NCBI GenBank assembly: GCA_024683485.1
Contig: JAIKYD010000113.1
Coordinates: 1 to 64,000 of the forward strand
Reading direction: 5' to 3'
Origin: Saccharofermentans sp.
GTDB lineage: Bacteria > Bacillota > Clostridia > Saccharofermentanales > Saccharofermentanaceae
Length of the DNA stretch: 64,000 nucleotides
The position numbers and the translations under genes were made by a program. This document shows, piece by piece, positions 1 to 64,000 of this stretch. The notes under the pieces are model-generated. The model did not search any database, had not been told where the DNA came from, and saw nothing but the letters and a program-made list of their open reading frames with translations. Within the stretch, counting starts at the first letter, position 1; each line of letters starts with the position of its first letter.

Positions 1-6
1 AGTCAT
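1..6 (-). CDS. Start of a gene running off the left edge
   Basis: On the minus strand an ATG at 6..4 is preceded at six bases by GGAGGT (18..13), a near-perfect ribosome binding site. Only the first two codons (Met-Thr) lie in the window, so nothing can be said about the product. It lies downstream of lysS in the same direction but is separated from it by a strong hairpin and a candidate promoter, so it is probably its own transcription unit. Confidence 0.4.
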
Positions 7-32
7 TTCTTAACCTCCAATTCCTTATAGTA

Positions 33-61
33 AGGATATAAAGGAGAAGAAATAACTTCAA
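33..61 (-). promoter_or_regulatory. Candidate sigma-A promoter for the left-edge gene
   Basis: Minus-strand TTGAAG (61..56), a 17-base spacer and TATCCT (38..33) would start transcription near position 26, giving a leader of about 20 bases before the ATG at 6. The 13-base word AAATGTGCGATTT (plus strand) occurs at 60-72, touching the -35, and again at 154-166. The second copy may be part of an operator. Confidence 0.4.
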
Positions 62-228
62 ATGTGCGATTTGCAGGTTTGATTGAATCTGTGAAAAAGA
101 TGTAAGGTGATCGCAGGACGGCTGTTTACACAATTCATCTGTAAAAGAATCGAAAATGTGCGATTTTTAAGGCTCTGCACAAAATCGTGCATCAAAAGAA
201 GTAAGTTAGATGTAAGTTAGATGTAAAC

Positions 229-258
229 AGCCCATTTAGAGGTAAGTCTAAATGGGCT
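229..258 (-). terminator. Hairpin after lysS
   Basis: A perfect 12-base-pair stem (229-240 with 247-258) and six-base loop lies 47 bases past the lysS stop. The bases after it on the minus strand (GTTTACATC) are only weakly T-rich, so termination may be imperfect. On the plus strand just before it, 201-226 holds GTAAGTTAGAT in tandem. The remaining leftmost 200 bases hold no gene that I can support. Confidence 0.6.
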
Positions 259-305
259 GAAATGCCTTAATTTATTGCGTTTGCTGGTTTTGCCAAAACA
301 AAACG

Positions 306-1808
306 TTACATCGTGGGACGCATAGTCGGGAACAGCAGAACATCCCTGATGCTCGGACTGTCTGTAAGGAGCATTACGAGACGGTCGATACCGTAGCCGA
401 TGCCGCCCGTAGGGGGCATACCGAGCTCTAACGCGTTGAGGAAGTCCTCGTCGGTATGGTCAGCTTCGTCGTTGCCTGCTTCAGCTGTAGCGTCCTGAGC
501 AGCAAATCTTGCACGCTGGTCGATAGGATCGTTGAGCTCTGAGTAAGCGTTGCACATTTCCCATGTATTGATGAAGAGTTCGAATCTCTCGACCTTCTCG
601 GGCTCGCCCTTCTTTTTCTTGGTAAGAGGGGAGATGGCGATGGGGTGATCCATGATGAATGTAGGTTGGAGAAGGTTCTTCTCGCAGTATTCCTCGAAGA
701 AGAGGTTTACGATATCACCCTTGGTGTGCCATGTCTCATACTCGATGTGGTGCTCATCAGCGAGCTTCTTAGCAGCCTCATCGCTTTCTACAGTATCGAA
801 ATCGATTCCTGCATACTTCTTGATCGCATCGTTCATTGTGAGGCGCTCAAAGGGCTTCCCGAAGTCGATCTCAAGGTCACCGTACTTGATGAGTGTTGTG
901 CCGCATACCTTCTCTGCAACATGGCGGAACATGGACTCTGTGAGTTCCATCATGCCGTTGTAGTCTGTGTATGCCTGATACAGCTCCATAAGCGTGAACT
1001 CAGGGTTATGGCGTGTATCCATACCTTCATTACGGAAAACTCTGCCGATCTCAAATACTCTCTCGAAGCCGCCTACAAGGAGTCTCTTAAGATAGAGTTC
1101 CAATGAGATGCGGAGCTTCAGGTCGATGTCGAGAGCGTTAAAGTGTGTTGTAAACGGTCTTGCAGCCGCACCGCCAGCATTGGAAACGAGCAGAGGTGTC
1201 TCGACCTCCATGAAGTCTCTGTCAGCGAGGAAGTTGCGGATCTCTTTGATGATTTTTGATCTCTTCTCAAAAGTCTCCTTAACCTGGGGATTAACGATGA
1301 GATCTAAGTATCTCTGACGGTAACGGATATCGGTGTCCTTCAAGCCCTGATACTTGTTCGGGAGCGGGTGGAGGCACTTAGCAAGGAGCTTGTATGCCTT
1401 GGTGAGGATTGATACCTCGCCCTTCTCCGTCATGTATACCTCACCCTCAACGCCGACCAGGTCGCCGATATCGAGGTTCTGCCATGCCTTGTAGTCTTCC
1501 TCGGGGAGGTTGTCGATCTTGGTGAAGATCTGGATCTTGCCCCTGCGGTCATACAAATCGCAGAAGGAAACCTTACCCATGCCGCGCTTGGACATAAGAC
1601 GTCCGGCAACTCTTACAGTTTTACCTGCGAGCTCCTCATAGTTGCTTACGACGTCTATGGAGTGATGTGTAACGTCGTAGGTAAGTTCTTCATAAGGATC
1701 CTTGCCTGATTCCTGGAGAGCCTTGAGCTTCTCCATACGGAATCTTGTCTGTTCCTGGATTTCTTCTGCGCTTAATGGTTCTGTCTGAGGTACGAATTTC
1801 TTTCCCAT
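306..1808 (-). CDS. lysS: Lysyl-tRNA synthetase, class II
   Basis: Charges tRNA-Lys with lysine in the cytoplasm. The 500-residue protein has the usual length and layout: an N-terminal OB-fold anticodon-binding domain (about 65-150), then the class II catalytic core. Motif 1 lies around FMEVETPLLVSNAGG, motif 2 is the FRNEG segment after FERVFEIGRV, and motif 3 is GGIGYGIDRLVML near the C-terminus. It is the last gene of a minus-strand run (zinc-ribbon protein, guaB, greA, lysS), 42 bases after greA. The adjacency of greA and lysS is common in Firmicutes. The ribosome binding site is weak (AGAGA). No T-box is seen upstream, so expression probably follows the operon. Confidence 0.97.
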   Translation of the reverse strand: MGKKFVPQTEPLSAEEIQEQTRFRMEKLKALQESGKDPYEELTYDVTHHSIDVVSNYEELAGKTVRVAGRLMSKRGMGKVSFCDLYDRRGKIQIFTKIDNLPEEDYKAWQNLDIGDLVGVEGEVYMTEKGEVSILTKAYKLLAKCLHPLPNKYQGLKDTDIRYRQRYLDLIVNPQVKETFEKRSKIIKEIRNFLADRDFMEVETPLLVSNAGGAAARPFTTHFNALDIDLKLRISLELYLKRLLVGGFERVFEIGRVFRNEGMDTRHNPEFTLMELYQAYTDYNGMMELTESMFRHVAEKVCGTTLIKYGDLEIDFGKPFERLTMNDAIKKYAGIDFDTVESDEAAKKLADEHHIEYETWHTKGDIVNLFFEEYCEKNLLQPTFIMDHPIAISPLTKKKKGEPEKVERFELFINTWEMCNAYSELNDPIDQRARFAAQDATAEAGNDEADHTDEDFLNALELGMPPTGGIGYGIDRLVMLLTDSPSIRDVLLFPTMRPTM

Positions 1809-1850
1809 AATTACATCTCTATCTTTATGTTTTCGTTATTTCTTAAAAAA

Positions 1851-2333
1851 TTATTTTTCGATTTTAATGATCTTGTATTTGATGATGCCGGAAGGTGTGG
1901 AGACGGATACTGTCTTGCCTTTCTTCTGGTTGGAGATGGCTCTGCCTACAGGTGAGTTCTCGGAGATTCTCTTCTTCTTGAAGTCGATCTCGGATTCACC
2001 TACGAGCTTATACTTATACTCCTGCTTTGTTGCGGTGTTCTGGAGGGTTACTGTGGAACCCAGAGAAACCTTATCTGTGGAAAGGTTAGAATCGTCAACA
2101 ACTTCTACAGACTTGAGGATAGCTTCGAGTTCTTCGATACGTGTCTCGTTCTCTGCCTGTTCTGCTCTCGCTTCATCGTACTCGGAGTTCTCCGAGAGGT
2201 CGCCCTGAGCCTTGGCGTCTTCGATTCTTCTCGCGATCTCGCTTCTCTTGCCTGTCTTACGCTCGGAAAGCTCGTTTTGCAGTTCGTCGTAACCTTCCTT
2301 GGTAATCTGTTTCTTGATGATTTCGTCAGCCAT
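1851..2333 (-). CDS. greA: Transcription elongation factor GreA
   Basis: GreA enters the secondary channel of RNA polymerase and stimulates cleavage of backtracked transcripts. The 160 residues match the family: an N-terminal antiparallel coiled coil (about 1-75) with the conserved tip segment GDLSENSEYDEA, whose acidic residues reach the polymerase active site, followed by a C-terminal FKBP-like domain ending in the typical GIIKYKIIKIEK tail. The start has a good site (AGGAGA). It sits 58 bases after guaB and 42 before lysS in one orientation, so co-transcription is likely. Confidence 0.96.
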   Translation of the reverse strand: MADEIIKKQITKEGYDELQNELSERKTGKRSEIARRIEDAKAQGDLSENSEYDEARAEQAENETRIEELEAILKSVEVVDDSNLSTDKVSLGSTVTLQNTATKQEYKYKLVGESEIDFKKKRISENSPVGRAISNQKKGKTVSVSTPSGIIKYKIIKIEK

Positions 2334-2391
2334 TTTGTCTGTCTCCTCGTGTTATATAGATTTATATCGATATTTCGAAAGCGTTCGAAAA

Positions 2392-3900
2392 TTATCTGGC
2401 CGTTCTGTCGTTTTCCTTCTGGATAACGTCATGGGCGCCGCCCTCAATGATGGATGTTGAAGATACAACAACCAGACGGGCCTTCTGCTGGAACTCCTCG
2501 ATAGAGGAGGAGCCGCATGAGCACATCGTTGCCTTGACCTTTGCCAGTGAAACGTCCAGACCGTCTTTGAGGTTGCCTGCGTAAGGAACGTAAGAATCAA
2601 CGCCTTCCTCGAAAGCCATCTTGCCGCCCTTTCCGCCGTCATCGTAACGCTGCCAGTTGCGTGCACGGTTGGAACCTTCGCCCCAATACTCTTTAACATA
2701 TGTTCCGCCAACGAGAAGCTTTCTCGTGGGGGATTCGTCGAATCTTGCGAAGTAACGGCCGAGCATCATGAAATCCGCGCCCATAGCGAGGGCCAGAGCC
2801 ATGTGATAGTCGTGAACGATACCACCGTCAGAGCAGAGCGGAATATACCAGCCGGTCTCCTTGAAATACTCGTCACGAGCCTTGGCAACAGCAAGAACTG
2901 CTGAAGCCTGTCCGCAGCCGATACCTTTCTGCTCACGTGTGATGCAGATGGAACCGCCGCCGATACCGATCTTGATGAAGTCTGCGCCACAGTCAGCGAG
3001 GAACTTGAAGCCTTCTGCGTCAACTACGTTGCCTGCACCGATGATGGCATCAGGATAATTCGCCTTGCACCATTTGAGCGCTCTTTCCTGCCATACGGAG
3101 AAACCGTCGGATGAATCGAGACAGAGAACGTCAGCGCCTGCAGCAAGAAGGGCAGGGATACGCTCCTCATAGTCTCTTGTATTGATTCCGGCACCTACGA
3201 TGAGCTTCTTGTCTTTGTCGAGGAGCTCGTTCGGATTTGCCTTGTGGAATTCATAGTCCTTGCGGAAAACAAGACCTACAAGTCTTCCTTCGGAATTAAC
3301 GATAGGGAGCTGGTTGATCTTGTTGTCCCAGATGATGTCATTTGCTTCTTTGAGTGAAGTGCCTTCGGGAGCTGTAACGAGCTTCTCGATAGGAGTCATG
3401 AACTCTTTTACCTTGGTATCGAGTGAAAGTCTGCTGACACGGTAATCACGTGTTGTAACAAGACCTAAGAGCCTTCCTTCGGGTGAACCGTCTTCAGTAA
3501 CGGCTGCAGTGCCGTGACCGGTCTTCTCGTGGAGCTCGATAACCTTCTCGAGTGTATCCTCAGGAGAGAGATTTGAGTCAGATTCAACGATGCCGGCCTT
3601 GTACTTCTTGACTCTTCTGATCATGTCGCACTGTGACTGGATCGACTGTGACTGGAAGATAAAAGAAAGACCGCCGCATCTTGCGAGTGCTATAGCCATA
3701 CCGTCATCGCTGACAGCCTGCATTACTGCGGATACCATAGGTATATTGATCTTGAGGCGTGATTCTTCCTGGCCTTTTCTGTATTTCGCGATAGGTGCGG
3801 ATAAATCTACCTGATCAGGGGTGTTCTTCTCTGTTGTGAGATTAGGTACCAGAAGGTACTCTGAAAATGTTCTTGATTCCTCTTCGAAGATCTTCGCCAT
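2392..3900 (-). CDS. guaB: IMP dehydrogenase
   Basis: Oxidises IMP to XMP with NAD, the committed step to guanine nucleotides. The 502 residues contain the TIM-barrel core interrupted by a CBS pair (about 100-220). The catalytic cysteine is C319 in [10 protein letters not shown], and the flap Arg-Tyr dyad is R418-Y419 in NWQRYDDGG, the positions expected for the family. SICITR replaces the more usual SICTTR, and KEYWGEGS stands where many IMPDHs have YRGMGS; from memory this is the form common in Clostridia. GMP reductase is less likely because of the CBS domains and the dyad. It starts 8 bases after the zinc-ribbon gene, behind AAGGGA, so the two are surely one transcript. Confidence 0.93.
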
Positions 3901-3908
3901 AATTTCCC

Positions 3909-4478
3909 TTATTCCTCCTTACCCTCATCTGTTACAGCCTGAGCCTCAGCTGCATCGATGACATCGCCTGTCTCTGCTACCTCAGCAACAGGTTCAGCTG
4001 CCGGTTCTACTGCAGGAACTGCTACGGGAATAGCCGCAGGAGCAGGTGCAGGTGCTGCTACAGGAGCAGGAGCGGGTGAAGGAACTGCCTTGGCTTCAGT
4101 AAAACGTGAAGGAGTGGCGGATGCATTCGGCGGAGCAACAACGTCAGCAGGAACTGCGTCTGAATCATCAAATCTTGCACCGCACTTGAAGCAGAATGCA
4201 TTGGAAAGGTTATTCTCGGTTCCGCAGACTGCGCACTTCTTGAGTCCTCTCTCTCGGAGGATCTTAACATTCAGGTCTTCAATCTCTATATAGAGGTTGG
4301 AGATGGATTCACATCTTGCGTTGATGTCCTTTGTCATATCGACATTAACATCTTTGTACTGTCCATAATAGAGGTGACCGATCTCATCGTAATACTTACG
4401 GATAGTATTCTTCTTCTCATCGATCATCTTCTGGAAGTTGGCGATGTTCTTTCCTTTTGCATCCTGGAATATGGGCAT
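3909..4478 (-). CDS. Zinc-ribbon protein with Ala/Pro-rich tail
   Basis: Function unknown. Residues 1-80 are charged and probably helical. A CxxC...CxxC zinc ribbon follows (C82, C85, C96, C99; CAVCGTENN and CFKCGARF). Residues 108-189 are an Ala/Pro/Val-rich tail with an acidic end. There is no signal peptide or membrane segment, so the protein should be cytoplasmic. The start has an excellent site (AAGGAGG). It heads the operon with guaB, greA and lysS, and a TATAAT lies upstream on the minus strand (4516..4511) without a convincing -35. Similar ribbons recur at 55117 and 56128. Confidence 0.75.
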
Positions 4479-4559
4479 ATTAAGTTCCTCCTTAAAATGA
4501 TTTAAAGAAGATTATACCTCAAAATTTCGCGAAAAACATTATAAATAATATTTAATAAA

Positions 4560-4584
4560 AAGGGTGCCACAGTGTGACACCCTT
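4560..4584 (-). terminator. Rho-independent terminator after glgP
   Basis: On the minus strand AAGGGTGTCAC pairs with GTGGCACCCTT (11 pairs, one G-U) around a three-base loop, followed directly by TTTTTATT. It lies 24 bases past the glgP stop and separates glgP from the guaB operon. Confidence 0.9.
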
Positions 4585-4608
4585 CAGAATAAACGAAAAT
4601 ATGAATTA

Positions 4609-6990
4609 TCAGATCTTCTGCGGCTTGATATTCCAGATTCCGCTTGCGTATTCCCTGATCGTACGGTCAGAGGAAAATTTGCCGGAATTGCAGATGTTGA
4701 CCCAGCACTTTCTTGCCCATTCGATATTGTCCTGATAATCCTTGTAGAGGCGGTCACGCTGCTTTCTGTAATCGTCGAAATCGCCCAATACGTAGTAAGG
4801 ATCACCCGGCTGCCAGTTGGAACCGTAGATGAGACCGTTGAAGAGGTCATTAAACATGCCGGAACCCTCATCATTGAAGGACCCGTCAACAAGTCTGTCA
4901 AGGCACTTCTTGAGACCCGGGATGTTCTCATACTGCCACTTGGGATTGTAGTATGCCTTTGTAGCAGCCATGTCCTGTGATCTGCAGCCGAAGATGTAGA
5001 TGTTGTCATCGCCTACACATTCAGCAATCTCTACGTTTGCACCGTCCAATGTACCGAGTGTAACGGCACCGTTCATCATGAACTTCATGTTGCCAGTACC
5101 GGAAGCTTCGAGACCTGCTGTGGAGATCTGCTCGGAAACGTCTGCGGCAGGGAACATCTTCTCACCAACGGAAACGTTGTAGTTCTCAACGAATACGACC
5201 TTGAGTCTGTTCTTCATGTCAGGATCGTTGTCAATAAGCTTTGCTATCTCATTGATGAACTTGATGATGGCCTTGGCTCTGAAGTAGCCCGGAGCGGCCT
5301 TTGCAGCGAAGAGGATCGTTACCGGTGGCATATCGAGCTTCGGATTCTCCTTGAGTCTGTCATAGAGGTTCAATGCGTAGAGAGCATTAAGGAGCTGTCT
5401 CTTGTATTCGTGGAGACGCTTGATCTGAACGTCGAAGCAGGAGTTCGGATTGAGCTTGATTCCCTTTGTCTTCTCGAGATACTCGGAAAGGTTCTTCTTG
5501 TTGTTCTTCTTGATGGCGATGAACTTCTTCATTACCTTGTCATCGTCCTTGTATTTCTCGAGCTGCTTGAGCTGGTCAAGATCCGTAACCCACTTGTCAC
5601 TGCCCAAAAGCTCGGTGATGAGTGCTGCAAGCTCGGGATCGCAGGTTCTGAGCCATCTTCTGGGTGTAACACCGTTTGTCTTGTTGGAGAACTTCTCAGG
5701 ATAGATGTTATACCAGTCCTTCAGTGTCTCATTCTTAAGGATGTCTGTGTGGAGTGCAGCAACGCCGTTTACGGAGTGTGAACCGTAGATCGCCATCCAG
5801 GCCATGTGGATCTTGCCGTCACCCAGAGGAGACATACGGTCAATGAGCTCGGAATAGAGACCTGCTTCGTACATCTGGGCACGGAACTGGTTGTTGATGC
5901 CTTCGATGATCTCGTAGATACGTGGGAAGAGGAAACGGAAGATAGAGATATCCCACTTCTCGAGTGCCTCTGCCATGATCGTGTGGTTGGTGTATGCGAA
6001 TGTGGCCTTAACGATCTCCCATGCGTCTTCCCAGCGGATGCCGTTCTCATCAACGAGAAGTCTCATAAGCTCAGGAATAGCTACTACAGGGTGTGTATCG
6101 TTGAGCTGGATTGAATTGTATTTTGCAAAATCGTGGAGATCATTGCCGTGATATTTCTTGTATCTGTAGATGATATCCTGCAGTGATGCTGAAACGAAGA
6201 AGTACTGCTGTCTTACACGGAGTACCTTTCCGTCATAGGAAGTGTCGTTCGGATAGAGGACTCTCCAGATGTCCTGGACACGGTTCCTCTCGATAACGGC
6301 ATCATCAAATCTCTGTGAATTGAAGAGGTTGAAGTTGAATTCCTGTGCGGGCTCAGCCTTCCAGAGTCTCAAAAGATTGACATTCTTTGTGCCATAACCT
6401 GTGATAGGAAGGTCGCAGGGGATAGCCCAGACGTCGATGTCTGAATAGTGGACTTTTACCTTGCGGTCATATCTGGGAAGGATGAACGGATAGCCGTGTT
6501 CCATCCAGGAATCAGGATATTCGTTCTGGAAACCGTTCTCGATAGCCTGTCTGAAAAGACCGTAACGGTAAAGGATACCGTAGCCTGTGACAGGAAGATT
6601 AAGCGTTGCGCATGAATCGAGGAAACATGCGGCGAGACGGCCGAGACCACCGTTGCCCAAAGCAGGATCGGTCTCTTCTTCGAGGATATCCGTTATATCA
6701 AGTCCGAAAGTAGCCAGAGCTTCCTTTGCCTGGTCATAAATGCCAAGGTTTACAAGGTTGTTGAGCATTGAGCGGCCTTCAAGGAACTCAGCGGAGAAAT
6801 AGTGAGCCTGGCGGCCCTGATTGTACTTATGTCTTGTAGCGATCCAGTTCTCCGAGATGATCTCAACGATGCTCTTCGAGAGCGCTGTCCAATAATCTCT
6901 CGGTGTAGCCTGTTCAAGGCTCATACCGGTCTCAGCTCTTACATGAGACTGCATCATCTGTTCAAGCGCTTTTGATGTAATTGTAGCCAT
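4609..6990 (-). CDS. glgP: Glycogen/alpha-glucan phosphorylase
   Basis: Releases glucose 1-phosphate from storage alpha-1,4-glucans using phosphate and pyridoxal phosphate (GT35). The 793 residues span the whole family. EASGTGNMKFMMNGA carries the PLP-binding lysine (about residue 636), and the N-terminal region has the glycogen-binding blocks GNGGLGRLAACFLDS and GYGILYRYGLF. It is a single-gene unit, with a sigma-A promoter at 7087..7059 and a strong terminator after it. The assigned ATG has no obvious ribosome binding site, whereas a GGAGG sits farther up before an overlapping short ORF, which suggests translational coupling. No other glycogen gene lies in the window. Confidence 0.95.
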   Translation of the reverse strand: MATITSKALEQMMQSHVRAETGMSLEQATPRDYWTALSKSIVEIISENWIATRHKYNQGRQAHYFSAEFLEGRSMLNNLVNLGIYDQAKEALATFGLDITDILEEETDPALGNGGLGRLAACFLDSCATLNLPVTGYGILYRYGLFRQAIENGFQNEYPDSWMEHGYPFILPRYDRKVKVHYSDIDVWAIPCDLPITGYGTKNVNLLRLWKAEPAQEFNFNLFNSQRFDDAVIERNRVQDIWRVLYPNDTSYDGKVLRVRQQYFFVSASLQDIIYRYKKYHGNDLHDFAKYNSIQLNDTHPVVAIPELMRLLVDENGIRWEDAWEIVKATFAYTNHTIMAEALEKWDISIFRFLFPRIYEIIEGINNQFRAQMYEAGLYSELIDRMSPLGDGKIHMAWMAIYGSHSVNGVAALHTDILKNETLKDWYNIYPEKFSNKTNGVTPRRWLRTCDPELAALITELLGSDKWVTDLDQLKQLEKYKDDDKVMKKFIAIKKNNKKNLSEYLEKTKGIKLNPNSCFDVQIKRLHEYKRQLLNALYALNLYDRLKENPKLDMPPVTILFAAKAAPGYFRAKAIIKFINEIAKLIDNDPDMKNRLKVVFVENYNVSVGEKMFPAADVSEQISTAGLEASGTGNMKFMMNGAVTLGTLDGANVEIAECVGDDNIYIFGCRSQDMAATKAYYNPKWQYENIPGLKKCLDRLVDGSFNDEGSGMFNDLFNGLIYGSNWQPGDPYYVLGDFDDYRKQRDRLYKDYQDNIEWARKCWVNICNSGKFSSDRTIREYASGIWNIKPQKI

Positions 6991-7030
6991 TTTTCAAGTC
7001 TTCGATGCCTCTCTTACCCTGAGAAGACAT
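6962..7030 (-). CDS. Possible 22-codon leader ORF overlapping the glgP start
   Basis: GGAGG followed by AAGTAG and ATG (7030..7028) opens a frame reading MSSQGKRGIEDLKNGYNYIK plus two residues. It stops at TGA 6964..6962, inside glgP codons 9-10 in another frame. It has a far better ribosome binding site than glgP itself. It could couple glgP translation to the leader, or be a chance ORF in the leader RNA. No homologue is recognised. Confidence 0.3.
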   Translation of the reverse strand: MSSQGKRGIEDLKNGYNYIKSA

Positions 7031-7058
7031 CTACTTCCTCCAAAATAATTCACGTCTG

Positions 7059-7087
7059 ATTTTAACAATAATGGGGTGCAATCGCAA
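7059..7087 (-). promoter_or_regulatory. glgP promoter
   Basis: Minus strand TTGCGA (7087..7082), 17-base spacer, TAAAAT (7064..7059). Transcription should start near 7053, leaving a leader of about 60 bases that includes the GGAGG and the short ORF. Confidence 0.6.
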
Positions 7088-7166
7088 TTTTTTGCCGCAA
7101 GTTCGTTCATTTAGCCAAAATAAGCCCGAAAAGTTATGTTTCCGCGTGTTTTTCTGACAACGGTGA

Positions 7167-7209
7167 AAGGTTTTTCCTGATGCAAAAACCTTAAATTTAC
7201 TGTAAATTT
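7167..7209. repeat. Two adjacent inverted repeats in the glgP/prepilin-peptidase divergent region
   Basis: AAGGTTTTT (7167-7175) pairs with AAAAACCTT (7184-7192). Immediately beside it AAATTTAC (7193-7200) pairs with GTAAATTT (7202-7209) across one base. They lie between two divergent genes and could be operators or a small hairpin. No specific regulator is recognised. Confidence 0.35.
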
Positions 7210-7298
7210 ACGGAAACGACATATGTAAAACAGTGCTTTGCGGCTGATTCCCTAAATAATTGTTTTTTTTCACGCGGTATATTAAACTTCTAACAGTT

Positions 7299-8186
7299 AT
7301 GAATGATGCTCTTTATTATGTGTTTGCCGTTGTGGCCGGTTTGGTCTCAGGTGCGCTGATAACATATCTTTTCGGGAGATTTCCCGAGAAATGGCTTCAG
7401 GATTACGGTGTAACACCGGAAGATCCTGATTACCGGCCGTCCAAACGGATGAGACCTTTCCCGGAAGGTCTTATTGCATGCTGTTTCTGTGCAGCGTGCT
7501 ACTGCGTGACTGTATTTTTCTGCAGATATCAGTATATTTACTACTTCAGACCAATGCATCTGGCGGTCATTTTCTTTGTCATTCCAGTTCTGATGCTTGT
7601 AATGATGGCTGATAAACTCAACAGGATAATCCCTGACCAGTTCTCGATCTTTATTGCCGGATGCGGTGTTCTGTCAGTGCTGGCCGATATTTTTGAGGGT
7701 TCCGTATGGTTCTCATCCGGTGTGCAGTGGTGGGTACCGGTCCTCAATAAAGTTATAGCTTCCGTTGTCGGAGGCGGAGTTATCTGGCTTATCGGATTCC
7801 TGTCGATCACATTCCTCGGCCGCGAGGGCATGGGAATGGGTGACATGAGGCTTCTGTTCGCGACTGGCCTTATCACAGGATGCTACGGACTTCTGATCCT
7901 GATATATGTATCGATCTTCTCGGCACTAGTCTTTGCGGTTCCGCTGCTTTTCAGAAAACTCAAGAGGATCTCAGCAGAGAAGAAGAGAATAGCCGGGGCT
8001 GAAGACCCGCGGGCGGAGAAACTCAAGATACAAAGGGAGAAAGCGGCGATCCATTTCGCGGAAGATCCGGATTATATGGCTTTCGGACCTTTCCTCGCAT
8101 TGGGCTGCGCCGTGTTCGCCATTATGGAACCGTTCTTCTTTGAGAAGATGTTCCAGACTATTGTCCTGTTTGGAGTGTATTTCTGA
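7299..8186 (+). CDS. Prepilin peptidase-like A24 aspartic protease
   Basis: Multi-spanning membrane protein of the type 4 prepilin peptidase family, which cleaves leader peptides of pilin-like proteins at the inner face of the membrane. The family's two aspartates are visible: one in ADKLNRIIPD and one in the signature GMGDMRLL. The C-terminal FGPFLALG segment is also typical. From the second Met the protein is 295 residues. A TTG 39 bases upstream is possible, but neither start has a clear ribosome binding site. The canonical N-terminal zinc CxxC pairs are not obvious. No pilin or secretion ATPase gene is nearby. Its stop overlaps the next start (TGATG), so the pair is co-translated. Confidence 0.8.
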   Translation: MNDALYYVFAVVAGLVSGALITYLFGRFPEKWLQDYGVTPEDPDYRPSKRMRPFPEGLIACCFCAACYCVTVFFCRYQYIYYFRPMHLAVIFFVIPVLMLVMMADKLNRIIPDQFSIFIAGCGVLSVLADIFEGSVWFSSGVQWWVPVLNKVIASVVGGGVIWLIGFLSITFLGREGMGMGDMRLLFATGLITGCYGLLILIYVSIFSALVFAVPLLFRKLKRISAEKKRIAGAEDPRAEKLKIQREKAAIHFAEDPDYMAFGPFLALGCAVFAIMEPFFFEKMFQTIVLFGVYF

Positions 8187-9196
8187 TGGACGTTCTGAGA
8201 TCCGTCGGCAATTATATAGTCAATTCTTTTAAATATCCTAAGCCTTATAACTGGGGATATCCGGTATTCTTCGGTGCTGCGGGGTTCGGCATCTCATACC
8301 TTATACTGAAACTGATGTTTTCCGGAGCATTTCCTTTCTCGTCAACATCTTTGATCGGATGTTCAGTTATAGTAATCCTGACTGTGATGTTTGCGTTTGT
8401 GACACCGGCTGTCCTGATCGCGGAGAAGGGCGGACTCTACATCACAGGACGCTATACAGGGATCGGTGCGCTGATCCTGTCTTTTCTGTCAGGCGCACCT
8501 ATATATCTGATAAAGGCTTCATTCCATAATATTTCGCTTGCGCTTTGGCTGAAGAGCGGTGGTACCGTTGTGTTCCCTGAGATTTTTTATATCTCTGAGG
8601 GAATAACCGGTCAGACGTTGCTTCTTGAGTTCCTTATAGATACGGTTATTCCGGCATTTGGATTATCGCTTTTCTTTCTCGGAGCTGTATGGCAGGGGTT
8701 CAGCGATAAAAACAGACGGTGGGCATTTGTCATTATCCCGGTGCTGATTGCGCTTTTCTCATTTGATTTTATAGATATCATTGCCATTCTCCTTATCGGT
8801 TGGTGGCTTTGTGTAGTACGCAATCACACCGAGAATATCTATGGACCGGTCCTGGCTTTGATCGGGGCGCGTTTTACAGGTCTTCTGATAGACGGTATTG
8901 TCGGTGAGATCGACCTTACGACTGTAAGAGTATACAGCGATATTCCTAATACCATTTATTTCTCATCAATCCCGGCACTTGTTGTGGCTTTGATACTGCT
9001 GGCGTTCTTCAGAAAGACACTGGGTGAATTCCATTTTACTTACAGTGCCGATATCTATGGAGACGAGAGACAGCCGGAAGTTAAGGATGGCGGCAAGGCC
9101 GGCGGATTCTTCTCCGGTGTTAATCTGACACTGATATTGGGGATTGCAATCTGTGTTGTACTGTGGATAGTATTGTTTGAGGGTATTAGAATTTAA
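8186..9196 (+). CDS. Polytopic membrane protein of unknown function
   Basis: I do not recognise the family. The 336 residues are very hydrophobic, with roughly eight or nine predicted membrane spans and a short charged stretch (YGDERQPEVKDGGK) before the last span. The ATG overlaps the stop of the prepilin peptidase by one base, and an AI-2E family gene follows after 15 bases, so the three form one operon. The coupling suggests a partner role with the peptidase, but no motif shows it. Confidence 0.7.
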   Translation: MDVLRSVGNYIVNSFKYPKPYNWGYPVFFGAAGFGISYLILKLMFSGAFPFSSTSLIGCSVIVILTVMFAFVTPAVLIAEKGGLYITGRYTGIGALILSFLSGAPIYLIKASFHNISLALWLKSGGTVVFPEIFYISEGITGQTLLLEFLIDTVIPAFGLSLFFLGAVWQGFSDKNRRWAFVIIPVLIALFSFDFIDIIAILLIGWWLCVVRNHTENIYGPVLALIGARFTGLLIDGIVGEIDLTTVRVYSDIPNTIYFSSIPALVVALILLAFFRKTLGEFHFTYSADIYGDERQPEVKDGGKAGGFFSGVNLTLILGIAICVVLWIVLFEGIRI

Positions 9197-9211
9197 CAAG
9201 AGGATTAAGCG

Positions 9212-10465
9212 ATGGATAAGAGCTCCAGAAATCTTAGTGATATCGAGAGATACAGGCGTGACCGAGCGTCTGTTATGTCGATGCTCAAGTTTATCCTCGC
9301 GGTCATTATAATTGTCGCGTTCTGCTATGTGGGCAAGGTCGTTGCTGTTATACTTGTTCCTTTTCTGATAGGTTTTTTGCTTGCAAAGACATCTGTTCTT
9401 GTTGCCAAACCGGTATCGAAGCTCTTCGACAGGGAACCCTCGAAGATCAGCTCAGCAAAGAAGAAGTCAATTCATACAAAGACTGCTCTTGTTATCTATG
9501 TAATCCTTCTTGTGTTTGTGGTATTCATCATTGTTCTTACATTCATCGGTCTGGTATATCAGGCTAACAGCCTGCTTGTGACCATTGCTGATGCAACAAG
9601 AAGCTTCAAACCGACGGAAGTAATAAACTCACAGGTTCTTGAAAGGTTCAGCGTTGATAACGGCGGTTTCCTGACACCCGATATGATTGAGTCGCTCAAA
9701 GAGAATATCACCAATATGGGACAGACTGTTGTTAAGAATATTCCGCAGCTCATCAGTTCATCGCTGTCCGCGGTATGGAAGCTTGCCGGCAATCTGCCTT
9801 ACGGGATATTCTTTGTTATCAGCATTATCCTGAGCGGATTTTATTTTATTAATGACGGTCCTGCGGTCATGAAGTTCTTTGTCAAGAACACGCCAAACCG
9901 CAAATTCCGCAACAGGATATTTACACTCCTCAACGAGCTGTCACTTATGGTCTTCCGTGTTCTCGGAGGATATTTCGCACTGTTTGTTATCACGGCAATT
10001 GAATCGTTTGTTGTATTCCTGGCTGCAGGCCAGCGTGAATATGCGATCGTGCTTGCCATTGTCACGGCCCTGATCGACTTCCTGCCGGTACTTGGAATCA
10101 GTGTAACGATGCTTCCTTTGTTTATCTATCTTCTGGTGCACGGGCAGTATGTTTCCGCGTTCATTATCGTTGTTGGTTATGTGGTCATGACGATAGTCCG
10201 CCGTTTTATCGAACCGCCGATCCTTGGCAAATCCATGCATCTGCACCCGCTTTTAACACTGCTTTCGATGGCTGCAGGTGTATATATTTGGGGTGCTCCG
10301 GGATTCCTGCTCGGACCGGTCCTTGCGATCATCATCATTCAGGCACTCAAGGTTTTCGAGATCGACAAGGCATTCGGAAGATATTTCTCCGGTATTCTGG
10401 ACAGATTTATGAAGGATAAGGATGAAGACAAGATTGAAGTTGAATCTGATAAATCATCCGATTGA
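9212..10465 (+). CDS. AI-2E family transporter (PerM/YtvI-like permease)
   Basis: Integral membrane protein of 417 residues from the large AI-2 exporter-like family. Members have been linked to solute or Na+/H+ exchange, but the substrate here cannot be told from sequence. It shows an N-terminal cytoplasmic segment, a first hairpin of spans (VGKVVAVILVPFLIGFLLAK), a long extracytoplasmic loop, and the conserved C-terminal block with ALIDFLPVLGISVTMLP, FIEPPILGKSMHLHPLLT and GAPGFLLGPVLAI. It is the third gene of the 7.3-10.5 kb operon, and a strong hairpin follows. Confidence 0.88.
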   Translation: MDKSSRNLSDIERYRRDRASVMSMLKFILAVIIIVAFCYVGKVVAVILVPFLIGFLLAKTSVLVAKPVSKLFDREPSKISSAKKKSIHTKTALVIYVILLVFVVFIIVLTFIGLVYQANSLLVTIADATRSFKPTEVINSQVLERFSVDNGGFLTPDMIESLKENITNMGQTVVKNIPQLISSSLSAVWKLAGNLPYGIFFVISIILSGFYFINDGPAVMKFFVKNTPNRKFRNRIFTLLNELSLMVFRVLGGYFALFVITAIESFVVFLAAGQREYAIVLAIVTALIDFLPVLGISVTMLPLFIYLLVHGQYVSAFIIVVGYVVMTIVRRFIEPPILGKSMHLHPLLTLLSMAAGVYIWGAPGFLLGPVLAIIIIQALKVFEIDKAFGRYFSGILDRFMKDKDEDKIEVESDKSSD

Positions 10466-10502
10466 TCTGCTTAGGTGACGGTTTTATTTCAATTAAAAAG
10501 AT

Positions 10503-10534
10503 AGGGACTGTCTCAAAATGCTGAAACAGTCCCT
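10503..10534. terminator. Bidirectional terminator between convergent genes
   Basis: AGGGACTGT (10503-10511) pairs with ACAGTCCCT (10526-10534), with a T-rich stretch on each side (TAGTATTTTG after it on plus, ATCTTTTTAATT on minus). It serves the AI-2E operon and the GH120 gene. Confidence 0.8.
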
Positions 10535-10566
10535 TAGTATTTTGTTATAAGGTCTTTGCCGTACTG

Positions 10567-12555
10567 TTATAAGATTACATTTTTATCTTTGAGGTCGAGT
10601 GAAGCAAAAGGACCCGGGATTATTTCAGTACGCTTGTTACCAAAGTAATCAGTGTCGAATACTATGTCATTGCCATCCGGATCTTCAAAGCGCTGCTGCG
10701 GCTCGAAAACCTTGCCCAAAGTGTCTGTCTCGATCAAAGAAGCTGTGAAGGAACCCAAAGCTTCAGCGAGATTCGTATCAAGATATGCCTTGTCTCCGTC
10801 TTCGCGGATGTCAACATAAACCTTTGTAGTGTCATCCATGAGATAGTTTGTCTCTTTGCAGAAACGCTGAGCTCCGCCAAGGTAGGCATTTCCTTCTATC
10901 CATACCGGGAGTTTGTCGAAATGAGCCCTGGCGATCTTCATCATGTCCGGAGTTTCACTTTCAAGGTCGAACTGCTTGATCCAGTCTTCATAGATGGGAT
11001 AGTGATCCCAGACGTGTGTGCCGACAACACGCTCCTCTTCTTCGATCCTGCCGCTCGGGAAGCGGGAAACGAGAGAGGCTTTGGTCTGTCTCTGGAAGAA
11101 GATATTGTTATAGAATCTGTCGTCGCCGTGGAGGATCGTCATGAATCCCATGACTTCGGTCCTGTGAGGGAAGTGGTATGGGGTATAACGCCAGTCTGTT
11201 CCAGCTCCAACTGATGTGAATGCGCCGCAGATGAGGTTATGTACCATTGCGACGCCCTGGGTGGCAATACGGAGAGATACATCGGAAAGAAGGATGTTAT
11301 TATCGATCAGTGTAGGTCCGTGTCCTACCTCAACGAAAATATCCTCGCTGCCCATGGCTCCGTCGAGCGGAGTAGCAAATGCCGGTCTCTGGTTGTCGTG
11401 GAGAAGATTCTGCGTGATGCGTGTGCCCTGGGCTTCCCAGTCTGTCCAGATGCCCATAGTTGAATGATGGATGTGGTTGCGTCTCATGATAACGTCGATG
11501 GCAGCGTGGAGCTTGATGCCGGCAACTTCGGCGCCACCCAGTTCCATCATGTTATTGATGTGGTGGATATGGTTATCCTCGATAATTGAGAATACCGCAC
11601 CCATACGTCCGATGATGCCGCCCTGTTCGCAGTGGTGAATGTTGTTGCGGCGTACGATGTGGCTTCCTATGTTTTCTTTGAGCCAGCCGTGATACTGTCC
11701 TCTGCAGACCGCGTCACGCTCCATCTGTGTAGGACTCTTGAGTTTCTTAAATGTGAAGTAATGGTTATTCTCAGGATCAAGATACTTGCCCAAGCCAATG
11801 CCGGAGCACTTGGAATAATAGACCTCACAGTCCTCAATGATCCAGCCCTTTGACCAGTGGGGACCAATCATGCCTTCCTGCCAAGCTGCCGGGGGAGCCC
11901 AGTTTGTTGCTGCCTTACAGATCTTGAAGCCTCTTACCGTGATATAGTTTCTGCCTGTCTCCTTAGGGAAAAAGCACATCCTTCTTACATTAATTTCTGC
12001 CATTTCCTCATTCGGGTTAAGGCCTGAGAAGTTAGCATAGATATTAGTAGTATCACCGCTTATTTCCGCATACCACTTGCAGGATGCCTCTTCCGGTACC
12101 CAGGAATGAGGCCAGGGCTTTGCCTCGATGACTTCATCAATTGAAGCAGCCTCATAGAGTCTTCTGTCGTTGATATATACGCAGCCGACGTGTTTTTCGC
12201 GCTTTGCAAAATACCAGTCGCCGTAAACATATGTTGAATAAGGATTGTATTCGGGATCGAACATTGAATTGTTGACAGTTGCTTTCCAGACACCGCCCTG
12301 GAATTGCTCCCAGTCAGTGATTCTTTCTGCGCCTGTTATGGTGGCGCCAAGAGGTTCATCGCTTACATATGTGATGCGGGCATCTTCATTTCCGCCGTTT
12401 GCCGGAGAAACGTATTCTCTGTATACACCGGGTGCGACATGTACCGTATCACCGGGCTGTGCAATGGCTGCTGCTTCGGAGATGGTTCCAAATGGCTTGC
12501 CTTGTGTTCCGTCGCCTGAGTTATTTAGGGCTTTAATGTCTACATAAATGTCCAT
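10567..12555 (-). CDS. GH120 beta-xylosidase
   Basis: Right-handed parallel beta-helix glycosidase that splits xylose from xylo-oligosaccharides. The 662 residues follow, from memory, the characterised GH120 enzyme XylC of Thermoanaerobacterium almost end to end: an N-terminal DGTQGKPFGTI block, IGPHWSKGWIIED, VAGIKLHAAIDV and TDWEAQGTR. By that comparison D372 (in TDWEAQGTR) is the nucleophile and E409 (in DIFVEVGHGP) the acid/base. About 14 extra residues lie between them. There is no signal peptide, so it probably acts in the cytoplasm on imported oligosaccharides. The start follows AGAGGT. It is a single-gene unit with no transporter beside it. Confidence 0.88.
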   Translation of the reverse strand: MDIYVDIKALNNSGDGTQGKPFGTISEAAAIAQPGDTVHVAPGVYREYVSPANGGNEDARITYVSDEPLGATITGAERITDWEQFQGGVWKATVNNSMFDPEYNPYSTYVYGDWYFAKREKHVGCVYINDRRLYEAASIDEVIEAKPWPHSWVPEEASCKWYAEISGDTTNIYANFSGLNPNEEMAEINVRRMCFFPKETGRNYITVRGFKICKAATNWAPPAAWQEGMIGPHWSKGWIIEDCEVYYSKCSGIGLGKYLDPENNHYFTFKKLKSPTQMERDAVCRGQYHGWLKENIGSHIVRRNNIHHCEQGGIIGRMGAVFSIIEDNHIHHINNMMELGGAEVAGIKLHAAIDVIMRRNHIHHSTMGIWTDWEAQGTRITQNLLHDNQRPAFATPLDGAMGSEDIFVEVGHGPTLIDNNILLSDVSLRIATQGVAMVHNLICGAFTSVGAGTDWRYTPYHFPHRTEVMGFMTILHGDDRFYNNIFFQRQTKASLVSRFPSGRIEEEERVVGTHVWDHYPIYEDWIKQFDLESETPDMMKIARAHFDKLPVWIEGNAYLGGAQRFCKETNYLMDDTTKVYVDIREDGDKAYLDTNLAEALGSFTASLIETDTLGKVFEPQQRFEDPDGNDIVFDTDYFGNKRTEIIPGPFASLDLKDKNVIL

Positions 12556-12700
12556 GGCAGTACCTCTTTCCGCGGGAAATCTTGAATATGATTTTAATAT
12601 AACAACGCGAAAAGTTTATGTATATATAAAAAACAGATATTAGTGTTCTCATTCTTTTCGGGGCTTTCGGGAAAGAGTTTTTGAATATTTAAAAAAGCGG

Positions 12701-12729
12701 TTGACATCAATTTGAGGTGGTGTTATATT
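12701..12729 (+). promoter_or_regulatory. padR promoter
   Basis: Perfect -35 TTGACA (12701-12706), 17-base spacer, TATATT (12724-12729). Transcription should start near 12736, inside the first of four tandem palindromic units. A regulator bound there would block initiation or clearance. Confidence 0.85.
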
Positions 12730-12733
12730 TACC

Positions 12734-12792
12734 ACGACAGACATAGTACGACAGTCATAGCAACGGCAGCCGTAGCAACGACAGTCGTAATA
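12734..12792 (+). repeat. Four tandem palindromic units, probable operator array
   Basis: Four units with a 14-15 base period start at 12734, 12748, 12763 and 12778. Their cores read ACGACAGACAT, ACGACAGTCAT, ACGGCAGCCGT and ACGACAGTCGT. The last two are perfect 11-base palindromes centred on A, and unit three carries two substitutions that keep the symmetry. The array spans the predicted transcription start and ends 8 bases before the ribosome binding site. Autoregulation by the PadR protein encoded next is the simplest reading. Confidence 0.7.
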
Positions 12793-12811
12793 ACAGGGAA
12801 GGAGATAGATT

Positions 12812-13159
12812 ATGGCAGAGATCAGCAGCGACGTCATTAGAGGCTATAACGACATAATTATCCTTTATATGCTTTTGAATGACCCGTCATACGGATATGA
12901 GATCTCAAAACAGATCCGCACGATGTCTCAGGATAAATACATTATCAAAGAGACTACGCTCTACTCGGCATTCACGAGAATGGAGAAAAACGGATTCATC
13001 GAATCTTTTGTGGATGAGGATCTCGCCGGTGGCAAGAAAAGGACCTACTACCGCATAACACAGGCCGGCAAGGAGCATTACCGTGCCAAGTGTGAGGAGT
13101 GGACATTAACGAAGGAAGTTATAGAAAAGTTTATTGCAGATGAGGGGAGACTCGTATGA
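12812..13159 (+). CDS. PadR family transcriptional regulator
   Basis: Small winged-helix repressor of 115 residues. The PadR pattern is clear: an N-terminal helix followed by ILYMLLNDPSYGYEISKQI, the recognition-helix region ETTLYSAFTRMEKNGFIES, and the wing GGKKRTYYRITQAGKEHY. PadR proteins usually repress their own operon and respond to envelope stress or small molecules. The gene follows GGAAGGAG. Its stop overlaps the next start by four bases (ATGA), typical for PadR paired with HAAS/DUF4097 membrane proteins. The palindromic array upstream is its likely target. Confidence 0.93.
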   Translation: MAEISSDVIRGYNDIIILYMLLNDPSYGYEISKQIRTMSQDKYIIKETTLYSAFTRMEKNGFIESFVDEDLAGGKKRTYYRITQAGKEHYRAKCEEWTLTKEVIEKFIADEGRLV

Positions 13160-14799
13160 ACGCTATAAGAAACTATTTGGACAATATGTTCCGTAATCTT
13201 CCTAACACGGAAGAAGTCAGGAGAGCCAAGGCAGAACTCCTCCAGATGATGGAAGACAAATATGAAGAATTGATAAGTGAAGGCAAGACAGAGAATGAGG
13301 CAGTCGGAATCGTAATCTCTGAATTCGGTAATCTTGATGAACTCGCAGAGTCTCTTGGAATCTCGGAAGCTGTAACCGAGAATCCTGACGAAGCAAAACC
13401 GATGCTTTCCATGGACAGAGTAAAGGATTATCTGTCGATGATAAGCACCAGATCGATCCTCACGCCTTTGGGAATCGCACTCTGCATCTTCAGCGTAGCA
13501 ATGAATATCGTAGCTGAGGTAGCAGGACTTCCGGAAGAGATACTCGGAGTCGGCGGAATGTTTGGTGCTATTGGTGTTGCAGTAGGATTATTCATCATAT
13601 CAGGGATCAAGAACAAGGAATATGCGGAAGTTAAGAGGAAAGATTGCTCACTCAGCATTGAATGTGCAGAGTATGTGAGAAATGAGCGCAAGGGTTATAA
13701 GCATATATATGGTCTTATGTCCTCTTTCGGTATCGGACTTTGCATACTGAGCGTTTTGAATCCCATTATCTTCGATAAGATACCTTATTTAAGTTCTGAT
13801 TTTGGAGCAGTAATGTTCTTTGCTTTCGTTTCTGCCGGCGTATTTCTTATTACATGTGCCAACACAAAGATGAACGGTTATGACAGACTTCTGCAGCTCA
13901 ATGAAGCAGGAAAGATGAGCGAGGAATTTGTTCCCAAGTCTGACAGAAAAGTCAACAAGACCCCCATCATTATCTGCGCCATCGTAGCAGCTGTAGTAGT
14001 TGTCCTTACATTCTTTACTAGGATCGCGGTTCCGTTGTTTACAGGTGTTTTCATCAAGGACGATATCTTTGAAACAGTCGCAACAACATATGAATTGGAA
14101 GATGGTAATTCCGCATCAGTCAAAGAAGGAGATGTCAATTCTGTAAAGCTTGACATGGCGGCCTGCTCCGTAAACCTTGAGGTTAAAGAGGGAAGCGGTC
14201 TTATCAGTATAGATTACAGCGGAGATACAAGATTAAAGCCGGATGTTTCTTTCGAGAACGGCAAACTGGTGGTTACCCAGAAAGGCAGCAAGTTCAGACT
14301 GAATTTCGGTACAACAGGACTCAATTCTCCCAAGCTCAATATCGTACTTGGAACGGATGTTGACTTAAGCAATCTTGAGATGCAGGTCGATGCAGGCGAT
14401 ATCAATATGAAGGGAATCAAAGCTGATTATTTCTTCGGTGATTTTGATGCAGGCAACATCATCATTAGAGACTGCACATTCAGCAAGGCAGATATCGAAG
14501 CGGACGCAGGAAATATCCAGATCGATGATTCGGACTGCAGAAGACTGAAGATCGAGACAGATGCAGGCAACATCGAGATCAGCAATACGATCCTTGAGAA
14601 CATTGATGTTGATACGGATTTCGGTAATGTTGAGATCCATGATATCGATGATCTTGATGCCTATGATATCGATTGCCATGTTGATGCAGGCATCATCCAG
14701 GTCGGAAACAGTTCATCCGGGAAAAACTTCAATTCCAACGGCAATGGTACAGGTTCCATCAAGGTTAACGTTGACGCGGGAAATATCGAGATAAAGTAA
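13156..14799 (+). CDS. HAAS-domain membrane protein with DUF4097 beta-repeat domain
   Basis: A 547-residue protein with three parts. Residues 1-75 are a HAAS-type helical domain (YLDNMFRNLPN, YEELISEGKTENEAVG, FGNLDELAESLG). About 105-300 hold five membrane spans. About 325-547 form a DUF4097-type beta-solenoid with repeated D-A-G-N-I motifs (VDAGDINMKG, DADAGNIQIDD-like, TDAGNIEIS, VDAGIIQVG, VDAGNIEIK). The family is linked in Bacillota to PadR-controlled envelope responses; its biochemical role is unknown. Translational coupling with padR makes them one unit. A GC-rich hairpin follows. Confidence 0.88.
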   Translation: MNAIRNYLDNMFRNLPNTEEVRRAKAELLQMMEDKYEELISEGKTENEAVGIVISEFGNLDELAESLGISEAVTENPDEAKPMLSMDRVKDYLSMISTRSILTPLGIALCIFSVAMNIVAEVAGLPEEILGVGGMFGAIGVAVGLFIISGIKNKEYAEVKRKDCSLSIECAEYVRNERKGYKHIYGLMSSFGIGLCILSVLNPIIFDKIPYLSSDFGAVMFFAFVSAGVFLITCANTKMNGYDRLLQLNEAGKMSEEFVPKSDRKVNKTPIIICAIVAAVVVVLTFFTRIAVPLFTGVFIKDDIFETVATTYELEDGNSASVKEGDVNSVKLDMAACSVNLEVKEGSGLISIDYSGDTRLKPDVSFENGKLVVTQKGSKFRLNFGTTGLNSPKLNIVLGTDVDLSNLEMQVDAGDINMKGIKADYFFGDFDAGNIIIRDCTFSKADIEADAGNIQIDDSDCRRLKIETDAGNIEISNTILENIDVDTDFGNVEIHDIDDLDAYDIDCHVDAGIIQVGNSSSGKNFNSNGNGTGSIKVNVDAGNIEIK

Positions 14800-14810
14800 G
14801 TTTTTGAGAG

Positions 14811-14838
14811 GGCACCGCAAGGTCAGTCCTGCGGTGCC
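14811..14838 (+). terminator. GC-rich hairpin after the padR operon
   Basis: GGCACCGCA (14811-14819) pairs perfectly with TGCGGTGCC (14830-14838) around a ten-base loop, 11 bases past the stop codon. No T-run follows, so it may be an RNA-stabilising hairpin or a weak terminator. Confidence 0.45.
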
Positions 14839-14907
14839 GGCCTCGAAAAGAGGGATAGATCAGGACACTTGTCAAAGGTCAAGGTATATCTGGAAGGAGA
14901 TTTAAAG

Positions 14908-15327
14908 ATGACCGATGCAAATGCAATTCATGACCTCTGCCAGAAGGCGGTCGACATGAGATCTGAAAGTTATGCTCCATATTCGGATTTTCTCGTGGGC
15001 AGCGCACTCCTTACGGAAGACGGTAAAGTCTTTACCGGCTGCAACATTGAGAACAGTGCATTCGGCCCCTCCATATGCGCTGAGAGAACAGCAATAGTAA
15101 AAGCTGTTAGCGAAGGATATAAGGAATTTGCTGCCATTGCGATCGCAGGAGGCAAAAGAGACGGGGAATTGCAATATTGTGCACCGTGCGGTGTATGCCG
15201 TCAGGTGATGAGGGAATTCTGCAAACCTTCCTTCAGGATATACCTGGCCAAAAGTGCTGACGACTATCAGGAATATACATTGGGAGAGCTCTTACCGGAG
15301 AGCTTTGGCCCGGAGAATCTGGAATAA
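14908..15327 (+). CDS. cdd: Cytidine deaminase
   Basis: Deaminates cytidine and deoxycytidine to uridine forms in pyrimidine salvage. The 139-residue protein has the small tetrameric type's zinc site: CAERTA supplies the Cys and the proton-shuttling Glu, and PCGVCRQ supplies the other two cysteines. The N-terminal SYAPYSDFLVGSAL and CNIENSAFGPSICAE blocks bind substrate. I chose ATG 14908 because GGAAGGAG lies seven bases before it; an upstream TTG would add 13 unlikely residues. Confidence 0.95.
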   Translation: MTDANAIHDLCQKAVDMRSESYAPYSDFLVGSALLTEDGKVFTGCNIENSAFGPSICAERTAIVKAVSEGYKEFAAIAIAGGKRDGELQYCAPCGVCRQVMREFCKPSFRIYLAKSADDYQEYTLGELLPESFGPENLE

Positions 15328-15363
15328 GTGTTTATAGATGGAAAAGGGACAGGAGAAAATTGT

Positions 15364-15432
15364 ATGGTACCGCAAATAGTATCAGGAGCGGTTTTCGGAG
15401 GCGCCCGCAAAAAGCCGCCGAAAATGGAATAA
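15364..15432 (+). CDS. Possible small ORF of 22 residues
   Basis: ATG at 15364, eight bases after AGGAG, opens a frame reading MVPQIVSGAVFGGARKKPPK plus two residues. It has a short hydrophobic half and a basic half. A strong GC-rich hairpin lies 25 bases after its stop. The ORF itself contains an imperfect hairpin (15392-15424). No homologue is recognised, and it could be leader RNA of either neighbour. Confidence 0.3.
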   Translation: MVPQIVSGAVFGGARKKPPKME

Positions 15433-15457
15433 GCAAATTGGGTAGAAACTGACGGAT

Positions 15458-15482
15458 GTTGCCGGGCGGTTTGCCCGGCAAC
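15458..15482 (+). terminator. Perfect GC-rich hairpin between cdd and the HD-GYP gene
   Basis: GTTGCCGGGC (15458-15467) pairs with GCCCGGCAAC (15473-15482) around a five-base loop. The following TGCCATTTAA is only weakly T-rich. It probably ends the cdd transcript. In the 337 bases from 15328 to 15664 I see nothing else apart from the small ORF; no known riboswitch pattern was recognised. Confidence 0.5.
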
Positions 15483-15664
15483 TGCCATTTAAGGGAGACC
15501 CGAAAGAATTCATCAACACTTTGTAAATAAAGGCAACAATCAGGCCGCAGGGCTTCATAAAATGATAAAATAATAAAGTTGAAAAGGCATTATTCCCAAA
15601 GCATTTCAAGGAGCAGATAAGAGATGCGGAAAGAATACTTTTTCGAACCGGAGGGACAGCAACA

Positions 15665-17392
15665 GTGGTAGCTTATTACGAGATATTATTCGGCTTGTCA
15701 GTACTCCTGACGCTGATATACATTGCTATCTGGCATAAGCACTTTGATGTGCATATCTCGCTGATATTCGCGTTTATTCCGATAGTCAATCTTGCATATG
15801 CGATACTTGCACATTCAAGAAACCTCGATACTGCACTGGCGGCAGTAAAGTTCAGTTACATCGGCGGGTGCTTTTTAACTCTGTTCATTACCCAGAGTAT
15901 TTTCGGTTTGTGCCACATTAATCTCAAAAGATGGATGAGTGCCGTGATGACTTTCCTGTGTTTGGGGAGTTTCTCGTTAGTTCTCTCAATCGGTAATTCT
16001 CCGATCTTTTATAAGACTGTATCATTCGATATCTACAAAGGACTCGGAAAACTCAAGAAGACTTACGGCTGGGGTCACACGCTTACCTTAGTCGTCATTT
16101 CCTTATTTGTAATAATCAGCACTTTGGCATTGGTGTACAGTCTTGTCAAAAAGAAGGATGTTTCCAATAAAACGAGCATATTGCTGATGTTCCCGATGTC
16201 GTTCTCTTTCTTAAGTTATTTCTTGGGAAAGATTTTGCCTGATGGTGTTGATGCGATGCCGTTGTCTTATGTTTTCGCGCAGGTGATATACCTCATCATC
16301 GTGCACAGACTCTCGCTTTACGATGTTACGGATCTCGGCGTTGACACGCTGGTCAACAAAGGAGACACGGGATTCATGTCATTTGATTTTGAAGACAATT
16401 ACCTTGGTGCGAACGAGATGGCAAAAAGAGTATTTCCGATGCTGAACGATATCAATGTCGACTCTTATGCCGGAAGGCATATTCAGATCAAGAATACAGC
16501 GCTGAAGTGGCTCGAGGACTTCAAAAGAGACGAGAGCAGTAACCGCGTCTACTATGAGGCTGACGACAGGATATATCTCATAACGATAAGCTATCTCTAC
16601 GATGGCAAGCATACGGTTGGCTACCAGTTTCTTATAACTGATGATACGGATTCCCGTAAGTACATGAAACTCCTTTCAAACTATAACGATCAGTTGTCAG
16701 CAGAGGTGTCAGAGAAGACAGAGCACATTGTGCAGATGCATAACAGACTGATTCTTGGCATGGCAACAATGGTTGAGAGCCGTGACAACTCCACGGGCGG
16801 CCATATCAGACGCACGAGCGATGTCGTCAGGATCCTGATCGATCAGATGAAGAAGGATGCGGATTCGGATAAGAAAAACATACTGATGCTTTTTGGCAGG
16901 GATGGACTGACGGAAGAGTTCTGCAAGAATGTTATTCAGGCTGCACCGATGCATGACCTCGGAAAGATAGCCGTCGATGATGCTGTTCTCAGAAAGCCCG
17001 GAAAGTTTACTGATGAAGAGTATGAGAAAATGAAAGCTCATGCTGCTGAAGGCGCCCGTATAGTTGATTCTATCCTTGAAGGTACCGATAACGAATCATT
17101 CCATAAAGTTGCAAGAAATGTTGCCCATTACCATCACGAGAGATGGGACGGTTCAGGATATCCCGAAGGACTTAAGGGTGAGGAGATCCCGATTGAGGCC
17201 CGTATCATGGCAATTGCGGATGTATATGATGCCCTTGTAAGCAAGCGCGTGTATAAGGATAAGTTCTCATTTGCTGATGCCGACAGGATAATGATGGAGA
17301 GCATGGGCAGGCATTTCGATAAAAGACTTGAGCGGTATTATGTCGAGGCCAAGTCGAAGCTCGAGGAATACTACAGGAATATGGGCGATTAA
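15665..17392 (+). CDS. HD-GYP domain protein with seven-span sensor
   Basis: Membrane-bound signalling protein of 575 residues. The first 220 hold about seven spans, like the 7TM sensor region of some histidine kinases. A PAS-like segment follows (about 235-345), then a short coiled linker (LSAEVSEKTEHIVQMH) and an HD-GYP domain. The metal site is H430-D431 in MHDLGKIAVDD. The second block reads HYHHERWDGSGYPEGLKGEEI and carries the GYP signature. HD-GYP enzymes hydrolyse cyclic di-GMP or related dinucleotides, so it probably links an envelope signal to second-messenger level. The start is GTG nine bases after GGAGGG. Confidence 0.9.
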   Translation: MVAYYEILFGLSVLLTLIYIAIWHKHFDVHISLIFAFIPIVNLAYAILAHSRNLDTALAAVKFSYIGGCFLTLFITQSIFGLCHINLKRWMSAVMTFLCLGSFSLVLSIGNSPIFYKTVSFDIYKGLGKLKKTYGWGHTLTLVVISLFVIISTLALVYSLVKKKDVSNKTSILLMFPMSFSFLSYFLGKILPDGVDAMPLSYVFAQVIYLIIVHRLSLYDVTDLGVDTLVNKGDTGFMSFDFEDNYLGANEMAKRVFPMLNDINVDSYAGRHIQIKNTALKWLEDFKRDESSNRVYYEADDRIYLITISYLYDGKHTVGYQFLITDDTDSRKYMKLLSNYNDQLSAEVSEKTEHIVQMHNRLILGMATMVESRDNSTGGHIRRTSDVVRILIDQMKKDADSDKKNILMLFGRDGLTEEFCKNVIQAAPMHDLGKIAVDDAVLRKPGKFTDEEYEKMKAHAAEGARIVDSILEGTDNESFHKVARNVAHYHHERWDGSGYPEGLKGEEIPIEARIMAIADVYDALVSKRVYKDKFSFADADRIMMESMGRHFDKRLERYYVEAKSKLEEYYRNMGD

Positions 17393-17433
17393 TTTTTTTC
17401 CGGATAACTGAATTCAGTGATAATATGACTGGT

Positions 17434-19329
17434 ATGAAGAAGATAATTGCTTTATTGCTTGGAATAACTATGATTATGTCCTTTGCTGCTTGTGCAAAGG
17501 AAACTTCAGTCAGTATGACATCCGGAACGGTTTCTGAGACAACTGAGGTTTCTGAGGAACCGTATGATTTTATGTATCAGAAATATGCGGATATGACTCC
17601 CGAAGAGATCGCCGCTTGTTTGACTGTAGAGCAGAAAGCCGCGCAGATGGTGCAGCCTATCCAGTATAAGATCGCTGACGACCAGGATGCCATGAGGAAT
17701 AACTGTTACGGAACCATCTATGCGGATGAGGGTATGCTGACCGCGGAAGAATGGAGAACTTTATCTGACGGATATCAGAAGGAAGCGGTGGAGTCAGATG
17801 CAGGGATTCCTTATTTGCTGGCTCAGGACGATGTTCATGGAGTCGGGTACTGCATTAATGCCGTTTATTTTCCCCATAATATTGGTCAGGGTGCCGCAAA
17901 TGATGAGGAACTTGCCTATCAGGCAGGACTCATTACTGCTGAAGAGACCAGGATGTGTCATATGGTCTGGAATCTCTATCCCTGTGTTGCCCAGTCATCA
18001 GATCCAAGATGGGGAAGGAATTATGAATGCTACAGTTCGGACCTTGAGACAATAGAAAGGCTGTCAACCGCCTATACCCGGGGGCTCATTGACGGCGGAG
18101 CCATAGCCTGTGCGAAGCATTATTTTGGTGACGGAAATGTATCTTACGGAACAGGTGAGAAGAGTGATTACCCCCGTCTTATCGACAGAGGAGATGCGCA
18201 GCTTTCAGAAGCGGAGATCAACGGACTTCTAAAGGTTTATCAGGCACAGATCGATGCGGGTGTCCAGACAATTATGGTCAGTTATTCATCCCTGAACGGT
18301 GTGAAGATGCATGAGAACGGTGAGTACATTTGGAAACTCAAGAATGAGATGGGTTTTGAAGGTTTTGTGGTCAGTGACAGTATGGCTATAGAGAATACTT
18401 CACCTGCGACTTATGAGGAACAGGTCGTAAGTGCTATAAACTGCGGTATCGATATGCTGATGGAAGGCAAGAGGTACGAAGAAGCCAAAAAGATCATTGC
18501 TGATGCGGCAGGCAGCGGAAAGATAACCGAAGAACGCATTAACGATGCGGTCACAAGGATCATAAGAGTTAAGAAAGACGCGGGACTTTTTGATGATCCA
18601 TTCGGTGAGAAAATGACTTTCTCATACGGGGATGTTGGATCACCGGAGGCAAGAGCTGTTGCGGAACAGCTTGTTGAGAAGAGTCTGGTCCTTTTGAAGA
18701 ATGAGAATGGTATCCTGCCTCTGAAGGAAGGAACCAAAGTATATATAACAGGTCCTGCTTCAGACAATGCCCAGGCGCAGTGCGGCGGCTGGACCATGGG
18801 TTGGATTAAGAGCAGGGAAAAAGATATTCAGGGTGTTACTACGATACTTGGGGCTTTTCAGAGATATTCCGCTGATTACGGCATCGAAGTAATAACGGAT
18901 CCTGCACAGGCTGAGGAAGCTGATGTTGTTATCCTTTGCGTTGGCGAACAGGCGTATGCCGAGTGGCACGGTGATACGGCTGATCTTGAACTTTGCGGGA
19001 GCTGCGGATTCGGAGGAAACAAGAGGACTATTAAGGAAGTTAATGAACTCGGCAAGCCTACTGTTACATGCATCATTGCCGGAAGGCAGGTCATAATAAA
19101 CGATGAGGATATTGATAGCTGGGACAGCGTTGTAATGTGCTATCTTCCCGGATCTGAAGGTAAAGGTATATCGGACGTCCTTTGCGGCTGTGCGGATTTT
19201 ACGGGCCGTCTTCCTGAACCGTGGTACGGCTCGGTTGACCAGATCGGTACGGCCAATTGTGCTTTTGAACGCGGATACGGTTTGTCTTATGGTGATGGAT
19301 TTACACCTCGTACTGAACCTGCAGCATAA
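17434..19329 (+). CDS. GH3 beta-glucosidase/exo-glucanase lipoprotein
   Basis: Secreted glycoside hydrolase family 3 enzyme that removes glucose from non-reducing ends of beta-glucans. A lipoprotein signal peptide (MKKIIALLLGITMIMSFAAC) anchors it to the outer face of the membrane. The N-terminal (alpha/beta)8 domain has the KHYFGDG substrate motif and the nucleophile Asp in GFEGFVVSDSM (D315 from this start). The (alpha/beta)6 domain starts at VEKSLVLLKNENGILPL, and the protein ends as usual after GYGLSYGDGF. Two ATGs nine bases apart are possible and neither has a clear ribosome binding site; I took the second because it gives the standard signal peptide. It is monocistronic. Confidence 0.92.
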   Translation: MKKIIALLLGITMIMSFAACAKETSVSMTSGTVSETTEVSEEPYDFMYQKYADMTPEEIAACLTVEQKAAQMVQPIQYKIADDQDAMRNNCYGTIYADEGMLTAEEWRTLSDGYQKEAVESDAGIPYLLAQDDVHGVGYCINAVYFPHNIGQGAANDEELAYQAGLITAEETRMCHMVWNLYPCVAQSSDPRWGRNYECYSSDLETIERLSTAYTRGLIDGGAIACAKHYFGDGNVSYGTGEKSDYPRLIDRGDAQLSEAEINGLLKVYQAQIDAGVQTIMVSYSSLNGVKMHENGEYIWKLKNEMGFEGFVVSDSMAIENTSPATYEEQVVSAINCGIDMLMEGKRYEEAKKIIADAAGSGKITEERINDAVTRIIRVKKDAGLFDDPFGEKMTFSYGDVGSPEARAVAEQLVEKSLVLLKNENGILPLKEGTKVYITGPASDNAQAQCGGWTMGWIKSREKDIQGVTTILGAFQRYSADYGIEVITDPAQAEEADVVILCVGEQAYAEWHGDTADLELCGSCGFGGNKRTIKEVNELGKPTVTCIIAGRQVIINDEDIDSWDSVVMCYLPGSEGKGISDVLCGCADFTGRLPEPWYGSVDQIGTANCAFERGYGLSYGDGFTPRTEPAA

Positions 19330-19429
19330 TAATAGTTCAGCCTTTAGTCAAGATTTTTATCAGCAGGAGTAATATTATATATATCGAAAATAAAAACTCT
19401 TCACGGGTTATTCCACAGGAGGGATATAT

Positions 19430-21166
19430 ATGTCCGCCGATAAAAAGTTCAGCCTTCTCTTTCCAAGGGGAACAAAGGTAGATTATAAAAGACTTGAGAG
19501 TTCCACGTTCCATGATCTTGGACTGGATGTTCTCTGCAAAGAGGTCACTTCCGAGCCGAAGGAACAGAATGTCATTGCTGATATCCTGGCTAATCTGACG
19601 GCTGATCCTGCTGTAACAAATTACAGGCAGGATGTTTTCGAGGATCTGAAAAAACTTCCTGATGTAAGGGCCAAACTCGTTGAACTGTTCGACAAGATTG
19701 AATTCAACAAGCAGTATGGTGTCATAAAGAAATCCAAAGACGAGGTTGAAGGACTCTGGTTTCTCATGCACCGTCTTAATCAATACCGTGATTACATAAC
19801 ATGTGTTGATGCACTTAAAGATTGTCTCAGCGACAGCAGGATAAAGTCGCAGGGACTTAAGGATTACAAAGCTTATATTGATGAGATCTATACGGATGCC
19901 CACTTCCATGAACTCAAGAAAGATCTTGAGAAACTTACTTCCGAGACATCAGATATACAAAGCATTACGATAGGCATGAATCTCAATCAGAGGCTTGAAG
20001 CAACGAGTATGGGTATTATCTCAGTCAACAACAAGCCTTTCAAAAAGTCCGGTATCGTCAGCAATTTTGCTGACAGCCTGGGCGGAGACAAGATCAGGGA
20101 AGGCAATGAATGGAACGGTGAGATGCATTACCGTCAGGTCGATGCCTCCAAAGACGGAAGCTTCGTAACTGTTATGAACAACTATGCGAAATTCACGGCT
20201 GCCAATGCGAATCCCTTAATGCGTGCATCAACAGTTTCCTCTATCACTTCCGGCGACGGACTTGCCAATACTCCCGCACAATTCGATACCATTCTTAACA
20301 AGATGCTCGATACAATGGCTAAGAATCTCAGGAAGACGCTTGACAGATACTCTGATATGGCGATAGGAAATATTGCTGATGTTATTCCCGAGTTTGTTTA
20401 CTACATCAGATTTGCAGAGTTTATGAATGGCCTTGAATCCAAGGGTTTTAAGCTTACAAAGGCAAAGGCGGTTTCCAAAGGTGATGTGACCATGGATGCG
20501 AAAGGATTCTATAACTTCAGGCTTGCCCTGAGCCTTTCAGATCCGAAGGAACTTGTGGTAAACGATCTTGTATTTGACAACGATCATACGATCTATATCC
20601 TGACGGGTGCCAACAGAGGCGGTAAGACTACAGCTACTCAGGGTGTAGGTCTGCTGTTCGCACTTGCGCAGGGCGGAGTGTATGTGCCTGCTGATTCATT
20701 TGAATTCGCTCCTTCTGACTGCATTTATACTCATTTCCCTGCTGATGAGGACAAGACTTTGGATCTCGGACGTTTGGGAGAGGAATGCATCCGTTTCAAG
20801 GAAATCTTTACAAAGAGTACAGCGGACAGCCTTATCCTTATGAACGAGACATTCTCGACAACTTCATTTGAAGAAGGTTATTACATTGCATGTGATTCAA
20901 TAAAGGCACTGCTGACCAAAAATTCAAGAACTATATACAACACCCATATGCATAAACTGGGAATAGACTGTTCTGAGTTTTCCAAAGAGTCAGCTGTCAA
21001 AGCTTCGTCACTTATTGTTAAGAGTGAGGGCGGCAACCGTTCATTTAAGCTTGAGATCGCGCCTCCGGAAGGTTCATCGTATGCTGCTGATATTGCGAAA
21101 AAGTACGGTGTTACTTATGAGATGCTTATGAATGGTAATGGGGTATCAGCCGATAAAGAAGAATGA
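19430..21166 (+). CDS. MutS-related ATPase (domain V only type)
   Basis: A 578-residue protein whose C-terminal third is a MutS domain V ATPase. The Walker A is GANRGGKTT, a variant of MutS TGPNMGGKST, and Walker B lies in DSLILMNETFSTTSFEEG. The N-terminal part is helical and lacks the mismatch-binding F-x-E domain, so classical mismatch recognition is unlikely. There is no Smr domain as in MutS2. Homologues are usually annotated as MutS-related with unknown function. The start follows AGGAGGG. Its stop overlaps the SpoU methyltransferase start by four bases, so the two are co-translated. Confidence 0.82.
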   Translation: MSADKKFSLLFPRGTKVDYKRLESSTFHDLGLDVLCKEVTSEPKEQNVIADILANLTADPAVTNYRQDVFEDLKKLPDVRAKLVELFDKIEFNKQYGVIKKSKDEVEGLWFLMHRLNQYRDYITCVDALKDCLSDSRIKSQGLKDYKAYIDEIYTDAHFHELKKDLEKLTSETSDIQSITIGMNLNQRLEATSMGIISVNNKPFKKSGIVSNFADSLGGDKIREGNEWNGEMHYRQVDASKDGSFVTVMNNYAKFTAANANPLMRASTVSSITSGDGLANTPAQFDTILNKMLDTMAKNLRKTLDRYSDMAIGNIADVIPEFVYYIRFAEFMNGLESKGFKLTKAKAVSKGDVTMDAKGFYNFRLALSLSDPKELVVNDLVFDNDHTIYILTGANRGGKTTATQGVGLLFALAQGGVYVPADSFEFAPSDCIYTHFPADEDKTLDLGRLGEECIRFKEIFTKSTADSLILMNETFSTTSFEEGYYIACDSIKALLTKNSRTIYNTHMHKLGIDCSEFSKESAVKASSLIVKSEGGNRSFKLEIAPPEGSSYAADIAKKYGVTYEMLMNGNGVSADKEE

Positions 21167-21987
21167 AAATAACAGACATTAATGACCTTGATAATACATC
21201 GATAAGTATCTATGTGTCTGCATCAGAGCCTCAGTTAAGACATTACAGGGAACCTGACGGCGGGATATTCATAGCAGAGAGCTGCAAAGTGATAGGCCGG
21301 GCGCTCGATGGAGGAATGAAGCCGGAATCATTCCTGGTCAGTGAAGCGGTGTTTGATAAAGAAGAGGTAGCTTCACTTCTCGAACGTGCGGGGGACATTA
21401 CTATATACCGTGCTCCATCTGATGTAATGGAGAAAATAACCGGATATCATCTTACAGGTGGTATCCTCTGCTCTATGACAAGACCTGAACTGCCTTCGGC
21501 TGCAAGTATTCTGGCCAATGCTTCTTCCGGGCGTTCGCGAATAGCCGTACTGGATAATATTGTAAATCCAACTAATGTCGGAGCTGTGTTTAGAAGTGCT
21601 GCGGCATTTGATATTGATGCGGTACTCCTGACGGAAGGTACTTGTGATCCGCTTGAGAGAAGAGCAATGAGAGTCGGTATGGGCACAATGTTCCAGCTCC
21701 CATGGACGTTTATCAGCAGGGAGGATGTCTGCAAAACATTAAGGTCACTTGGATACAGGACAGCAGCACTGGCACTTGTTGATGATTCAGTCACTCTTGA
21801 CTCTGCAATGCTAAAAGACGAGTTGCGTCTTGCTGTGCTTATCGGAAATGAAGGCAACGGGCTTTCTTCTGAGACAATAAACAATGCTGATTATAAGGTT
21901 ATAATCCCAATGTCACATGGTGTTGATTCACTTAATGCAGCTTCAGCAAGTGCTGTGGCTTTCTGGGAACTGGCAGGACGGCCCTGA
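21163..21987 (+). CDS. TrmH/SpoU family RNA 2'-O-methyltransferase
   Basis: Transfers methyl from SAM to a ribose 2'-OH in rRNA or tRNA. The 274 residues contain an N-terminal RNA-binding part and a C-terminal SPOUT knot domain. Motif 1 is VNPTNVGAVFRSAAAF, motif 2 is LIGNEGNGLS and motif 3 is MSHGVDSLNAASASA. The target base cannot be predicted. The gene overlaps the MutS-related gene by ATGA. The pairing suggests a shared job in RNA or ribosome quality, but that is only inference. Confidence 0.9.
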   Translation: MKITDINDLDNTSISIYVSASEPQLRHYREPDGGIFIAESCKVIGRALDGGMKPESFLVSEAVFDKEEVASLLERAGDITIYRAPSDVMEKITGYHLTGGILCSMTRPELPSAASILANASSGRSRIAVLDNIVNPTNVGAVFRSAAAFDIDAVLLTEGTCDPLERRAMRVGMGTMFQLPWTFISREDVCKTLRSLGYRTAALALVDDSVTLDSAMLKDELRLAVLIGNEGNGLSSETINNADYKVIIPMSHGVDSLNAASASAVAFWELAGRP

Positions 21988-22245
21988 TCTGAAAGACAGC
22001 TTACAGGTGAAACTGATTAATTAGCAATTCCGGAAAATCTTGTAGGAAAACCATTCCTTTTTTGAGCAAATAAATAATCTATTTTTGCTGTGTTTCTGTG
22101 TTTTTGGTTTATATCGTATATGTGAGATTTATTCTCACTGTATTTGAGCAGGAATATAATTGAATCAGTACGGAAGCACATATAGACCGTGATTTATATG
22201 TCAAAATCACCGGTAATTGCTTCCAGGGGAATAAGGAGGGATGAT

Positions 22246-23358
22246 ATGAAACAATCCAAATTAGCAAAAGTTCTCTGTGCCGGTATTACGGGTGTAATGA
22301 TGCTTTCTGCCATTACTGCCTTCAACAAGACAGAAGAGACCACAACAGCAGAAGAGACTGCAGCAGAGACAAGCGAAGAGACAACTGCTGCTACAGCTGC
22401 AGCAAGTGCGGGAGAAGCAACAGAAGCCACTGCTGCGGCTGAAACAGAGGCAACGACTGAGGAGGCCGGTTCAAAATTTACTTTGCCTGACAAGTATGTT
22501 TTCGACGGCGATTTTGAACTTCAGGTAGTCGGTTATGAATTCTTTGAAACAGGAGAGAAGTATGATTACGACATTCTTAATGTTTATTATGACTTTACTT
22601 CTTTGAGCGACAGATTTTCAAAAGTCAATGCGATCTCCTGGACAGCTACACAGAATGGTGAGGAACAGAAATTCAATCCTTCCTCTAATTCCACGTTTAG
22701 CAATATGGATTTCAATGATAATATCTGGCTCTATCTCCAGAAAGGAACAACACTTCGCGGAATGGCAACTTTTTCAGCTGTTAAGGGAAGCAAGGATGTA
22801 ATAACAGTAGGTATCGGCCCCAGCAGCAACGAACTTCAGTATTTTGATGTAGACCCCAACTGGGAAATGCCAGATATCCGTCATGAGGATTTTGAGATCA
22901 AAAAGGTTCCCAATCCTTTATTTGGCCCTGGCGGACTCACAGAGGGCGATTCACCCGACGGTAAGTTCTCAATTAAGGTAAATGAGGTTACCGGAGTATT
23001 TACAGGTACCGACCTTGACCGTGACAGTAATATTGTTGATCACAAGGTTATCGGTATTTCATATACATGGACAAATACCTGCGGCAAAGAGGATAACGCA
23101 TTTATGGTCACTTCCGGCAGCTGCTATGTTTTCCAGGACGGCATTTCGCTGAACACAACCGGTTCGCCTAAGGGCTCCGAGGATGCAGGAAAGACACAGA
23201 ATGATCTGCCTGAGTACGAGAAGATCGCAGATGGTGACACAATTACATTTACTGCTTACTATAAGCTCCGTTCAGACAGTCCGATCGAAATCGTATACAG
23301 AGACTTTATGACACAGGAAGTTTTCATTGATGTTGTTTATGAGATTCCTGCAGCTTGA
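22246..23358 (+). CDS. Secreted DUF5067-type protein
   Basis: Extracellular protein of 370 residues, function unknown. The signal peptide (MKQSKLAKVLCAGITGVMML) is followed by a Thr/Glu/Ala-rich linker (about 25-85). Two beta-rich immunoglobulin-like domains follow: the first (about 90-200) begins FELQVVGYEFFETGEKYDYD, and the second (about 225-365) begins FSIKVNEVTGVFTGTD. Both resemble the DUF5067 family of Clostridia and lactobacilli. Unlike most of that family there is no lipobox cysteine, so it may be released or held by other means. The start follows AGGAGGG. The gene stands alone and ends in a strong terminator. The preceding 258 bases hold no gene. Confidence 0.7.
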   Translation: MKQSKLAKVLCAGITGVMMLSAITAFNKTEETTTAEETAAETSEETTAATAAASAGEATEATAAAETEATTEEAGSKFTLPDKYVFDGDFELQVVGYEFFETGEKYDYDILNVYYDFTSLSDRFSKVNAISWTATQNGEEQKFNPSSNSTFSNMDFNDNIWLYLQKGTTLRGMATFSAVKGSKDVITVGIGPSSNELQYFDVDPNWEMPDIRHEDFEIKKVPNPLFGPGGLTEGDSPDGKFSIKVNEVTGVFTGTDLDRDSNIVDHKVIGISYTWTNTCGKEDNAFMVTSGSCYVFQDGISLNTTGSPKGSEDAGKTQNDLPEYEKIADGDTITFTAYYKLRSDSPIEIVYRDFMTQEVFIDVVYEIPAA

Positions 23359-23386
23359 TCGGCTGGTGAAAATCTAAGTTTGAATT

Positions 23387-23420
23387 CAGAGCATCTCATT
23401 CAGAGGTGCTCTGATTTTTT
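23387..23420 (+). terminator. Rho-independent terminator
   Basis: CAGAGCATCTC pairs with GAGGTGCTCTG (one G-U) around a five-base loop (23387-23413), followed by ATTTTTT. It ends the DUF5067-type gene and its T-run runs up to the 3' end of the convergent tautomerase gene. Confidence 0.92.
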
Positions 23421-23423
23421 GAT

Positions 23424-23783
23424 CTACGCTTTCTGTTTTCCGCCCATTCCCCAGTTCTCGAGCGGAGGTTCGTTTATCAGAATAAAAACATCTGAAGGAT
23501 CGATTGACAGGCGGCTATTAAGGCTGCTAGTTATTGCTTCTATAGCCTGGCCCTTTTGTTCTGCCGTTCTTCCGGGAAAAAGAGTCAATTCGATTATCAT
23601 GAAACTGTCAGATTTAAAAGAGGGAAACTCGAAATCATCTTTGTCATACTCGATGATGCGCTGAAATCTGTCCCAGTCTTCAATTCCAAGTGAATCTGTT
23701 AATCCTTTGTGGATACAGTCAAGTATTTCTTTTCTATATTGGGGACTCTTTCCTTTCAGCATTCCGACTTTGACTAACGGCAT
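23424..23783 (-). CDS. Tautomerase family protein
   Basis: Member of the 4-oxalocrotonate tautomerase superfamily, which uses an N-terminal proline as a general base. I start at MPLVKVGMLKG because Pro must follow the initiator Met and because AGGA sits suitably upstream. A longer frame would add seven residues and bury the proline. The 119-residue length, about twice the smallest 4-OT subunit, fits the trimeric MIF/CHMI-like or malonate semialdehyde decarboxylase-like branch. The SDSFMIIELTLFPGRTAEQKGQ segment is typical. The substrate is unknown. Confidence 0.85.
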   Translation of the reverse strand: MPLVKVGMLKGKSPQYRKEILDCIHKGLTDSLGIEDWDRFQRIIEYDKDDFEFPSFKSDSFMIIELTLFPGRTAEQKGQAIEAITSSLNSRLSIDPSDVFILINEPPLENWGMGGKQKA

Positions 23784-23941
23784 TGATCTGTTCCTGTCTT
23801 TCATGAAAGATATGCGCTAATTATATCAAAAACGGATAAATAGCTGCTGATATATGGCTATTTGGGCAAATCAATATAATAAATATTTAATCTGCAAATG
23901 TGCTATAATGTCGCCGGCAAATTTGATTAGAGGTGTTTAAG

Positions 23942-24124
23942 ATGGCACTGCCCAAAGATCCGTTCATGCTTTTGAGCTACATCAACACGCAGCTGAGAGA
24001 TAATTATCCAAGCCTGTCTGAACTCGCTTTATCTCTTGGAGAAGATGAAGATGCGGTCAAGGGAACTTTGGAAAGTGCGGGTTATATCTATGACAGCGGA
24101 CTCAACCGGTTTGTCACCAGATAA
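23942..24124 (+). CDS. DUF4250 small protein
   Basis: A 60-residue protein matching DUF4250 along its length: MALPKDPFMLLSYINTQLRD, then YPSLSELALSLGEDEDAV and a C-terminal YIYDSGLNRF. It looks like a compact helical, HTH-like fold, but the function is unknown. The ATG at 23942 follows GAGGTG; an in-frame GTG nine bases earlier is less likely. An extended -10 (TGCTATAAT, 23901-23909) lies just upstream. gpmI follows after 23 bases, so the two are probably co-transcribed. Confidence 0.82.
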   Translation: MALPKDPFMLLSYINTQLRDNYPSLSELALSLGEDEDAVKGTLESAGYIYDSGLNRFVTR

Positions 24125-24147
24125 TAAAAATTTCAAAGGAGATCAAT

Positions 24148-25740
24148 ATGAAACGCAGACCTGTAGTACTTATGGTTCTTGACGGATTCGGACTTTCCGA
24201 CAGCAAGGAATACAATGCCATTGCAATGGCTAACACTCCCGTTATCGACAAGCTCATGGCTGAGTGCCCCTTTGTTAAGGGTTATGCATCCGGTCTTGCA
24301 GTAGGACTTCCTGACGGTCAAATGGGCAACTCTGAGGTAGGACATATGAACATCGGTTCAGGCAGAGTTATCTATCAGGACCTTACGCTTATAACAAAAT
24401 ATATTAAGGACGGCGTTTTCTTCAAGAATGAAGACCTCCTCAGAGCTATCAACAACTGCAAGGAGAATAACTCCGACCTTCACGTCTGGGGTCTTCTCTC
24501 CGACGGCGGCGTTCACTCGCACAACACACACCTTTATGCAATCCTTGAACTCTGCAAGAAGGAAAGCTTCGACAGAGTTTATGTTCATCCTTTCTTCGAC
24601 GGACGTGACACACCTCCGGCATCCGGTAAGGATTATCTCCAGGCGCTGGTAGACAAGATGGCTGAGATCGGTGTAGGTAAGGTTGCTTCAATGTCCGGCC
24701 GTTACTATGCAATGGACAGAGACAACAACTGGGACCGTATCCAGACAGCTTATGACTCACTCGTATTGGGTGAGGGCGTTAAGGCAACAGATCCTGTTCA
24801 GGCAATGCAGGATTCTTATGACGGCGGCGTAACAGACGAGTTCGTTCTTCCTACAGTCATCGTTGACGGTGAGGGCAAGCCTGTAAGTGTTGTTAAGCCT
24901 AATGACTCGATCATCTTCTTCAACTTCCGTCCTGACCGTGCAAGAGAGATAACAAAGGCTTTCTGCTATTCTGATGAGGATATCGCAGCTCAGCCCGGTG
25001 ACGCTTCCGACACAAAGTGCATCAAGTACTTGAAGAGAGCTAACGGCTTTATGCCTCTCACATATGTATGCTTCAAGGATTACGACGAATTGATTCCCAA
25101 CAAGTTCGTTGCTTTCAAGAAGGAAGAGATCAAGAACACATTGGGTGAGTACCTCGCAGCAAACGGTTTAAAGCAGCTACGTATCGCAGAAACAGAGAAG
25201 TATGCACACGTTACATTCTTCTTCAACGGCGGTATTGAAGAGCCCAACAAGGATGAGGACCGTACACTGGTTCCTTCACCAGCAGTTGCCACATATGACC
25301 TTAAGCCTGAGATGAGCGCTCCCGAAGTTTCAGAGAAACTCGATGCTGCTATCTGTTCTGATAAGTATGATGTAGTCATCATCAACTTTGCTAATCCTGA
25401 CATGGTCGGCCACACAGGTGTTCTCGAAGCAGCTATCGCAGCTGTTGAGAGAGTTGATGCCTGCGTAGGCGGTGCAGTTGAAGCTGTTAAGAAGATGAAC
25501 GGTGTTCTCTTTATTTGCGCTGACCACGGCAACGCTGAGCAGATGATGAACCTCGAGACAATGCAGCCTCATACGGCTCATACGACAAATCCCGTTCCGT
25601 TCATCCTTTATAACTACGATCCCGAATACACGCTCCGTGAGGGTGGACGTCTCTGCGACATCGCTCCTACGCTTTTGGAGATCATGGGACTGCCCCAGCC
25701 TAAGGAGATGACAGGAGAGTCACTGCTTGTCAGGAAGTGA
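24148..25740 (+). CDS. gpmI: Phosphoglycerate mutase, cofactor-independent
   Basis: Interconverts 3- and 2-phosphoglycerate in glycolysis with two Mn ions. The protein is 530 residues, slightly longer than the usual 510. The metal-binding VLDGFG comes first, then the phospho-serine loop GNSEVGHMNIGSGR with the catalytic Ser near residue 62. GRDTPP and SGRYYAMDRD bind substrate, and the C-terminal metal ligands sit in NFANPDMVGHTG and CADHGNAEQM. It follows AAAGGAG and sits behind the DUF4250 gene. Confidence 0.97.
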   Translation: MKRRPVVLMVLDGFGLSDSKEYNAIAMANTPVIDKLMAECPFVKGYASGLAVGLPDGQMGNSEVGHMNIGSGRVIYQDLTLITKYIKDGVFFKNEDLLRAINNCKENNSDLHVWGLLSDGGVHSHNTHLYAILELCKKESFDRVYVHPFFDGRDTPPASGKDYLQALVDKMAEIGVGKVASMSGRYYAMDRDNNWDRIQTAYDSLVLGEGVKATDPVQAMQDSYDGGVTDEFVLPTVIVDGEGKPVSVVKPNDSIIFFNFRPDRAREITKAFCYSDEDIAAQPGDASDTKCIKYLKRANGFMPLTYVCFKDYDELIPNKFVAFKKEEIKNTLGEYLAANGLKQLRIAETEKYAHVTFFFNGGIEEPNKDEDRTLVPSPAVATYDLKPEMSAPEVSEKLDAAICSDKYDVVIINFANPDMVGHTGVLEAAIAAVERVDACVGGAVEAVKKMNGVLFICADHGNAEQMMNLETMQPHTAHTTNPVPFILYNYDPEYTLREGGRLCDIAPTLLEIMGLPQPKEMTGESLLVRK

Positions 25741-25777
25741 TCTTTTTCGGGCGTGTCCGGAAACATAACAAAAATAT

Positions 25778-25801
25778 GGGCTGTTCCGCTTGGAGCAGCC
25801 C
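25778..25801. terminator. Hairpin between gpmI and the convergent lipoprotein gene
   Basis: GGGCTGTTCC pairs with GGAGCAGCCC (one G-U) around a four-base loop. On the minus strand it is followed by ATATTTTTGTT, making it a convincing terminator for the lipoprotein gene. The plus-strand tail (AATTAATTT) is weaker. Confidence 0.75.
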
Positions 25802-25828
25802 AATTAATTTCCCCTTACAACTGTTAAG

Positions 25829-27379
25829 TCATACCTTCTTAAACGGAAGTGTGATCGTGTCAGATCCCAAAAGTTTTTTTGCATCAGGATCGTTTACAGG
25901 TGAAGTGACAGTGATGACTCCGTAATTATCAATCTTGCCTTTCATCGTGTCAGTCTGTGATGTGAGAGTGATGACATCGTCATTGACCGTATATTTACCG
26001 GAGCTTTCCAGACCGGAAGTGTTGATAGACTCAAGGCTGGTGGTTACCTGGGTAAGTATCTGCTGCTTCATGTCGGCATAGTCAGAGTAACCGGCGATCT
26101 TGGCCAGGGCATCGAGACCGATCTGGGATGTCGTGCCGAGCATATTCATAATTATCTTATCGATATTGGTCTCAACAAATGTTTTTATATTTTTGACAAA
26201 CGCATCCCGGTCAACGGTGACTTCATACTGCCCTTTCTTCAAGACAAGAGTTGTAGTGATATAGATCCTTCCTTCGAGATTGGAGGGCATCTGGATGCCA
26301 AATTCAGAAGACACATATGAAACGAATTTGTCTGTGATATCGACCGTTGCCGAATAAGTGCCGTCGAAGGTCTTGAGGCTTATAGTGAATTTCTTGTAGG
26401 CAAGGAAAGCGGCAAATTCTTCGGAACTGATGTTTGTTACAGACCAGTCAGGACCGCTTCTGACTAGTTCGCATGTATATGAATAAGTAATGGTGCTGCA
26501 CGCTTTGACAGCATCTGTGATTTCAGGAATCTTCTTGAATTCCTTGCCGGCAAGTGACCCGAAATCCGCCATGGTTATGCGTATCACGATAGAACCGTTC
26601 TGACCATCGATCTTAAGGGATGATTCATCGATCTCATACGTCATAGTGCTGCGTACAGCATCTCTGAAAGCAATATCCTCTTCTTCCGGTTCACCGTTCA
26701 GATCGAAAAGTGATGACAGATAAGAAGAGATATCGACCGTATCAGTTGAGCCTGAAGACAGTAACAGAGCAACCCCGGCATCGTCGTTTACGACTGATTT
26801 TGCAAGTTGTGCAGCTGTGTCTATAAGAGTGCCGCGGCCGATATCGGGCATCCTGTGCAGGAATGAGAAGATATCCTGGAATCCGTCATCATCAAAATTT
26901 GTTACATACCATTCCTTCTCTATCTCCGCTAATTCAGCCGTGACGGATATGGTTCTCGTCCGGGCATTGTCCACAGCAGCGGCAAGTGCCTGAATGTCTT
27001 TGTAATCACCGCCCTGAAGTGTCTCATGATCAGCGATGGTGATATTCATATCACAGGAGGCTTTGTCTTTGCTGACCTTTACAGAGGAGCCATCAATCTC
27101 AAATACTATGGAACTCATCATATGTTCAGCAAAGATCTGTTCTTCTTCAGAATAATTATCGGGAGAGAGGAGTTCTTTGAAAGATTTCTTGGACTCACGG
27201 TCCAGACCGTCGGTCTTTCTAAGGATATCGGCTGCATCTCCGCTTCTTACGGTATCTCCGAAAAGCGTTGCTGCCTCCAAAACTGCAGTCTTTTTGAACA
27301 TCGAGCATGAGCTGAAGAATGTCAGTAAGATTGGGACTGCAATTAATATAGATATATTTTTAATATATTTTTTATTCAT
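25829..27379 (-). CDS. Lipoprotein with two tandem copies of a DUF5105-like domain
   Basis: Surface lipoprotein of 516 residues, function unknown. The signal peptide ends in a lipobox (LLTFFSSC). Two copies of one module follow, about 30-170 and 175-300. Each starts with a helix that ends in a charge-rich stretch, then strands (IVFEIDGSSVKVSKDKAS against MTYEIDESSLKIDGQNGS), and closes with W-x-V-T-N (EWYVTNFDDDGF against DWSVTNISSEEF). The C-terminal part (about 310-516) is another beta-rich region. The same closing pattern appears in the lipoproteins at 28602 and 29899. I chose the start by the signal peptide; the open frame runs 26 codons farther up. Confidence 0.72.
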   Translation of the reverse strand: MNKKYIKNISILIAVPILLTFFSSCSMFKKTAVLEAATLFGDTVRSGDAADILRKTDGLDRESKKSFKELLSPDNYSEEEQIFAEHMMSSIVFEIDGSSVKVSKDKASCDMNITIADHETLQGGDYKDIQALAAAVDNARTRTISVTAELAEIEKEWYVTNFDDDGFQDIFSFLHRMPDIGRGTLIDTAAQLAKSVVNDDAGVALLLSSGSTDTVDISSYLSSLFDLNGEPEEEDIAFRDAVRSTMTYEIDESSLKIDGQNGSIVIRITMADFGSLAGKEFKKIPEITDAVKACSTITYSYTCELVRSGPDWSVTNISSEEFAAFLAYKKFTISLKTFDGTYSATVDITDKFVSYVSSEFGIQMPSNLEGRIYITTTLVLKKGQYEVTVDRDAFVKNIKTFVETNIDKIIMNMLGTTSQIGLDALAKIAGYSDYADMKQQILTQVTTSLESINTSGLESSGKYTVNDDVITLTSQTDTMKGKIDNYGVITVTSPVNDPDAKKLLGSDTITLPFKKV

Positions 27380-27511
27380 ATAATGATCCTCAAAACCCTG
27401 TGATGATGCTTTGAACAGTTGTATTTCTACAATACCGACACCAGAGTGTTGCGTCAAGGTTAATATACGGTAAACAATGGTGCTTAACAGGGTTTACAAG
27501 GATTTGGATTG

Positions 27512-27540
27512 TTGAATTCCGTTTTTGTTTTCTGTAAAAT
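27512..27540 (+). promoter_or_regulatory. Promoter of the DHH phosphoesterase gene
   Basis: TTGAAT (27512-27517), 17-base spacer, TAAAAT (27535-27540). Transcription should start near 27547, about 50 bases before the ATG at 27598. Confidence 0.6.
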
Positions 27541-27597
27541 TTTATTTAGAAACTTTTGGCCCGGACGGCCACAATAACGAATCGGGAGGAATGCCTT

Positions 27598-28527
27598 ATG
27601 GAAAAGAAGAGACTTATTACCAGAAGCGATTTTGACGGACTTGTCTGTGCAATGCTGCTTAGAGAATTGGATATCATAGGCGAGATCAAGTTTGTTCACC
27701 CTAAGGATGTTCAGGATGGCAAGATCGATATAACCGAGAATGACATCACAACGAATCTTCCTTTCGACCCGAGGGTCGGCCTGGCATTTGACCACCATGA
27801 GAGTGAGCTCATCAGAACTGACCACGAGGCTTTCGGTGATAAGTATATCTGTATCTGCGAGAAGTCCGCTGCAAGAGTGGTTTATAACTATTACGGCGGT
27901 GCCGATACGTTCAAGACGGTTACCGAGGAGATAATGATAGCTGTAGATAAGGGCGATTCAGCTGATTTTACAGTTGATGAGATCCTTAATCCTACAGACT
28001 GGGTACTTATGAACTTCATTATGGATGCCAGAACAGGTTTGGGACGTTTCCACGATTTCCGTATCTCCAACTACCAGCTCATGATGGAGCTCATCGATTA
28101 CTGCACAAATCACTCGATCAAGGAAGTATTGGAGCTTCCTGACGTAAAGGAACGCACGGAACTCTATTTTGAGCAGCAGGAACTGTTCAAGAAGCAGCTT
28201 GAAGAGAACGTTAAGATCCATGACAAGGTTGCAGTGTTGGACTTAAGACCTCTCGAGACAATCTACGCAGGCAACAGATTCATGATCTATGCGATGTGGC
28301 CTGAGGTAGAGATGAGTGTTCACGTTGCGTGGGGCTTCAAGAAGCAGAACACGGCGGTCATGATCGGCAAGTCCATCGTAAACAAGAACGGTACGACTGA
28401 CATCGGTGAACTCTGCCTGGCTTATGGTGGCGGCGGTCACACAAATGCTGGAACATGCCAGCTTGATAACGACAAAGTTGATGCTGCACTGCCTGACATC
28501 ATTGCAAGACTCAACGAACACGAGTAA
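27598..28527 (+). CDS. DHH family phosphoesterase
   Basis: A 309-residue member of the DHH superfamily (exopolyphosphatase/nanoRNase group), which hydrolyses phosphodiester or phosphoanhydride bonds with Mn or Mg. The metal motifs are RSDFDGLVCAMLL (D-x-D), FDHHES (DHH) and, in the DHHA1 part, GGGGHTNAGTC. The substrate cannot be decided between short oligoribonucleotides, cyclic dinucleotides and polyphosphate. The motif-1 form RSDFDG is characteristic of a subgroup annotated as exopolyphosphatase-related. The ATG follows GGGAGGA; an earlier in-frame start is less likely. Confidence 0.88.
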   Translation: MEKKRLITRSDFDGLVCAMLLRELDIIGEIKFVHPKDVQDGKIDITENDITTNLPFDPRVGLAFDHHESELIRTDHEAFGDKYICICEKSAARVVYNYYGGADTFKTVTEEIMIAVDKGDSADFTVDEILNPTDWVLMNFIMDARTGLGRFHDFRISNYQLMMELIDYCTNHSIKEVLELPDVKERTELYFEQQELFKKQLEENVKIHDKVAVLDLRPLETIYAGNRFMIYAMWPEVEMSVHVAWGFKKQNTAVMIGKSIVNKNGTTDIGELCLAYGGGGHTNAGTCQLDNDKVDAALPDIIARLNEHE

Positions 28528-28550
28528 AATTCTAAAAATCTGATTCGAAG

Positions 28551-28577
28551 AGGCTGTCTCATAATGTGAGGCAGCCT
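28551..28577 (+). terminator. Hairpin after the DHH gene
   Basis: AGGCTGTCTCA pairs with TGAGGCAGCCT (one G-U) around TAATG. No proper T-run follows (TAAGATTGTAG), so some read-through into the lipoprotein gene is possible. Confidence 0.6.
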
Positions 28578-28601
28578 TAAGATTGTAGTAGGAGTAGGGA
28601 A

Positions 28602-29888
28602 ATGAATTATAAAAAAGTAATTGCTGCGGTACTTTGTGGCGCACTTTTAGCAGGAACAGCCGGCTGCACGAAGACAGGGAAGCCTTCAGCTGAAGACAGT
28701 ATCGAATCCATTCTGGAGGATTACGAGGAAGCATTGCAGGATTTTGATGCTGACGGTGTTCTTGAACTGACTAAATGGGACGATGATGACAGGTATTACA
28801 GGGAAATAGAAGAACTCCTTGATATTGGAAACTGCAGTAAGGAAGTTCAGGACTGCTACAGGACTATAGCTTCATCCATTGCTGTTGATTACGACATTGA
28901 TGATGTAAAGGTCAATGACAGCAAGGCTTCACTTTTTGTAAAGTATGAACTTACCGGTTGGAGCAGTGTTTTCCATGGAGATGACTATGAGAACTTTGAT
29001 GAGGTTAACAAAGCTCTTAAGACGGCCAGGTCAAAGGATAAAATAAACGGCAAACTCAGTTTTCAGCTCATTGACGGTGAATGGAAGATCAGCAAGATCT
29101 CTGCTTTGAATGAAGTTTTCGCATTTACATTCGATATGCCGGATGTCAGAACGGCTCCGGATCCAACGGAAGCAACAACAGAAACAACAGCAACATCTTC
29201 TGAAACCTCTTCAACTATGCCCAGGACTGATGATAATTCCGAGTTCGTAGAGGCGGGGGTCCGTTGTCTGAAAGAAAACAGCACCGGCATTCTGGGAGTT
29301 GAAAGCAGTTTTAAGATCGGAGCCTGCGGAGTTTACGATATCGACTCGAATGGATTCCCTGAATTGTTCTTCCTTTCAGCAGACCAGGCAACTGATGACG
29401 GCATGGCGTTCAACGGCAATCTGACGGTATGCTCATATGATCCGTTCGCCAAGGAATTTAAAGAGAAGATCATTGTACGGAACGCAATTTACCAGGCTGC
29501 TGACGGTGGTTTATATATCATCGCTGCAACTGATAAGGAATTGATCATAAGCCATAGAGGCGGTGAGGAATCCCAGTATCATATTACGACTGAAATATAT
29601 GACTTCAACTGGCATAACATCGCTAACTACACCAGGATGATCTACTATGATTATGATACAGACGACTATACATATGAGTATTTCCAGAATGGTTCTTTCG
29701 CGTTGACTGAGAAAGAATATTATTCGGTAATAACGGATTATATAGGCAGAACTGAAGTGGTTCTTGACAGAAATTATTCGCCTATGGTTAACGATATCGA
29801 GTTCTCTCTTGCCGGAATTCCCGTTGTAGGAATGATGGAATATGATCAGGCTATGGAATATGTTAAGAGTCTTAGATATTCGGTATAG
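28602..29888 (+). CDS. Lipoprotein with calcium-loop-like motif, first of a tandem pair
   Basis: Surface lipoprotein of 428 residues, unknown function. The signal peptide ends in the lipobox LAGTAGC. The first domain (about 28-170) starts IESILEDYEEALQDFDADGVLELT and ends in DGEWKISKISALNEVF. A Thr/Glu/Ser linker (about 180-205) leads to a second domain with YDIDSNGFPELFFL, a D-x-D-x-N-G loop ending in Glu, like EF-hand-type calcium sites of secreted proteins. The next gene is a clear paralogue with the same order, so this is a tandem duplication. The start follows AGGAGTAGGG. Confidence 0.72.
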   Translation: MNYKKVIAAVLCGALLAGTAGCTKTGKPSAEDSIESILEDYEEALQDFDADGVLELTKWDDDDRYYREIEELLDIGNCSKEVQDCYRTIASSIAVDYDIDDVKVNDSKASLFVKYELTGWSSVFHGDDYENFDEVNKALKTARSKDKINGKLSFQLIDGEWKISKISALNEVFAFTFDMPDVRTAPDPTEATTETTATSSETSSTMPRTDDNSEFVEAGVRCLKENSTGILGVESSFKIGACGVYDIDSNGFPELFFLSADQATDDGMAFNGNLTVCSYDPFAKEFKEKIIVRNAIYQAADGGLYIIAATDKELIISHRGGEESQYHITTEIYDFNWHNIANYTRMIYYDYDTDDYTYEYFQNGSFALTEKEYYSVITDYIGRTEVVLDRNYSPMVNDIEFSLAGIPVVGMMEYDQAMEYVKSLRYSV

Positions 29889-29898
29889 GAGAAGTATG

Positions 29899-31233
29899 AT
29901 GGTTTTTAAAAAGATATTGGCATCCGTTTTGTTCATAGCAACTGTTGCAGGGTGCGCCGGCTGCGAGAATGGTTTCCTTACAAAAAAGAAAAACATCAGT
30001 GGTATTGAGGATACAATGGAAAGCTATGCTGATGCTTTAAGAGATATCGATACCAAAGGTGTACTGGAACTTACCGATTGGGATAGGGGCGATAAAGAGT
30101 ATAAGCAGACTGCATTGGTTTTAAACCCCGATACCCAGAATGTGAGTGTAAATGAGTTTTATAAGGAGATCGCCTACACTATTTCCATTGACTATTCATC
30201 ATCTGAGATCGTGATCGACGGGGATGAGGCTTCGGTAAAGGTTAAATATGTCTTCATTGATTGGGAAGAAGTTTTGGACAGGTATAAGGATACCGGTGAT
30301 CTTGATCAGGCAGTCAAAGATACAGACGATACTGTAACGGTAAAGGGAAAGATCAGTTTTGTTCTTGATAACAATGAGTGGAAGATCTCCAAAATAACTA
30401 ATCTGGATGAAGTGTTCTCATTCTATGGATGCTTCAGGGAAACTCTTCCGGATCCGGTTGAGACAGAACCTGTTGAAACAGAAACTACGGTAACGGAAAC
30501 CACCGGTACAAAACCGGATATGACAGACCCTTCTGTGGCCGGAACAACGGAAACTGCTTTCGCGGACAGTTATGACAAAGCCTTCTCCGCGTATATTGCT
30601 GTTTTGAATAATTATATGGATGCCATACGTTTGGTTGAGGAAGACTATGATCTCAATCCTGTGGGATTGTATGATATTGACGGAAACGGTCTTCCGGAAC
30701 TCTATTTCATTGCTGATGCCGGAGATGATTATTCCGCGGTGCTTCATGTCTTTGAATATAAGGAATATATGGGTGAGGCTGACGAGGTGGTCACTGTTCC
30801 AAATATCCTCGCGCAGGGACAGGCAAGCGGCAGTTATATGATCTATGCCTCAGACAGGGAACTGGTCGTTACATACACATATGGCGAGAGTTATTTCTAT
30901 CATGTTGAATCTGAGATATTTACTCTCGCAAACAGTGACGGAAGTGTCTATAAATGGGACAAAGTTGCCAGATATGCGCGGGAGATCTATACCGATTACG
31001 ATCCGGAAACAGATACTGAAAATACGACCAAAGTATATTATCTGCACGACTATACCATAGAGGAAAGCCAGTATCTTTCCGGTATGAATGATATTGTCAG
31101 CAGAACAAAGATCGTTCTTGGCCGCAGGTTCAATCTCTCCTCGAATGATCCTGAGTATAAGCTGATCTCAAAACCTGCATTCAGCCTTCTCAGCTTCGAC
31201 ATGGCTTTTGATTATCTGAGCAATCCCGGGTAA
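29899..31233 (+). CDS. Lipoprotein with calcium-loop-like motif, second of a tandem pair
   Basis: Paralogue of the preceding gene, 444 residues. It has the lipobox region ATVAGCAGC, a first domain (IEDTMESYADALRDIDTKGVLELT through NNEWKISKITNLDEVF), a Glu/Thr/Pro-rich linker, and a second domain with YDIDGNGLPELYFI, again a D-x-D-x-N-G-x-x-x-E loop. It begins 10 bases after its neighbour, behind AGGAGAAG. Two adjacent ATGs are possible (29896 and 29899). The pair is probably co-transcribed and surface-anchored; ligand and role are unknown. Confidence 0.72.
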   Translation: MVFKKILASVLFIATVAGCAGCENGFLTKKKNISGIEDTMESYADALRDIDTKGVLELTDWDRGDKEYKQTALVLNPDTQNVSVNEFYKEIAYTISIDYSSSEIVIDGDEASVKVKYVFIDWEEVLDRYKDTGDLDQAVKDTDDTVTVKGKISFVLDNNEWKISKITNLDEVFSFYGCFRETLPDPVETEPVETETTVTETTGTKPDMTDPSVAGTTETAFADSYDKAFSAYIAVLNNYMDAIRLVEEDYDLNPVGLYDIDGNGLPELYFIADAGDDYSAVLHVFEYKEYMGEADEVVTVPNILAQGQASGSYMIYASDRELVVTYTYGESYFYHVESEIFTLANSDGSVYKWDKVARYAREIYTDYDPETDTENTTKVYYLHDYTIEESQYLSGMNDIVSRTKIVLGRRFNLSSNDPEYKLISKPAFSLLSFDMAFDYLSNPG

Positions 31234-31321
31234 GTATAATACCCTCCTTCCGCGGTACTTTACTATGAAGGCTGGTTCTTGATAAAATAGATTAAATCTG
31301 TAATCCGGAGGACATAAGTTC

Positions 31322-31651
31322 ATGGATGCTTTATTATTTGCAAAGGCAGCTAGAGAAGAGAAGGATGCTATGCTCGAGAACTATCTTGGAAGTAGCGATA
31401 ATGTTGCCGGTGAACAGATTGCCAAACTCAAAGCCGCAGGAGCTGGTGATGAGTTATTAAGAGAAGTATTTGATTCGGTCCTGACGGATTGCTTCTATAA
31501 TATCCTTCTTGGAATTGACGGTCAGATGCCGATCGGATCTTTAGGCGAGAGAAGTTACAGGCTCCTGGCACCGGACAGCACAGTTATCTCAAATGCAAGC
31601 GGATCTTTAGCTGAGGCAGCTTACGAAGCTTTCTACGGTGAAGAAGGCTGA
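31322..31651 (+). CDS. Small protein of unknown function
   Basis: A 109-residue, probably helical cytoplasmic protein that I cannot place. It begins MDALLFAKAAREEKDAMLEN and carries a conserved-looking GIDGQMPIGSLGERSYRL segment. There is no signal peptide, membrane span or metal motif. The start follows CCGGAGGA. It is convergent with the permease gene, whose stop is only seven bases away, and no terminator is visible between them. Confidence 0.6.
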   Translation: MDALLFAKAAREEKDAMLENYLGSSDNVAGEQIAKLKAAGAGDELLREVFDSVLTDCFYNILLGIDGQMPIGSLGERSYRLLAPDSTVISNASGSLAEAAYEAFYGEEG

Positions 31652-31658
31652 GATCTTA

Positions 31659-32939
31659 TCAGACCGGTCCCCAAATAAACCAGACGAATAGATATCCTGT
31701 TATGACTGCGGTGAGCGTGAACGGGATACCTATTTTCATGAAGTCGGAAAAACCAACCTCGTAACCTTCTTTTCTCAACATGCCGACACCGGCAATGTTC
31801 GCGGATGCTCCGATCGGCGTGAGATTGCCGCCCAGCGTTGCCCCTACCAGCAGACCGAAGAACAGGAAATGCGGTTCAACGTTCATTGTTGCTGCGACAC
31901 TTGCAAGAAGCGGAAGCATCGTTGCAACGTATGGAATGTTATCAATAAATGCCGAGACAAGCACTGAACCCCATACGACGATAGTGAACATTACGAACTT
32001 GTTGTCACCGCCGACACCGGCGATTATGTTTGCAAGGTCATTGATGACTCCGGCTTCCCTGATGGATGCGATAACGACAAAAAGACCGCAGAGAAGGAGC
32101 ATCGTGTCATAGTCCATTGCTTTGAGAGAATGGACCATGCCTTTTGTTGACTTCTGTTTGATGAGTTCCCAGATTATCGTAAGTATTCCGCATACCATGC
32201 AGATGACACCGTTGGTGACTGAAGGTGTGTTGGGGATGAATGATGCTATGATCAGCAAAACAACATGACCTAGCATAGTAACAGTCGGAACATAATCCGT
32301 TACCTTTGTATGTTCGTTGCTGGTGACAGGCTGACGGTTCTTGCGGAAGAGTATCATCATGATAGGTATCGTCAGTATCGCTCCAAACTCAACTGCGAAG
32401 AACATTCCAAGGCGCCCGTTCATCCAGAAGAAATCATTGAAGTTCATATGATTGGCAGCCGCCAGCATGATCGAAGTCGTGTCACCAACGAGCGTTGCAG
32501 CTCCCTGAAGATTTGATGAAACCGCGATGGAGATTATCATGGGAACAGGATTGATCTTTAGTTTTTTGCAGATTGCAAGACCGACAGGAGCAACCATGAG
32601 AACTGTGGCAACGTTGTCGATGAAGGCAGATATGATGCCTGAGAAAAGGGACATTATGATGGTTACCCACATAACGTTGGGTGAGAGCCTTAAGAGTGCT
32701 TCGGCGATCTTGTTGGGCATCTTGGATTCGATGAAATAATCAACGATGACCATAGTTCCGAAGATCATCATCAGGACATTCCAGTCGATAGCTGGAAGAA
32801 CGCTTCCCAAAGGCAGGACACCGGCAATGATCATTACCGCTGCGGCAACCAGTGCAACGATGGCACGGCGCTTCGGAAGAACGATCATCAGAATATACAT
32901 TATGAGGAATATTCCAATTGCTATATATTTAGTCATCAA
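31659..32939 (-). CDS. SLC13/ArsB-NhaD superfamily permease
   Basis: Ion transporter-superfamily membrane protein of 426 residues and about 11-12 spans, with the internal two-fold repeat of the family. The first pore signature is SSNLQGAATLVGDTTSIMLA and the second GATLGGNLTPIGASANIAG. These hairpins bind anion and sodium in characterised relatives. Substrate candidates are dicarboxylates, citrate, sulfate or arsenite; none can be chosen from sequence, and no arsenic genes are nearby. It is the third gene of a minus-strand set with the GT2-GtrA protein (30-base gap) and the antiporter. Confidence 0.87.
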   Translation of the reverse strand: MMTKYIAIGIFLIMYILMIVLPKRRAIVALVAAAVMIIAGVLPLGSVLPAIDWNVLMMIFGTMVIVDYFIESKMPNKIAEALLRLSPNVMWVTIIMSLFSGIISAFIDNVATVLMVAPVGLAICKKLKINPVPMIISIAVSSNLQGAATLVGDTTSIMLAAANHMNFNDFFWMNGRLGMFFAVEFGAILTIPIMMILFRKNRQPVTSNEHTKVTDYVPTVTMLGHVVLLIIASFIPNTPSVTNGVICMVCGILTIIWELIKQKSTKGMVHSLKAMDYDTMLLLCGLFVVIASIREAGVINDLANIIAGVGGDNKFVMFTIVVWGSVLVSAFIDNIPYVATMLPLLASVAATMNVEPHFLFFGLLVGATLGGNLTPIGASANIAGVGMLRKEGYEVGFSDFMKIGIPFTLTAVITGYLFVWFIWGPV

Positions 32940-32969
32940 CTGCTCCTTGAGGGTTTGTTCCTGTTGCGG

Positions 32970-34073
32970 TCATTTTTTCGGAGACCTGAAGACAAGTTTT
33001 TGCTGGACTGTATAACTCAAAAAGAACAGCAAGGTGTCAATGATGCACTTGATAATGGTCTCAGGGATCTTAGGCAGAAGAAATACGAACAGACTGACTA
33101 TGCCTGCACTTAATGACATCTGGATGATCGCAAGGAGCGCATATTTTGTAAGCGAGACACTTCTTGCCGCCTGGCTCTTAAAAACAAATTTATAATTGAT
33201 CAAATAGTTGTAGAATGCGGAAAGCACTCTTGCACCTATTGTTGATATCGTGACGTAAAGTCCGGGAAAATCATCCTTGTAGAATGATATAAACAGATAG
33301 AACAGCAGGATGTCTATGACAAAAGATGACACAGACGAGAAAACAAACTTGATAAATTTTTTGCCAAGGATCCTGTATATCCTGAGAGAGTCTTTTACAG
33401 GTCTGAAATGTGTCTGATGGTTGTCTTTTGATTCATAGACCGTCTTTATCGGAATCTCTGTCAGGTTGTATCTTCCTGCACAGTCCAGGAGCATCTGCAT
33501 CTCGAATTCAAATCTCTCGCCCTTGCAGTTTATCAGTTCCTTCATAAACTGTAACGGGATGCCGCGGAGTCCGGACTGGGTATCATTGACCTTCATTCCT
33601 GCCACATATGAGAACACTTTGATGGTGAGTGTATTGCCAAACCAGCTCTTCCACGGGATGTCTTCTTTGTTGAACTGGCGGACACCAAGAATGAGATTAT
33701 CCGGATGCTCCTTAAGGGCATTGATTATTGTTGCCATACATTCCGGGGTATGCTGACCGTCGGAATCAGCAGTTACACAGCCGGTAACATCAGGCATTTT
33801 CTCCGAAATGTATGAGAATGCAGTCTTAAGAGCACGGCCCTTGCCGCGGTTTGGACGGTAAGAGATAAGCTTTCCGCCGCGTTTTGTGATTATGGATTCA
33901 GCCTCTTTGAAAAAATGGTCATATTCTTCTGAAGAACCGTCATTAATGATGATTACCGGCCCCATTGCCTTGTTGTCCAGGTCATGAAGCAGGTCTATGA
34001 GCCTTCCATCTGGCTCATAGGACGGGATTACTATTGGTACGTTTATCTGTTTTTGTATCTCTGATTTTTCCAT
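32970..34073 (-). CDS. GT2 glycosyltransferase fused to GtrA membrane domain
   Basis: A 367-residue bifunctional protein. Residues 1-230 are a GT-A glycosyltransferase of the dolichyl-phosphate-mannose-synthase type (PVVIPSYEPD-like start VIPSYEPDGRL, IIINDGSSEEYD, and the metal motif ADSDGQHTPE). Residues 240-365 are a GtrA domain with four spans (VIDILLFYLFISFY through LLFFLSYTVQQKLVF). Such fusions make a polyprenyl-phosphate sugar and help move it across the membrane for wall or teichoic-acid glycosylation. It lies between the antiporter (23 bases) and permease (30 bases) genes. A GT-C-type protein that could use the product is at 60649. Confidence 0.9.
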   Translation of the reverse strand: MEKSEIQKQINVPIVIPSYEPDGRLIDLLHDLDNKAMGPVIIINDGSSEEYDHFFKEAESIITKRGGKLISYRPNRGKGRALKTAFSYISEKMPDVTGCVTADSDGQHTPECMATIINALKEHPDNLILGVRQFNKEDIPWKSWFGNTLTIKVFSYVAGMKVNDTQSGLRGIPLQFMKELINCKGERFEFEMQMLLDCAGRYNLTEIPIKTVYESKDNHQTHFRPVKDSLRIYRILGKKFIKFVFSSVSSFVIDILLFYLFISFYKDDFPGLYVTISTIGARVLSAFYNYLINYKFVFKSQAARSVSLTKYALLAIIQMSLSAGIVSLFVFLLPKIPETIIKCIIDTLLFFLSYTVQQKLVFRSPKK

Positions 34074-34096
34074 GTTAACTATATTAACATATCTTC

Positions 34097-35287
34097 TTAG
34101 GCTGTTTTTGATTTGTACAGGATCTTGAGAAGGATCGGTGCCAGTATAGAACTGACCAGGATCATAAGGATGACTGCCGTGAAATAGTCTGATGTGATGA
34201 GTCCAGCAGCCAGACCTTTTTGTGCTGTGATCAGGGCAACCTCACCACGCGTCATCATGCCTATGCCGATCTTTAGAGAATCATTCCAGTTGAATCTGCA
34301 TAATTTTGATGTAAGGCCGCAGCCGATGATCTTGGAAAGACAAGCTACGATGACGAATGCTATCGAGAAGAAAAGGAGCATTGGATTCATGCTCTCGAAA
34401 GATACCTTCAGTCCGATCCCTGCGAAAAAGATTGGTGCGAAGACCATGTAGGAACTGACATCAACCTTGCGTTCAACGTACTTGACGTCGTGAAGGTTGC
34501 AAAGGACAACGCCTGCAACGTATGCTCCAGTAATGTCTGCAATTCCGAAAAATCTTTCAGCAACATACGCCATGATGATGCAGTAAACGAGAGCCGCGAT
34601 TGGAATCCTTCTTGTATGCTCGTATCTTGTATCAAGCCACTTAAATGCCTTGTAGACAACAAAACCTGTTATGATCGCAATTGCAAAGAACAGTATCGCT
34701 TTGAGCATCGTGACCCATACTGAAGAGCCGGAGCCTCTTGCGCTAAGGACAAATGTGAGGACGACGATTACGATGACATCATCGATTATTGCGGCACTTA
34801 CGATAGTTGTTCCAACCGTGCTGCTGAGTTTACCCAGCTCCTTAAGTGCGGCAACTGTTATGCTGACAGATGTTGCAGCCATGAGAGTTCCTATGAACAG
34901 TCCCTTAATGAACTGCTCCGAGCCGACAGGTCCGAATCCGTAGAAAGACATGAACAGAATTGCTCCAAGCATGATAGGAACGAAGACACCGGCGCATGCT
35001 ATGGCTGTAGCCTTAAGACCTGTCTGCTTGAGTTTTTTCATATCCGTTGACAGACCTGCCTCAAACATCAGCATGATTACACCGATCTCGGCCATCTTAT
35101 TGATGAAATCAGACTGACCGACAATTCCCAGGACAGCAGGACCTATGAGAAGTCCTGCGATTATCTCTCCGACGACCTCAGGTGCGTGGAGTTTGCGCGC
35201 GATAATCCCGAATACCTTGGCGGTAAGCAGTATCAGCGCTATATCGAGCAAGAATGAGAGATTGTCCAAAATGTCACTTCCAATCAA
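34097..35287 (-). CDS. Cation:proton antiporter, CPA2 family
   Basis: KefB/NapA-type Na+(K+)/H+ exchanger of 396 residues with about 12-13 spans. It shows VVGEIIAGLLIGPAVLG near the N-terminus, the TAATSVSITVAALKELGKL block, and the unwound-helix region ending in AIIDDVIVIVVLTFV that carries the ion-binding acidic pair. There is no RCK/TrkA C-terminal domain. It leads a three-gene minus-strand set. The open frame starts at a TTG with no ribosome binding site, so the true start may be slightly downstream. Confidence 0.88.
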   Translation of the reverse strand: MIGSDILDNLSFLLDIALILLTAKVFGIIARKLHAPEVVGEIIAGLLIGPAVLGIVGQSDFINKMAEIGVIMLMFEAGLSTDMKKLKQTGLKATAIACAGVFVPIMLGAILFMSFYGFGPVGSEQFIKGLFIGTLMAATSVSITVAALKELGKLSSTVGTTIVSAAIIDDVIVIVVLTFVLSARGSGSSVWVTMLKAILFFAIAIITGFVVYKAFKWLDTRYEHTRRIPIAALVYCIIMAYVAERFFGIADITGAYVAGVVLCNLHDVKYVERKVDVSSYMVFAPIFFAGIGLKVSFESMNPMLLFFSIAFVIVACLSKIIGCGLTSKLCRFNWNDSLKIGIGMMTRGEVALITAQKGLAAGLITSDYFTAVILMILVSSILAPILLKILYKSKTA

Positions 35288-35467
35288 CAGTTATCGGTGA
35301 TTCTACTATTAGCGGAAAACACCGCTACTATTTATAACACGCAAAATAAATAGCGTAATGCCACATAATATACAAACTTACCCTTATAATTAGGTCTTTA
35401 AGGCGCAAAAATGATATGATATGTCGTAGATTTCTGACCTGCTTCAGGTCAAACCGGAGGGTTTTTG

Positions 35468-37261
35468 ATGAAACAGCTTGAATATCCTTACGATCCTGAC
35501 TATATCCTTCGCAAGAAGAAGGCTATAAGAAGAGAACTCCTCGCAAGAGAAGGAATTCAGTATATTGAGAAGAAGATCGCCATATTAGGCGGTTCGACTA
35601 CCAGCGATATAAAGCAGATATTGGAGCTGTTCCTCTTAAATTACGGTATAAAGGCGGAGTTTTTTGAGTCGGAATACAACAAATATTATGAGGATGCGGT
35701 TTTCGGCAATCCTGAACTGGAAGAATTTGCGCCGGACATGGTTTTCGTTCACACGACATCCAGAAACATTGCAAGGTTTCCCCAGGTTACGGATTCTCCT
35801 GAACAGATCGATAGCCTTCTTGAGGAAACTGCAGGGCGTTTTGAGCAGATATGGCAGGCTCTGGCTGAACGGTTCAAGTGTACTGTCATCCAGAATAATT
35901 TCGAACAGCCGTATTACAGACTCCTGGGAAACAGTGATTTCACTAATATCCACGGAAGACTCAACTTTATAAACAGACTGAATGACAGGTTCTGCCGGTA
36001 TGCGCAGACACATCAGAATTTCTTCATCAACGACATCAACTATATATCTTCCGTGTATGGCATAAAGAAGTGGGCAGATCCGGGTGACTGGTACAGGTAT
36101 AAGTATGCGTTAAGTGTTACCGCAATCCCTGATTTTGCCTTTAATCTCGCACATATAATCAAGGCTGTTTACGGCCGCAACAAGAAGGCATTCGCGCTTG
36201 ATATGGATAATACCCTTTGGGGCGGTATTGTTGGCGATGACGGTCCGGAGAACATCAGGATCGGTCACGAGGATGCGGAATCTGAACTCTACACTGAATT
36301 CCAGCAGTATATCAAGGCTCATAAAGATCTGGGCATTCTTCTTACCGTTGCTTCAAAGAACGATGAGGAGAATGCTTTGTCAGGTCTTGCAAGACCCGAT
36401 TCCACGCTGAACAGGGATGACTTCATCATCATCAAGGCCAACTGGGATAACAAGGACCGCAATATTGCCAACATTGCGAAGGAATTAAATATCGGAGCTG
36501 ACAGTTTTGTCTTTGTTGATGACAATCCGGTCGAGAGATCACTTGTCGAGAACCAGATCCCTGGCATTTCTGTTCCTGAAGTCGGAGCCCCCGAGACGTA
36601 TATTGATGTGCTCGATTCAAGCGGATTCTTTGAAGTGACAGGCATATCAGAAGAAGACCTGAAACGTGGCGGAATGTATAAGGCAAACATAGAGCGCGCC
36701 AAAGCGTCCCAGCAGTTCGATAATTACGATGAATACCTGAAGTCTTTGGAAATGACAGCGGAGATCAAGCCATTTGCACCTGTTTATATGGCACGCATTG
36801 CTGAGCTTACAAATAAGAGCAACCAGTTCAACCTTACGACCAAGCGCTGCAGTCAGGCTGATATCGAGAAGATAGCTGCTGATCCCAAATATATTACGCT
36901 TTACGGAAGACTGGAGGATAAATTCGGAGATAACGGGGTTGTGGCAGTCACTTTCGGACATGAGGAAGACTACGGAAAAGATAGATTCTTCCATATCGAT
37001 CTCTGGCTTATGAGCTGCCGTGTCCTTAAGCGCGGTATGGAATTTGCCATGATGGACGAACTTATCCGCGAAGCAAAAAACAAAAATATCACTAAGATAA
37101 AAGGCTATTATTTGCCGACCGCAAAGAATAAAATGGTCCGGGATTTCTATGCGCTTCAGGGTTTTGAGAAGATCAGGGAGATGGAAGACGGTACTTCCGA
37201 ATGGATCCTCGATCTTGAAGCGCCGCACAACAGCGGCAACGTAGCGATCAAGGTCAATTGA
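35468..37261 (+). CDS. FkbH-like HAD-IIIC phosphatase with SGNH-like N-terminus
   Basis: FkbH-type proteins take D-1,3-bisphosphoglycerate, remove phosphate and load the glyceryl group on an acyl carrier protein. This 597-residue member has an N-terminal SGNH-like domain (IAILGGSTTSD near 40), the HAD core with ALDMDNTLWGGIVGDDGP (near 244), VASKNDEENA and FVDDNPVERS, and a C-terminal GNAT-like domain (NKSNQFNLTTKRC, FHIDLWLMSCRVLKRGME). The standalone acyl carrier protein follows, then an MBOAT acyltransferase, so the loaded group probably goes to a surface polymer. The ATG 35468 follows CCGGAGGG. An extended -10 (TGATATGAT, ending 35420) lies upstream. Confidence 0.88.
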   Translation: MKQLEYPYDPDYILRKKKAIRRELLAREGIQYIEKKIAILGGSTTSDIKQILELFLLNYGIKAEFFESEYNKYYEDAVFGNPELEEFAPDMVFVHTTSRNIARFPQVTDSPEQIDSLLEETAGRFEQIWQALAERFKCTVIQNNFEQPYYRLLGNSDFTNIHGRLNFINRLNDRFCRYAQTHQNFFINDINYISSVYGIKKWADPGDWYRYKYALSVTAIPDFAFNLAHIIKAVYGRNKKAFALDMDNTLWGGIVGDDGPENIRIGHEDAESELYTEFQQYIKAHKDLGILLTVASKNDEENALSGLARPDSTLNRDDFIIIKANWDNKDRNIANIAKELNIGADSFVFVDDNPVERSLVENQIPGISVPEVGAPETYIDVLDSSGFFEVTGISEEDLKRGGMYKANIERAKASQQFDNYDEYLKSLEMTAEIKPFAPVYMARIAELTNKSNQFNLTTKRCSQADIEKIAADPKYITLYGRLEDKFGDNGVVAVTFGHEEDYGKDRFFHIDLWLMSCRVLKRGMEFAMMDELIREAKNKNITKIKGYYLPTAKNKMVRDFYALQGFEKIREMEDGTSEWILDLEAPHNSGNVAIKVN

Positions 37262-37291
37262 ATTTATTTGCCTTGGAAGGAGAAATGGATA

Positions 37292-37534
37292 ATGACAAGA
37301 GAAGAGATTTACGGCAAGCTTAATGAAGTGTTTCAGGATGTCTTTGACGATGAGGATATAGAAGTTAACGATGCCACCGTTGCATCTGATGTTGACGGCT
37401 GGGATTCACTGGAACACATTAACCTCATTGTTGCTGTGGAAAGGTGCTTCGGCATCAAGTTCACGATGGGAGAGACGACCGGCCTCAAGAATGTCGGTGA
37501 GATGGTTGACAGGATAATTGCCCACCTCTCATAA
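37292..37534 (+). CDS. Acyl carrier protein
   Basis: An 80-residue carrier protein with the phosphopantetheine serine in DGWDSLEHINLI. It resembles the dedicated carriers of FkbH loading systems more than fatty-acid ACP, having D-G-W-D-S-L-E-H instead of the usual G-A-D-S-L-D. It sits 30 bases after the FkbH-like gene and 10 before the MBOAT gene and should hold the activated glyceryl or acyl group between them. The start follows GGAAGGAG; eight earlier in-frame codons are unlikely to be translated. Confidence 0.93.
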   Translation: MTREEIYGKLNEVFQDVFDDEDIEVNDATVASDVDGWDSLEHINLIVAVERCFGIKFTMGETTGLKNVGEMVDRIIAHLS

Positions 37535-37544
37535 GGAATATTAA

Positions 37545-39089
37545 ATGTCGCTGGTATCCTCGCTTTTTCTGGTCTTTGTTGCAGCTGTTTTACTGCTCTA
37601 CTATATCCTGCCCAAACAGTGCAGGCTTGGAGTAGTGATCGCTGCGAGCCTGGCATTTGCCGGATTTCTTGGGTTTTACACATTACTGTTTGTTCTGGTA
37701 TCAGCTGTTCTTTGCTATTTCGGAGGTCTTCTTTCAGGTCCGGCGAAAAGCAACGCCTTCCGCAATGCCGCAGCGGCAGTGACGGTTGTAATCAATATTG
37801 CACTCCTCTGTGCTGTTAAGTACTACAACGTTCTCGGATTTGCCGCTGAAAGACTGAATCTCCTGTTCGGCGCGACTGATACAACGAATACATTTTTTCT
37901 TTATGCTGTTCCGGTCGGTATGTCGTTCTATGTTCTTCAGACAACAGGTTACATCCTGGACTGCAGATGGGAGAAGATAGTTCCTGAGAAGAACTTCTTC
38001 AAAGTGCTTCTGTTCTCGACTTATTTCCCGCAGCTTATGTCGGGGCCTATGAACACGTATGCGAACCTTTCCGCAGAATTTGAGAAGGCAAAGACTGTCA
38101 GTTTTTCTTTTGAGAGGATATGTGACGGTGCGGTCAGGATTGCCTGGGGTTTCTTTAAAAAACTTGTCATTGCCGACCGTGCCGCAATGACCGTTAACCA
38201 GATATTTGGTGATCATCAGACTTTTACCGGATGGTATGTTCCCATCGGTGTATTATTCTTTGCGATCCAGCTCTACTGTGATTTTTCCGGCTGCATGGAA
38301 GTCGTTATCGGTGTATCACATATGCTCGGCATTGAACTCCCTGAGAATTTCAACTGTCCTTTCTTCGCGAAGACGGTCAGGGAATACTGGAGAAGATGGC
38401 ACATCACTCTGGGCGGATGGCTCAGGGATTATCTTATGTATCCAATCCTTAAGTCTGCTCCTCTCATTAAGATCGGTGACTGGTCAAAGGCACGATTCGG
38501 CAAGAAGAACGGCAAGAAAGTTCCCACCTATATTGCTCTTCTGATACTTTGGTTCGCGGTCGGATACTGGCACGGTGGTCTCTGGAATTATGTTATCGGC
38601 TCGGGAATCCTGCACTTTATCTATATCGTGCTCGGGATGATTTTCGAACCCCTGTCAAAGAAGATAAGACCTAAGATAGGTGCAGACAAACTTTATTTCA
38701 GGATATTCCAGTCTGTCCGCACTTTCATACTTATGCTCTCGGGTTTTGTGTTCTTCAGATCTGCTACGGTTGCAGATGCAATTGATATGTATGCCGCTAT
38801 CTTCCGCCGCGGTGGGGTGACTCTTAACTGGGCCGATTTCTCGTCATCAGGAATGAATCTTTCAAACCTCATTGTTCTTATTGTTGCCGTTTTGCTCGTT
38901 GCTGCAGTTGATGCATATAAATACCGTCCAAGCGAGGATGATATTCCGAAGTCGGCTATTGCAGCTTTGAGAAGCAAGGGAATCGTTGTTCTTTGGGCAG
39001 CATTTATGGTGCTCGTGATTGCAACTTTGATATTCGGAATGTATGGTTTAGGCTATGATTCCGGTTCATTTATTTACGCCAGAATCTAA
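37545..39089 (+). CDS. MBOAT family O-acyltransferase
   Basis: Membrane-bound acyltransferase of the AlgI/DltB type, 514 residues with about 11 spans. The conserved region is visible: MSGPMNTYANL, then REYWRRWHITLGGWLRDYL with one conserved His, and VGYWHGGLWNYVIGSGILHF with the second, catalytic His. These proteins pass an acyl group from a cytoplasmic carrier to an extracytoplasmic polymer. In this operon the donor should be the acyl or glyceryl carrier made by the FkbH-like protein. A separate DltD-like partner is absent, and no DltA-type ligase is present. Confidence 0.92.
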   Translation: MSLVSSLFLVFVAAVLLLYYILPKQCRLGVVIAASLAFAGFLGFYTLLFVLVSAVLCYFGGLLSGPAKSNAFRNAAAAVTVVINIALLCAVKYYNVLGFAAERLNLLFGATDTTNTFFLYAVPVGMSFYVLQTTGYILDCRWEKIVPEKNFFKVLLFSTYFPQLMSGPMNTYANLSAEFEKAKTVSFSFERICDGAVRIAWGFFKKLVIADRAAMTVNQIFGDHQTFTGWYVPIGVLFFAIQLYCDFSGCMEVVIGVSHMLGIELPENFNCPFFAKTVREYWRRWHITLGGWLRDYLMYPILKSAPLIKIGDWSKARFGKKNGKKVPTYIALLILWFAVGYWHGGLWNYVIGSGILHFIYIVLGMIFEPLSKKIRPKIGADKLYFRIFQSVRTFILMLSGFVFFRSATVADAIDMYAAIFRRGGVTLNWADFSSSGMNLSNLIVLIVAVLLVAAVDAYKYRPSEDDIPKSAIAALRSKGIVVLWAAFMVLVIATLIFGMYGLGYDSGSFIYARI

Positions 39090-39104
39090 AGGGAGGATCT
39101 TATT

Positions 39105-39713
39105 ATGAATATTGTTTGTCTTGATATGGAAGGTGTACTTGTACCTGAGATCTGGATCGAATTCTCAAAGAAGACCGGCATTCCGGAACTTACACGCACG
39201 ACCAGAGATGAACCTGATTACGATAAACTCATGCATTGGAGACTCGGGATACTAAGAGAGCACGGTCTGGGATTAAAGGAGATACAGGAAGTCATCGCCT
39301 CTATCGATCCGCTGCCCGGTGCCAGGGAATTCCTCGATGAGCTCCGCAAAGATATGCAGGTAATAATAATCAGTGATACATTTACCCAGTTTGCTATGCC
39401 ATTAATGAAGAAACTGGGGTATCCTGCATTGTTCTGCAACTCGCTGATCGTCGGTGAAGACGGCATGATAGATGATTTCAAGATGAGGATTGCTGATTCC
39501 AAACTTTCCACTGTGCGTGCTTTGCAGTCGATCGGTTTTGAGACTGTTGCTGCCGGAGACTCATATAACGATCTGGCAATGATAAAGGCATCAAAGGCCG
39601 GATTCCTTTTTAAGAGCACAGAGAAGATCATCGCCGACAATCCTGATATTCCCGCGTTTGAGGAATTTGACGACCTGCTCGCTGCTATCAAGGCAGTCCC
39701 GGATTGCAACTGA
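39105..39713 (+). CDS. thrH: ThrH-type phosphoserine phosphatase/homoserine phosphotransferase
   Basis: HAD-superfamily enzyme of 202 residues. The nucleophile motif has the ThrH form LDMEGVLVPEIWIE, with Glu where most HADs have Asp. IISDTFTQF is motif 2, the conserved Lys lies in the KLST region, and GDSYNDLAMI is motif 4. ThrH removes phosphate from phosphoserine and can move it to homoserine. The gene lies 15 bases after the MBOAT gene behind GGGAGGA and is probably co-transcribed. Whether it serves serine supply or acts on a phosphoglycerate-related intermediate of the cassette is open. Confidence 0.88.
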   Translation: MNIVCLDMEGVLVPEIWIEFSKKTGIPELTRTTRDEPDYDKLMHWRLGILREHGLGLKEIQEVIASIDPLPGAREFLDELRKDMQVIIISDTFTQFAMPLMKKLGYPALFCNSLIVGEDGMIDDFKMRIADSKLSTVRALQSIGFETVAAGDSYNDLAMIKASKAGFLFKSTEKIIADNPDIPAFEEFDDLLAAIKAVPDCN

Positions 39714-39929
39714 TCTTTTTCAAGTGATGCGAATTGTATGAAAAGGCAGCCGAAAGACTGTATCGTATAACAATTGTCTGATCATACCCCATAGTTTACA
39801 ATTCAATTTGTAAGTAAGCATTCCGGATTCGGGCAGCGGGGTGTTGTCAGTCATGTTAATGCGAAGGGTGATCGCTGAAAATTCGGGAAAAACCATCTTC
39901 CCCGGATCTATAACTTTGATTGTGCAGTT

Positions 39930-39957
39930 TGCTCATTCTTTGAGCAGATTGCTTTTT
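39930..39957 (+). promoter_or_regulatory. Small hairpin with T-run in the leader of the surface protein gene
   Basis: TGCTCA (39930-39935) pairs with TGAGCA (39941-39946), and TTTTT occurs at 39953-39957, 45 bases before the GTG start. It could be a weak terminator or attenuator. In the remaining bases from 39714 to 40001 I see no gene and no recognised riboswitch. Confidence 0.3.
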
Positions 39958-40001
39958 GAATGCCCGGAAATACTTATTCTTTATACAGGAGGAAACACAG
40001 T

Positions 40002-41780
40002 GTGAACAGGAAGAGATTGAAAACGGCTGAAAAGCTGGCTGCAGGAATAATCACTGCAGCAATGAGTCTATCGTTTGTTCCGGGAATGCTTGGAAACGGC
40101 AAAATTCTTGCCGCTGAAGCAAAGAATGCAGGAAATACCTGGCTTGGTACATCAGGTATTGATAATCCTGATGTGCCGGGCAGCAGTGACTCGGATTGGT
40201 CAGGAAGTTATGTTTACTTTGGCGAATACGGAGGAAGCCCTATCAGGTTCCGCGTGCTCGAAAAGAATTCAACAGCATATACTTCCGATAAATCACTGTT
40301 TCTTGACAGTGATGAGGTACTTTTTTCGGGTAGCTATGACGGTTCAAGTCCGATATCCAACGTTTGGATCAACAGCGATATCAGGGGTGTTCTGAATGGC
40401 AGTTTCCTGTCCGGTGCATTTACAGTGCTGGAAAAAGGTGCGATCGCATCCAGTACCGGTAAAGGAAAGATCACATATTCTTCAGGGTCTTTTGAAGAAT
40501 ATGTATATGGATCACCTGTAGGTATAAGTGATAAGGTCTTTCTCCTTGATGCCGGTGATGTAACAAATGAATCGTATGGTTATTCATCCGACTGCGGATG
40601 GACCACCAGTTCCAGCTGGTCAACCGGCACAAAGAAAAGTCATGATGTTGCCAGCCGTGCCAAGAGCGGTGCCGGAAGCGTATGGGTGCTCCGTTCAACA
40701 ACCAATGGTAACAGTGAATACGTAGGCGGTGTCTCCGCTTCAGGCAACCTGAACAGTTACTATGCCGGGGCTGGTGCATGCGGTATAGCACCTGCTTTGA
40801 ATGTTAATCAGAAGTCAATAATCTTCTCATCATTAACCGGAAATGGAGAAAACGAATACAAACTCACATTGCTGGATAAGAATCTGGCTGTAGCTGTTAC
40901 CGCCAACAATAACGTAATAGCGGAAGGTAATAAAATAACAGTTCCTTATTCATTATCAGGATCTGATTCCGGAAAAGTTTCCCGCATTTCAGTTCTGATC
41001 CTTGACAAAGAATACAAGGCCGGAAATGTAGAAAACACCGGAATCGTTTTCTATGATAGCCTGAACGGTGAAATTGACAGCACAGGTACCGGCACTTTCA
41101 CGTTGCCTTCATCTATTGATATCAGTGAATGGGGCGCGGGATACCATGTATATATCCTTGCGGAAGATGTTAATGGCGGGAAAGAGACAGATTACGCAAG
41201 CAACCCCGTGAAGTTAAGTGCTCCAGAGATCAAGGCTGAGCCGACACCGAGTGCAAAACCCACTTCAGCTCCTAAGTCAACATGGGTTCAGGAAGGCGGA
41301 AAATGGTACTACTATGATGCTAACAGTAAAAAGGCAACTGGCTGGATAAAGGATGGAAAGTCCTGGTATTACTGTGATAAGAATGGTGTGATGCAGACCG
41401 GCTGGATTCAGGATGGTAAGACGTGGTATTACTTGAACGCATCAGGAGCCATGTCTGCAAATTGCTGGGTCAAATCAGGAAATGCATGGTATTACATAGG
41501 CTCTTCAGGCGCCATGGCCACAAATTGCTGGGTTAAATCAGGAAATGCTTGGTATTACATTAGTGCTTCCGGAGTTATGGTTACAAATGGCTGGGTTCAG
41601 TCAGGCGGCAAATGGTATTACATGAATGCTTCAGGAGCCATGGTTACAAACGATTGGGTACAGTCAGGGAAAACCTGGTATTACTTTGATGCCAATGGAG
41701 TCATGGTTACCGGAGAATTAGTGATTGATGGCAAAAAGAGTAAGTTCAGTTCTACCGGTGCATGGCTTGGATATGTCTGA
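40002..41780 (+). CDS. Surface protein with DUF6273-like domain and choline-binding-type repeats
   Basis: Secreted protein of 592 residues. The start is GTG at 40002, eight bases after AGGAGGA. The signal peptide (GIITAAMSLSFVPGMLG) is followed by a domain like DUF6273 (about 45-270: YVYFGEYGGSPIRFRVLEK, LFLDSDEVLFS, NVWINSDIRGVLN). A beta-rich stretch follows, then a Pro/Thr/Ser linker (about 410-425). The C-terminus carries about seven cell-wall-binding repeats of some 20 residues (W-x-x-x-G-K-x-W-Y-Y-x-x-x-x-G-x-M). Repeats of this type hold proteins on choline-bearing or similar teichoic acids. It is not an obvious enzyme. Confidence 0.82.
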   Translation: MNRKRLKTAEKLAAGIITAAMSLSFVPGMLGNGKILAAEAKNAGNTWLGTSGIDNPDVPGSSDSDWSGSYVYFGEYGGSPIRFRVLEKNSTAYTSDKSLFLDSDEVLFSGSYDGSSPISNVWINSDIRGVLNGSFLSGAFTVLEKGAIASSTGKGKITYSSGSFEEYVYGSPVGISDKVFLLDAGDVTNESYGYSSDCGWTTSSSWSTGTKKSHDVASRAKSGAGSVWVLRSTTNGNSEYVGGVSASGNLNSYYAGAGACGIAPALNVNQKSIIFSSLTGNGENEYKLTLLDKNLAVAVTANNNVIAEGNKITVPYSLSGSDSGKVSRISVLILDKEYKAGNVENTGIVFYDSLNGEIDSTGTGTFTLPSSIDISEWGAGYHVYILAEDVNGGKETDYASNPVKLSAPEIKAEPTPSAKPTSAPKSTWVQEGGKWYYYDANSKKATGWIKDGKSWYYCDKNGVMQTGWIQDGKTWYYLNASGAMSANCWVKSGNAWYYIGSSGAMATNCWVKSGNAWYYISASGVMVTNGWVQSGGKWYYMNASGAMVTNDWVQSGKTWYYFDANGVMVTGELVIDGKKSKFSSTGAWLGYV

Positions 41781-41832
41781 CAGGGCATAAGTTAACAGTT
41801 TAATGACCGCTTTTTGCGGCCGGCAAAAAGAG

Positions 41833-41861
41833 AGGCTGTTCTCCTTTGGGTGAGACAGCCT
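41833..41861. terminator. Terminator after the surface protein gene
   Basis: AGGCTGTTCTC pairs with GAGACAGCCT around a short loop, followed on the plus strand by TTCTATATTTTTTC. It lies between convergent genes and may also serve the UPF0126/TRIC gene. Confidence 0.85.
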
Positions 41862-41911
41862 TTCTATATTTTTTCTGCCATATGTATTCTGTCTTATTTG
41901 AAAGAACGTAT

Positions 41912-42574
41912 TTATCTGTCCTTATATGCTTTTGGAAGATTCCAGCCGTAATGGGCAGCAGCGAAACGTATAACGCAGACGAAGAAGAAACCCGTGAGCA
42001 TTGCTGCTTCGGCAGATCCTGTCACGTTGTAAACGATATAGACTGCAGCTGCACCTATGATCGAGGCGCATGCATAGATATGCTTTACGAAAATAACCGG
42101 CATCTCCAGTGAGAGTACATCTCTCAGGACTCCGCCTCCGACACCCGTTACCACTCCGAGGAAAACAACGAGGAATGCATTGTCTGAATGTGGTCCCAAA
42201 AGCCCGGCATGGACTCCGTCTGCGGTGAAGGCGGCAAGACCTATAGTATCGAACCAGAAGAACACTTTGTCGTAGATTGCGCGGGTCTTGTCTGAAATGT
42301 TCTTTCTGCTCTTATGCTGCCACCAGATAAATATGAAAGTGATATTTGCTGCTATTGCCGCAATGATAACGAAGAACGGGTTCTTGAATGCGGCAGGAGG
42401 AGTGGATCCGGTAATGAGGTCCCTGATGATTCCGCCGCCGGTAGCTGTGAGGAGCGCCAGAATATTGACTCCGAAGATATCCATCTTCTTGCGGATGCCT
42501 GCCAAAGCACCTGACACTGCAAAAGCTACAGTGCCGATGATGTCAGTGATCAGAATGAAGAGTCCGGTATCCAT
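41912..42574 (-). CDS. TRIC/UPF0126 family cation channel
   Basis: Membrane protein of 220 residues with about seven spans and the two UPF0126 repeats of the family (YicG-like). The first repeat has VSGALAGIRKKMDIFGVN and TATGGGIIRDLI; the second has VHAGLLGP and VTGVGGGVLRDVLS. Prokaryotic TRIC proteins are trimeric monovalent cation channels, and some relatives are proposed amino-acid permeases. It is a single gene between two surface protein genes. No clear ribosome binding site was identified, so the start is tentative. Confidence 0.9.
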   Translation of the reverse strand: MDTGLFILITDIIGTVAFAVSGALAGIRKKMDIFGVNILALLTATGGGIIRDLITGSTPPAAFKNPFFVIIAAIAANITFIFIWWQHKSRKNISDKTRAIYDKVFFWFDTIGLAAFTADGVHAGLLGPHSDNAFLVVFLGVVTGVGGGVLRDVLSLEMPVIFVKHIYACASIIGAAAVYIVYNVTGSAEAAMLTGFFFVCVIRFAAAHYGWNLPKAYKDR

Positions 42575-42629
42575 AAATGCAATTATATATGTTTTTGTGA
42601 GGAATAATAGTTGCTGTCTTCTTTTATGA

Positions 42630-42666
42630 AAAGTGGCTGTCCCGTTTGCGCGGAGACAGCCACTTT
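42630..42666. terminator. Bidirectional hairpin
   Basis: AAAGTGGCTGTC (42630-42641) pairs perfectly with GACAGCCACTTT (42655-42666). It lies 28 bases past the stop of the minus-strand surface protein gene, and TTCATAAAAG follows on that strand. It probably ends that transcript. Confidence 0.7.
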
Positions 42667-42694
42667 GATAATGAGCAGCTTAGCTGTAATTCTC

Positions 42695-44050
42695 TTAACT
42701 GAATAGCTGGTTTGTTCTTCCGTCATGAGGATTCATGCATATGCCCTTTGAATCAAAGTCATAATACTTTCCGTCGATCAGATAATTGGTCCTGTCAGTT
42801 ATCTTTTTGCCTGCACCGTCAATGTAACTCCAGTCTTTTGTATCGTAGTCGCCGCCCTCTTTCGTTCCGTCAGAAATGTAATGTGAATATCTGTAGCGTG
42901 AATCATAGACTCTCTCATACCATCCGCTCAGTTTCCGGCCTTCGGGATTGGTGCATGCACCTGTGGAATCAAAGTCGTACCCTTTGCCGTTAACTTCGTA
43001 ATTTGTGGCATTCTGAGCCATTCTGCCAAAGAAATCAAAGTAGTACCATTTGCCGCCGGAGTAAAGCCATTGATCTTTATATAATGAACCGTTAGAGCCG
43101 GCGTAGTACCAACGGTCACTGGCCTTGTACCAACCGGTTATCATCTCACCGCTGCTCTTAAACAAATAGATTTCCCACTTTGTTGCGTAGCCATATTTGT
43201 CGGGTAAGCCGTAATAGAACTCTCTCATGCCGGTAGCCATATAATTTGTTCCGTAATCATCAGAACCAAAATAGTACCATTTACCGTTCATTTTTTTCCA
43301 GCCGGAATATGCATGGCCGTCGGGACCGTAGTAATACCAGGCAGTTCCTCCGTATCCGCTCGTGCCCTTGTACCAGCAGTTCTTTCTGTATTTGCCATTG
43401 CCGTCGAAGTGATAGTATGCATCTTCATTCTCATCATAATAACCGCCATAAGTCATGACAGCATATGCGATCTGATGTGCACTGGAGGTATCATAAATAT
43501 CTCTTTCGCTGCCTAAATTGTATAGCGTGTCATTGAAGTGATACCACTCGCCGTTGACTTTCTTCCATCCGGTATACGCTGCACCGTCCGGGCCCACATA
43601 GCGCCAGAGTCTCTTTCCGCGGTATTCTGACATAACTTGGGCATATTCCGGATCACCGCAGTATTCCTCGATCTGACCATGGATAAAATATTCGCCGCAG
43701 TCTATCCATTTATTGGTATCCATGGCACAGTTTTTGTTAAAGTGATACAGTTTATTCCCGATCAGTTCCCATGTGTCTGTAAGAGCAGCTCCGTCACTTC
43801 CCAGATAATACCAGGAACCTTTATCCTCCAACCAGCCGGTTTCCATGATCCCTGAGGCATTGAAGTGATACCATTTGCCCCAGATCTGTTTCCAGGCACT
43901 CTTTATATATTGAGTGTCAGAAGTATAATACCGCCAGCCATCGCTGTTGTTTCCCTTCCATCCGGCCGAATCAGCCATTGACACTGTCGGAACGAATGAG
44001 AGCATGACTCCGGCTGTCATGACTGAAGCCAGGATCTTCTTAAGGTTCAT
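42695..44050 (-). CDS. Secreted protein made of choline-binding-type repeats
   Basis: Surface protein of 451 residues consisting almost entirely of cell-wall-binding repeats. The signal peptide MNLKKILASVMTAGVMLSFV ends near VSMADSAG. About 14-16 degenerate repeats follow, with W-Y-x-F-N/G and G-x-A/M cores (KWYHFNASGIMETGW, SWYYLGSDGAALTD, KWYYFDFFGRMAQN). No catalytic domain is recognised. Several repeats are lengthened by Tyr/Asp-rich inserts (DIYDTSSAHQIAYAVMTYGG), which may be the functional part. The start follows AGGAGGA; the open frame extends 36 codons farther up but lacks a signal there. Confidence 0.82.
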   Translation of the reverse strand: MNLKKILASVMTAGVMLSFVPTVSMADSAGWKGNNSDGWRYYTSDTQYIKSAWKQIWGKWYHFNASGIMETGWLEDKGSWYYLGSDGAALTDTWELIGNKLYHFNKNCAMDTNKWIDCGEYFIHGQIEEYCGDPEYAQVMSEYRGKRLWRYVGPDGAAYTGWKKVNGEWYHFNDTLYNLGSERDIYDTSSAHQIAYAVMTYGGYYDENEDAYYHFDGNGKYRKNCWYKGTSGYGGTAWYYYGPDGHAYSGWKKMNGKWYYFGSDDYGTNYMATGMREFYYGLPDKYGYATKWEIYLFKSSGEMITGWYKASDRWYYAGSNGSLYKDQWLYSGGKWYYFDFFGRMAQNATNYEVNGKGYDFDSTGACTNPEGRKLSGWYERVYDSRYRYSHYISDGTKEGGDYDTKDWSYIDGAGKKITDRTNYLIDGKYYDFDSKGICMNPHDGRTNQLFS

Positions 44051-44141
44051 AAGCTTATCCTCCTGTGTATTGTTTGTCTCAATAATATCAAATGTATGTC
44101 CGTATTTCAGCCGAGTGTATTGTGCATATGTGCCTGTATTT

Positions 44142-44159
44142 GTTGAAAATGTTTTCAAC
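44142..44159. promoter_or_regulatory. Perfect 18-base palindrome between divergent genes
   Basis: GTTGAAAATGTTTTCAAC is fully symmetrical. It resembles a CcpA cre site (WTGAAARCGYTTTCWW) with TG instead of the central CG, so a LacI/CcpA-type regulator is a candidate. It lies 92 bases upstream of the minus-strand surface protein and 47 bases before the thioesterase -35. Confidence 0.5.
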
Positions 44160-44206
44160 CAATGTTTAGTCCGGATGGGTCATGGACATTTTCGAAATGC
44201 TTCAAT

Positions 44207-44235
44207 TTGACAGTTTCCCCCGCCATAAATAAAAT
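44207..44235 (+). promoter_or_regulatory. Promoter of the thioesterase-trxB-tyrS genes
   Basis: Perfect TTGACA (44207-44212), 17-base spacer, TAAAAT (44230-44235). The predicted start near 44242 leaves a leader of about 26 bases with GCGGAGG before the ATG at 44268. Confidence 0.8.
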
Positions 44236-44267
44236 AATACAATCTATATAAGCGGAGGCATTTTTGT

Positions 44268-44699
44268 ATGGCTGCGGTTACAGATTGTGAACATCTCGTG
44301 CAATACTACGAGACGGATCAAATGGGTGTGACACATCATTCTAATTACATCAGATGGTTCGAAGAAGCCAGGACCAAACTTTTTGAAGAGATAGGCCTGG
44401 GATATAAAGGCATGGAGGAAATGGGGATAATCAGCCCTGTTGTAGGTCTGACCGCAAAGTATAAGACAATGGCAAAGTATTGTGATACGGTAATTATCCG
44501 TGCCGAGATCACAAGATATACCGGTGTCAGGTTCGATATAAAATATTCGGTCTTTGATAAGCTGACCGGACAGGTAAGATGCACAGGAACGAGTGAGCAT
44601 TGTTTTATCAGCCGCGATGGCAAGGTGCTGTCTTTGCAGAGAACGAATCCTGAAGCACATGCAAGGTTTGATGAGATTGTAAACGGAAAGGAAGGATGA
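44268..44699 (+). CDS. Acyl-CoA thioesterase, YbgC/4HBT hotdog family
   Basis: Hydrolyses an acyl-CoA or acyl-carrier thioester. The 143 residues form a single hotdog domain with the active-site segment YETDQMGVTHHSNYIRWFEEART, whose Asp is the family's catalytic residue (here Q-M-G-V-T-H-H in place of the common A-G-V-V-Y-H). The acyl specificity is unknown. It follows GCGGAGG and a strong promoter, and trxB starts three bases after its stop. Confidence 0.9.
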   Translation: MAAVTDCEHLVQYYETDQMGVTHHSNYIRWFEEARTKLFEEIGLGYKGMEEMGIISPVVGLTAKYKTMAKYCDTVIIRAEITRYTGVRFDIKYSVFDKLTGQVRCTGTSEHCFISRDGKVLSLQRTNPEAHARFDEIVNGKEG

Positions 44700-44702
44700 C
44701 TT

Positions 44703-45614
44703 ATGGCTGACATTATCATAGCAGGCGCAGGCCCCGCAGGTCTCTCGGCAGCAATCTATGCAAGACGTGCCGGAATGAGCACTGTTCTTTATGAGGCCGA
44801 GATGTATGGCGGCCAGATCGTCAATACTCCCGAAGTCGAGAACTATCCTGCGGTAGCGAAGATCTCAGGTTTTGATTTTGCACAGAACCTTTATAATCAG
44901 GCAATCAACCTCGGTGCAGTTCTTGAGTTCGATAAGGTTACCTCGATTGCGAGATCATCTTCCGGCTTTGATGTATCTCTTGCTTCAGGCAAGACCGATA
45001 CTGCAAAAGCTGTTATTCTCGCAGTAGGTGCATCCAACCGCCACATGGGTATTGCCAGAGAAGAAGAACTTTTAGGCAAAGGCATATCTTACTGCGCCAC
45101 ATGCGACGGAGCTTTCTATAAGGGCAAGACTGTTGCCGTTACCGGCGGCGGTAATACTGCAGTTGAAGATGCTATTTATCTTGCAGGTATTGTGGACAAG
45201 GTATATCTTATACACCGCAGAAATGAATTCAGGGCTGAAGATGTTCTTGTTGATGCTGCGAAGAAACTTCCTAATCTTGAGATAGTTACTCCTTATGTTG
45301 TTGAGTCTCTTCTCGGTGAACCCAAGCTTTCCGGTCTGGAATTGACGAACAGGGAGGACGGCAGCAGGAAGAACATAGATGTTGACGGTCTCTTTGTTGC
45401 GATCGGTCAGGAGCCTAAGACTGCAGACTTTAAGGATCTTGTAACACTGCAGGGTGGATACATCGAAGCGGGCGAGAACTGTAAGACGAATGTCGAAGGT
45501 ATCTTCGCGGCAGGCGATGCGAGAGTCAAGAAGGTAAGACAGCTTACGACCGCATGCGCTGATGGAGCTGTAGCGGCACTTGCAGCAATCGACTATATCA
45601 AGCTCGGTGTCTGA
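44703..45614 (+). CDS. trxB: Thioredoxin reductase
   Basis: FAD enzyme that passes electrons from NADPH to thioredoxin. The 303 residues contain the FAD motif GAGPAGLSAAIYARRAG, the redox pair C131-A-T-C134 in SYCATCDGAFYKGK, the NADPH motif GGGNTAVEDAIYL with HRRNEFRA, and the C-terminal FAD motif GIFAAGDARVKKVRQLTTACADGA. This is the low-molecular-weight bacterial form. No thioredoxin gene is in the window. It begins three bases after the thioesterase and is followed by tyrS after 33 bases. Confidence 0.96.
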   Translation: MADIIIAGAGPAGLSAAIYARRAGMSTVLYEAEMYGGQIVNTPEVENYPAVAKISGFDFAQNLYNQAINLGAVLEFDKVTSIARSSSGFDVSLASGKTDTAKAVILAVGASNRHMGIAREEELLGKGISYCATCDGAFYKGKTVAVTGGGNTAVEDAIYLAGIVDKVYLIHRRNEFRAEDVLVDAAKKLPNLEIVTPYVVESLLGEPKLSGLELTNREDGSRKNIDVDGLFVAIGQEPKTADFKDLVTLQGGYIEAGENCKTNVEGIFAAGDARVKKVRQLTTACADGAVAALAAIDYIKLGV

Positions 45615-45647
45615 TTGAATTAAGATAATAAATTGTTGGAGGAATAT

Positions 45648-46880
45648 ATGTACAGAAATGTATTTGATGTGCTTGAAGAGAGAGGTTACTTCTCACAGGC
45701 TACACACAGAGACGAGATCTATGAGTTATTGAGCAAGCCCGGTGTTTCTTTCTACATCGGATTTGACCCTACGGCTGACTCACTTCACGTTGGTCACTTT
45801 GTTCAGATGATGGTAATGAGCCACATGCAGAAGGCAGGCCACAGACCGATCGCTCTCATGGGCGGCGGCACAGCCATGATCGGTGACCCGACAGGCCGTA
45901 CCGACATGCGTCAGATGATGACAGTCGAGACGATCGACCACAACGTTGAGTGCTTCAAGAAGCAGATGGGCAAGGTTGTTGATTTTTCTGAGGGCAAGGC
46001 TCTTATCGTTAACAATGCAGATTGGCTTAGAAATCTCAACTACATTGAGTTCTTAAGAGAGGTCGGAACACACTTCTCCGTTAACAAGATGCTTACTGCA
46101 GAGTGCTATAAGCAGCGTCTTGAGAAGGGTCTTTCCTTCCTTGAATTCAACTACATGCTCATGCAGGGATATGACTTCTACTACCTCCACGAGAAGTACG
46201 GCTGCAACCTCGAGTTCGGCGGCGACGACCAATGGTCGAACATCCTTGCAGGCATGGAACTCGTACGCCGTAAGAAGGGCGACTCTGTTTACGGTCTTAC
46301 ATTTACTCTTCTTACAAACAGCGAAGGAAAGAAGATGGGTAAGACTGCTAAGGGTGCTGTATGGCTTGATGCAGAGAAGACACCTGTATTCGACTTCTAC
46401 CAGTACTGGAGAAACGTTGACGACGCTGATGTAATCAAGTGCATGAAGCTCCTGACATTCCTCGAGATGGACGAGATCAACGAGTATGCAAAGCTTACCG
46501 ATGCTGCTATCAATGAGGCTAAGAAGAGACTTGCTTATGAAGTAACCAAGATCGTTCACGGTGAAGAGGCTGCTGATATTGCTAAGAAGACGGCAGAGGA
46601 TCTTTTCGAGAATGCGGGAAGATCAGAAGATATGAAGACGACTGAGATTACTAACGATGAACTCAAGACAGGAATGCAGATCGCTGATGCTCTCGTTAAG
46701 GCAGGCCTCATGAAGTCAAAGGGTGAAGCAAGAAGAATGATCCAGCAGAAGGGCGTTTACCTCAATGACGTTGCTGTTGAGGACCAGTTCTACGAACTTA
46801 AGGAATCAGACTTCGATGCTAACGGTGAGGCTATCGTCCGTAAGGGTAAGAAGACATATCACAGATTCAAGATCGCATAA
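45648..46880 (+). CDS. tyrS: Tyrosyl-tRNA synthetase
   Basis: Class I synthetase of 410 residues that charges tRNA-Tyr. The HIGH-like motif is in [15 protein letters not shown], substrate residues lie in [17 protein letters not shown] and [12 protein letters not shown], and the KMSKS-like motif is [13 protein letters not shown]. An S4 RNA-binding domain closes the protein ([20 protein letters not shown]). The KFGKT/KMGKT type of motif puts it in the TyrRS form common in Clostridia. The ATG follows TGGAGGA; an in-frame TTG 15 bases earlier lies inside that site. No T-box is seen upstream. Confidence 0.96.
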
Positions 46881-46953
46881 CCCCGGTTTGTTGAATTGAT
46901 TTTTGGCAAAGGGTAATATTTTTTCATAATCTGTTTGGGGGAGGGTTTCCGCT

Positions 46954-47520
46954 ATGAAGAGACTAAAGACTATTGCCGCAGCTGCTCTTGCTTGTGCAAC
47001 ATTGCTTTCTTTTGCTGGTTGTTCGAACTTTAAGGTCATAGATGATGAAGATGTCTTCTTCGATGCCCTTGAGAATGCGGTAAGCATCGACAAGGATGAG
47101 ACACTTTACGACAGAAATACCGAACTCGGCGGGGATAAAGTCGAATACTATATTTATACGTCTGACGGTGACAACTTTTATACCTACATCAGATATAAGA
47201 AAGCTGATGACGCGATGGACAGGTTCGACGAGGTTTATCAGGATTTTGAAGAGGTAAAGAGTGACGGCAATCTTGAAGGCTCACATACTATGAGTGAGCG
47301 CAAAACACGCGGGTCGATCGTATTTAATGGTGAGGTTATCGGAGACAATGTTATTAAGTTCTTCCATATGAATCAGCATTTCTATGAGGATACTGAGATC
47401 TATGGCGGCGTTTATGTAAAGGATAATGTTTATATCGAGGCTTATTCCGTTAACGGCAGCAAGCGCGACAAGGAGAAGATCACCAAATTCCTTAAAGAGA
47501 TAGGTTATCCCAAACCTTGA
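46954..47520 (+). CDS. Small lipoprotein of unknown function
   Basis: A 188-residue lipoprotein with signal MKRLKTIAAAALACATLLSF and lipobox SFAGC. The mature part is charged and mixed alpha/beta, with FFDALENAVSIDKDETLYDR and a repeated Tyr-rich region (VEYYIYTSDGDNFYTYIRYK). I do not recognise the family. The start follows GGGGGAGG. It stands alone and ends in a good terminator. Confidence 0.7.
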   Translation: MKRLKTIAAAALACATLLSFAGCSNFKVIDDEDVFFDALENAVSIDKDETLYDRNTELGGDKVEYYIYTSDGDNFYTYIRYKKADDAMDRFDEVYQDFEEVKSDGNLEGSHTMSERKTRGSIVFNGEVIGDNVIKFFHMNQHFYEDTEIYGGVYVKDNVYIEAYSVNGSKRDKEKITKFLKEIGYPKP

Positions 47521-47547
47521 TCATCTTAACTGAAAATGAAATCCGAT

Positions 47548-47576
47548 AAGGGTTGTTCCGGAATGGGATGACCCTT
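47548..47576 (+). terminator. Terminator after the small lipoprotein gene
   Basis: AAGGGTTGTTCC pairs over 12 positions (four G-U) with GGGATGACCCTT around a five-base loop, followed by TTAAATTGTTTTT. Confidence 0.75.
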
Positions 47577-47751
47577 TTAAATTGTTTTTCCGGATCAATT
47601 CAAAAAATTTCAATACATGTGGACTATTAAAAGGACAATAGCGAAAACAGGCATTTACAAACATATGTTCTGGGTGATAGAATGACGGCACTTAAGAGAG
47701 ACTCACCTGCAGCGGTCAAGATTTCATTAATGCTTAAAGGAGGCATGATAT

Positions 47752-48483
47752 ATGGCAGATCAGGGTATAAGATACACATATGACGGTACTTTTGAAGGTT
47801 ATCTGTGTGCTGTGCTTGCTGCCCTGAGATCCGGCAGGGTGCCCGCATCGATAACAGCCAGACGCGGGCCGGCAAACTTTGCAGATGCTGTAAATATTGC
47901 AACGGATCTTAAGGAGGCACAGTATCTCTATTCCATGATATCAGCCAGGAGCAGCGCTGAAGTGCAGCAGATGGCGGCCGATTATTTCCTGACTGACAGC
48001 AAAGACCTTGAGATAACCCTTTATAAGATGATCTTTTGTTCGCTCAAATATGGTGCGAGGATTGAAGATGATTATAAGAGCGATATGATGAATGGAATCC
48101 AGATGTCGATAAGAGACCTCTACCGTGAAGCGCAGACGGTATTGGCTGAACTGGATTTTTATATGGGCGAGGAGGCTTCGAGTGCAATGATCGCCCCGAG
48201 AAATTCCGTGCTCCCGCTTATAAGGAAGCCTCTGTTAAAGCGCCGTGATATCGATAACTTCATTATTTACGATAAACGGCATCACCTGCTTCTTGAGCGG
48301 CATGCCGAACAGAATATGCTTCTCGATATCTCTGATTTTCCAATGCCGGAATTTAAGGGTCCGTCGGAAACATATACATATCTATGGCCGTTTATAAGGG
48401 AAAGACGCTTTGACGTTAGGGTCATTCCCGGGCAAAAGAAAAGCGGCTCCGTGATGGAGCCGCTTTGGTTAAAAGCTTCATAA
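47752..48483 (+). CDS. DUF4130/TIGR03915 putative DNA metabolism protein
   Basis: A 243-residue protein matching, from memory, the TIGR03915 family named as a probable DNA repair or modification factor. Typical parts are IRYTYDGTFEGYLCAVL at the N-terminus, MIAPRNSVLPLIRKPLLKRR, and the C-terminal PSETYTYLWPFIRERRFD. In many genomes it sits beside the radical SAM protein TIGR03916; here the neighbours are unrelated, so the pair is split or the partner is elsewhere. The SPL-like radical SAM protein at 58936 is a different family. The start follows AAAGGAGG. The last codons contain a strong hairpin that serves as terminator for the convergent gene. Confidence 0.8.
   Translation: MADQGIRYTYDGTFEGYLCAVLAALRSGRVPASITARRGPANFADAVNIATDLKEAQYLYSMISARSSAEVQQMAADYFLTDSKDLEITLYKMIFCSLKYGARIEDDYKSDMMNGIQMSIRDLYREAQTVLAELDFYMGEEASSAMIAPRNSVLPLIRKPLLKRRDIDNFIIYDKRHHLLLERHAEQNMLLDISDFPMPEFKGPSETYTYLWPFIRERRFDVRVIPGQKKSGSVMEPLWLKAS
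48440..48466 (-). terminator. Terminator lying inside the 3' end of a convergent gene
   Basis: AAAGCGGCTCC pairs perfectly with GGAGCCGCTTT around a five-base loop. On the minus strand TCTTTTGCCC follows, so it should end the acyl-CoA ligase transcript 27 bases past its stop. At the same time it encodes residues near the C-terminus of the DUF4130 protein (KSGSVMEPLW). Confidence 0.75.
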
Positions 48484-48492
48484 GCCTATATA

Positions 48493-50844
48493 TCATTTCT
48501 GCTCTTCAGAACTTGATCTGATAGCCTTTCTCATGATCTTACCGTTGAATGTCTTGGGAAGTTCATCGACAAATTCAACTACTCTGGGGTACTTGTAAGG
48601 AGCAGTCTTTTCCTTAACGTAGTTCTGGATCTCCTTCTTGAGTTCCTCTGTTCTTTCAGTGCCTTTAACGAGTGTTATGGTGGCCTTAACAACGATACCT
48701 CTTACGCCCTGGGGATCAGGTACGCCTGTAACAGCGCACTCAAGAACATACGGGAGTTCCATGATAACGTTCTCGATCTCGAAGGGTCCGATTCTGTAGC
48801 CTGAAGATTTGATGACATCGTCTGTACGACCGACATACCAGATGTAACCGTCCTCATCTGCCCATGCAGTATCGCCTGTGTGATACCAGCCGTCGTGCCA
48901 TGCCTCGCTTGTAAGATCAGGTGCGAGGTAGTATTGGAGGAAGAGTCCCTTCGGATGATAATTCTGTGTGTTGATGCAGATCTCACCGGTCTCACCGGGT
49001 TTGCAAACATTGCCGTCGGGATCAAGGATCTTAACATCGTAGAGAGGGTTAGGCTTACCCATTGATCCGATACGGAGTTTGGATCCGACAAGGTTTGCAA
49101 TAGCAAGCGTTGTCTCGGTCTGGCCGAAGCCTTCCATGAGACGGATACCTGTAGCTGCCATGAAGCGGTTGAAAACCTCAGGGTTTAAGGCTTCGCCTGC
49201 AGTAACCGCATACTTAAGTGAAGACAGATCGTACTTGGAAAGATCTTCCTTGATGAAGAATCTGAACATTGTCGGAGGTGCGCAGAATGTTGTGATGTTG
49301 TATTTAGCAAACATAGGAAGGATCTCTTCAGCCTTGAATCGGTCGAAGTCAAATGTGAAGACCGGAGCCTCACAGAGCCACTGACCATAGAGTTTACCCC
49401 AGAGTGCCTTACCCCAGCCTGTATCGGAGATCGAGAAGTGGAGACCGTTAGGATCAACATTCTGCCAGTATTTTGCTGTAGGGATGTGACCGATTGCATA
49501 CATGTAAGAATGCAGAGCCATCTTAGGATATCCTGTTGTACCTGATGTGAAGAACATAACCATCGGATCGTATCCGCATGCATAATCTTCAGGCCGCTCG
49601 AAAACATCTGAGAAATTCTTGAATTCTTCGTTAAAATCATGCCAGCCAGGTCTTGAACCATTGCAGAGAATGAGCGTCTCAACTCCGCATGTCTTTGCGG
49701 CTTTTTCGCACTCGTCGGCAGCATCATCGTCTGCAGTAACGAAGACAGCCTTAACGCCTGCAGCGTTGAAACGGTATTCGTAGTCATGATCACGGAGAAG
49801 GTGAGTAGCAGGGATTGCTACGGCACCGAGTTTTTCGAGACCCATCATGGCATACCAGAACTGGTAGTGACGCTTTAATACGAGAACAACCTTGTCGCCT
49901 TTTCCGATGCCCAGTGATTTGAAGTAGTTAGCCGTCATATTGGAATATTTCTTCATGTCACCGAATGTGATCCTCTTCTCGGTTACGCAGTCCTTTGCGA
50001 CCCAGAGCATGGCGAGTTTATCAGGATTCTTGTCAGCGATGACGTCAACACAGTCGAAAGCAAAGTTGAACTTCTTGCATGCCGGCACGTTCACGTCAAC
50101 GTCTACCATCTGACCGTTCTCATCAAGAATGCCGTTAAGATAACGTGCGTATACCGGATCCTCGAGATTAGCAGCGTCAACATTGGTAACGTTTTCTGTG
50201 CGCATTTCTTCTGAGTTATAAGGTGTGGTGTAGTTCTCGCCCTTGCCCCATGCTTCAGGGTTAAGGATAATTGCATAGAAAACGCAGTCTTCACCACCAA
50301 GTGCGAACTCGCCGTGAGGTTGTGTTGAATCGAAGTAGATGCAGTCGCCTTCGTGAAGGACTTCGGATGAATCTCCGATAATTACCTTTAATGTGCCCTT
50401 TACGACGATGTTCATCTCCTGATAGTTATGTGAAACGAGGTGATACGGAGGATTCAGGGCTTCTTCTGAATAAGGAACTACGACACGGAAAGGCTCGCAG
50501 AGCTTATTCTTGAATCTTGATGCAAGACGCTGGTACTTATAACCAGTACGTCTTGTAATAGGGCTGCCCTGACCGTTTCTTGTTACTGCATATTCTTTGA
50601 GTGAAGGTGATGAACCCTCCATGAGATCTGAAATCTCAACGCCTGCAAGATTTGCGAACTTATAAATGAATGTAAAGTTGAAGTCCTGGGTGCCCTGTTC
50701 AAACTTGAGATATTCCTCAGTTGTAATATCAAGCTTTGAGGCAACTTCCTCAGGTGAAAGACCCATATCGAGTCTCAGACCGTGAACTCTGTCTGCAACT
50801 TCTGCGAGTCTTAGCTCTACGTTGCTGTTCTGTGCTGTTGACAT
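48493..50844 (-). CDS. HTH-cupin-acyl-CoA synthetase fusion
   Basis: A 783-residue protein joining three modules: an XRE-type helix-turn-helix (about 10-65; MGLSPEEVASKLDITTEEYL), a cupin (about 130-200; HLVSHNYQEMNIVVKGTLKV, LHEGDCIYFDSTQPHG) and a complete acyl-CoA ligase (about 240-783). The ligase has FFTSGTTGYPK, GFGQTE, HTGDTAWADEDGY, GRTDDVIKSSGYRIGP and the catalytic lysine in LPKTFNGKIMRK. It resembles medium-chain or aryl acyl-CoA synthetases. HTH-cupin regulators are normally separate proteins, so the enzyme may sense its substrate and bind DNA. A T-box leader controls it. I start at the third codon of the frame (ATG 50844), which fits the AAGGAG spacing. Confidence 0.87.
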   Translation of the reverse strand: MSTAQNSNVELRLAEVADRVHGLRLDMGLSPEEVASKLDITTEEYLKFEQGTQDFNFTFIYKFANLAGVEISDLMEGSSPSLKEYAVTRNGQGSPITRRTGYKYQRLASRFKNKLCEPFRVVVPYSEEALNPPYHLVSHNYQEMNIVVKGTLKVIIGDSSEVLHEGDCIYFDSTQPHGEFALGGEDCVFYAIILNPEAWGKGENYTTPYNSEEMRTENVTNVDAANLEDPVYARYLNGILDENGQMVDVDVNVPACKKFNFAFDCVDVIADKNPDKLAMLWVAKDCVTEKRITFGDMKKYSNMTANYFKSLGIGKGDKVVLVLKRHYQFWYAMMGLEKLGAVAIPATHLLRDHDYEYRFNAAGVKAVFVTADDDAADECEKAAKTCGVETLILCNGSRPGWHDFNEEFKNFSDVFERPEDYACGYDPMVMFFTSGTTGYPKMALHSYMYAIGHIPTAKYWQNVDPNGLHFSISDTGWGKALWGKLYGQWLCEAPVFTFDFDRFKAEEILPMFAKYNITTFCAPPTMFRFFIKEDLSKYDLSSLKYAVTAGEALNPEVFNRFMAATGIRLMEGFGQTETTLAIANLVGSKLRIGSMGKPNPLYDVKILDPDGNVCKPGETGEICINTQNYHPKGLFLQYYLAPDLTSEAWHDGWYHTGDTAWADEDGYIWYVGRTDDVIKSSGYRIGPFEIENVIMELPYVLECAVTGVPDPQGVRGIVVKATITLVKGTERTEELKKEIQNYVKEKTAPYKYPRVVEFVDELPKTFNGKIMRKAIRSSSEEQK

Positions 50845-50892
50845 AATCATTCTCCTTTTCTGTCAATCTGTCTTGTCTGTCTTTGCCGGGGC

Positions 50893-51162
50893 AAAAAAAA
50901 TGCCCCAACATCCTACTTGGACATTGAGACGAATATAAATCCGCGGTACCACTCAACTTGCAAACATATCTGTTTGCCACTTACGAAGTCTAACAACTCC
51001 TTTGCATTAACGCAGCATCACGGGCACTGTCTACTTGGGAAAGATCCTGTTCGGAATGCCGGCTCGGAAGGGATAGCTTGTTGCAAATATCGTCATGTGC
51101 CTCTCAGCAAATAGCACTTCTCTGTATTGACGCAAATCTCTGCGGCTTTCTTCGTCACAGCC
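50893..51162 (-). promoter_or_regulatory. T-box riboswitch leader
   Basis: The conserved box GAGTGGTACCGCGG reads at 50954..50941. TTGAG (50956..50952) pairs with CTCAA (50928..50924) to form the antiterminator with bulge TGGTACC, whose UGGU fits a tRNA ending in ACCA. The same CTCAA begins the terminator TCTCAATGTCC/GGATGTTGGGG (50929..50903) followed by eight T (50900..50893), so the two folds exclude each other. Stem I begins near GGCTGTGACGAAGAAA (51162) and closes at CTTCCGAGCC; its apical part has AGAGAAGTGC and GCTGAGAGGCAC. The specifier is probably ATC (51074..51072, isoleucine), with some doubt. Confidence 0.9.
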
Positions 51163-51209
51163 TTTAGCAGTATTCAATTGTACGCATTTTCTGACGGAAA
51201 TGTGACATA

Positions 51210-51238
51210 AGAATATACTTGCGTAACAGAATTGTCAA
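51210..51238 (-). promoter_or_regulatory. Promoter of the T-box leader
   Basis: Minus strand TTGACA (51238..51233), 17-base spacer, TATTCT (51215..51210). The start near 51203 gives about 40 bases before stem I of the T-box. Confidence 0.75.
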
Positions 51239-51258
51239 CAATCATTTTCAATTTGATT

Positions 51259-51287
51259 TTGCACACAAGAATTTGAAAGTGTAAAAT
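51259..51287 (+). promoter_or_regulatory. Promoter of the epimerase-repeat gene
   Basis: TTGCAC (51259-51264), 17-base spacer, TAAAAT (51282-51287). It is divergent from the T-box promoter, with the -35 boxes about 20 bases apart. TGCACTTTGTGCA (51319-51331) is a 13-base inverted repeat in the leader. Confidence 0.65.
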
Positions 51288-51410
51288 ATACGCATAAAGT
51301 TTTTATTATCCGATAGTATGCACTTTGTGCAAATTGACGGATATAAAGACTTATGCGCAAACATAAAGACCTGGAAACAAAAAGCATACGCATTATCAAG
51401 GAGACATAAT

Positions 51411-54400
51411 ATGTCGGTTAAGTATCTTGTATCGGGCGGCGAAGGCGCACTGGGAAAAACTGTTATCAGTATGCTCCTGCAAAGAGGGGAAAAAGTGAGG
51501 ATCCTCATGAGTGAACTCTCTGATACCAGGATTTACAGGAACAATCCCAACATTGAGATCTGTTACGGTATTTCCACAGACAAAGATTCCATGAGAGAGT
51601 TTTTCGAACTCGATGATCCGAGATCGGCTGTCCTTTTCCATACAGATGAATATGTATCTCTTTCTGATGCTACAAATCTCACCATGAGAAGAGTTAATGT
51701 CATAGGTGCTGAGAATGTTGTCGATATGTGCCTTAAGCGTAAAGTCGGCAAGCTCGTTTACCTGAGTTCAGCGTATGCTTTAAATCCTGAGGTAAAAGGA
51801 GAAGATATTACAATTCACTTTGACCGTAATAAGGTTGAAGGTGAATATGCCAAATCCAAGGCAGAGGCAGCCGCATATGTTATGGAGAAGGTTGCACTTA
51901 ACAGACTTAATGCGGTTATGGTACTGCCTACATTCATCATCGGTCCCGGATATTCGGAAGATTATGAGATCAATAAAGTCCTTAACAGTTATCTTAACAA
52001 CGGAACTATTCCTCCCAAGGAAGGCGGACGTGCTTTCGTAGATGTAAGAGATGTTGCTAATGCAATGCTTACACTTGCTGATAAGGGTGAACCCGGTGCA
52101 GGTTATATTGTCAGTGGCGACTATAAGACCAGCGGCGAGTTCTTCCAGGACGTTAACGATATTAAGGGTATTGAGAAACCAGTTAAGACAGCATCAAAGC
52201 TTGTTATGAGCAAATCACTTGCAAAGTTGGTTGACTTCTACTATAAGATTACTCATAAAGAGAATCCGAGGCAGGCTTATTCTTTGTTCAGTGATAATCC
52301 GGACGCGCGTTTCGAAGACAACAGCAAAGGTATCCTTCCTGAGTTAACGATCAGCTTCAAGGATTCACTTAACGATACTATCAAGGGGGCTCAGAGCGGA
52401 GGCATACAAGCCGCAGCAGCTGTTGCTCCGAAGACTGAGAAGAAACCCTCTGATAATGCTCAGGGCAAAGCGGAGAAGAAGTCTTCGGCAGAGGCTATGG
52501 AGGCAAGACTCAAGCAGTCGCAAAATGTTACTTCCAAAGCTAATACTGTTTCAACAACAGTCGAAGAGGCTCCTTTAAGACCTGCTCACACCAGACCTGC
52601 AACAGCTGCGGCACAGGCAGCTGCTGAAGAAGCTGAGAAAGCAGTTAAGGAAGAGGCTCCAAAGTCTATCATTCCACAATCAACTCTGAAGGATCCTGAA
52701 GCAGGAGCAAAGGCTGAAGAAGTTTCCAAGTCCAACAGTGAGTCAGCATTCAGATTTGGCAGTACGCCTGCAAAATTTACAAATGCCGAGGTTCCTCAGA
52801 AATCGATAATCCCGAAGACTGAGACTAAATCTCCGTCAGCACCCGAAGCGGCAAAGACTGAACCCGTTAAATCGATAATTCCGCCTGCCGCTCCGAAGAC
52901 AGAACCTGTCAAATCAATAATTCCACCGGCAGAACCGAAGGTTTCTTCTGCTTCCAAGGAGACAGAAGCGACTAAGGTTTCAGAAGAACCGAAGCAGGCT
53001 GCGACATCCGGATTCCCGAGAGCAGCAGCGACACCTTCATCTGCTCCTGCAGCGCAGAGACCTGCAACATCCGGATTCCCGAGAGCCGCAGCAACTCCTT
53101 CATCTGCTCCCGAAGCACAGAGACCTGCAACTTCCGGATTCCCGAGAGCAGCTGCTACTCCTTCATCTGCACCGGCGGCACAAAGGCCTGCTACTTCCGG
53201 ATTCCCGAGAGCAACGGCAACTCCTTCATCTGCACCGGCAGCGGATGTCAAAACAAATGACGCACCTAAGGAAAAAGAAGTATCTGCACCGGAAGAATCC
53301 GTGAAGGAAGCACCTAAAGCTTCAGGATTCCCCAGAGCAACTGCAACACCTTCGTCTGCATCGTCAGCTCAAAGACCTGCAACATCCGGATTCCCGAGAG
53401 CAGCTGCAACACCTTCGTCAGCTCCGGTGGCGCAAAGACCTGCTTCGTCGGGATTCCCGAGAGCTGCAGCAACACCGTCATCAGCTCCGGCGGCGCAAAG
53501 ACCTGCTTCGTCAGGATTCCCGAGAGCAGCGGCAACTCCGTCATCAGGATTTCCGAGGGCAGCTGCGACTCCTTCGTCTGCACCTGCAGAACCAAAGGAA
53601 GAACCGGTCAAAAAGGCTGCTGATCCTGTTAAGAATCCCGTACAGTCTGCTCCTAACCCGTTCAGATCAACTGAACCCAGTCCATTTAAGTCTGCACAGT
53701 CAACCGGCTCCTCATTGGGTAACGGTTCATCTTTAGGCGGATCGACTCTGAAGTCTGAATCATCTTTAGGTGGAGGAGCGACACTTTTGTCTGAATCCTC
53801 CTTGGGCGGAGGATCAACTTTGGGTTCAGGTTCTTCTCTTGGCGGTGGTTCTTCTCTTGGCGGCGGTTCTTCTTTGAATGGATCGGCTACTCTGAATCCG
53901 GATTCATCAAAACAGTCAGTTAATTATGCGTTTATGTCAGCACAGGCTGAACATAGTCCGTTTAAGCCGGCACAATCGTCTGACCCAAGTCCATTTAAGC
54001 CTGCACAGGCGGTTGCTCCTAAGGAAGGAAATTCTTCACCTTTCAGTTCGGCTTTTAAGCCGGCCCAGTCTGCTGCACCTGCGGATAAGACAGAATCATC
54101 AACACCTTTCAGTTCTGCATTCAAACCTGCCCAGTCCGCAGCTTCTGCGCCAAAGGCAGAACCCGCTTCACCGTTCAGTTCTGCTTTTAAGCCTGCAGAA
54201 TCAGCCGCACCGGCTGCCAAAACAGAGTCAGGTTCACCTTCGCCATTCAGTTCGGCATTTAAACCTGCTGAGTCTAATGCAGCTGCGGCACCCGCTCCCA
54301 AAGTTTCTGAAAGATTATCGTTCTCTGATTCTGATCTGGCTGATCTGGAAGATGAGATTGATAAGTTTGGTGTGCCTTCAGGTCCTGTGGTTCCGCCCGG

Positions 54401-54437
54401 AATCTTTGCTCCTCCTCCGAAGCCGGGAAGAGACTGA
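51411..54437 (+). CDS. NAD-dependent epimerase/dehydratase with long repetitive tail
   Basis: A 1008-residue protein. Residues 1-330 are an extended SDR domain with nucleotide motif SGGEGALGK, a Ser-Ser-Ala active region (VYLSSAYALNP) and Y-x-x-x-K in GEYAKSKAE; such domains act on nucleotide sugars or sterol/flavonoid-like substrates. The other 680 residues are low-complexity: Ala/Lys/Glu/Pro-rich (365-530), nine SGFPRA-type repeats (531-727), a Ser/Leu/Gly stretch (767-828) and SPF-x-x-AFKPAQ repeats (848-960), then an acidic end and a Pro-rich C-terminus. No signal or membrane span is visible. The start follows AAGGAG. The tail is probably disordered; role unknown. Confidence 0.8.
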   Translation: MSVKYLVSGGEGALGKTVISMLLQRGEKVRILMSELSDTRIYRNNPNIEICYGISTDKDSMREFFELDDPRSAVLFHTDEYVSLSDATNLTMRRVNVIGAENVVDMCLKRKVGKLVYLSSAYALNPEVKGEDITIHFDRNKVEGEYAKSKAEAAAYVMEKVALNRLNAVMVLPTFIIGPGYSEDYEINKVLNSYLNNGTIPPKEGGRAFVDVRDVANAMLTLADKGEPGAGYIVSGDYKTSGEFFQDVNDIKGIEKPVKTASKLVMSKSLAKLVDFYYKITHKENPRQAYSLFSDNPDARFEDNSKGILPELTISFKDSLNDTIKGAQSGGIQAAAAVAPKTEKKPSDNAQGKAEKKSSAEAMEARLKQSQNVTSKANTVSTTVEEAPLRPAHTRPATAAAQAAAEEAEKAVKEEAPKSIIPQSTLKDPEAGAKAEEVSKSNSESAFRFGSTPAKFTNAEVPQKSIIPKTETKSPSAPEAAKTEPVKSIIPPAAPKTEPVKSIIPPAEPKVSSASKETEATKVSEEPKQAATSGFPRAAATPSSAPAAQRPATSGFPRAAATPSSAPEAQRPATSGFPRAAATPSSAPAAQRPATSGFPRATATPSSAPAADVKTNDAPKEKEVSAPEESVKEAPKASGFPRATATPSSASSAQRPATSGFPRAAATPSSAPVAQRPASSGFPRAAATPSSAPAAQRPASSGFPRAAATPSSGFPRAAATPSSAPAEPKEEPVKKAADPVKNPVQSAPNPFRSTEPSPFKSAQSTGSSLGNGSSLGGSTLKSESSLGGGATLLSESSLGGGSTLGSGSSLGGGSSLGGGSSLNGSATLNPDSSKQSVNYAFMSAQAEHSPFKPAQSSDPSPFKPAQAVAPKEGNSSPFSSAFKPAQSAAPADKTESSTPFSSAFKPAQSAASAPKAEPASPFSSAFKPAESAAPAAKTESGSPSPFSSAFKPAESNAAAAPAPKVSERLSFSDSDLADLEDEIDKFGVPSGPVVPPGIFAPPPKPGRD
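53001..53592 (+). repeat. Coding tandem repeats, SGFPRAAATPSSAP type
   Basis: Nine copies of a unit of about 20 residues (60 bases) built on SGFPRAAATPSSAP, most ending AAQRPA-T/S. One is interrupted by a 20-residue acidic insert, and one is shortened to 13 residues. Copies differ mainly at third codon positions (TCA/TCT, GCA/GCT), so the array is not a very recent expansion, but copies 6-9 are closer to each other. Confidence 0.85.
53708..53895 (+). repeat. Coding repeats, SSLGGGSTL type
   Basis: About eight degenerate copies of S-S-L-G-G-G/N with alternating T-L elements, giving a Ser/Gly/Leu-rich stretch inside the epimerase tail. It is followed by SPF-K/S-x-A repeats from 53952 to 54285, a third and separate repeat class. 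Confidence 0.75.
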
Positions 54438-54458
54438 TTATTTGAGTGATATAAACAA

Positions 54459-55079
54459 TTGGAATCGTTAAAGATAAATAAGAGAATAATTTTAGCAAGC
54501 GCGTCTCCCCGGAGGCGCGAATTGCTGTCTTTGGTTACAGACGGTTTTGAGATAATGACAGCTGAGGTGGACGAACGGGCTGCCGAGATCAGGATGGAAG
54601 AGGAGGGTGTTCCTTCGCTTAAGGTCAGTGAATGTCTCGCAGAGATAAAAGCAAAAGCTGTTTTTGATATGCTCACTGAAGAAGAGAAGGCCGGTTCAAT
54701 AGTTATCGGTGCTGACACCTCGGTCGTTTTGGATGATGTTATATTTGGAAAACCACAGGACAGGGATGATGCTGTGCGTATGCTTTCCTTGATGTCGGGG
54801 AGGGTGCATGTGGTGGCGACCGGAGTCGCGCTTTTCGCCGGACAGAAGAAAAGACTGTTTACAGAAGAAACGCGCGTGGAATTCAATGAACTGGATGCTT
54901 ATCAGAAAACTCTTATAGATGATTATTGCGATGGCGGATCACCTTTTGATAAGGCAGGTGCATATGGTATTCAGGACAAGGGCGCGCTGCTGATAAAGAA
55001 GATTGATGGAGACTACTCAAACGTTGTCGGTTTACCTGTTGCAAGACTGGCGCGGGAGCTTCAAATCATGATAAAATAA
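54459..55079 (+). CDS. maf: Maf family nucleotide pyrophosphatase
   Basis: Hydrolyses non-canonical or modified nucleoside triphosphates to monophosphates, acting as a house-cleaning enzyme and linked to septum control. The 206 residues have the family start ILASASPRRRELL, the metal region VIGADTSVVLDD and the C-terminal KAGAYGIQDKGALLI with GDYSNVVGLPV, as in dTTP/UTP-preferring members. The frame opens with TTG and has only a weak ribosome binding site (GAGTGA), 21 bases after the preceding stop, so it may depend on coupling with that gene. Confidence 0.92.
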   Translation: MESLKINKRIILASASPRRRELLSLVTDGFEIMTAEVDERAAEIRMEEEGVPSLKVSECLAEIKAKAVFDMLTEEEKAGSIVIGADTSVVLDDVIFGKPQDRDDAVRMLSLMSGRVHVVATGVALFAGQKKRLFTEETRVEFNELDAYQKTLIDDYCDGGSPFDKAGAYGIQDKGALLIKKIDGDYSNVVGLPVARLARELQIMIK

Positions 55080-55116
55080 TCCTTGGAATAAGTTTGGGTT
55101 CCAAGGAGGAATACTA

Positions 55117-55506
55117 ATGTTCGGGATAGGTTTAAACAATTTGATAAAGATCGGCTTCAGGGTAAGCGATCATATACTTAAGCAGCAGGAGATCGAGCGT
55201 TCGAGGACTGCTTCAGAAAAGGCAAGACTTCAGGCTGAAGCTTCCAGAGAGAAGGCTATCGAAGAAAACGCCAGACACAGAAGAACACAGCTGGAGGATG
55301 AGATCGCGCGTGCAAGCGTTGCTGTAGAATGCCCTAACTGCGGTTCCACAGGCAACCGTATCAGAAGGAATTCCACAGGATTTTGCCAGTTCTGCGGAAC
55401 TGCTATCCAAATCAGCGAGAGCGGTATTGCATATATAGCTGATCCGATAGAAAAGGCCAGGGCTTTAGCTGCAGAAGAAATCAAGCAAAAGAGCGGAGCT
55501 TGTTGA
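55117..55506 (+). CDS. Small coiled-coil zinc-ribbon protein
   Basis: A 129-residue protein of unknown function. An N-terminal hydrophobic start (MFGIGLNNLIKIGFRVSDHI) is followed by an Arg/Glu/Ala-rich helix, probably a coiled coil (about 25-70). A zinc ribbon follows (CPNCGSTGNRIRRN and FCQFCGTAI, C-x-x-C twice), and a charged tail with DPIEKARALAAEEI. It follows CCAAGGAGGA and is the first of three adjacent genes (next start one base after its stop), of which the third also carries a zinc ribbon. Confidence 0.72.
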   Translation: MFGIGLNNLIKIGFRVSDHILKQQEIERSRTASEKARLQAEASREKAIEENARHRRTQLEDEIARASVAVECPNCGSTGNRIRRNSTGFCQFCGTAIQISESGIAYIADPIEKARALAAEEIKQKSGAC

Positions 55507-55507
55507 A

Positions 55508-56098
55508 ATGACTAAAGCAGGCAAAAGCGGCGGAACTGCAGGAAGTGTAATTGCACTCATAGGAATCTATGCCTTGATCTATGTTGTATGCACAGCACTG
55601 TTTATCGGTCTGTTCCATACGGATATTCTTAAGAATATGGAAGTCCTTATGTACCGCGGTGTAGCGTTTATAGTTATGGCCGGAGTCATAGCTGCTGTTG
55701 TGATGGGCATCATAAGAAAGTTCTGGGGCTTTGTTACGGTAAGAGACATCATAATGATGTTTGTTATCTTTTGCTGTGTGAATATGGTGTTCCTGACACT
55801 GGTACCAGTTACGGTTGAACGGTCTGTATCAGTCTTTATGCTCAGTTATATGGATGAGAATTCTGATCAGACATTCACGCAGGAATCTGTAGGAGAGGTT
55901 TTCACATCGAAATATGTGGAAGATTATGGTGCCTTTGAGAAGAGATTCGATGAGCAGGTGGTAACAGGTACGATCGAGCAGAATCCTGACGGATCATATT
56001 CGATCACCGAACGTGGAAGATTCATCGTTAAGATGTTCAGAACAATAGCGGAATGGTTCGATACTGACAGACGTTTGGTATATCCGAACGAGAATTAA
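55508..56098 (+). CDS. Three-span membrane protein of unknown function
   Basis: A 196-residue protein with about three N-terminal membrane spans (SVIALIGIYALIYVVCTALF, AFIVMAGVIAAVVMGII, IIMMFVIFCCVNMVFLTLV), then a soluble domain of about 90 residues with ESVGEVFTSKYVEDYGAFEKR and a basic/aromatic C-terminus. I recognise no family. The start lies one base after the zinc-ribbon gene's stop, showing co-translation. Confidence 0.7.
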   Translation: MTKAGKSGGTAGSVIALIGIYALIYVVCTALFIGLFHTDILKNMEVLMYRGVAFIVMAGVIAAVVMGIIRKFWGFVTVRDIIMMFVIFCCVNMVFLTLVPVTVERSVSVFMLSYMDENSDQTFTQESVGEVFTSKYVEDYGAFEKRFDEQVVTGTIEQNPDGSYSITERGRFIVKMFRTIAEWFDTDRRLVYPNEN

Positions 56099-56127
56099 TA
56101 ACTTTGAACTGACAGCGAGGTATTAGT

Positions 56128-57135
56128 ATGTCCAGTGGTGATTTTCACGGCGGTGATACCCATAGCGGAAGTTTTCACGATTCGGATATCGGCGGATCAT
56201 TTGGAGGCGGAGGAGATTACTACGGCAGTCCGGGAGATTACTATTCCGATGGCGGATCCGGGAATGCATTTTTCTCAAGTTCATCATTTATTTCAGCCGG
56301 AATATATGGACTTATCTGGCTTCTCTTTATAATCATTAATGCCAGTTTTAACTTTGTATCAGGTTTTAAAGTCCTGGATCTTATTCTTATAACTTCGGGT
56401 ATCGTTTTGCTGGCCCTGGGTATGAAGGATTATCGAAGGACCTTTGCTCTCAGTTATATAAAGAGGGGAAAGATGCCAAAGCATGAAGGAAGTGTCTGGC
56501 ACGGCAAATGTACTTTGGATGCTTTGGGTGACAGTAAGAGCTGGGCGGTTGAAGGTAAAAACCATTATCAGATCTCGTTTCTTGACGGCGAATTCGGACC
56601 GGACAATGCTGAGAAGGTTTACGACACTATGAAGCGGACACCAGGTATTATCTGGATGAACCTGGCCGTCTGGGTAGTTATAAGCGTCATAAGTATTATC
56701 TCACATGTGTTTTTCTATGAACTTATCATCCCTGCTTTTGAGAATGCAGTAATGAGCGACCAGGCGTTTGCTTTTATTGATGCTTTTACGCACTATCTGC
56801 CGTCTGTTATTGTTCTGCTCTGCGGTGCCGCCTGTTTTATCATTGTCAGGGTCAGAGACAATATTCTGCACAAGTGTGCTGTGCGTATTGCCAAAGACAA
56901 TGAGGCTGTCGAAGAAAGACTTAAAACTGAGGAATACATAGCATTCCAGCTTAGCAAAAAGTGGTATTACAATACTTGTCCTAACTGTGGTGCTGAGGCA
57001 TCGGCAACACAATCGGCCTGCAAAACATGCGGTTCCTCACTGGAGGTGCCGGATTCTGTGAAATCATATCCGGGGTCGGTTCACAGGCTGTCCAGTCCGC
57101 CGGCATCATTTTCCCCGGACAGTAATCCGGAATAA
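56128..57135 (+). CDS. Membrane protein with Gly/Ser/His-rich N-terminus and C-terminal zinc ribbon
   Basis: A 335-residue protein of unknown function. Residues 1-55 are Gly/Ser/His/Asp/Tyr-rich (SGDFHGGDTHSGSFHDSD, GGSFGGGGDYYGSPGDYY). Four spans follow: two near 58-100 and two near 175-245. The C-terminal part has a zinc ribbon (NTCPNCGAEASATQSACKTCG) and a Ser/Pro tail. The Gly-rich lead resembles the low-complexity ends of TPM-domain proteins but no TPM domain is present. It is the third gene of the zinc-ribbon trio, behind GCGAGG. Confidence 0.7.
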   Translation: MSSGDFHGGDTHSGSFHDSDIGGSFGGGGDYYGSPGDYYSDGGSGNAFFSSSSFISAGIYGLIWLLFIIINASFNFVSGFKVLDLILITSGIVLLALGMKDYRRTFALSYIKRGKMPKHEGSVWHGKCTLDALGDSKSWAVEGKNHYQISFLDGEFGPDNAEKVYDTMKRTPGIIWMNLAVWVVISVISIISHVFFYELIIPAFENAVMSDQAFAFIDAFTHYLPSVIVLLCGAACFIIVRVRDNILHKCAVRIAKDNEAVEERLKTEEYIAFQLSKKWYYNTCPNCGAEASATQSACKTCGSSLEVPDSVKSYPGSVHRLSSPPASFSPDSNPE

Positions 57136-57165
57136 TGAAAGTTCTTTATTTGCTTTCCGGGAAGA

Positions 57166-58155
57166 TCAGATCCTTCCGAATCCTACTGCCTTTCTGACAA
57201 GTTCGTACTTTTCCCTGGCAATGCTGTTTGTGTAGTCGCGTCCCGCATCAAGAATATCATCTATGATGCCGCTTGCCATGACTTCGTTGTACTTTTCCTG
57301 GAAAGGAACGACTTTGCTGACGACTGCTTCAGCAACGGCCTTCTTAAGATCTCCGTATCCGCCGCCTTCAAATCCTGCAACAGCATCTTCAATGGATGTG
57401 CCGGTAAAAACGGAATAAATAGTAAGAAGGTTGGACACACCGGGTTTATTGTCTTCGTCAAACTTGATGATGCCGTCAGAATCAGTGACTGCAGACATTA
57501 TCTTCTTGCGGATCGTCTTTTCGGGATCGGAGAGGAAGACAGATGCCTTCGGATTGTCTGTTGATTTGCTCATCTTCTGGGCAGGATTCTGCAGATCACG
57601 GATCTTGGCACCTATTGTAGGGATCAGAGGTTCGGGAATCTTAAAGAGTTCGCCGTAACGGTTGTTAAATCTGATAGCGAGGTTTCTGGCAAGCTCAACG
57701 TGCTGCTTCTGATCGATTCCGGTAGGAACATACTTGGGGTCATAAAGGAGAATGTCTGCTGCCATCAGGTCGGGATATGTAACCAGACCTTCCGTGAACG
57801 CTTCATGAAGTGCGGATTTTGCCTTAAACTGATGCATTCTCGTAAGGTCGCCGTGAGGAGTGTGGCATTCAAAGATCCAGGACAGATTTGCATGATAGAG
57901 ATTCTCGGACTGGATGTAGATGTGCATATTCTCAAGGTTGGGATCAACACCGCAGGCAATGTACATTGCAATAGCGTTTATGATATTCCTGTGAAGAGCA
58001 TCGGGATCCTGTGGAACCGTGATGGCATGCATATCAGGGACGAAGAGAAATGTCTCATAGTCTTTCTGATAATTAACTATCTGAGAGATGCCGCCCGCAT
58101 AATTACCAATCGTAAGTGATCCGCTGGGCTGAAGGCCCGTAAGTAATCTGTCCAT
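57166..58155 (-). CDS. trpS: Tryptophanyl-tRNA synthetase
   Basis: Class I synthetase of 329 residues charging tRNA-Trp. The HIGH-like motif is in GLQPSGSLTIGNYAGG, tryptophan-binding residues lie in ADILLYDPKYVPTGIDQKQHVELARN, and the KMSKS motif is QKMSKSTDNPKA. The start follows GGAGGT. It is a single-gene unit on the minus strand, convergent with the zinc-ribbon trio; the 30 bases between them show no terminator. No T-box was found in the 77 bases upstream. Confidence 0.96.
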   Translation of the reverse strand: MDRLLTGLQPSGSLTIGNYAGGISQIVNYQKDYETFLFVPDMHAITVPQDPDALHRNIINAIAMYIACGVDPNLENMHIYIQSENLYHANLSWIFECHTPHGDLTRMHQFKAKSALHEAFTEGLVTYPDLMAADILLYDPKYVPTGIDQKQHVELARNLAIRFNNRYGELFKIPEPLIPTIGAKIRDLQNPAQKMSKSTDNPKASVFLSDPEKTIRKKIMSAVTDSDGIIKFDEDNKPGVSNLLTIYSVFTGTSIEDAVAGFEGGGYGDLKKAVAEAVVSKVVPFQEKYNEVMASGIIDDILDAGRDYTNSIAREKYELVRKAVGFGRI

Positions 58156-58232
58156 AAATAACCTCCATTGTCATTAAGACGACTAATATTATCACGTTAT
58201 AATATAATTTGAAAAGATAGGAGGTCAGTCAC

Positions 58233-58961
58233 TTGTTATATATTCTTACGGCTCTTAAATGCGAGGCTTCAGCGCTGGGGACAATACCAGGTAAGGTTAT
58301 TGTCACTGGTGCCGGCAAAAGAGCATTGGACCGCATCATGGAAATTGAATTAACGCCTGATGACTATGTGCTTAACGTCGGAATCTGTGCCGGCGTGAAT
58401 AGGGGCAGAGGTTATCTTGTCAATCAGGTTATCTCACAGGAAACAGGCAGACGCTTCTATCCGGATATTCTTTTTGAATCAGGTGCTGATGAGAGGTCTC
58501 TTACCACATCGCCGGATATTGTTACCAAAGTGGGAGAAGACATGCTCTTCGATATGGAGTCTTCTCTGATCTGTGACAGCGTTCTGAAAGTTATTCCGCC
58601 TTCCAACCTTGCAATTTATAAAGTTGTCTCTGACAGTGGTGATAAGTTTCCGTCGGCAAATGAAGTGACTTCGATGATCAGGGAACATATAAATGAGATC
58701 AGCAGGATAGCTGAACTCCTTGTGCCATGCAGTGCAAAGAAAAGTTACCAGTTTCTGCCTGAGAGTATTCCTGAGGAGATGCATCTTACACAGTATATGA
58801 GAAATGAATTGCATGATATAGAGCATTACTGTGTTGTGGCCGGAAGAGAAAAAGAACTGCTTGGACTCCTGGATAATATGCGCGAAAAGGGCAGACTTCC
58901 TGCAACGGATAAAAAGGCCGGAAGGGAGGTTCTCGATGAGATTTACTCATATCTACGTTGA
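58233..58961 (+). CDS. Nucleoside phosphorylase/MTAN-like protein
   Basis: A 242-residue member of the purine nucleoside phosphorylase/nucleosidase family, closest in motifs to MTA/SAH nucleosidase. LNVGICAGVNRGRGYLVN is the phosphate or ribose region, MESSLICD places the catalytic Glu, and KVVSDSGDKF gives the catalytic Asp of the R-x-I-S-D-x-A-D type. The C-terminal 75 residues are an extra helical part. The start is TTG seven bases after AGGAGGT. It overlaps the radical SAM gene by 26 bases. Since radical SAM enzymes release 5'-deoxyadenosine, a nucleosidase partner is plausible. Confidence 0.78.
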   Translation: MLYILTALKCEASALGTIPGKVIVTGAGKRALDRIMEIELTPDDYVLNVGICAGVNRGRGYLVNQVISQETGRRFYPDILFESGADERSLTTSPDIVTKVGEDMLFDMESSLICDSVLKVIPPSNLAIYKVVSDSGDKFPSANEVTSMIREHINEISRIAELLVPCSAKKSYQFLPESIPEEMHLTQYMRNELHDIEHYCVVAGREKELLGLLDNMREKGRLPATDKKAGREVLDEIYSYLR

Positions 58962-59910
58962 GGAGAGAGCCTACGGGTATCCTCTTACCGGTACTATCCT
59001 TTCCGGGATTCCCGGGGCCAAAGTGGTCACGATCAGACATTATAAGGATGTTTTCGACAGAAAGAGACAGAATGCACCTTTGCAGAAAGAACACCAGGCC
59101 TTGATAATTGCAGTGAGGGACGGTAACAGGATCTTCAGGGGCGCTCCGGTTTGCCAGTCATTCGGGCAAAAGAATTTCTATTATGCGAGTTCCATGATGA
59201 ACTGCCCCTTTGATTGCGGATATTGTTATCTTAAAGGCATGTATCCTTCAAGCAATATGGTCGTCTTCGTGAATCTTGATGATTACAGAAAAGATATCGA
59301 AGACAAGATCAAAGAAGGACCGATGTATGTATGTGCGTCATATGATACGGATCTCCTGGCGATGAACTCCCTTACAGGGCATGCTGATTTTTGGAAAGAA
59401 ATGGCGCAGACGAACGGAAACCTCCTCGTCGAACTCAGGACGAAGGCTGCTGTGAATGTAACAGATAACATATCGAATGTCATCTATGCTTTTACTTTAT
59501 CTCCTGAAGAAGTGATGTTACGCTATGAACGCAATACTGCCTCCGTGGATGCGCGGATAAAGGCAGCGGCCAGAGCATTGGAAAACGGGGCAAAGGTCAG
59601 GCTTTGCTTCGATCCTGTTATCAGGATACCGGCATGGAAAGACGCATATAAAGAACTGATAGATAAGACTGTTTCATATGTTGATTTCAGTAAACTCACA
59701 GATGTGAGTGTCGGCACGTTCAGAATATCGGCTGATTATCTGACCAGAATGCGGAGGGCATATCCTGATTCTGAAATCGCATGGTATCCTTATGTCATAA
59801 AAGATGGTGTAGCACAATATGCACCTGACGCTGACAGGGAGATGCAGGAATTTGTCTGCGGACTGCTTGGAAAATATACCGGAATGGAGAGAATATTCAC
59901 ATGGAACTGA
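58936..59910 (+). CDS. Spore photoproduct lyase-like radical SAM enzyme
   Basis: A 325-residue radical SAM protein aligning along its length with spore photoproduct lyase: THIYVEERAYGYPLTGTIL at the N-terminus, the cluster C90-x3-C94-x2-C97 in MNCPFDCGYCYLKGMY, VVFVNLDDY and the C-terminal WYPYVIKDG. Where B. subtilis SPL has EASC (hydrogen donor C141) this protein has CASY, so Tyr136 replaces that Cys. It may repair another lesion or carry out a different reaction. The ATG at 58936 follows GGGAGGT within the nucleosidase gene. Its end overlaps the SDR gene by ten bases. No other sporulation gene is in the window. Confidence 0.85.
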   Translation: MRFTHIYVEERAYGYPLTGTILSGIPGAKVVTIRHYKDVFDRKRQNAPLQKEHQALIIAVRDGNRIFRGAPVCQSFGQKNFYYASSMMNCPFDCGYCYLKGMYPSSNMVVFVNLDDYRKDIEDKIKEGPMYVCASYDTDLLAMNSLTGHADFWKEMAQTNGNLLVELRTKAAVNVTDNISNVIYAFTLSPEEVMLRYERNTASVDARIKAAARALENGAKVRLCFDPVIRIPAWKDAYKELIDKTVSYVDFSKLTDVSVGTFRISADYLTRMRRAYPDSEIAWYPYVIKDGVAQYAPDADREMQEFVCGLLGKYTGMERIFTWN

Positions 59911-60593
59911 AGACAGCGGTCGTGACCGGAGCATCATCCGGCATCGGGCTTGCAATAGCTGAGATGCTTACGGAAGAGGGATATAAGGTTTATGGAATCG
60001 GCAGGATCTTTCCTGACGGATGTGATTTTTTTGAGAAACGTATATCACTCGATTTAAGAGACACGGATATCCTGCTTGAGAAGATCTCCGGGATAAAGAA
60101 GGTCGATCTTCTGGTAAATGCAGCCGGCAGCGCATATTACGGACTTGCTGAATTTAACACTCCGGATCAGATCAAGGAAATGTGCCGGACAGATATTGAG
60201 GCCCCTATGATCTTAATTTCCGCACTTCTTCCCAAACTCAAAGATTCAAAGGGCATGGTAATCAATATCGCCTCTGTCACTTCAACAAGGATAAACACTC
60301 ATGGTGCGGCATACGGTGCGCTCAAGGCAGGGCTTCGGAGTTACGGCAGAAGTCTTTATGAAGAGGTCAGGAAGACAGGTGTCAGAGTCGTTACAGTATG
60401 CCCGGATCTTACGGCCGGGACAAAATTGTACAGGAATGCCAATTTCAAACCTTCAGAAGAAGACGGATGCTATCTTGTCCCCGGAGATACTGCTGAGTGT
60501 GTCAGAGATATCATCAATATGCGCGAAGGGGCTGTAGTGACAGAAGTAGAGGTAAGACCCCAGTTCAATAGGATAGAAAAGAAGAGAACCTAA
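59901..60593 (+). CDS. Short-chain dehydrogenase/reductase
   Basis: Classical SDR of 230 residues, using NAD(P)H on an unknown substrate. The cofactor motif is TGASSGIGLAIAEML, followed by LLVNAAGSAYYG. The active-site Ser lies in NIASVTSTR, and Y-x-x-x-K is YGALKAGLRSYGRSLYEEV. It overlaps the radical SAM gene by ten bases, so the three genes from 58233 are one translationally linked unit, and its substrate is likely tied to the radical SAM product. The end of the protein is short, without a dimerisation extension. Confidence 0.9.
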   Translation: MELKTAVVTGASSGIGLAIAEMLTEEGYKVYGIGRIFPDGCDFFEKRISLDLRDTDILLEKISGIKKVDLLVNAAGSAYYGLAEFNTPDQIKEMCRTDIEAPMILISALLPKLKDSKGMVINIASVTSTRINTHGAAYGALKAGLRSYGRSLYEEVRKTGVRVVTVCPDLTAGTKLYRNANFKPSEEDGCYLVPGDTAECVRDIINMREGAVVTEVEVRPQFNRIEKKRT

Positions 60594-60648
60594 GCGAAGT
60601 GCGGCTGAATTGAAATGCGCATTTGATTAATATATTATTCCTAATTGT

Positions 60649-62763
60649 ATGGGCACCTCGGTAAAGGAAAGCAAACTCTATTCGTTCTTTAAGGCTGTTA
60701 TAACAGTCTTTGGTTTTGCGGTCTGTTTCTATCTGATGATCCTGGGTATGACCGGATCCTATAGACTTATATGTGATATTGGGAATAAGAGGGTTCTTTT
60801 CCTGAATCCGGTCTTAATTCTTATAGCCGCAGTGGCAGCAGTTTTGACGGCAGGTGTTTTGGCTGCCAGATCTTCCCGTGTTAAGGCTTATCTGTCAGGA
60901 TTTGAAGATGAACAGCGCTTCAAACGTACTGTAACTGTGCTTAAGGCAGTTATCTTTATTGAATGTGTCCTTTTTGCTGTAATGGCTTTCGGCATGAATC
61001 AGCGGCTGGATCAGTACAGTGTCCAGTATTCCGCTTATGGTCTTTCCTGGAATGTGGCAGAGACTTTGACACCTCCCAGACATCTCGGAGTGTATCCGAA
61101 CAATACTGGAATAGTCCTGATATTATATTTGCTGAGTTTTGTAACCGGTCACTACAACAATGCCGCTTATTTGCTGATCATGGCAATGTTTGTGCCTTTT
61201 ATCTATTCTGATCTGGCTGAAATAGGAGGAATGTTCGGCCTTTCGCGCAAATCACGGATCATGATACTTGTAACGGGATTATTCTTCTTCCCTTTGCAGG
61301 CTAAGGTCACGATGGTATATGGAGATATTCCCGGACTGTTTTTTGCAGTTAGAGCAATGAAGCATGCAGCAGAGATTGCTTCCGGTAAATGCAAAACAAA
61401 GAACATAGCTGTTGTCATAGGCTTTGCTTCGGCAGCATATGTGTTCAAGAACAATTACATAATATTTGCAATCGCTATTGTTCTCTATCTTATGTTTGAG
61501 TTTTTACGGCAGCGCAGATTTAAAGAATTATTGATTCCGTTAGCAGTTTTAGTTATGCCTGTGCTTTCGGGTTACTGCATCAAGCTGATTACAGGCGCAG
61601 TTATTGGCGGTCAGGTTTCTTCGGGAGCATCCAAGCTTTCCTGGATTGCGATGGGAATGCAGGAAAACGCGGGAATGTTCAATGGTTTTAATGATGTGAC
61701 TTATGCTGAGTCAGGTTTTGATACTGCCGTCCAGTCTGAGGTAGCCAAAACGGAAATAACCGCGAGATTGAAGAGTTTTCTTGCAGATCCGAATCAGGCA
61801 ATAGGTTTTTATGTGAGAAAAGTCATGGCCCAGTGGACAGATCCGACTTACAGTGCATTTGATTTTATCTGCAGGAATGTTTATCTGTATGGCAATGCTT
61901 CTCCGTTATTATGGGCAGTAACAAATCCTAAGGTGATAAGAGCATTATCGTCATTCCTTAAGCTTTTTCAGATAATGATGCTGACCGGAACCGGTGTTTG
62001 CTCCATAAAAGAAGCACGCAGGAAAACGGGCTCACCGGCATTGCTTCTGATCGTAACTTTTATCGGGGGATTCTTTTTTCATATGATCTGGGAGGTCGCA
62101 CCAACCTATGCGATGCCGTATTCGGTGATAATAATACCAACCGGTGTATCAGGCATTATCTCTGTCATTAAGAAACTCTCAACGCTGAAAAAGAAAGAAC
62201 TTTCAAATATCCGAATTCAGATCAGCGCTTCCGGTATTGTGTTTTTTGCAGCAGGAACACTGGTGTTCCTGCTTGCAGCTGCGGGAATAGGAACTATCAG
62301 GCAGATCCTGGCTGACGGACGGGAAGAATACAGGATGTTTTTTAATGAGACGCCGCAACGCGCTAGAGATCCGGTTGAGGAAGGAACGTATTACCTGAAG
62401 CCTGCACTTGAAGGTTATGAAGGGGATGGCCTTGAGGTAATGCTGATAAGATATGCCGGCAAATACAGAATGCGGATGATCATCGATGGCAGTGAAGACG
62501 AGATCTATCTGACTAATGTCAGAGGTAAGATCAAAGCTGACTGGAATTCCAGCAATGAAACACAGGTTTTTGTTATTTTCAGGAACATTGACGGAACATA
62601 CTCGATTTGTCAGGATGTGTCCGGAGCTGTGGCTATGGATCCTGAATCCGGTATGGTCATGGGTGAGTTTGTTGATTATACAAACCAGTTTGGCAGTCAA
62701 AAGTATGATGAATTTGTTGCCGGGCATCCGGAAATGACATGGAATCTTGTTCCTGCATCCTGA
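60649..62763 (+). CDS. GT-C-type membrane glycosyltransferase-like protein
   Basis: A 704-residue protein with about 12 membrane spans (20-550) and a soluble C-terminal domain. The pattern of a first outer loop with NAETLTPPRHLGVYPNN-like sequence and long loops around GFNDVTYAESGFD fits GT-C enzymes that take sugars from polyprenyl phosphate outside the membrane. I cannot see the usual catalytic Asp-Asp/Glu pair with confidence. The last 120 residues (EEGTYYLKPALEGYEGDGL) look like a ricin-type beta-trefoil or other beta domain. No ribosome binding site precedes the ATG. It lies 55 bases after the SDR gene and may be separate. Confidence 0.7.
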   Translation: MGTSVKESKLYSFFKAVITVFGFAVCFYLMILGMTGSYRLICDIGNKRVLFLNPVLILIAAVAAVLTAGVLAARSSRVKAYLSGFEDEQRFKRTVTVLKAVIFIECVLFAVMAFGMNQRLDQYSVQYSAYGLSWNVAETLTPPRHLGVYPNNTGIVLILYLLSFVTGHYNNAAYLLIMAMFVPFIYSDLAEIGGMFGLSRKSRIMILVTGLFFFPLQAKVTMVYGDIPGLFFAVRAMKHAAEIASGKCKTKNIAVVIGFASAAYVFKNNYIIFAIAIVLYLMFEFLRQRRFKELLIPLAVLVMPVLSGYCIKLITGAVIGGQVSSGASKLSWIAMGMQENAGMFNGFNDVTYAESGFDTAVQSEVAKTEITARLKSFLADPNQAIGFYVRKVMAQWTDPTYSAFDFICRNVYLYGNASPLLWAVTNPKVIRALSSFLKLFQIMMLTGTGVCSIKEARRKTGSPALLLIVTFIGGFFFHMIWEVAPTYAMPYSVIIIPTGVSGIISVIKKLSTLKKKELSNIRIQISASGIVFFAAGTLVFLLAAAGIGTIRQILADGREEYRMFFNETPQRARDPVEEGTYYLKPALEGYEGDGLEVMLIRYAGKYRMRMIIDGSEDEIYLTNVRGKIKADWNSSNETQVFVIFRNIDGTYSICQDVSGAVAMDPESGMVMGEFVDYTNQFGSQKYDEFVAGHPEMTWNLVPAS

Positions 62764-62885
62764 TGATTTCTTAAGAAGAAATATTACATTTTTATCCCTG
62801 TGAAGGTTCTTCCGGACAGCGAAAATGCCCCGAATGCTTAGTGGTTGTCAAGTTTTTGTGCGTTTTATTACAAATGCATTACAAG

Positions 62886-62936
62886 CACAATATATTGGGT
62901 TTTGATGTTGACACAACCACAACATATAGGTAATCT
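62886..62936 (+). promoter_or_regulatory. Two NrdR boxes overlapping the nrdG-nrdD promoter
   Basis: CACAATATATTGGGTT (from 62886) and CACAACATATAGGTAA (from 62918) resemble NrdR boxes (ACACWATATATWGTGT) and lie exactly 32 bases, three helical turns, apart. A promoter TTGACA (62908-62913), 17-base spacer, TAATCT (62931-62936) runs through the second box, so NrdR with bound dATP or ATP would block it. The other bases from 62764 to 63005 hold no gene. Confidence 0.82.
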
Positions 62937-63005
62937 TTAAGAGCGCTTTGAGAAAAACGAAGCGCATTCGCACCTATTTTTCAATTCAAAAGCGAGGTAT
63001 TGGGC

Positions 63006-63704
63006 ATGATAATCGGCGGACTTCAGAAGTTGACTCTTTTGGATTTCCCCGGGACGGTAGCATGTACGGTTTTTACGGTCGGCTGCAATCTGAGATGCCC
63101 TTTCTGCCACAACCCGGCATTGGTGAATAATCCTCCGGAGAGCGACCGTTTAAGTGAAGACGAGTTTTTCGCATTCCTTAAAAAGCGTCAGGGGATCCTG
63201 GACGGAGTAGCCATAACGGGTGGTGAACCGCTTCTGCATTCTGACATCGGTGAGTTTATCGCTAAGATCAAGTCGATGGGCTTCAAGGTCAAGCTTGATA
63301 CCAACGGCACTTTTCCTGACAGGCTGGAGAAGATCCTGTCTGAAGGCAATGTGGATTATGTGGCGATGGATCTTAAAAACACCTTTGACAAGTATGCGGA
63401 AACCGTCGGGATTAAGGGTTTTGATGTCTCACTTATAAAGAGGAGCATCAAGGTAATCCGTGACAGCGGGGTTGCCCATGAGTTCAGGACTACTGTGGTA
63501 TCACCGCTGCATGAAGCTGATGATTTCGGGCAGATAGCAAAGCAGGTGGAAGGATCTGAGAATTACTTTCTGCAGGGCTTTGTGGATTCGGGAAATCTCT
63601 TGAACGGTGAGGGCCTTAAGGAAATGCCGCGTGAAGAATTGGAGAAAGCTTTGGATAATGCGAGAAAAATAATACCGCAAGCAAAGATCCGCGGAGAGAG
63701 TTAA
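63006..63704 (+). CDS. nrdG: Anaerobic ribonucleotide reductase activating protein
   Basis: Radical SAM activase that puts the glycyl radical on class III reductase. The 232 residues show LTLLDFPGTVACTVFTVGCN leading into the cluster motif CNLRCPFCHNP (C-x3-C-x2-C) and the SAM region ITGGEPLLH. It is the longer NrdG form common in Clostridia, with a C-terminal segment FRTTVVSPLHEADDFG. The ATG at 63006 follows GCGAGGT; a TTG six bases earlier is less likely. It lies ten bases before nrdD and under the NrdR-type promoter. Confidence 0.93.
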   Translation: MIIGGLQKLTLLDFPGTVACTVFTVGCNLRCPFCHNPALVNNPPESDRLSEDEFFAFLKKRQGILDGVAITGGEPLLHSDIGEFIAKIKSMGFKVKLDTNGTFPDRLEKILSEGNVDYVAMDLKNTFDKYAETVGIKGFDVSLIKRSIKVIRDSGVAHEFRTTVVSPLHEADDFGQIAKQVEGSENYFLQGFVDSGNLLNGEGLKEMPREELEKALDNARKIIPQAKIRGES

Positions 63705-63714
63705 GGAGAGGAAC

Positions 63715-64000
63715 ATGTATCAGATCATCAAAAGAGACGGCAAAGTCGTAGACTTTGACTTAAGCAAGATATCGGGAGCTATTGAGAAGGCTTTCGTAGC
63801 ACAGAACAGAGAGTTTAACAGCCAGATCATCGATATGCTCGCGCTGAATGCAGTATCCGACTGCGAGAAGAAGGCAGTTGACGGCAAGGTGGATGTCGAG
63901 TCTATCCAGGACAGTGTCGAGGTTACGCTCCAGAAGATGGGTTACGATGATGTAGCCAAGGCTTACATCCTCTACCGTGCACAGCGTGAGAAGATCCGTA
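63715..64000 (+). CDS. nrdD: Anaerobic ribonucleoside-triphosphate reductase, N-terminal part
   Basis: Only the first 95 codons are in the window. They encode an ATP-cone allosteric domain (IIKRDGKVVDFDLSKISGAIEKA, VDVESIQDSVEVTLQKMGYDDVAKAYILYRAQREKI), which binds ATP or dATP to set overall activity. Being right after nrdG behind TTAAGGAGAGG, it should be class III reductase NrdD. A class I or II reductase also begins with such a cone, so the call rests on context. The catalytic part with the glycyl radical site lies beyond the edge. Confidence 0.85.
   Translation, partial: MYQIIKRDGKVVDFDLSKISGAIEKAFVAQNREFNSQIIDMLALNAVSDCEKKAVDGKVDVESIQDSVEVTLQKMGYDDVAKAYILYRAQREKIR

Follow-up and report, generated by a model that had tools for sequence, protein, structure and literature searches.

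A spore photoproduct lyase-like radical SAM enzyme encoded with a nucleosidase-fold partner in Saccharofermentans and other anaerobic bacteria

The window analyzed in this work is a 64,000-nucleotide stretch of DNA from a Saccharofermentans-like genome of rumen origin. At positions 58233-60593 it carries three forward-strand genes, encoding a nucleosidase-fold protein (NUC), a radical SAM enzyme resembling spore photoproduct lyase (SPL) and an SDR oxidoreductase (Table 1). The ORF listing agrees with the initial annotation on this arrangement and on the overlaps of 26 and 10 nt between consecutive genes, and the overlap sizes are unchanged in essentially all of the ~30 closest loci. The overlaps suggest that the three proteins are translated together, and all three genes are under purifying selection when compared with relatives (pN/pS ~0.11-0.28). 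The SPL-like frame extends in the ORF listing to a GTG at 58831; however, conservation and the ribosome binding site favour position 58936, where the start was placed. The TATAAT-type promoter match lies 30 nt 5' of NUC, and the number of such matches in the region is close to the shuffled mean.

Table 1. Features of the NUC-SPL-SDR locus (window positions)
Feature	Coordinates	Strand	Remarks
Promoter-like TTAAGA-18-TATAAT	58174..58203	+	in the 77-bp gap to divergent trpS; consensus match only
NUC, MTAN-fold nucleosidase	58233..58961	+	242 aa, TTG start, AGGAGG upstream
SPL-like radical SAM enzyme	58936..59910	+	324 aa, ATG start, GGGAGG upstream
SDR oxidoreductase	59901..60593	+	230 aa, TGASSGIG and YxxxK motifs

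A gene for a 704-aa membrane protein lies 55 nt 3' of SDR (60649-62763) and is syntenic in relatives; its product has no clear family in Pfam or NCBIfam. Similar zinc-ribbon membrane proteins are encoded at 56128-57135 of the window and at L173:405-1211, the latter adjoining a phosphorylase-superfamily gene.

The first gene product had been proposed to be an MTAN-type nucleosidase, and the family-level evidence bears this out. In a single-sequence search the window NUC had no match in Pfam or NCBIfam; 40 of 55 members of its family match PF01048, the family profile matches MTANs in the PDB (E 8.5e-13) and the AlphaFold model aligns with MTAN at Z 19.6. The MTAN fold occupies residues 1-166 and is followed by a C-terminal helical module (residues 167-242). 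E11, G50, D78 and E109 do not vary among 55 diverse NUCs, and D134 varies little, being present in at least 90% of the full-length proteins. By alignment, E11, E109 and D134 appear to be the equivalents of the MTAN catalytic Glu12, Glu174 and Asp197, and NUC keeps catalytic residues of the MTAN type in most genomes. A YPD segment (76-78) is also conserved, and its invariant Asp is not assigned to MTAN catalysis. Thus NUC resembles MtnN/Pfs (PF01048, CT263) in its fold (residues 1-166) and in the catalytic Glu, Glu and Asp positions, but differs from it by a shortened core, the invariant YPD, the loss of the catalytic core in several lineages and the extra C-terminal helical module, for which no fold was matched in a whole-model search.

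The closest fold match of the AlphaFold model of the SPL-like protein (pLDDT 96) is Geobacillus SPL (Z 33, 313 residues), followed by an enzyme at Z 15.5. The window protein carries CPFDCGYC at residues 90-97, and the CX3CX2C cluster cysteines, Tyr96 and Cys73 are each invariant in all 156 SPL-like sequences; residue 98 is Tyr in 124 of them and Phe in 32. Cys73 aligns with a Cys of the canonical clostridial SPLs which we take to be the hydrogen donor C74, the conserved Cys of the Clostridium acetobutylicum enzyme (PMC5368176). Through this residue the family would retain the hydrogen-donor Cys expected of an SPL. The position of the Geobacillus donor C140 is mostly Tyr in the SPL-like alignment; we considered whether this meant loss of SPL chemistry and dropped the idea, since C140 is absent from the canonical clostridial SPLs as well, and these carry a Cys where the family has C73. 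The fold, the cluster motif, Tyr96, the aligned Cys and K170, E198 and R207 are common to the SPL-like family and SplB (PF20903, TIGR04070; PDB 4fhc).

However, structural identity to SplB is only 19-20%, and the window protein, which matches PF20903 above the cut-off, reaches 57.5 bits against the 400-bit cut-off of the TIGR04070 SPL equivalog. In canonical SPL a basic C-terminal hairpin acts in lesion binding. Its motif, GX[YF]G..[KR]Y, was found in 0/142 SPL-like sequences as opposed to 15/20 canonical clostridial SPLs, and the SPL-like alignment has a 7-residue gap at the hairpin site. The median pI is 6.2, compared with 8.6 in the canonical clostridial enzymes. Compared with 20 of the latter, the SPL-like family has E166 for R, R168 for V, A185 for R, R222 for G and G260 for I, of which E166, R168, R222 and G260 are family-specific. 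In the tree the two groups form separate clades with full support, albeit over long branches. Unlike SplB, the SPL-like enzyme also has a dedicated nucleosidase partner and no tie to sporulation.

The third gene product belongs to the SDR superfamily: the window protein matches PF00106 (1.9e-30), and TGxxxGxG and YxxxK are conserved among 121 aligned SDRs. The neighbourhood of the SPL-like gene was examined in a set of 170 loci with some redundancy. In 166 of these the gene just upstream is NUC or a remnant of it; SDR lies downstream in 130 and is missing in 36, the remainder being cut by contig ends. In 16 further loci from outside the class, NUC is present in 14 and SDR in one. At L209, L232 and L233 no NUC could be detected beside the SPL-like gene. 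In the loci compared, no pathway gene beyond the trio recurs and the wider flanks track taxonomy.

Moreover, NUC and the SPL-like enzyme form a single protein in L031-L035 (597-625 aa), L067, L079, L083, L084, L161, L219 and L220, and in L213 the SPL-like enzyme is fused to a reduced NUC. The fusion lineages are Saccharofermentans, Lachnospiraceae, family f12 and Fusobacterium; parsimony gives six changes on the tree, of which well-supported branches force only one. The functional link between the genes that had been suggested is thus strengthened by repeated NUC-SPL fusion and by a gene order that is kept in different genera and classes and in one other phylum, which takes conservation of the neighbourhood well past close strains. 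The proposed three-gene unit holds for its NUC (or remnant)-SPL core but not for SDR. The unit is therefore NUC (or remnant)-SPL with an optional SDR, presumably an accessory step, and even the nucleosidase core is dispensable in several lineages.

Indeed, the DME and SD active-site stretches of NUC have been lost, with YPD and the C-terminal module kept, in the f56 genomes (L080, L081, L194-L198), L056/L199, L204, L215 and L218. The reduced NUC of L213 retains only YPD and that of L217 only the C-terminal part. The reduced pair L194/L197 is under purifying selection (dN/dS ~0.17). The loss of the core, set against the persistence under selection of other segments, suggests from the sequences that NUC also serves the SPL-like enzyme as a structural, non-catalytic partner. 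The TIGR01704 housekeeping MTAN was searched for in 12 genomes of the family and is not recognisable in 11 of them; the window genome instead encodes SAH hydrolase and PNP. The housekeeping MTAN is present in 11/11 genomes with a reduced NUC, and relatives with an intact NUC often have it too. An association between loss of NUC catalysis and presence of this enzyme (11/11 as opposed to 22/53) was suggestive but was not retained, since phylogeny confounds it and an independent-pairs test had no power.

By protein search, 104 of the 115 family genomes and 110 of the 188 genomes of the order carry the SPL-like gene; some of the sampled contigs are metagenome-assembled and possibly incomplete. A loose-threshold search of the class gave matches in 104 of 391 genomes, with bimodal scores: those below ~1e-55 correspond to the SPL-like family and those above ~1e-17 to canonical SPLs. 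Both enzymes are present in ~10 genomes of the class. The family also occurs in other Bacillota outside the class and in Fusobacterium vincentii, and the hosts of the cassette are anaerobic gut, rumen and heat-loving bacteria, both spore-formers and non-spore-formers. No relative of the cassette was found among the viral contigs searched, PADLOC gave no match for any of the three proteins and PHROGs gave generic SDR matches only. The SPL-like frame of L216 (genome G706) carries two TAA stops and is probably a decaying copy.

The initial annotation had favoured a role other than spore DNA repair, and the distribution agrees with it: SpoIIIAF is absent from 12/12 tested genomes of the family, the same 12 as for the housekeeping MTAN, all of which carry the cassette, and Fusobacterium carries it as well. 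Since the cassette is also found in genomes with SpoIIIAF, it does not exclude sporulation but is simply not tied to it. Spore DNA repair is thus an unlikely role, given these SpoIIIAF-less hosts, the missing hairpin motif, the less basic protein and the family's own invariant charged residues. The window's genome also encodes a 179-aa orphan (L171:1411-1950) that has a Spo0A_C-like match but lacks a receiver domain.

We tentatively propose, at a little under even chances, that the NUC-SPL core is a radical SAM cassette whose components form a complex that carries out radical chemistry on a non-duplex substrate, with NUC removing 5'-deoxyadenosine. The SPL-like enzyme, bound to NUC, would cleave SAM at the [4Fe-4S] cluster and abstract a hydrogen from a substrate other than the thymine dimer of duplex spore DNA, as the lack of the hairpin motif and the family's own charged invariants suggest; this substrate would most likely be small, charged and nucleoside- or nucleotide-like. 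The invariant Cys73 could return the hydrogen. NUC would grip its partner through the YPD segment and the C-terminal helices and hydrolyse the freed 5'-deoxyadenosine, relieving product inhibition, and SDR, where present, may perform a follow-up redox step.

It has been reported that radical SAM enzymes are inhibited by 5'-deoxyadenosine, which MTA nucleosidase cleaves (PMC8102628). Thus, a dedicated and sometimes fused NUC is best read as combining product removal, which is plausible, with structural partnership. The lack of a recognisable housekeeping MTAN in 11 of the 12 family genomes also speaks for this reading. The division of labour is likely the same as that between biotin synthase and MtnN, although MtnN helps biotin synthase as a housekeeping enzyme, whereas NUC is dedicated, adjacent or fused. 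In lineages with a reduced NUC, a nucleosidase role is excluded. On the prevailing view, canonical SPL regenerates SAM; if the SPL-like enzyme does so as well, there would be no 5'-deoxyadenosine for NUC to remove. Somewhat doubtful, but worth considering, is that this is an undescribed type of two-component radical SAM system, in which an SPL-fold enzyme with a new nucleoside- or nucleotide-like substrate has an obligate nucleosidase-derived partner that repeatedly lost catalysis and was retained as a structural subunit.

Two other functions would take NUC away from 5'-deoxyadenosine or the SPL-like enzyme back to DNA, and we regard both as unlikely. The slightly better placed is DNA or nucleotide repair in vegetative cells, in which the SPL-like enzyme would reverse a thymine-type lesion of another kind and modified nucleosides would be cleared by NUC and SDR. 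The full-length SPL fold, the match of Cys73 to the C. acetobutylicum donor in the alignment and the shared K170, E198 and R207 agree with it, as does the presence of the DNA polymerase I gene downstream in one family, but the lost hairpin motif, the lower pI and the invariant residues that differ from canonical SPLs do not, and the polA neighbourhood is limited to that family (f123, outside the class; directly 3' of NUC-SPL in L221-L224 and L234). Alternatively, NUC could act on the substrate or product of the SPL-like enzyme in the salvage or biosynthesis of an unusual nucleoside, finished by SDR. The three-gene order kept in many Clostridia and Fusobacterium and the additional invariant Asp of NUC would suit such a route; however, some lineages do without SDR and some without the nucleosidase core, which fits poorly with an obligate linear pathway, and YPD outlasts the catalytic core and so looks structural. 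An ordinary SPL operon with incidental neighbours is very improbable, since the PF20903 match and the fold similarity to Geobacillus SPL are outweighed by the low equivalog score, the strongly supported separate clade, the coexistence of both enzyme types and the SpoIIIAF-less and Fusobacterium hosts.

Our literature search, with subscription papers outside its coverage, found no description of the cassette. If the proposed NUC-SPL function is correct, common anaerobes of gut, rumen and thermophilic type use SPL chemistry outside spore DNA repair, through a radical SAM enzyme with a dedicated and sometimes fused nucleosidase partner. Finding the substrate is a testable problem, for which the invariant residues are targets for mutation and the natural fusions should purify easily. 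A fused NUC-SPL of 623 aa (L220:7110-8981) followed by SDR (9194-9910) is encoded in a record of Fusobacterium vincentii that bears the label of a 2.1 Mb plasmid.
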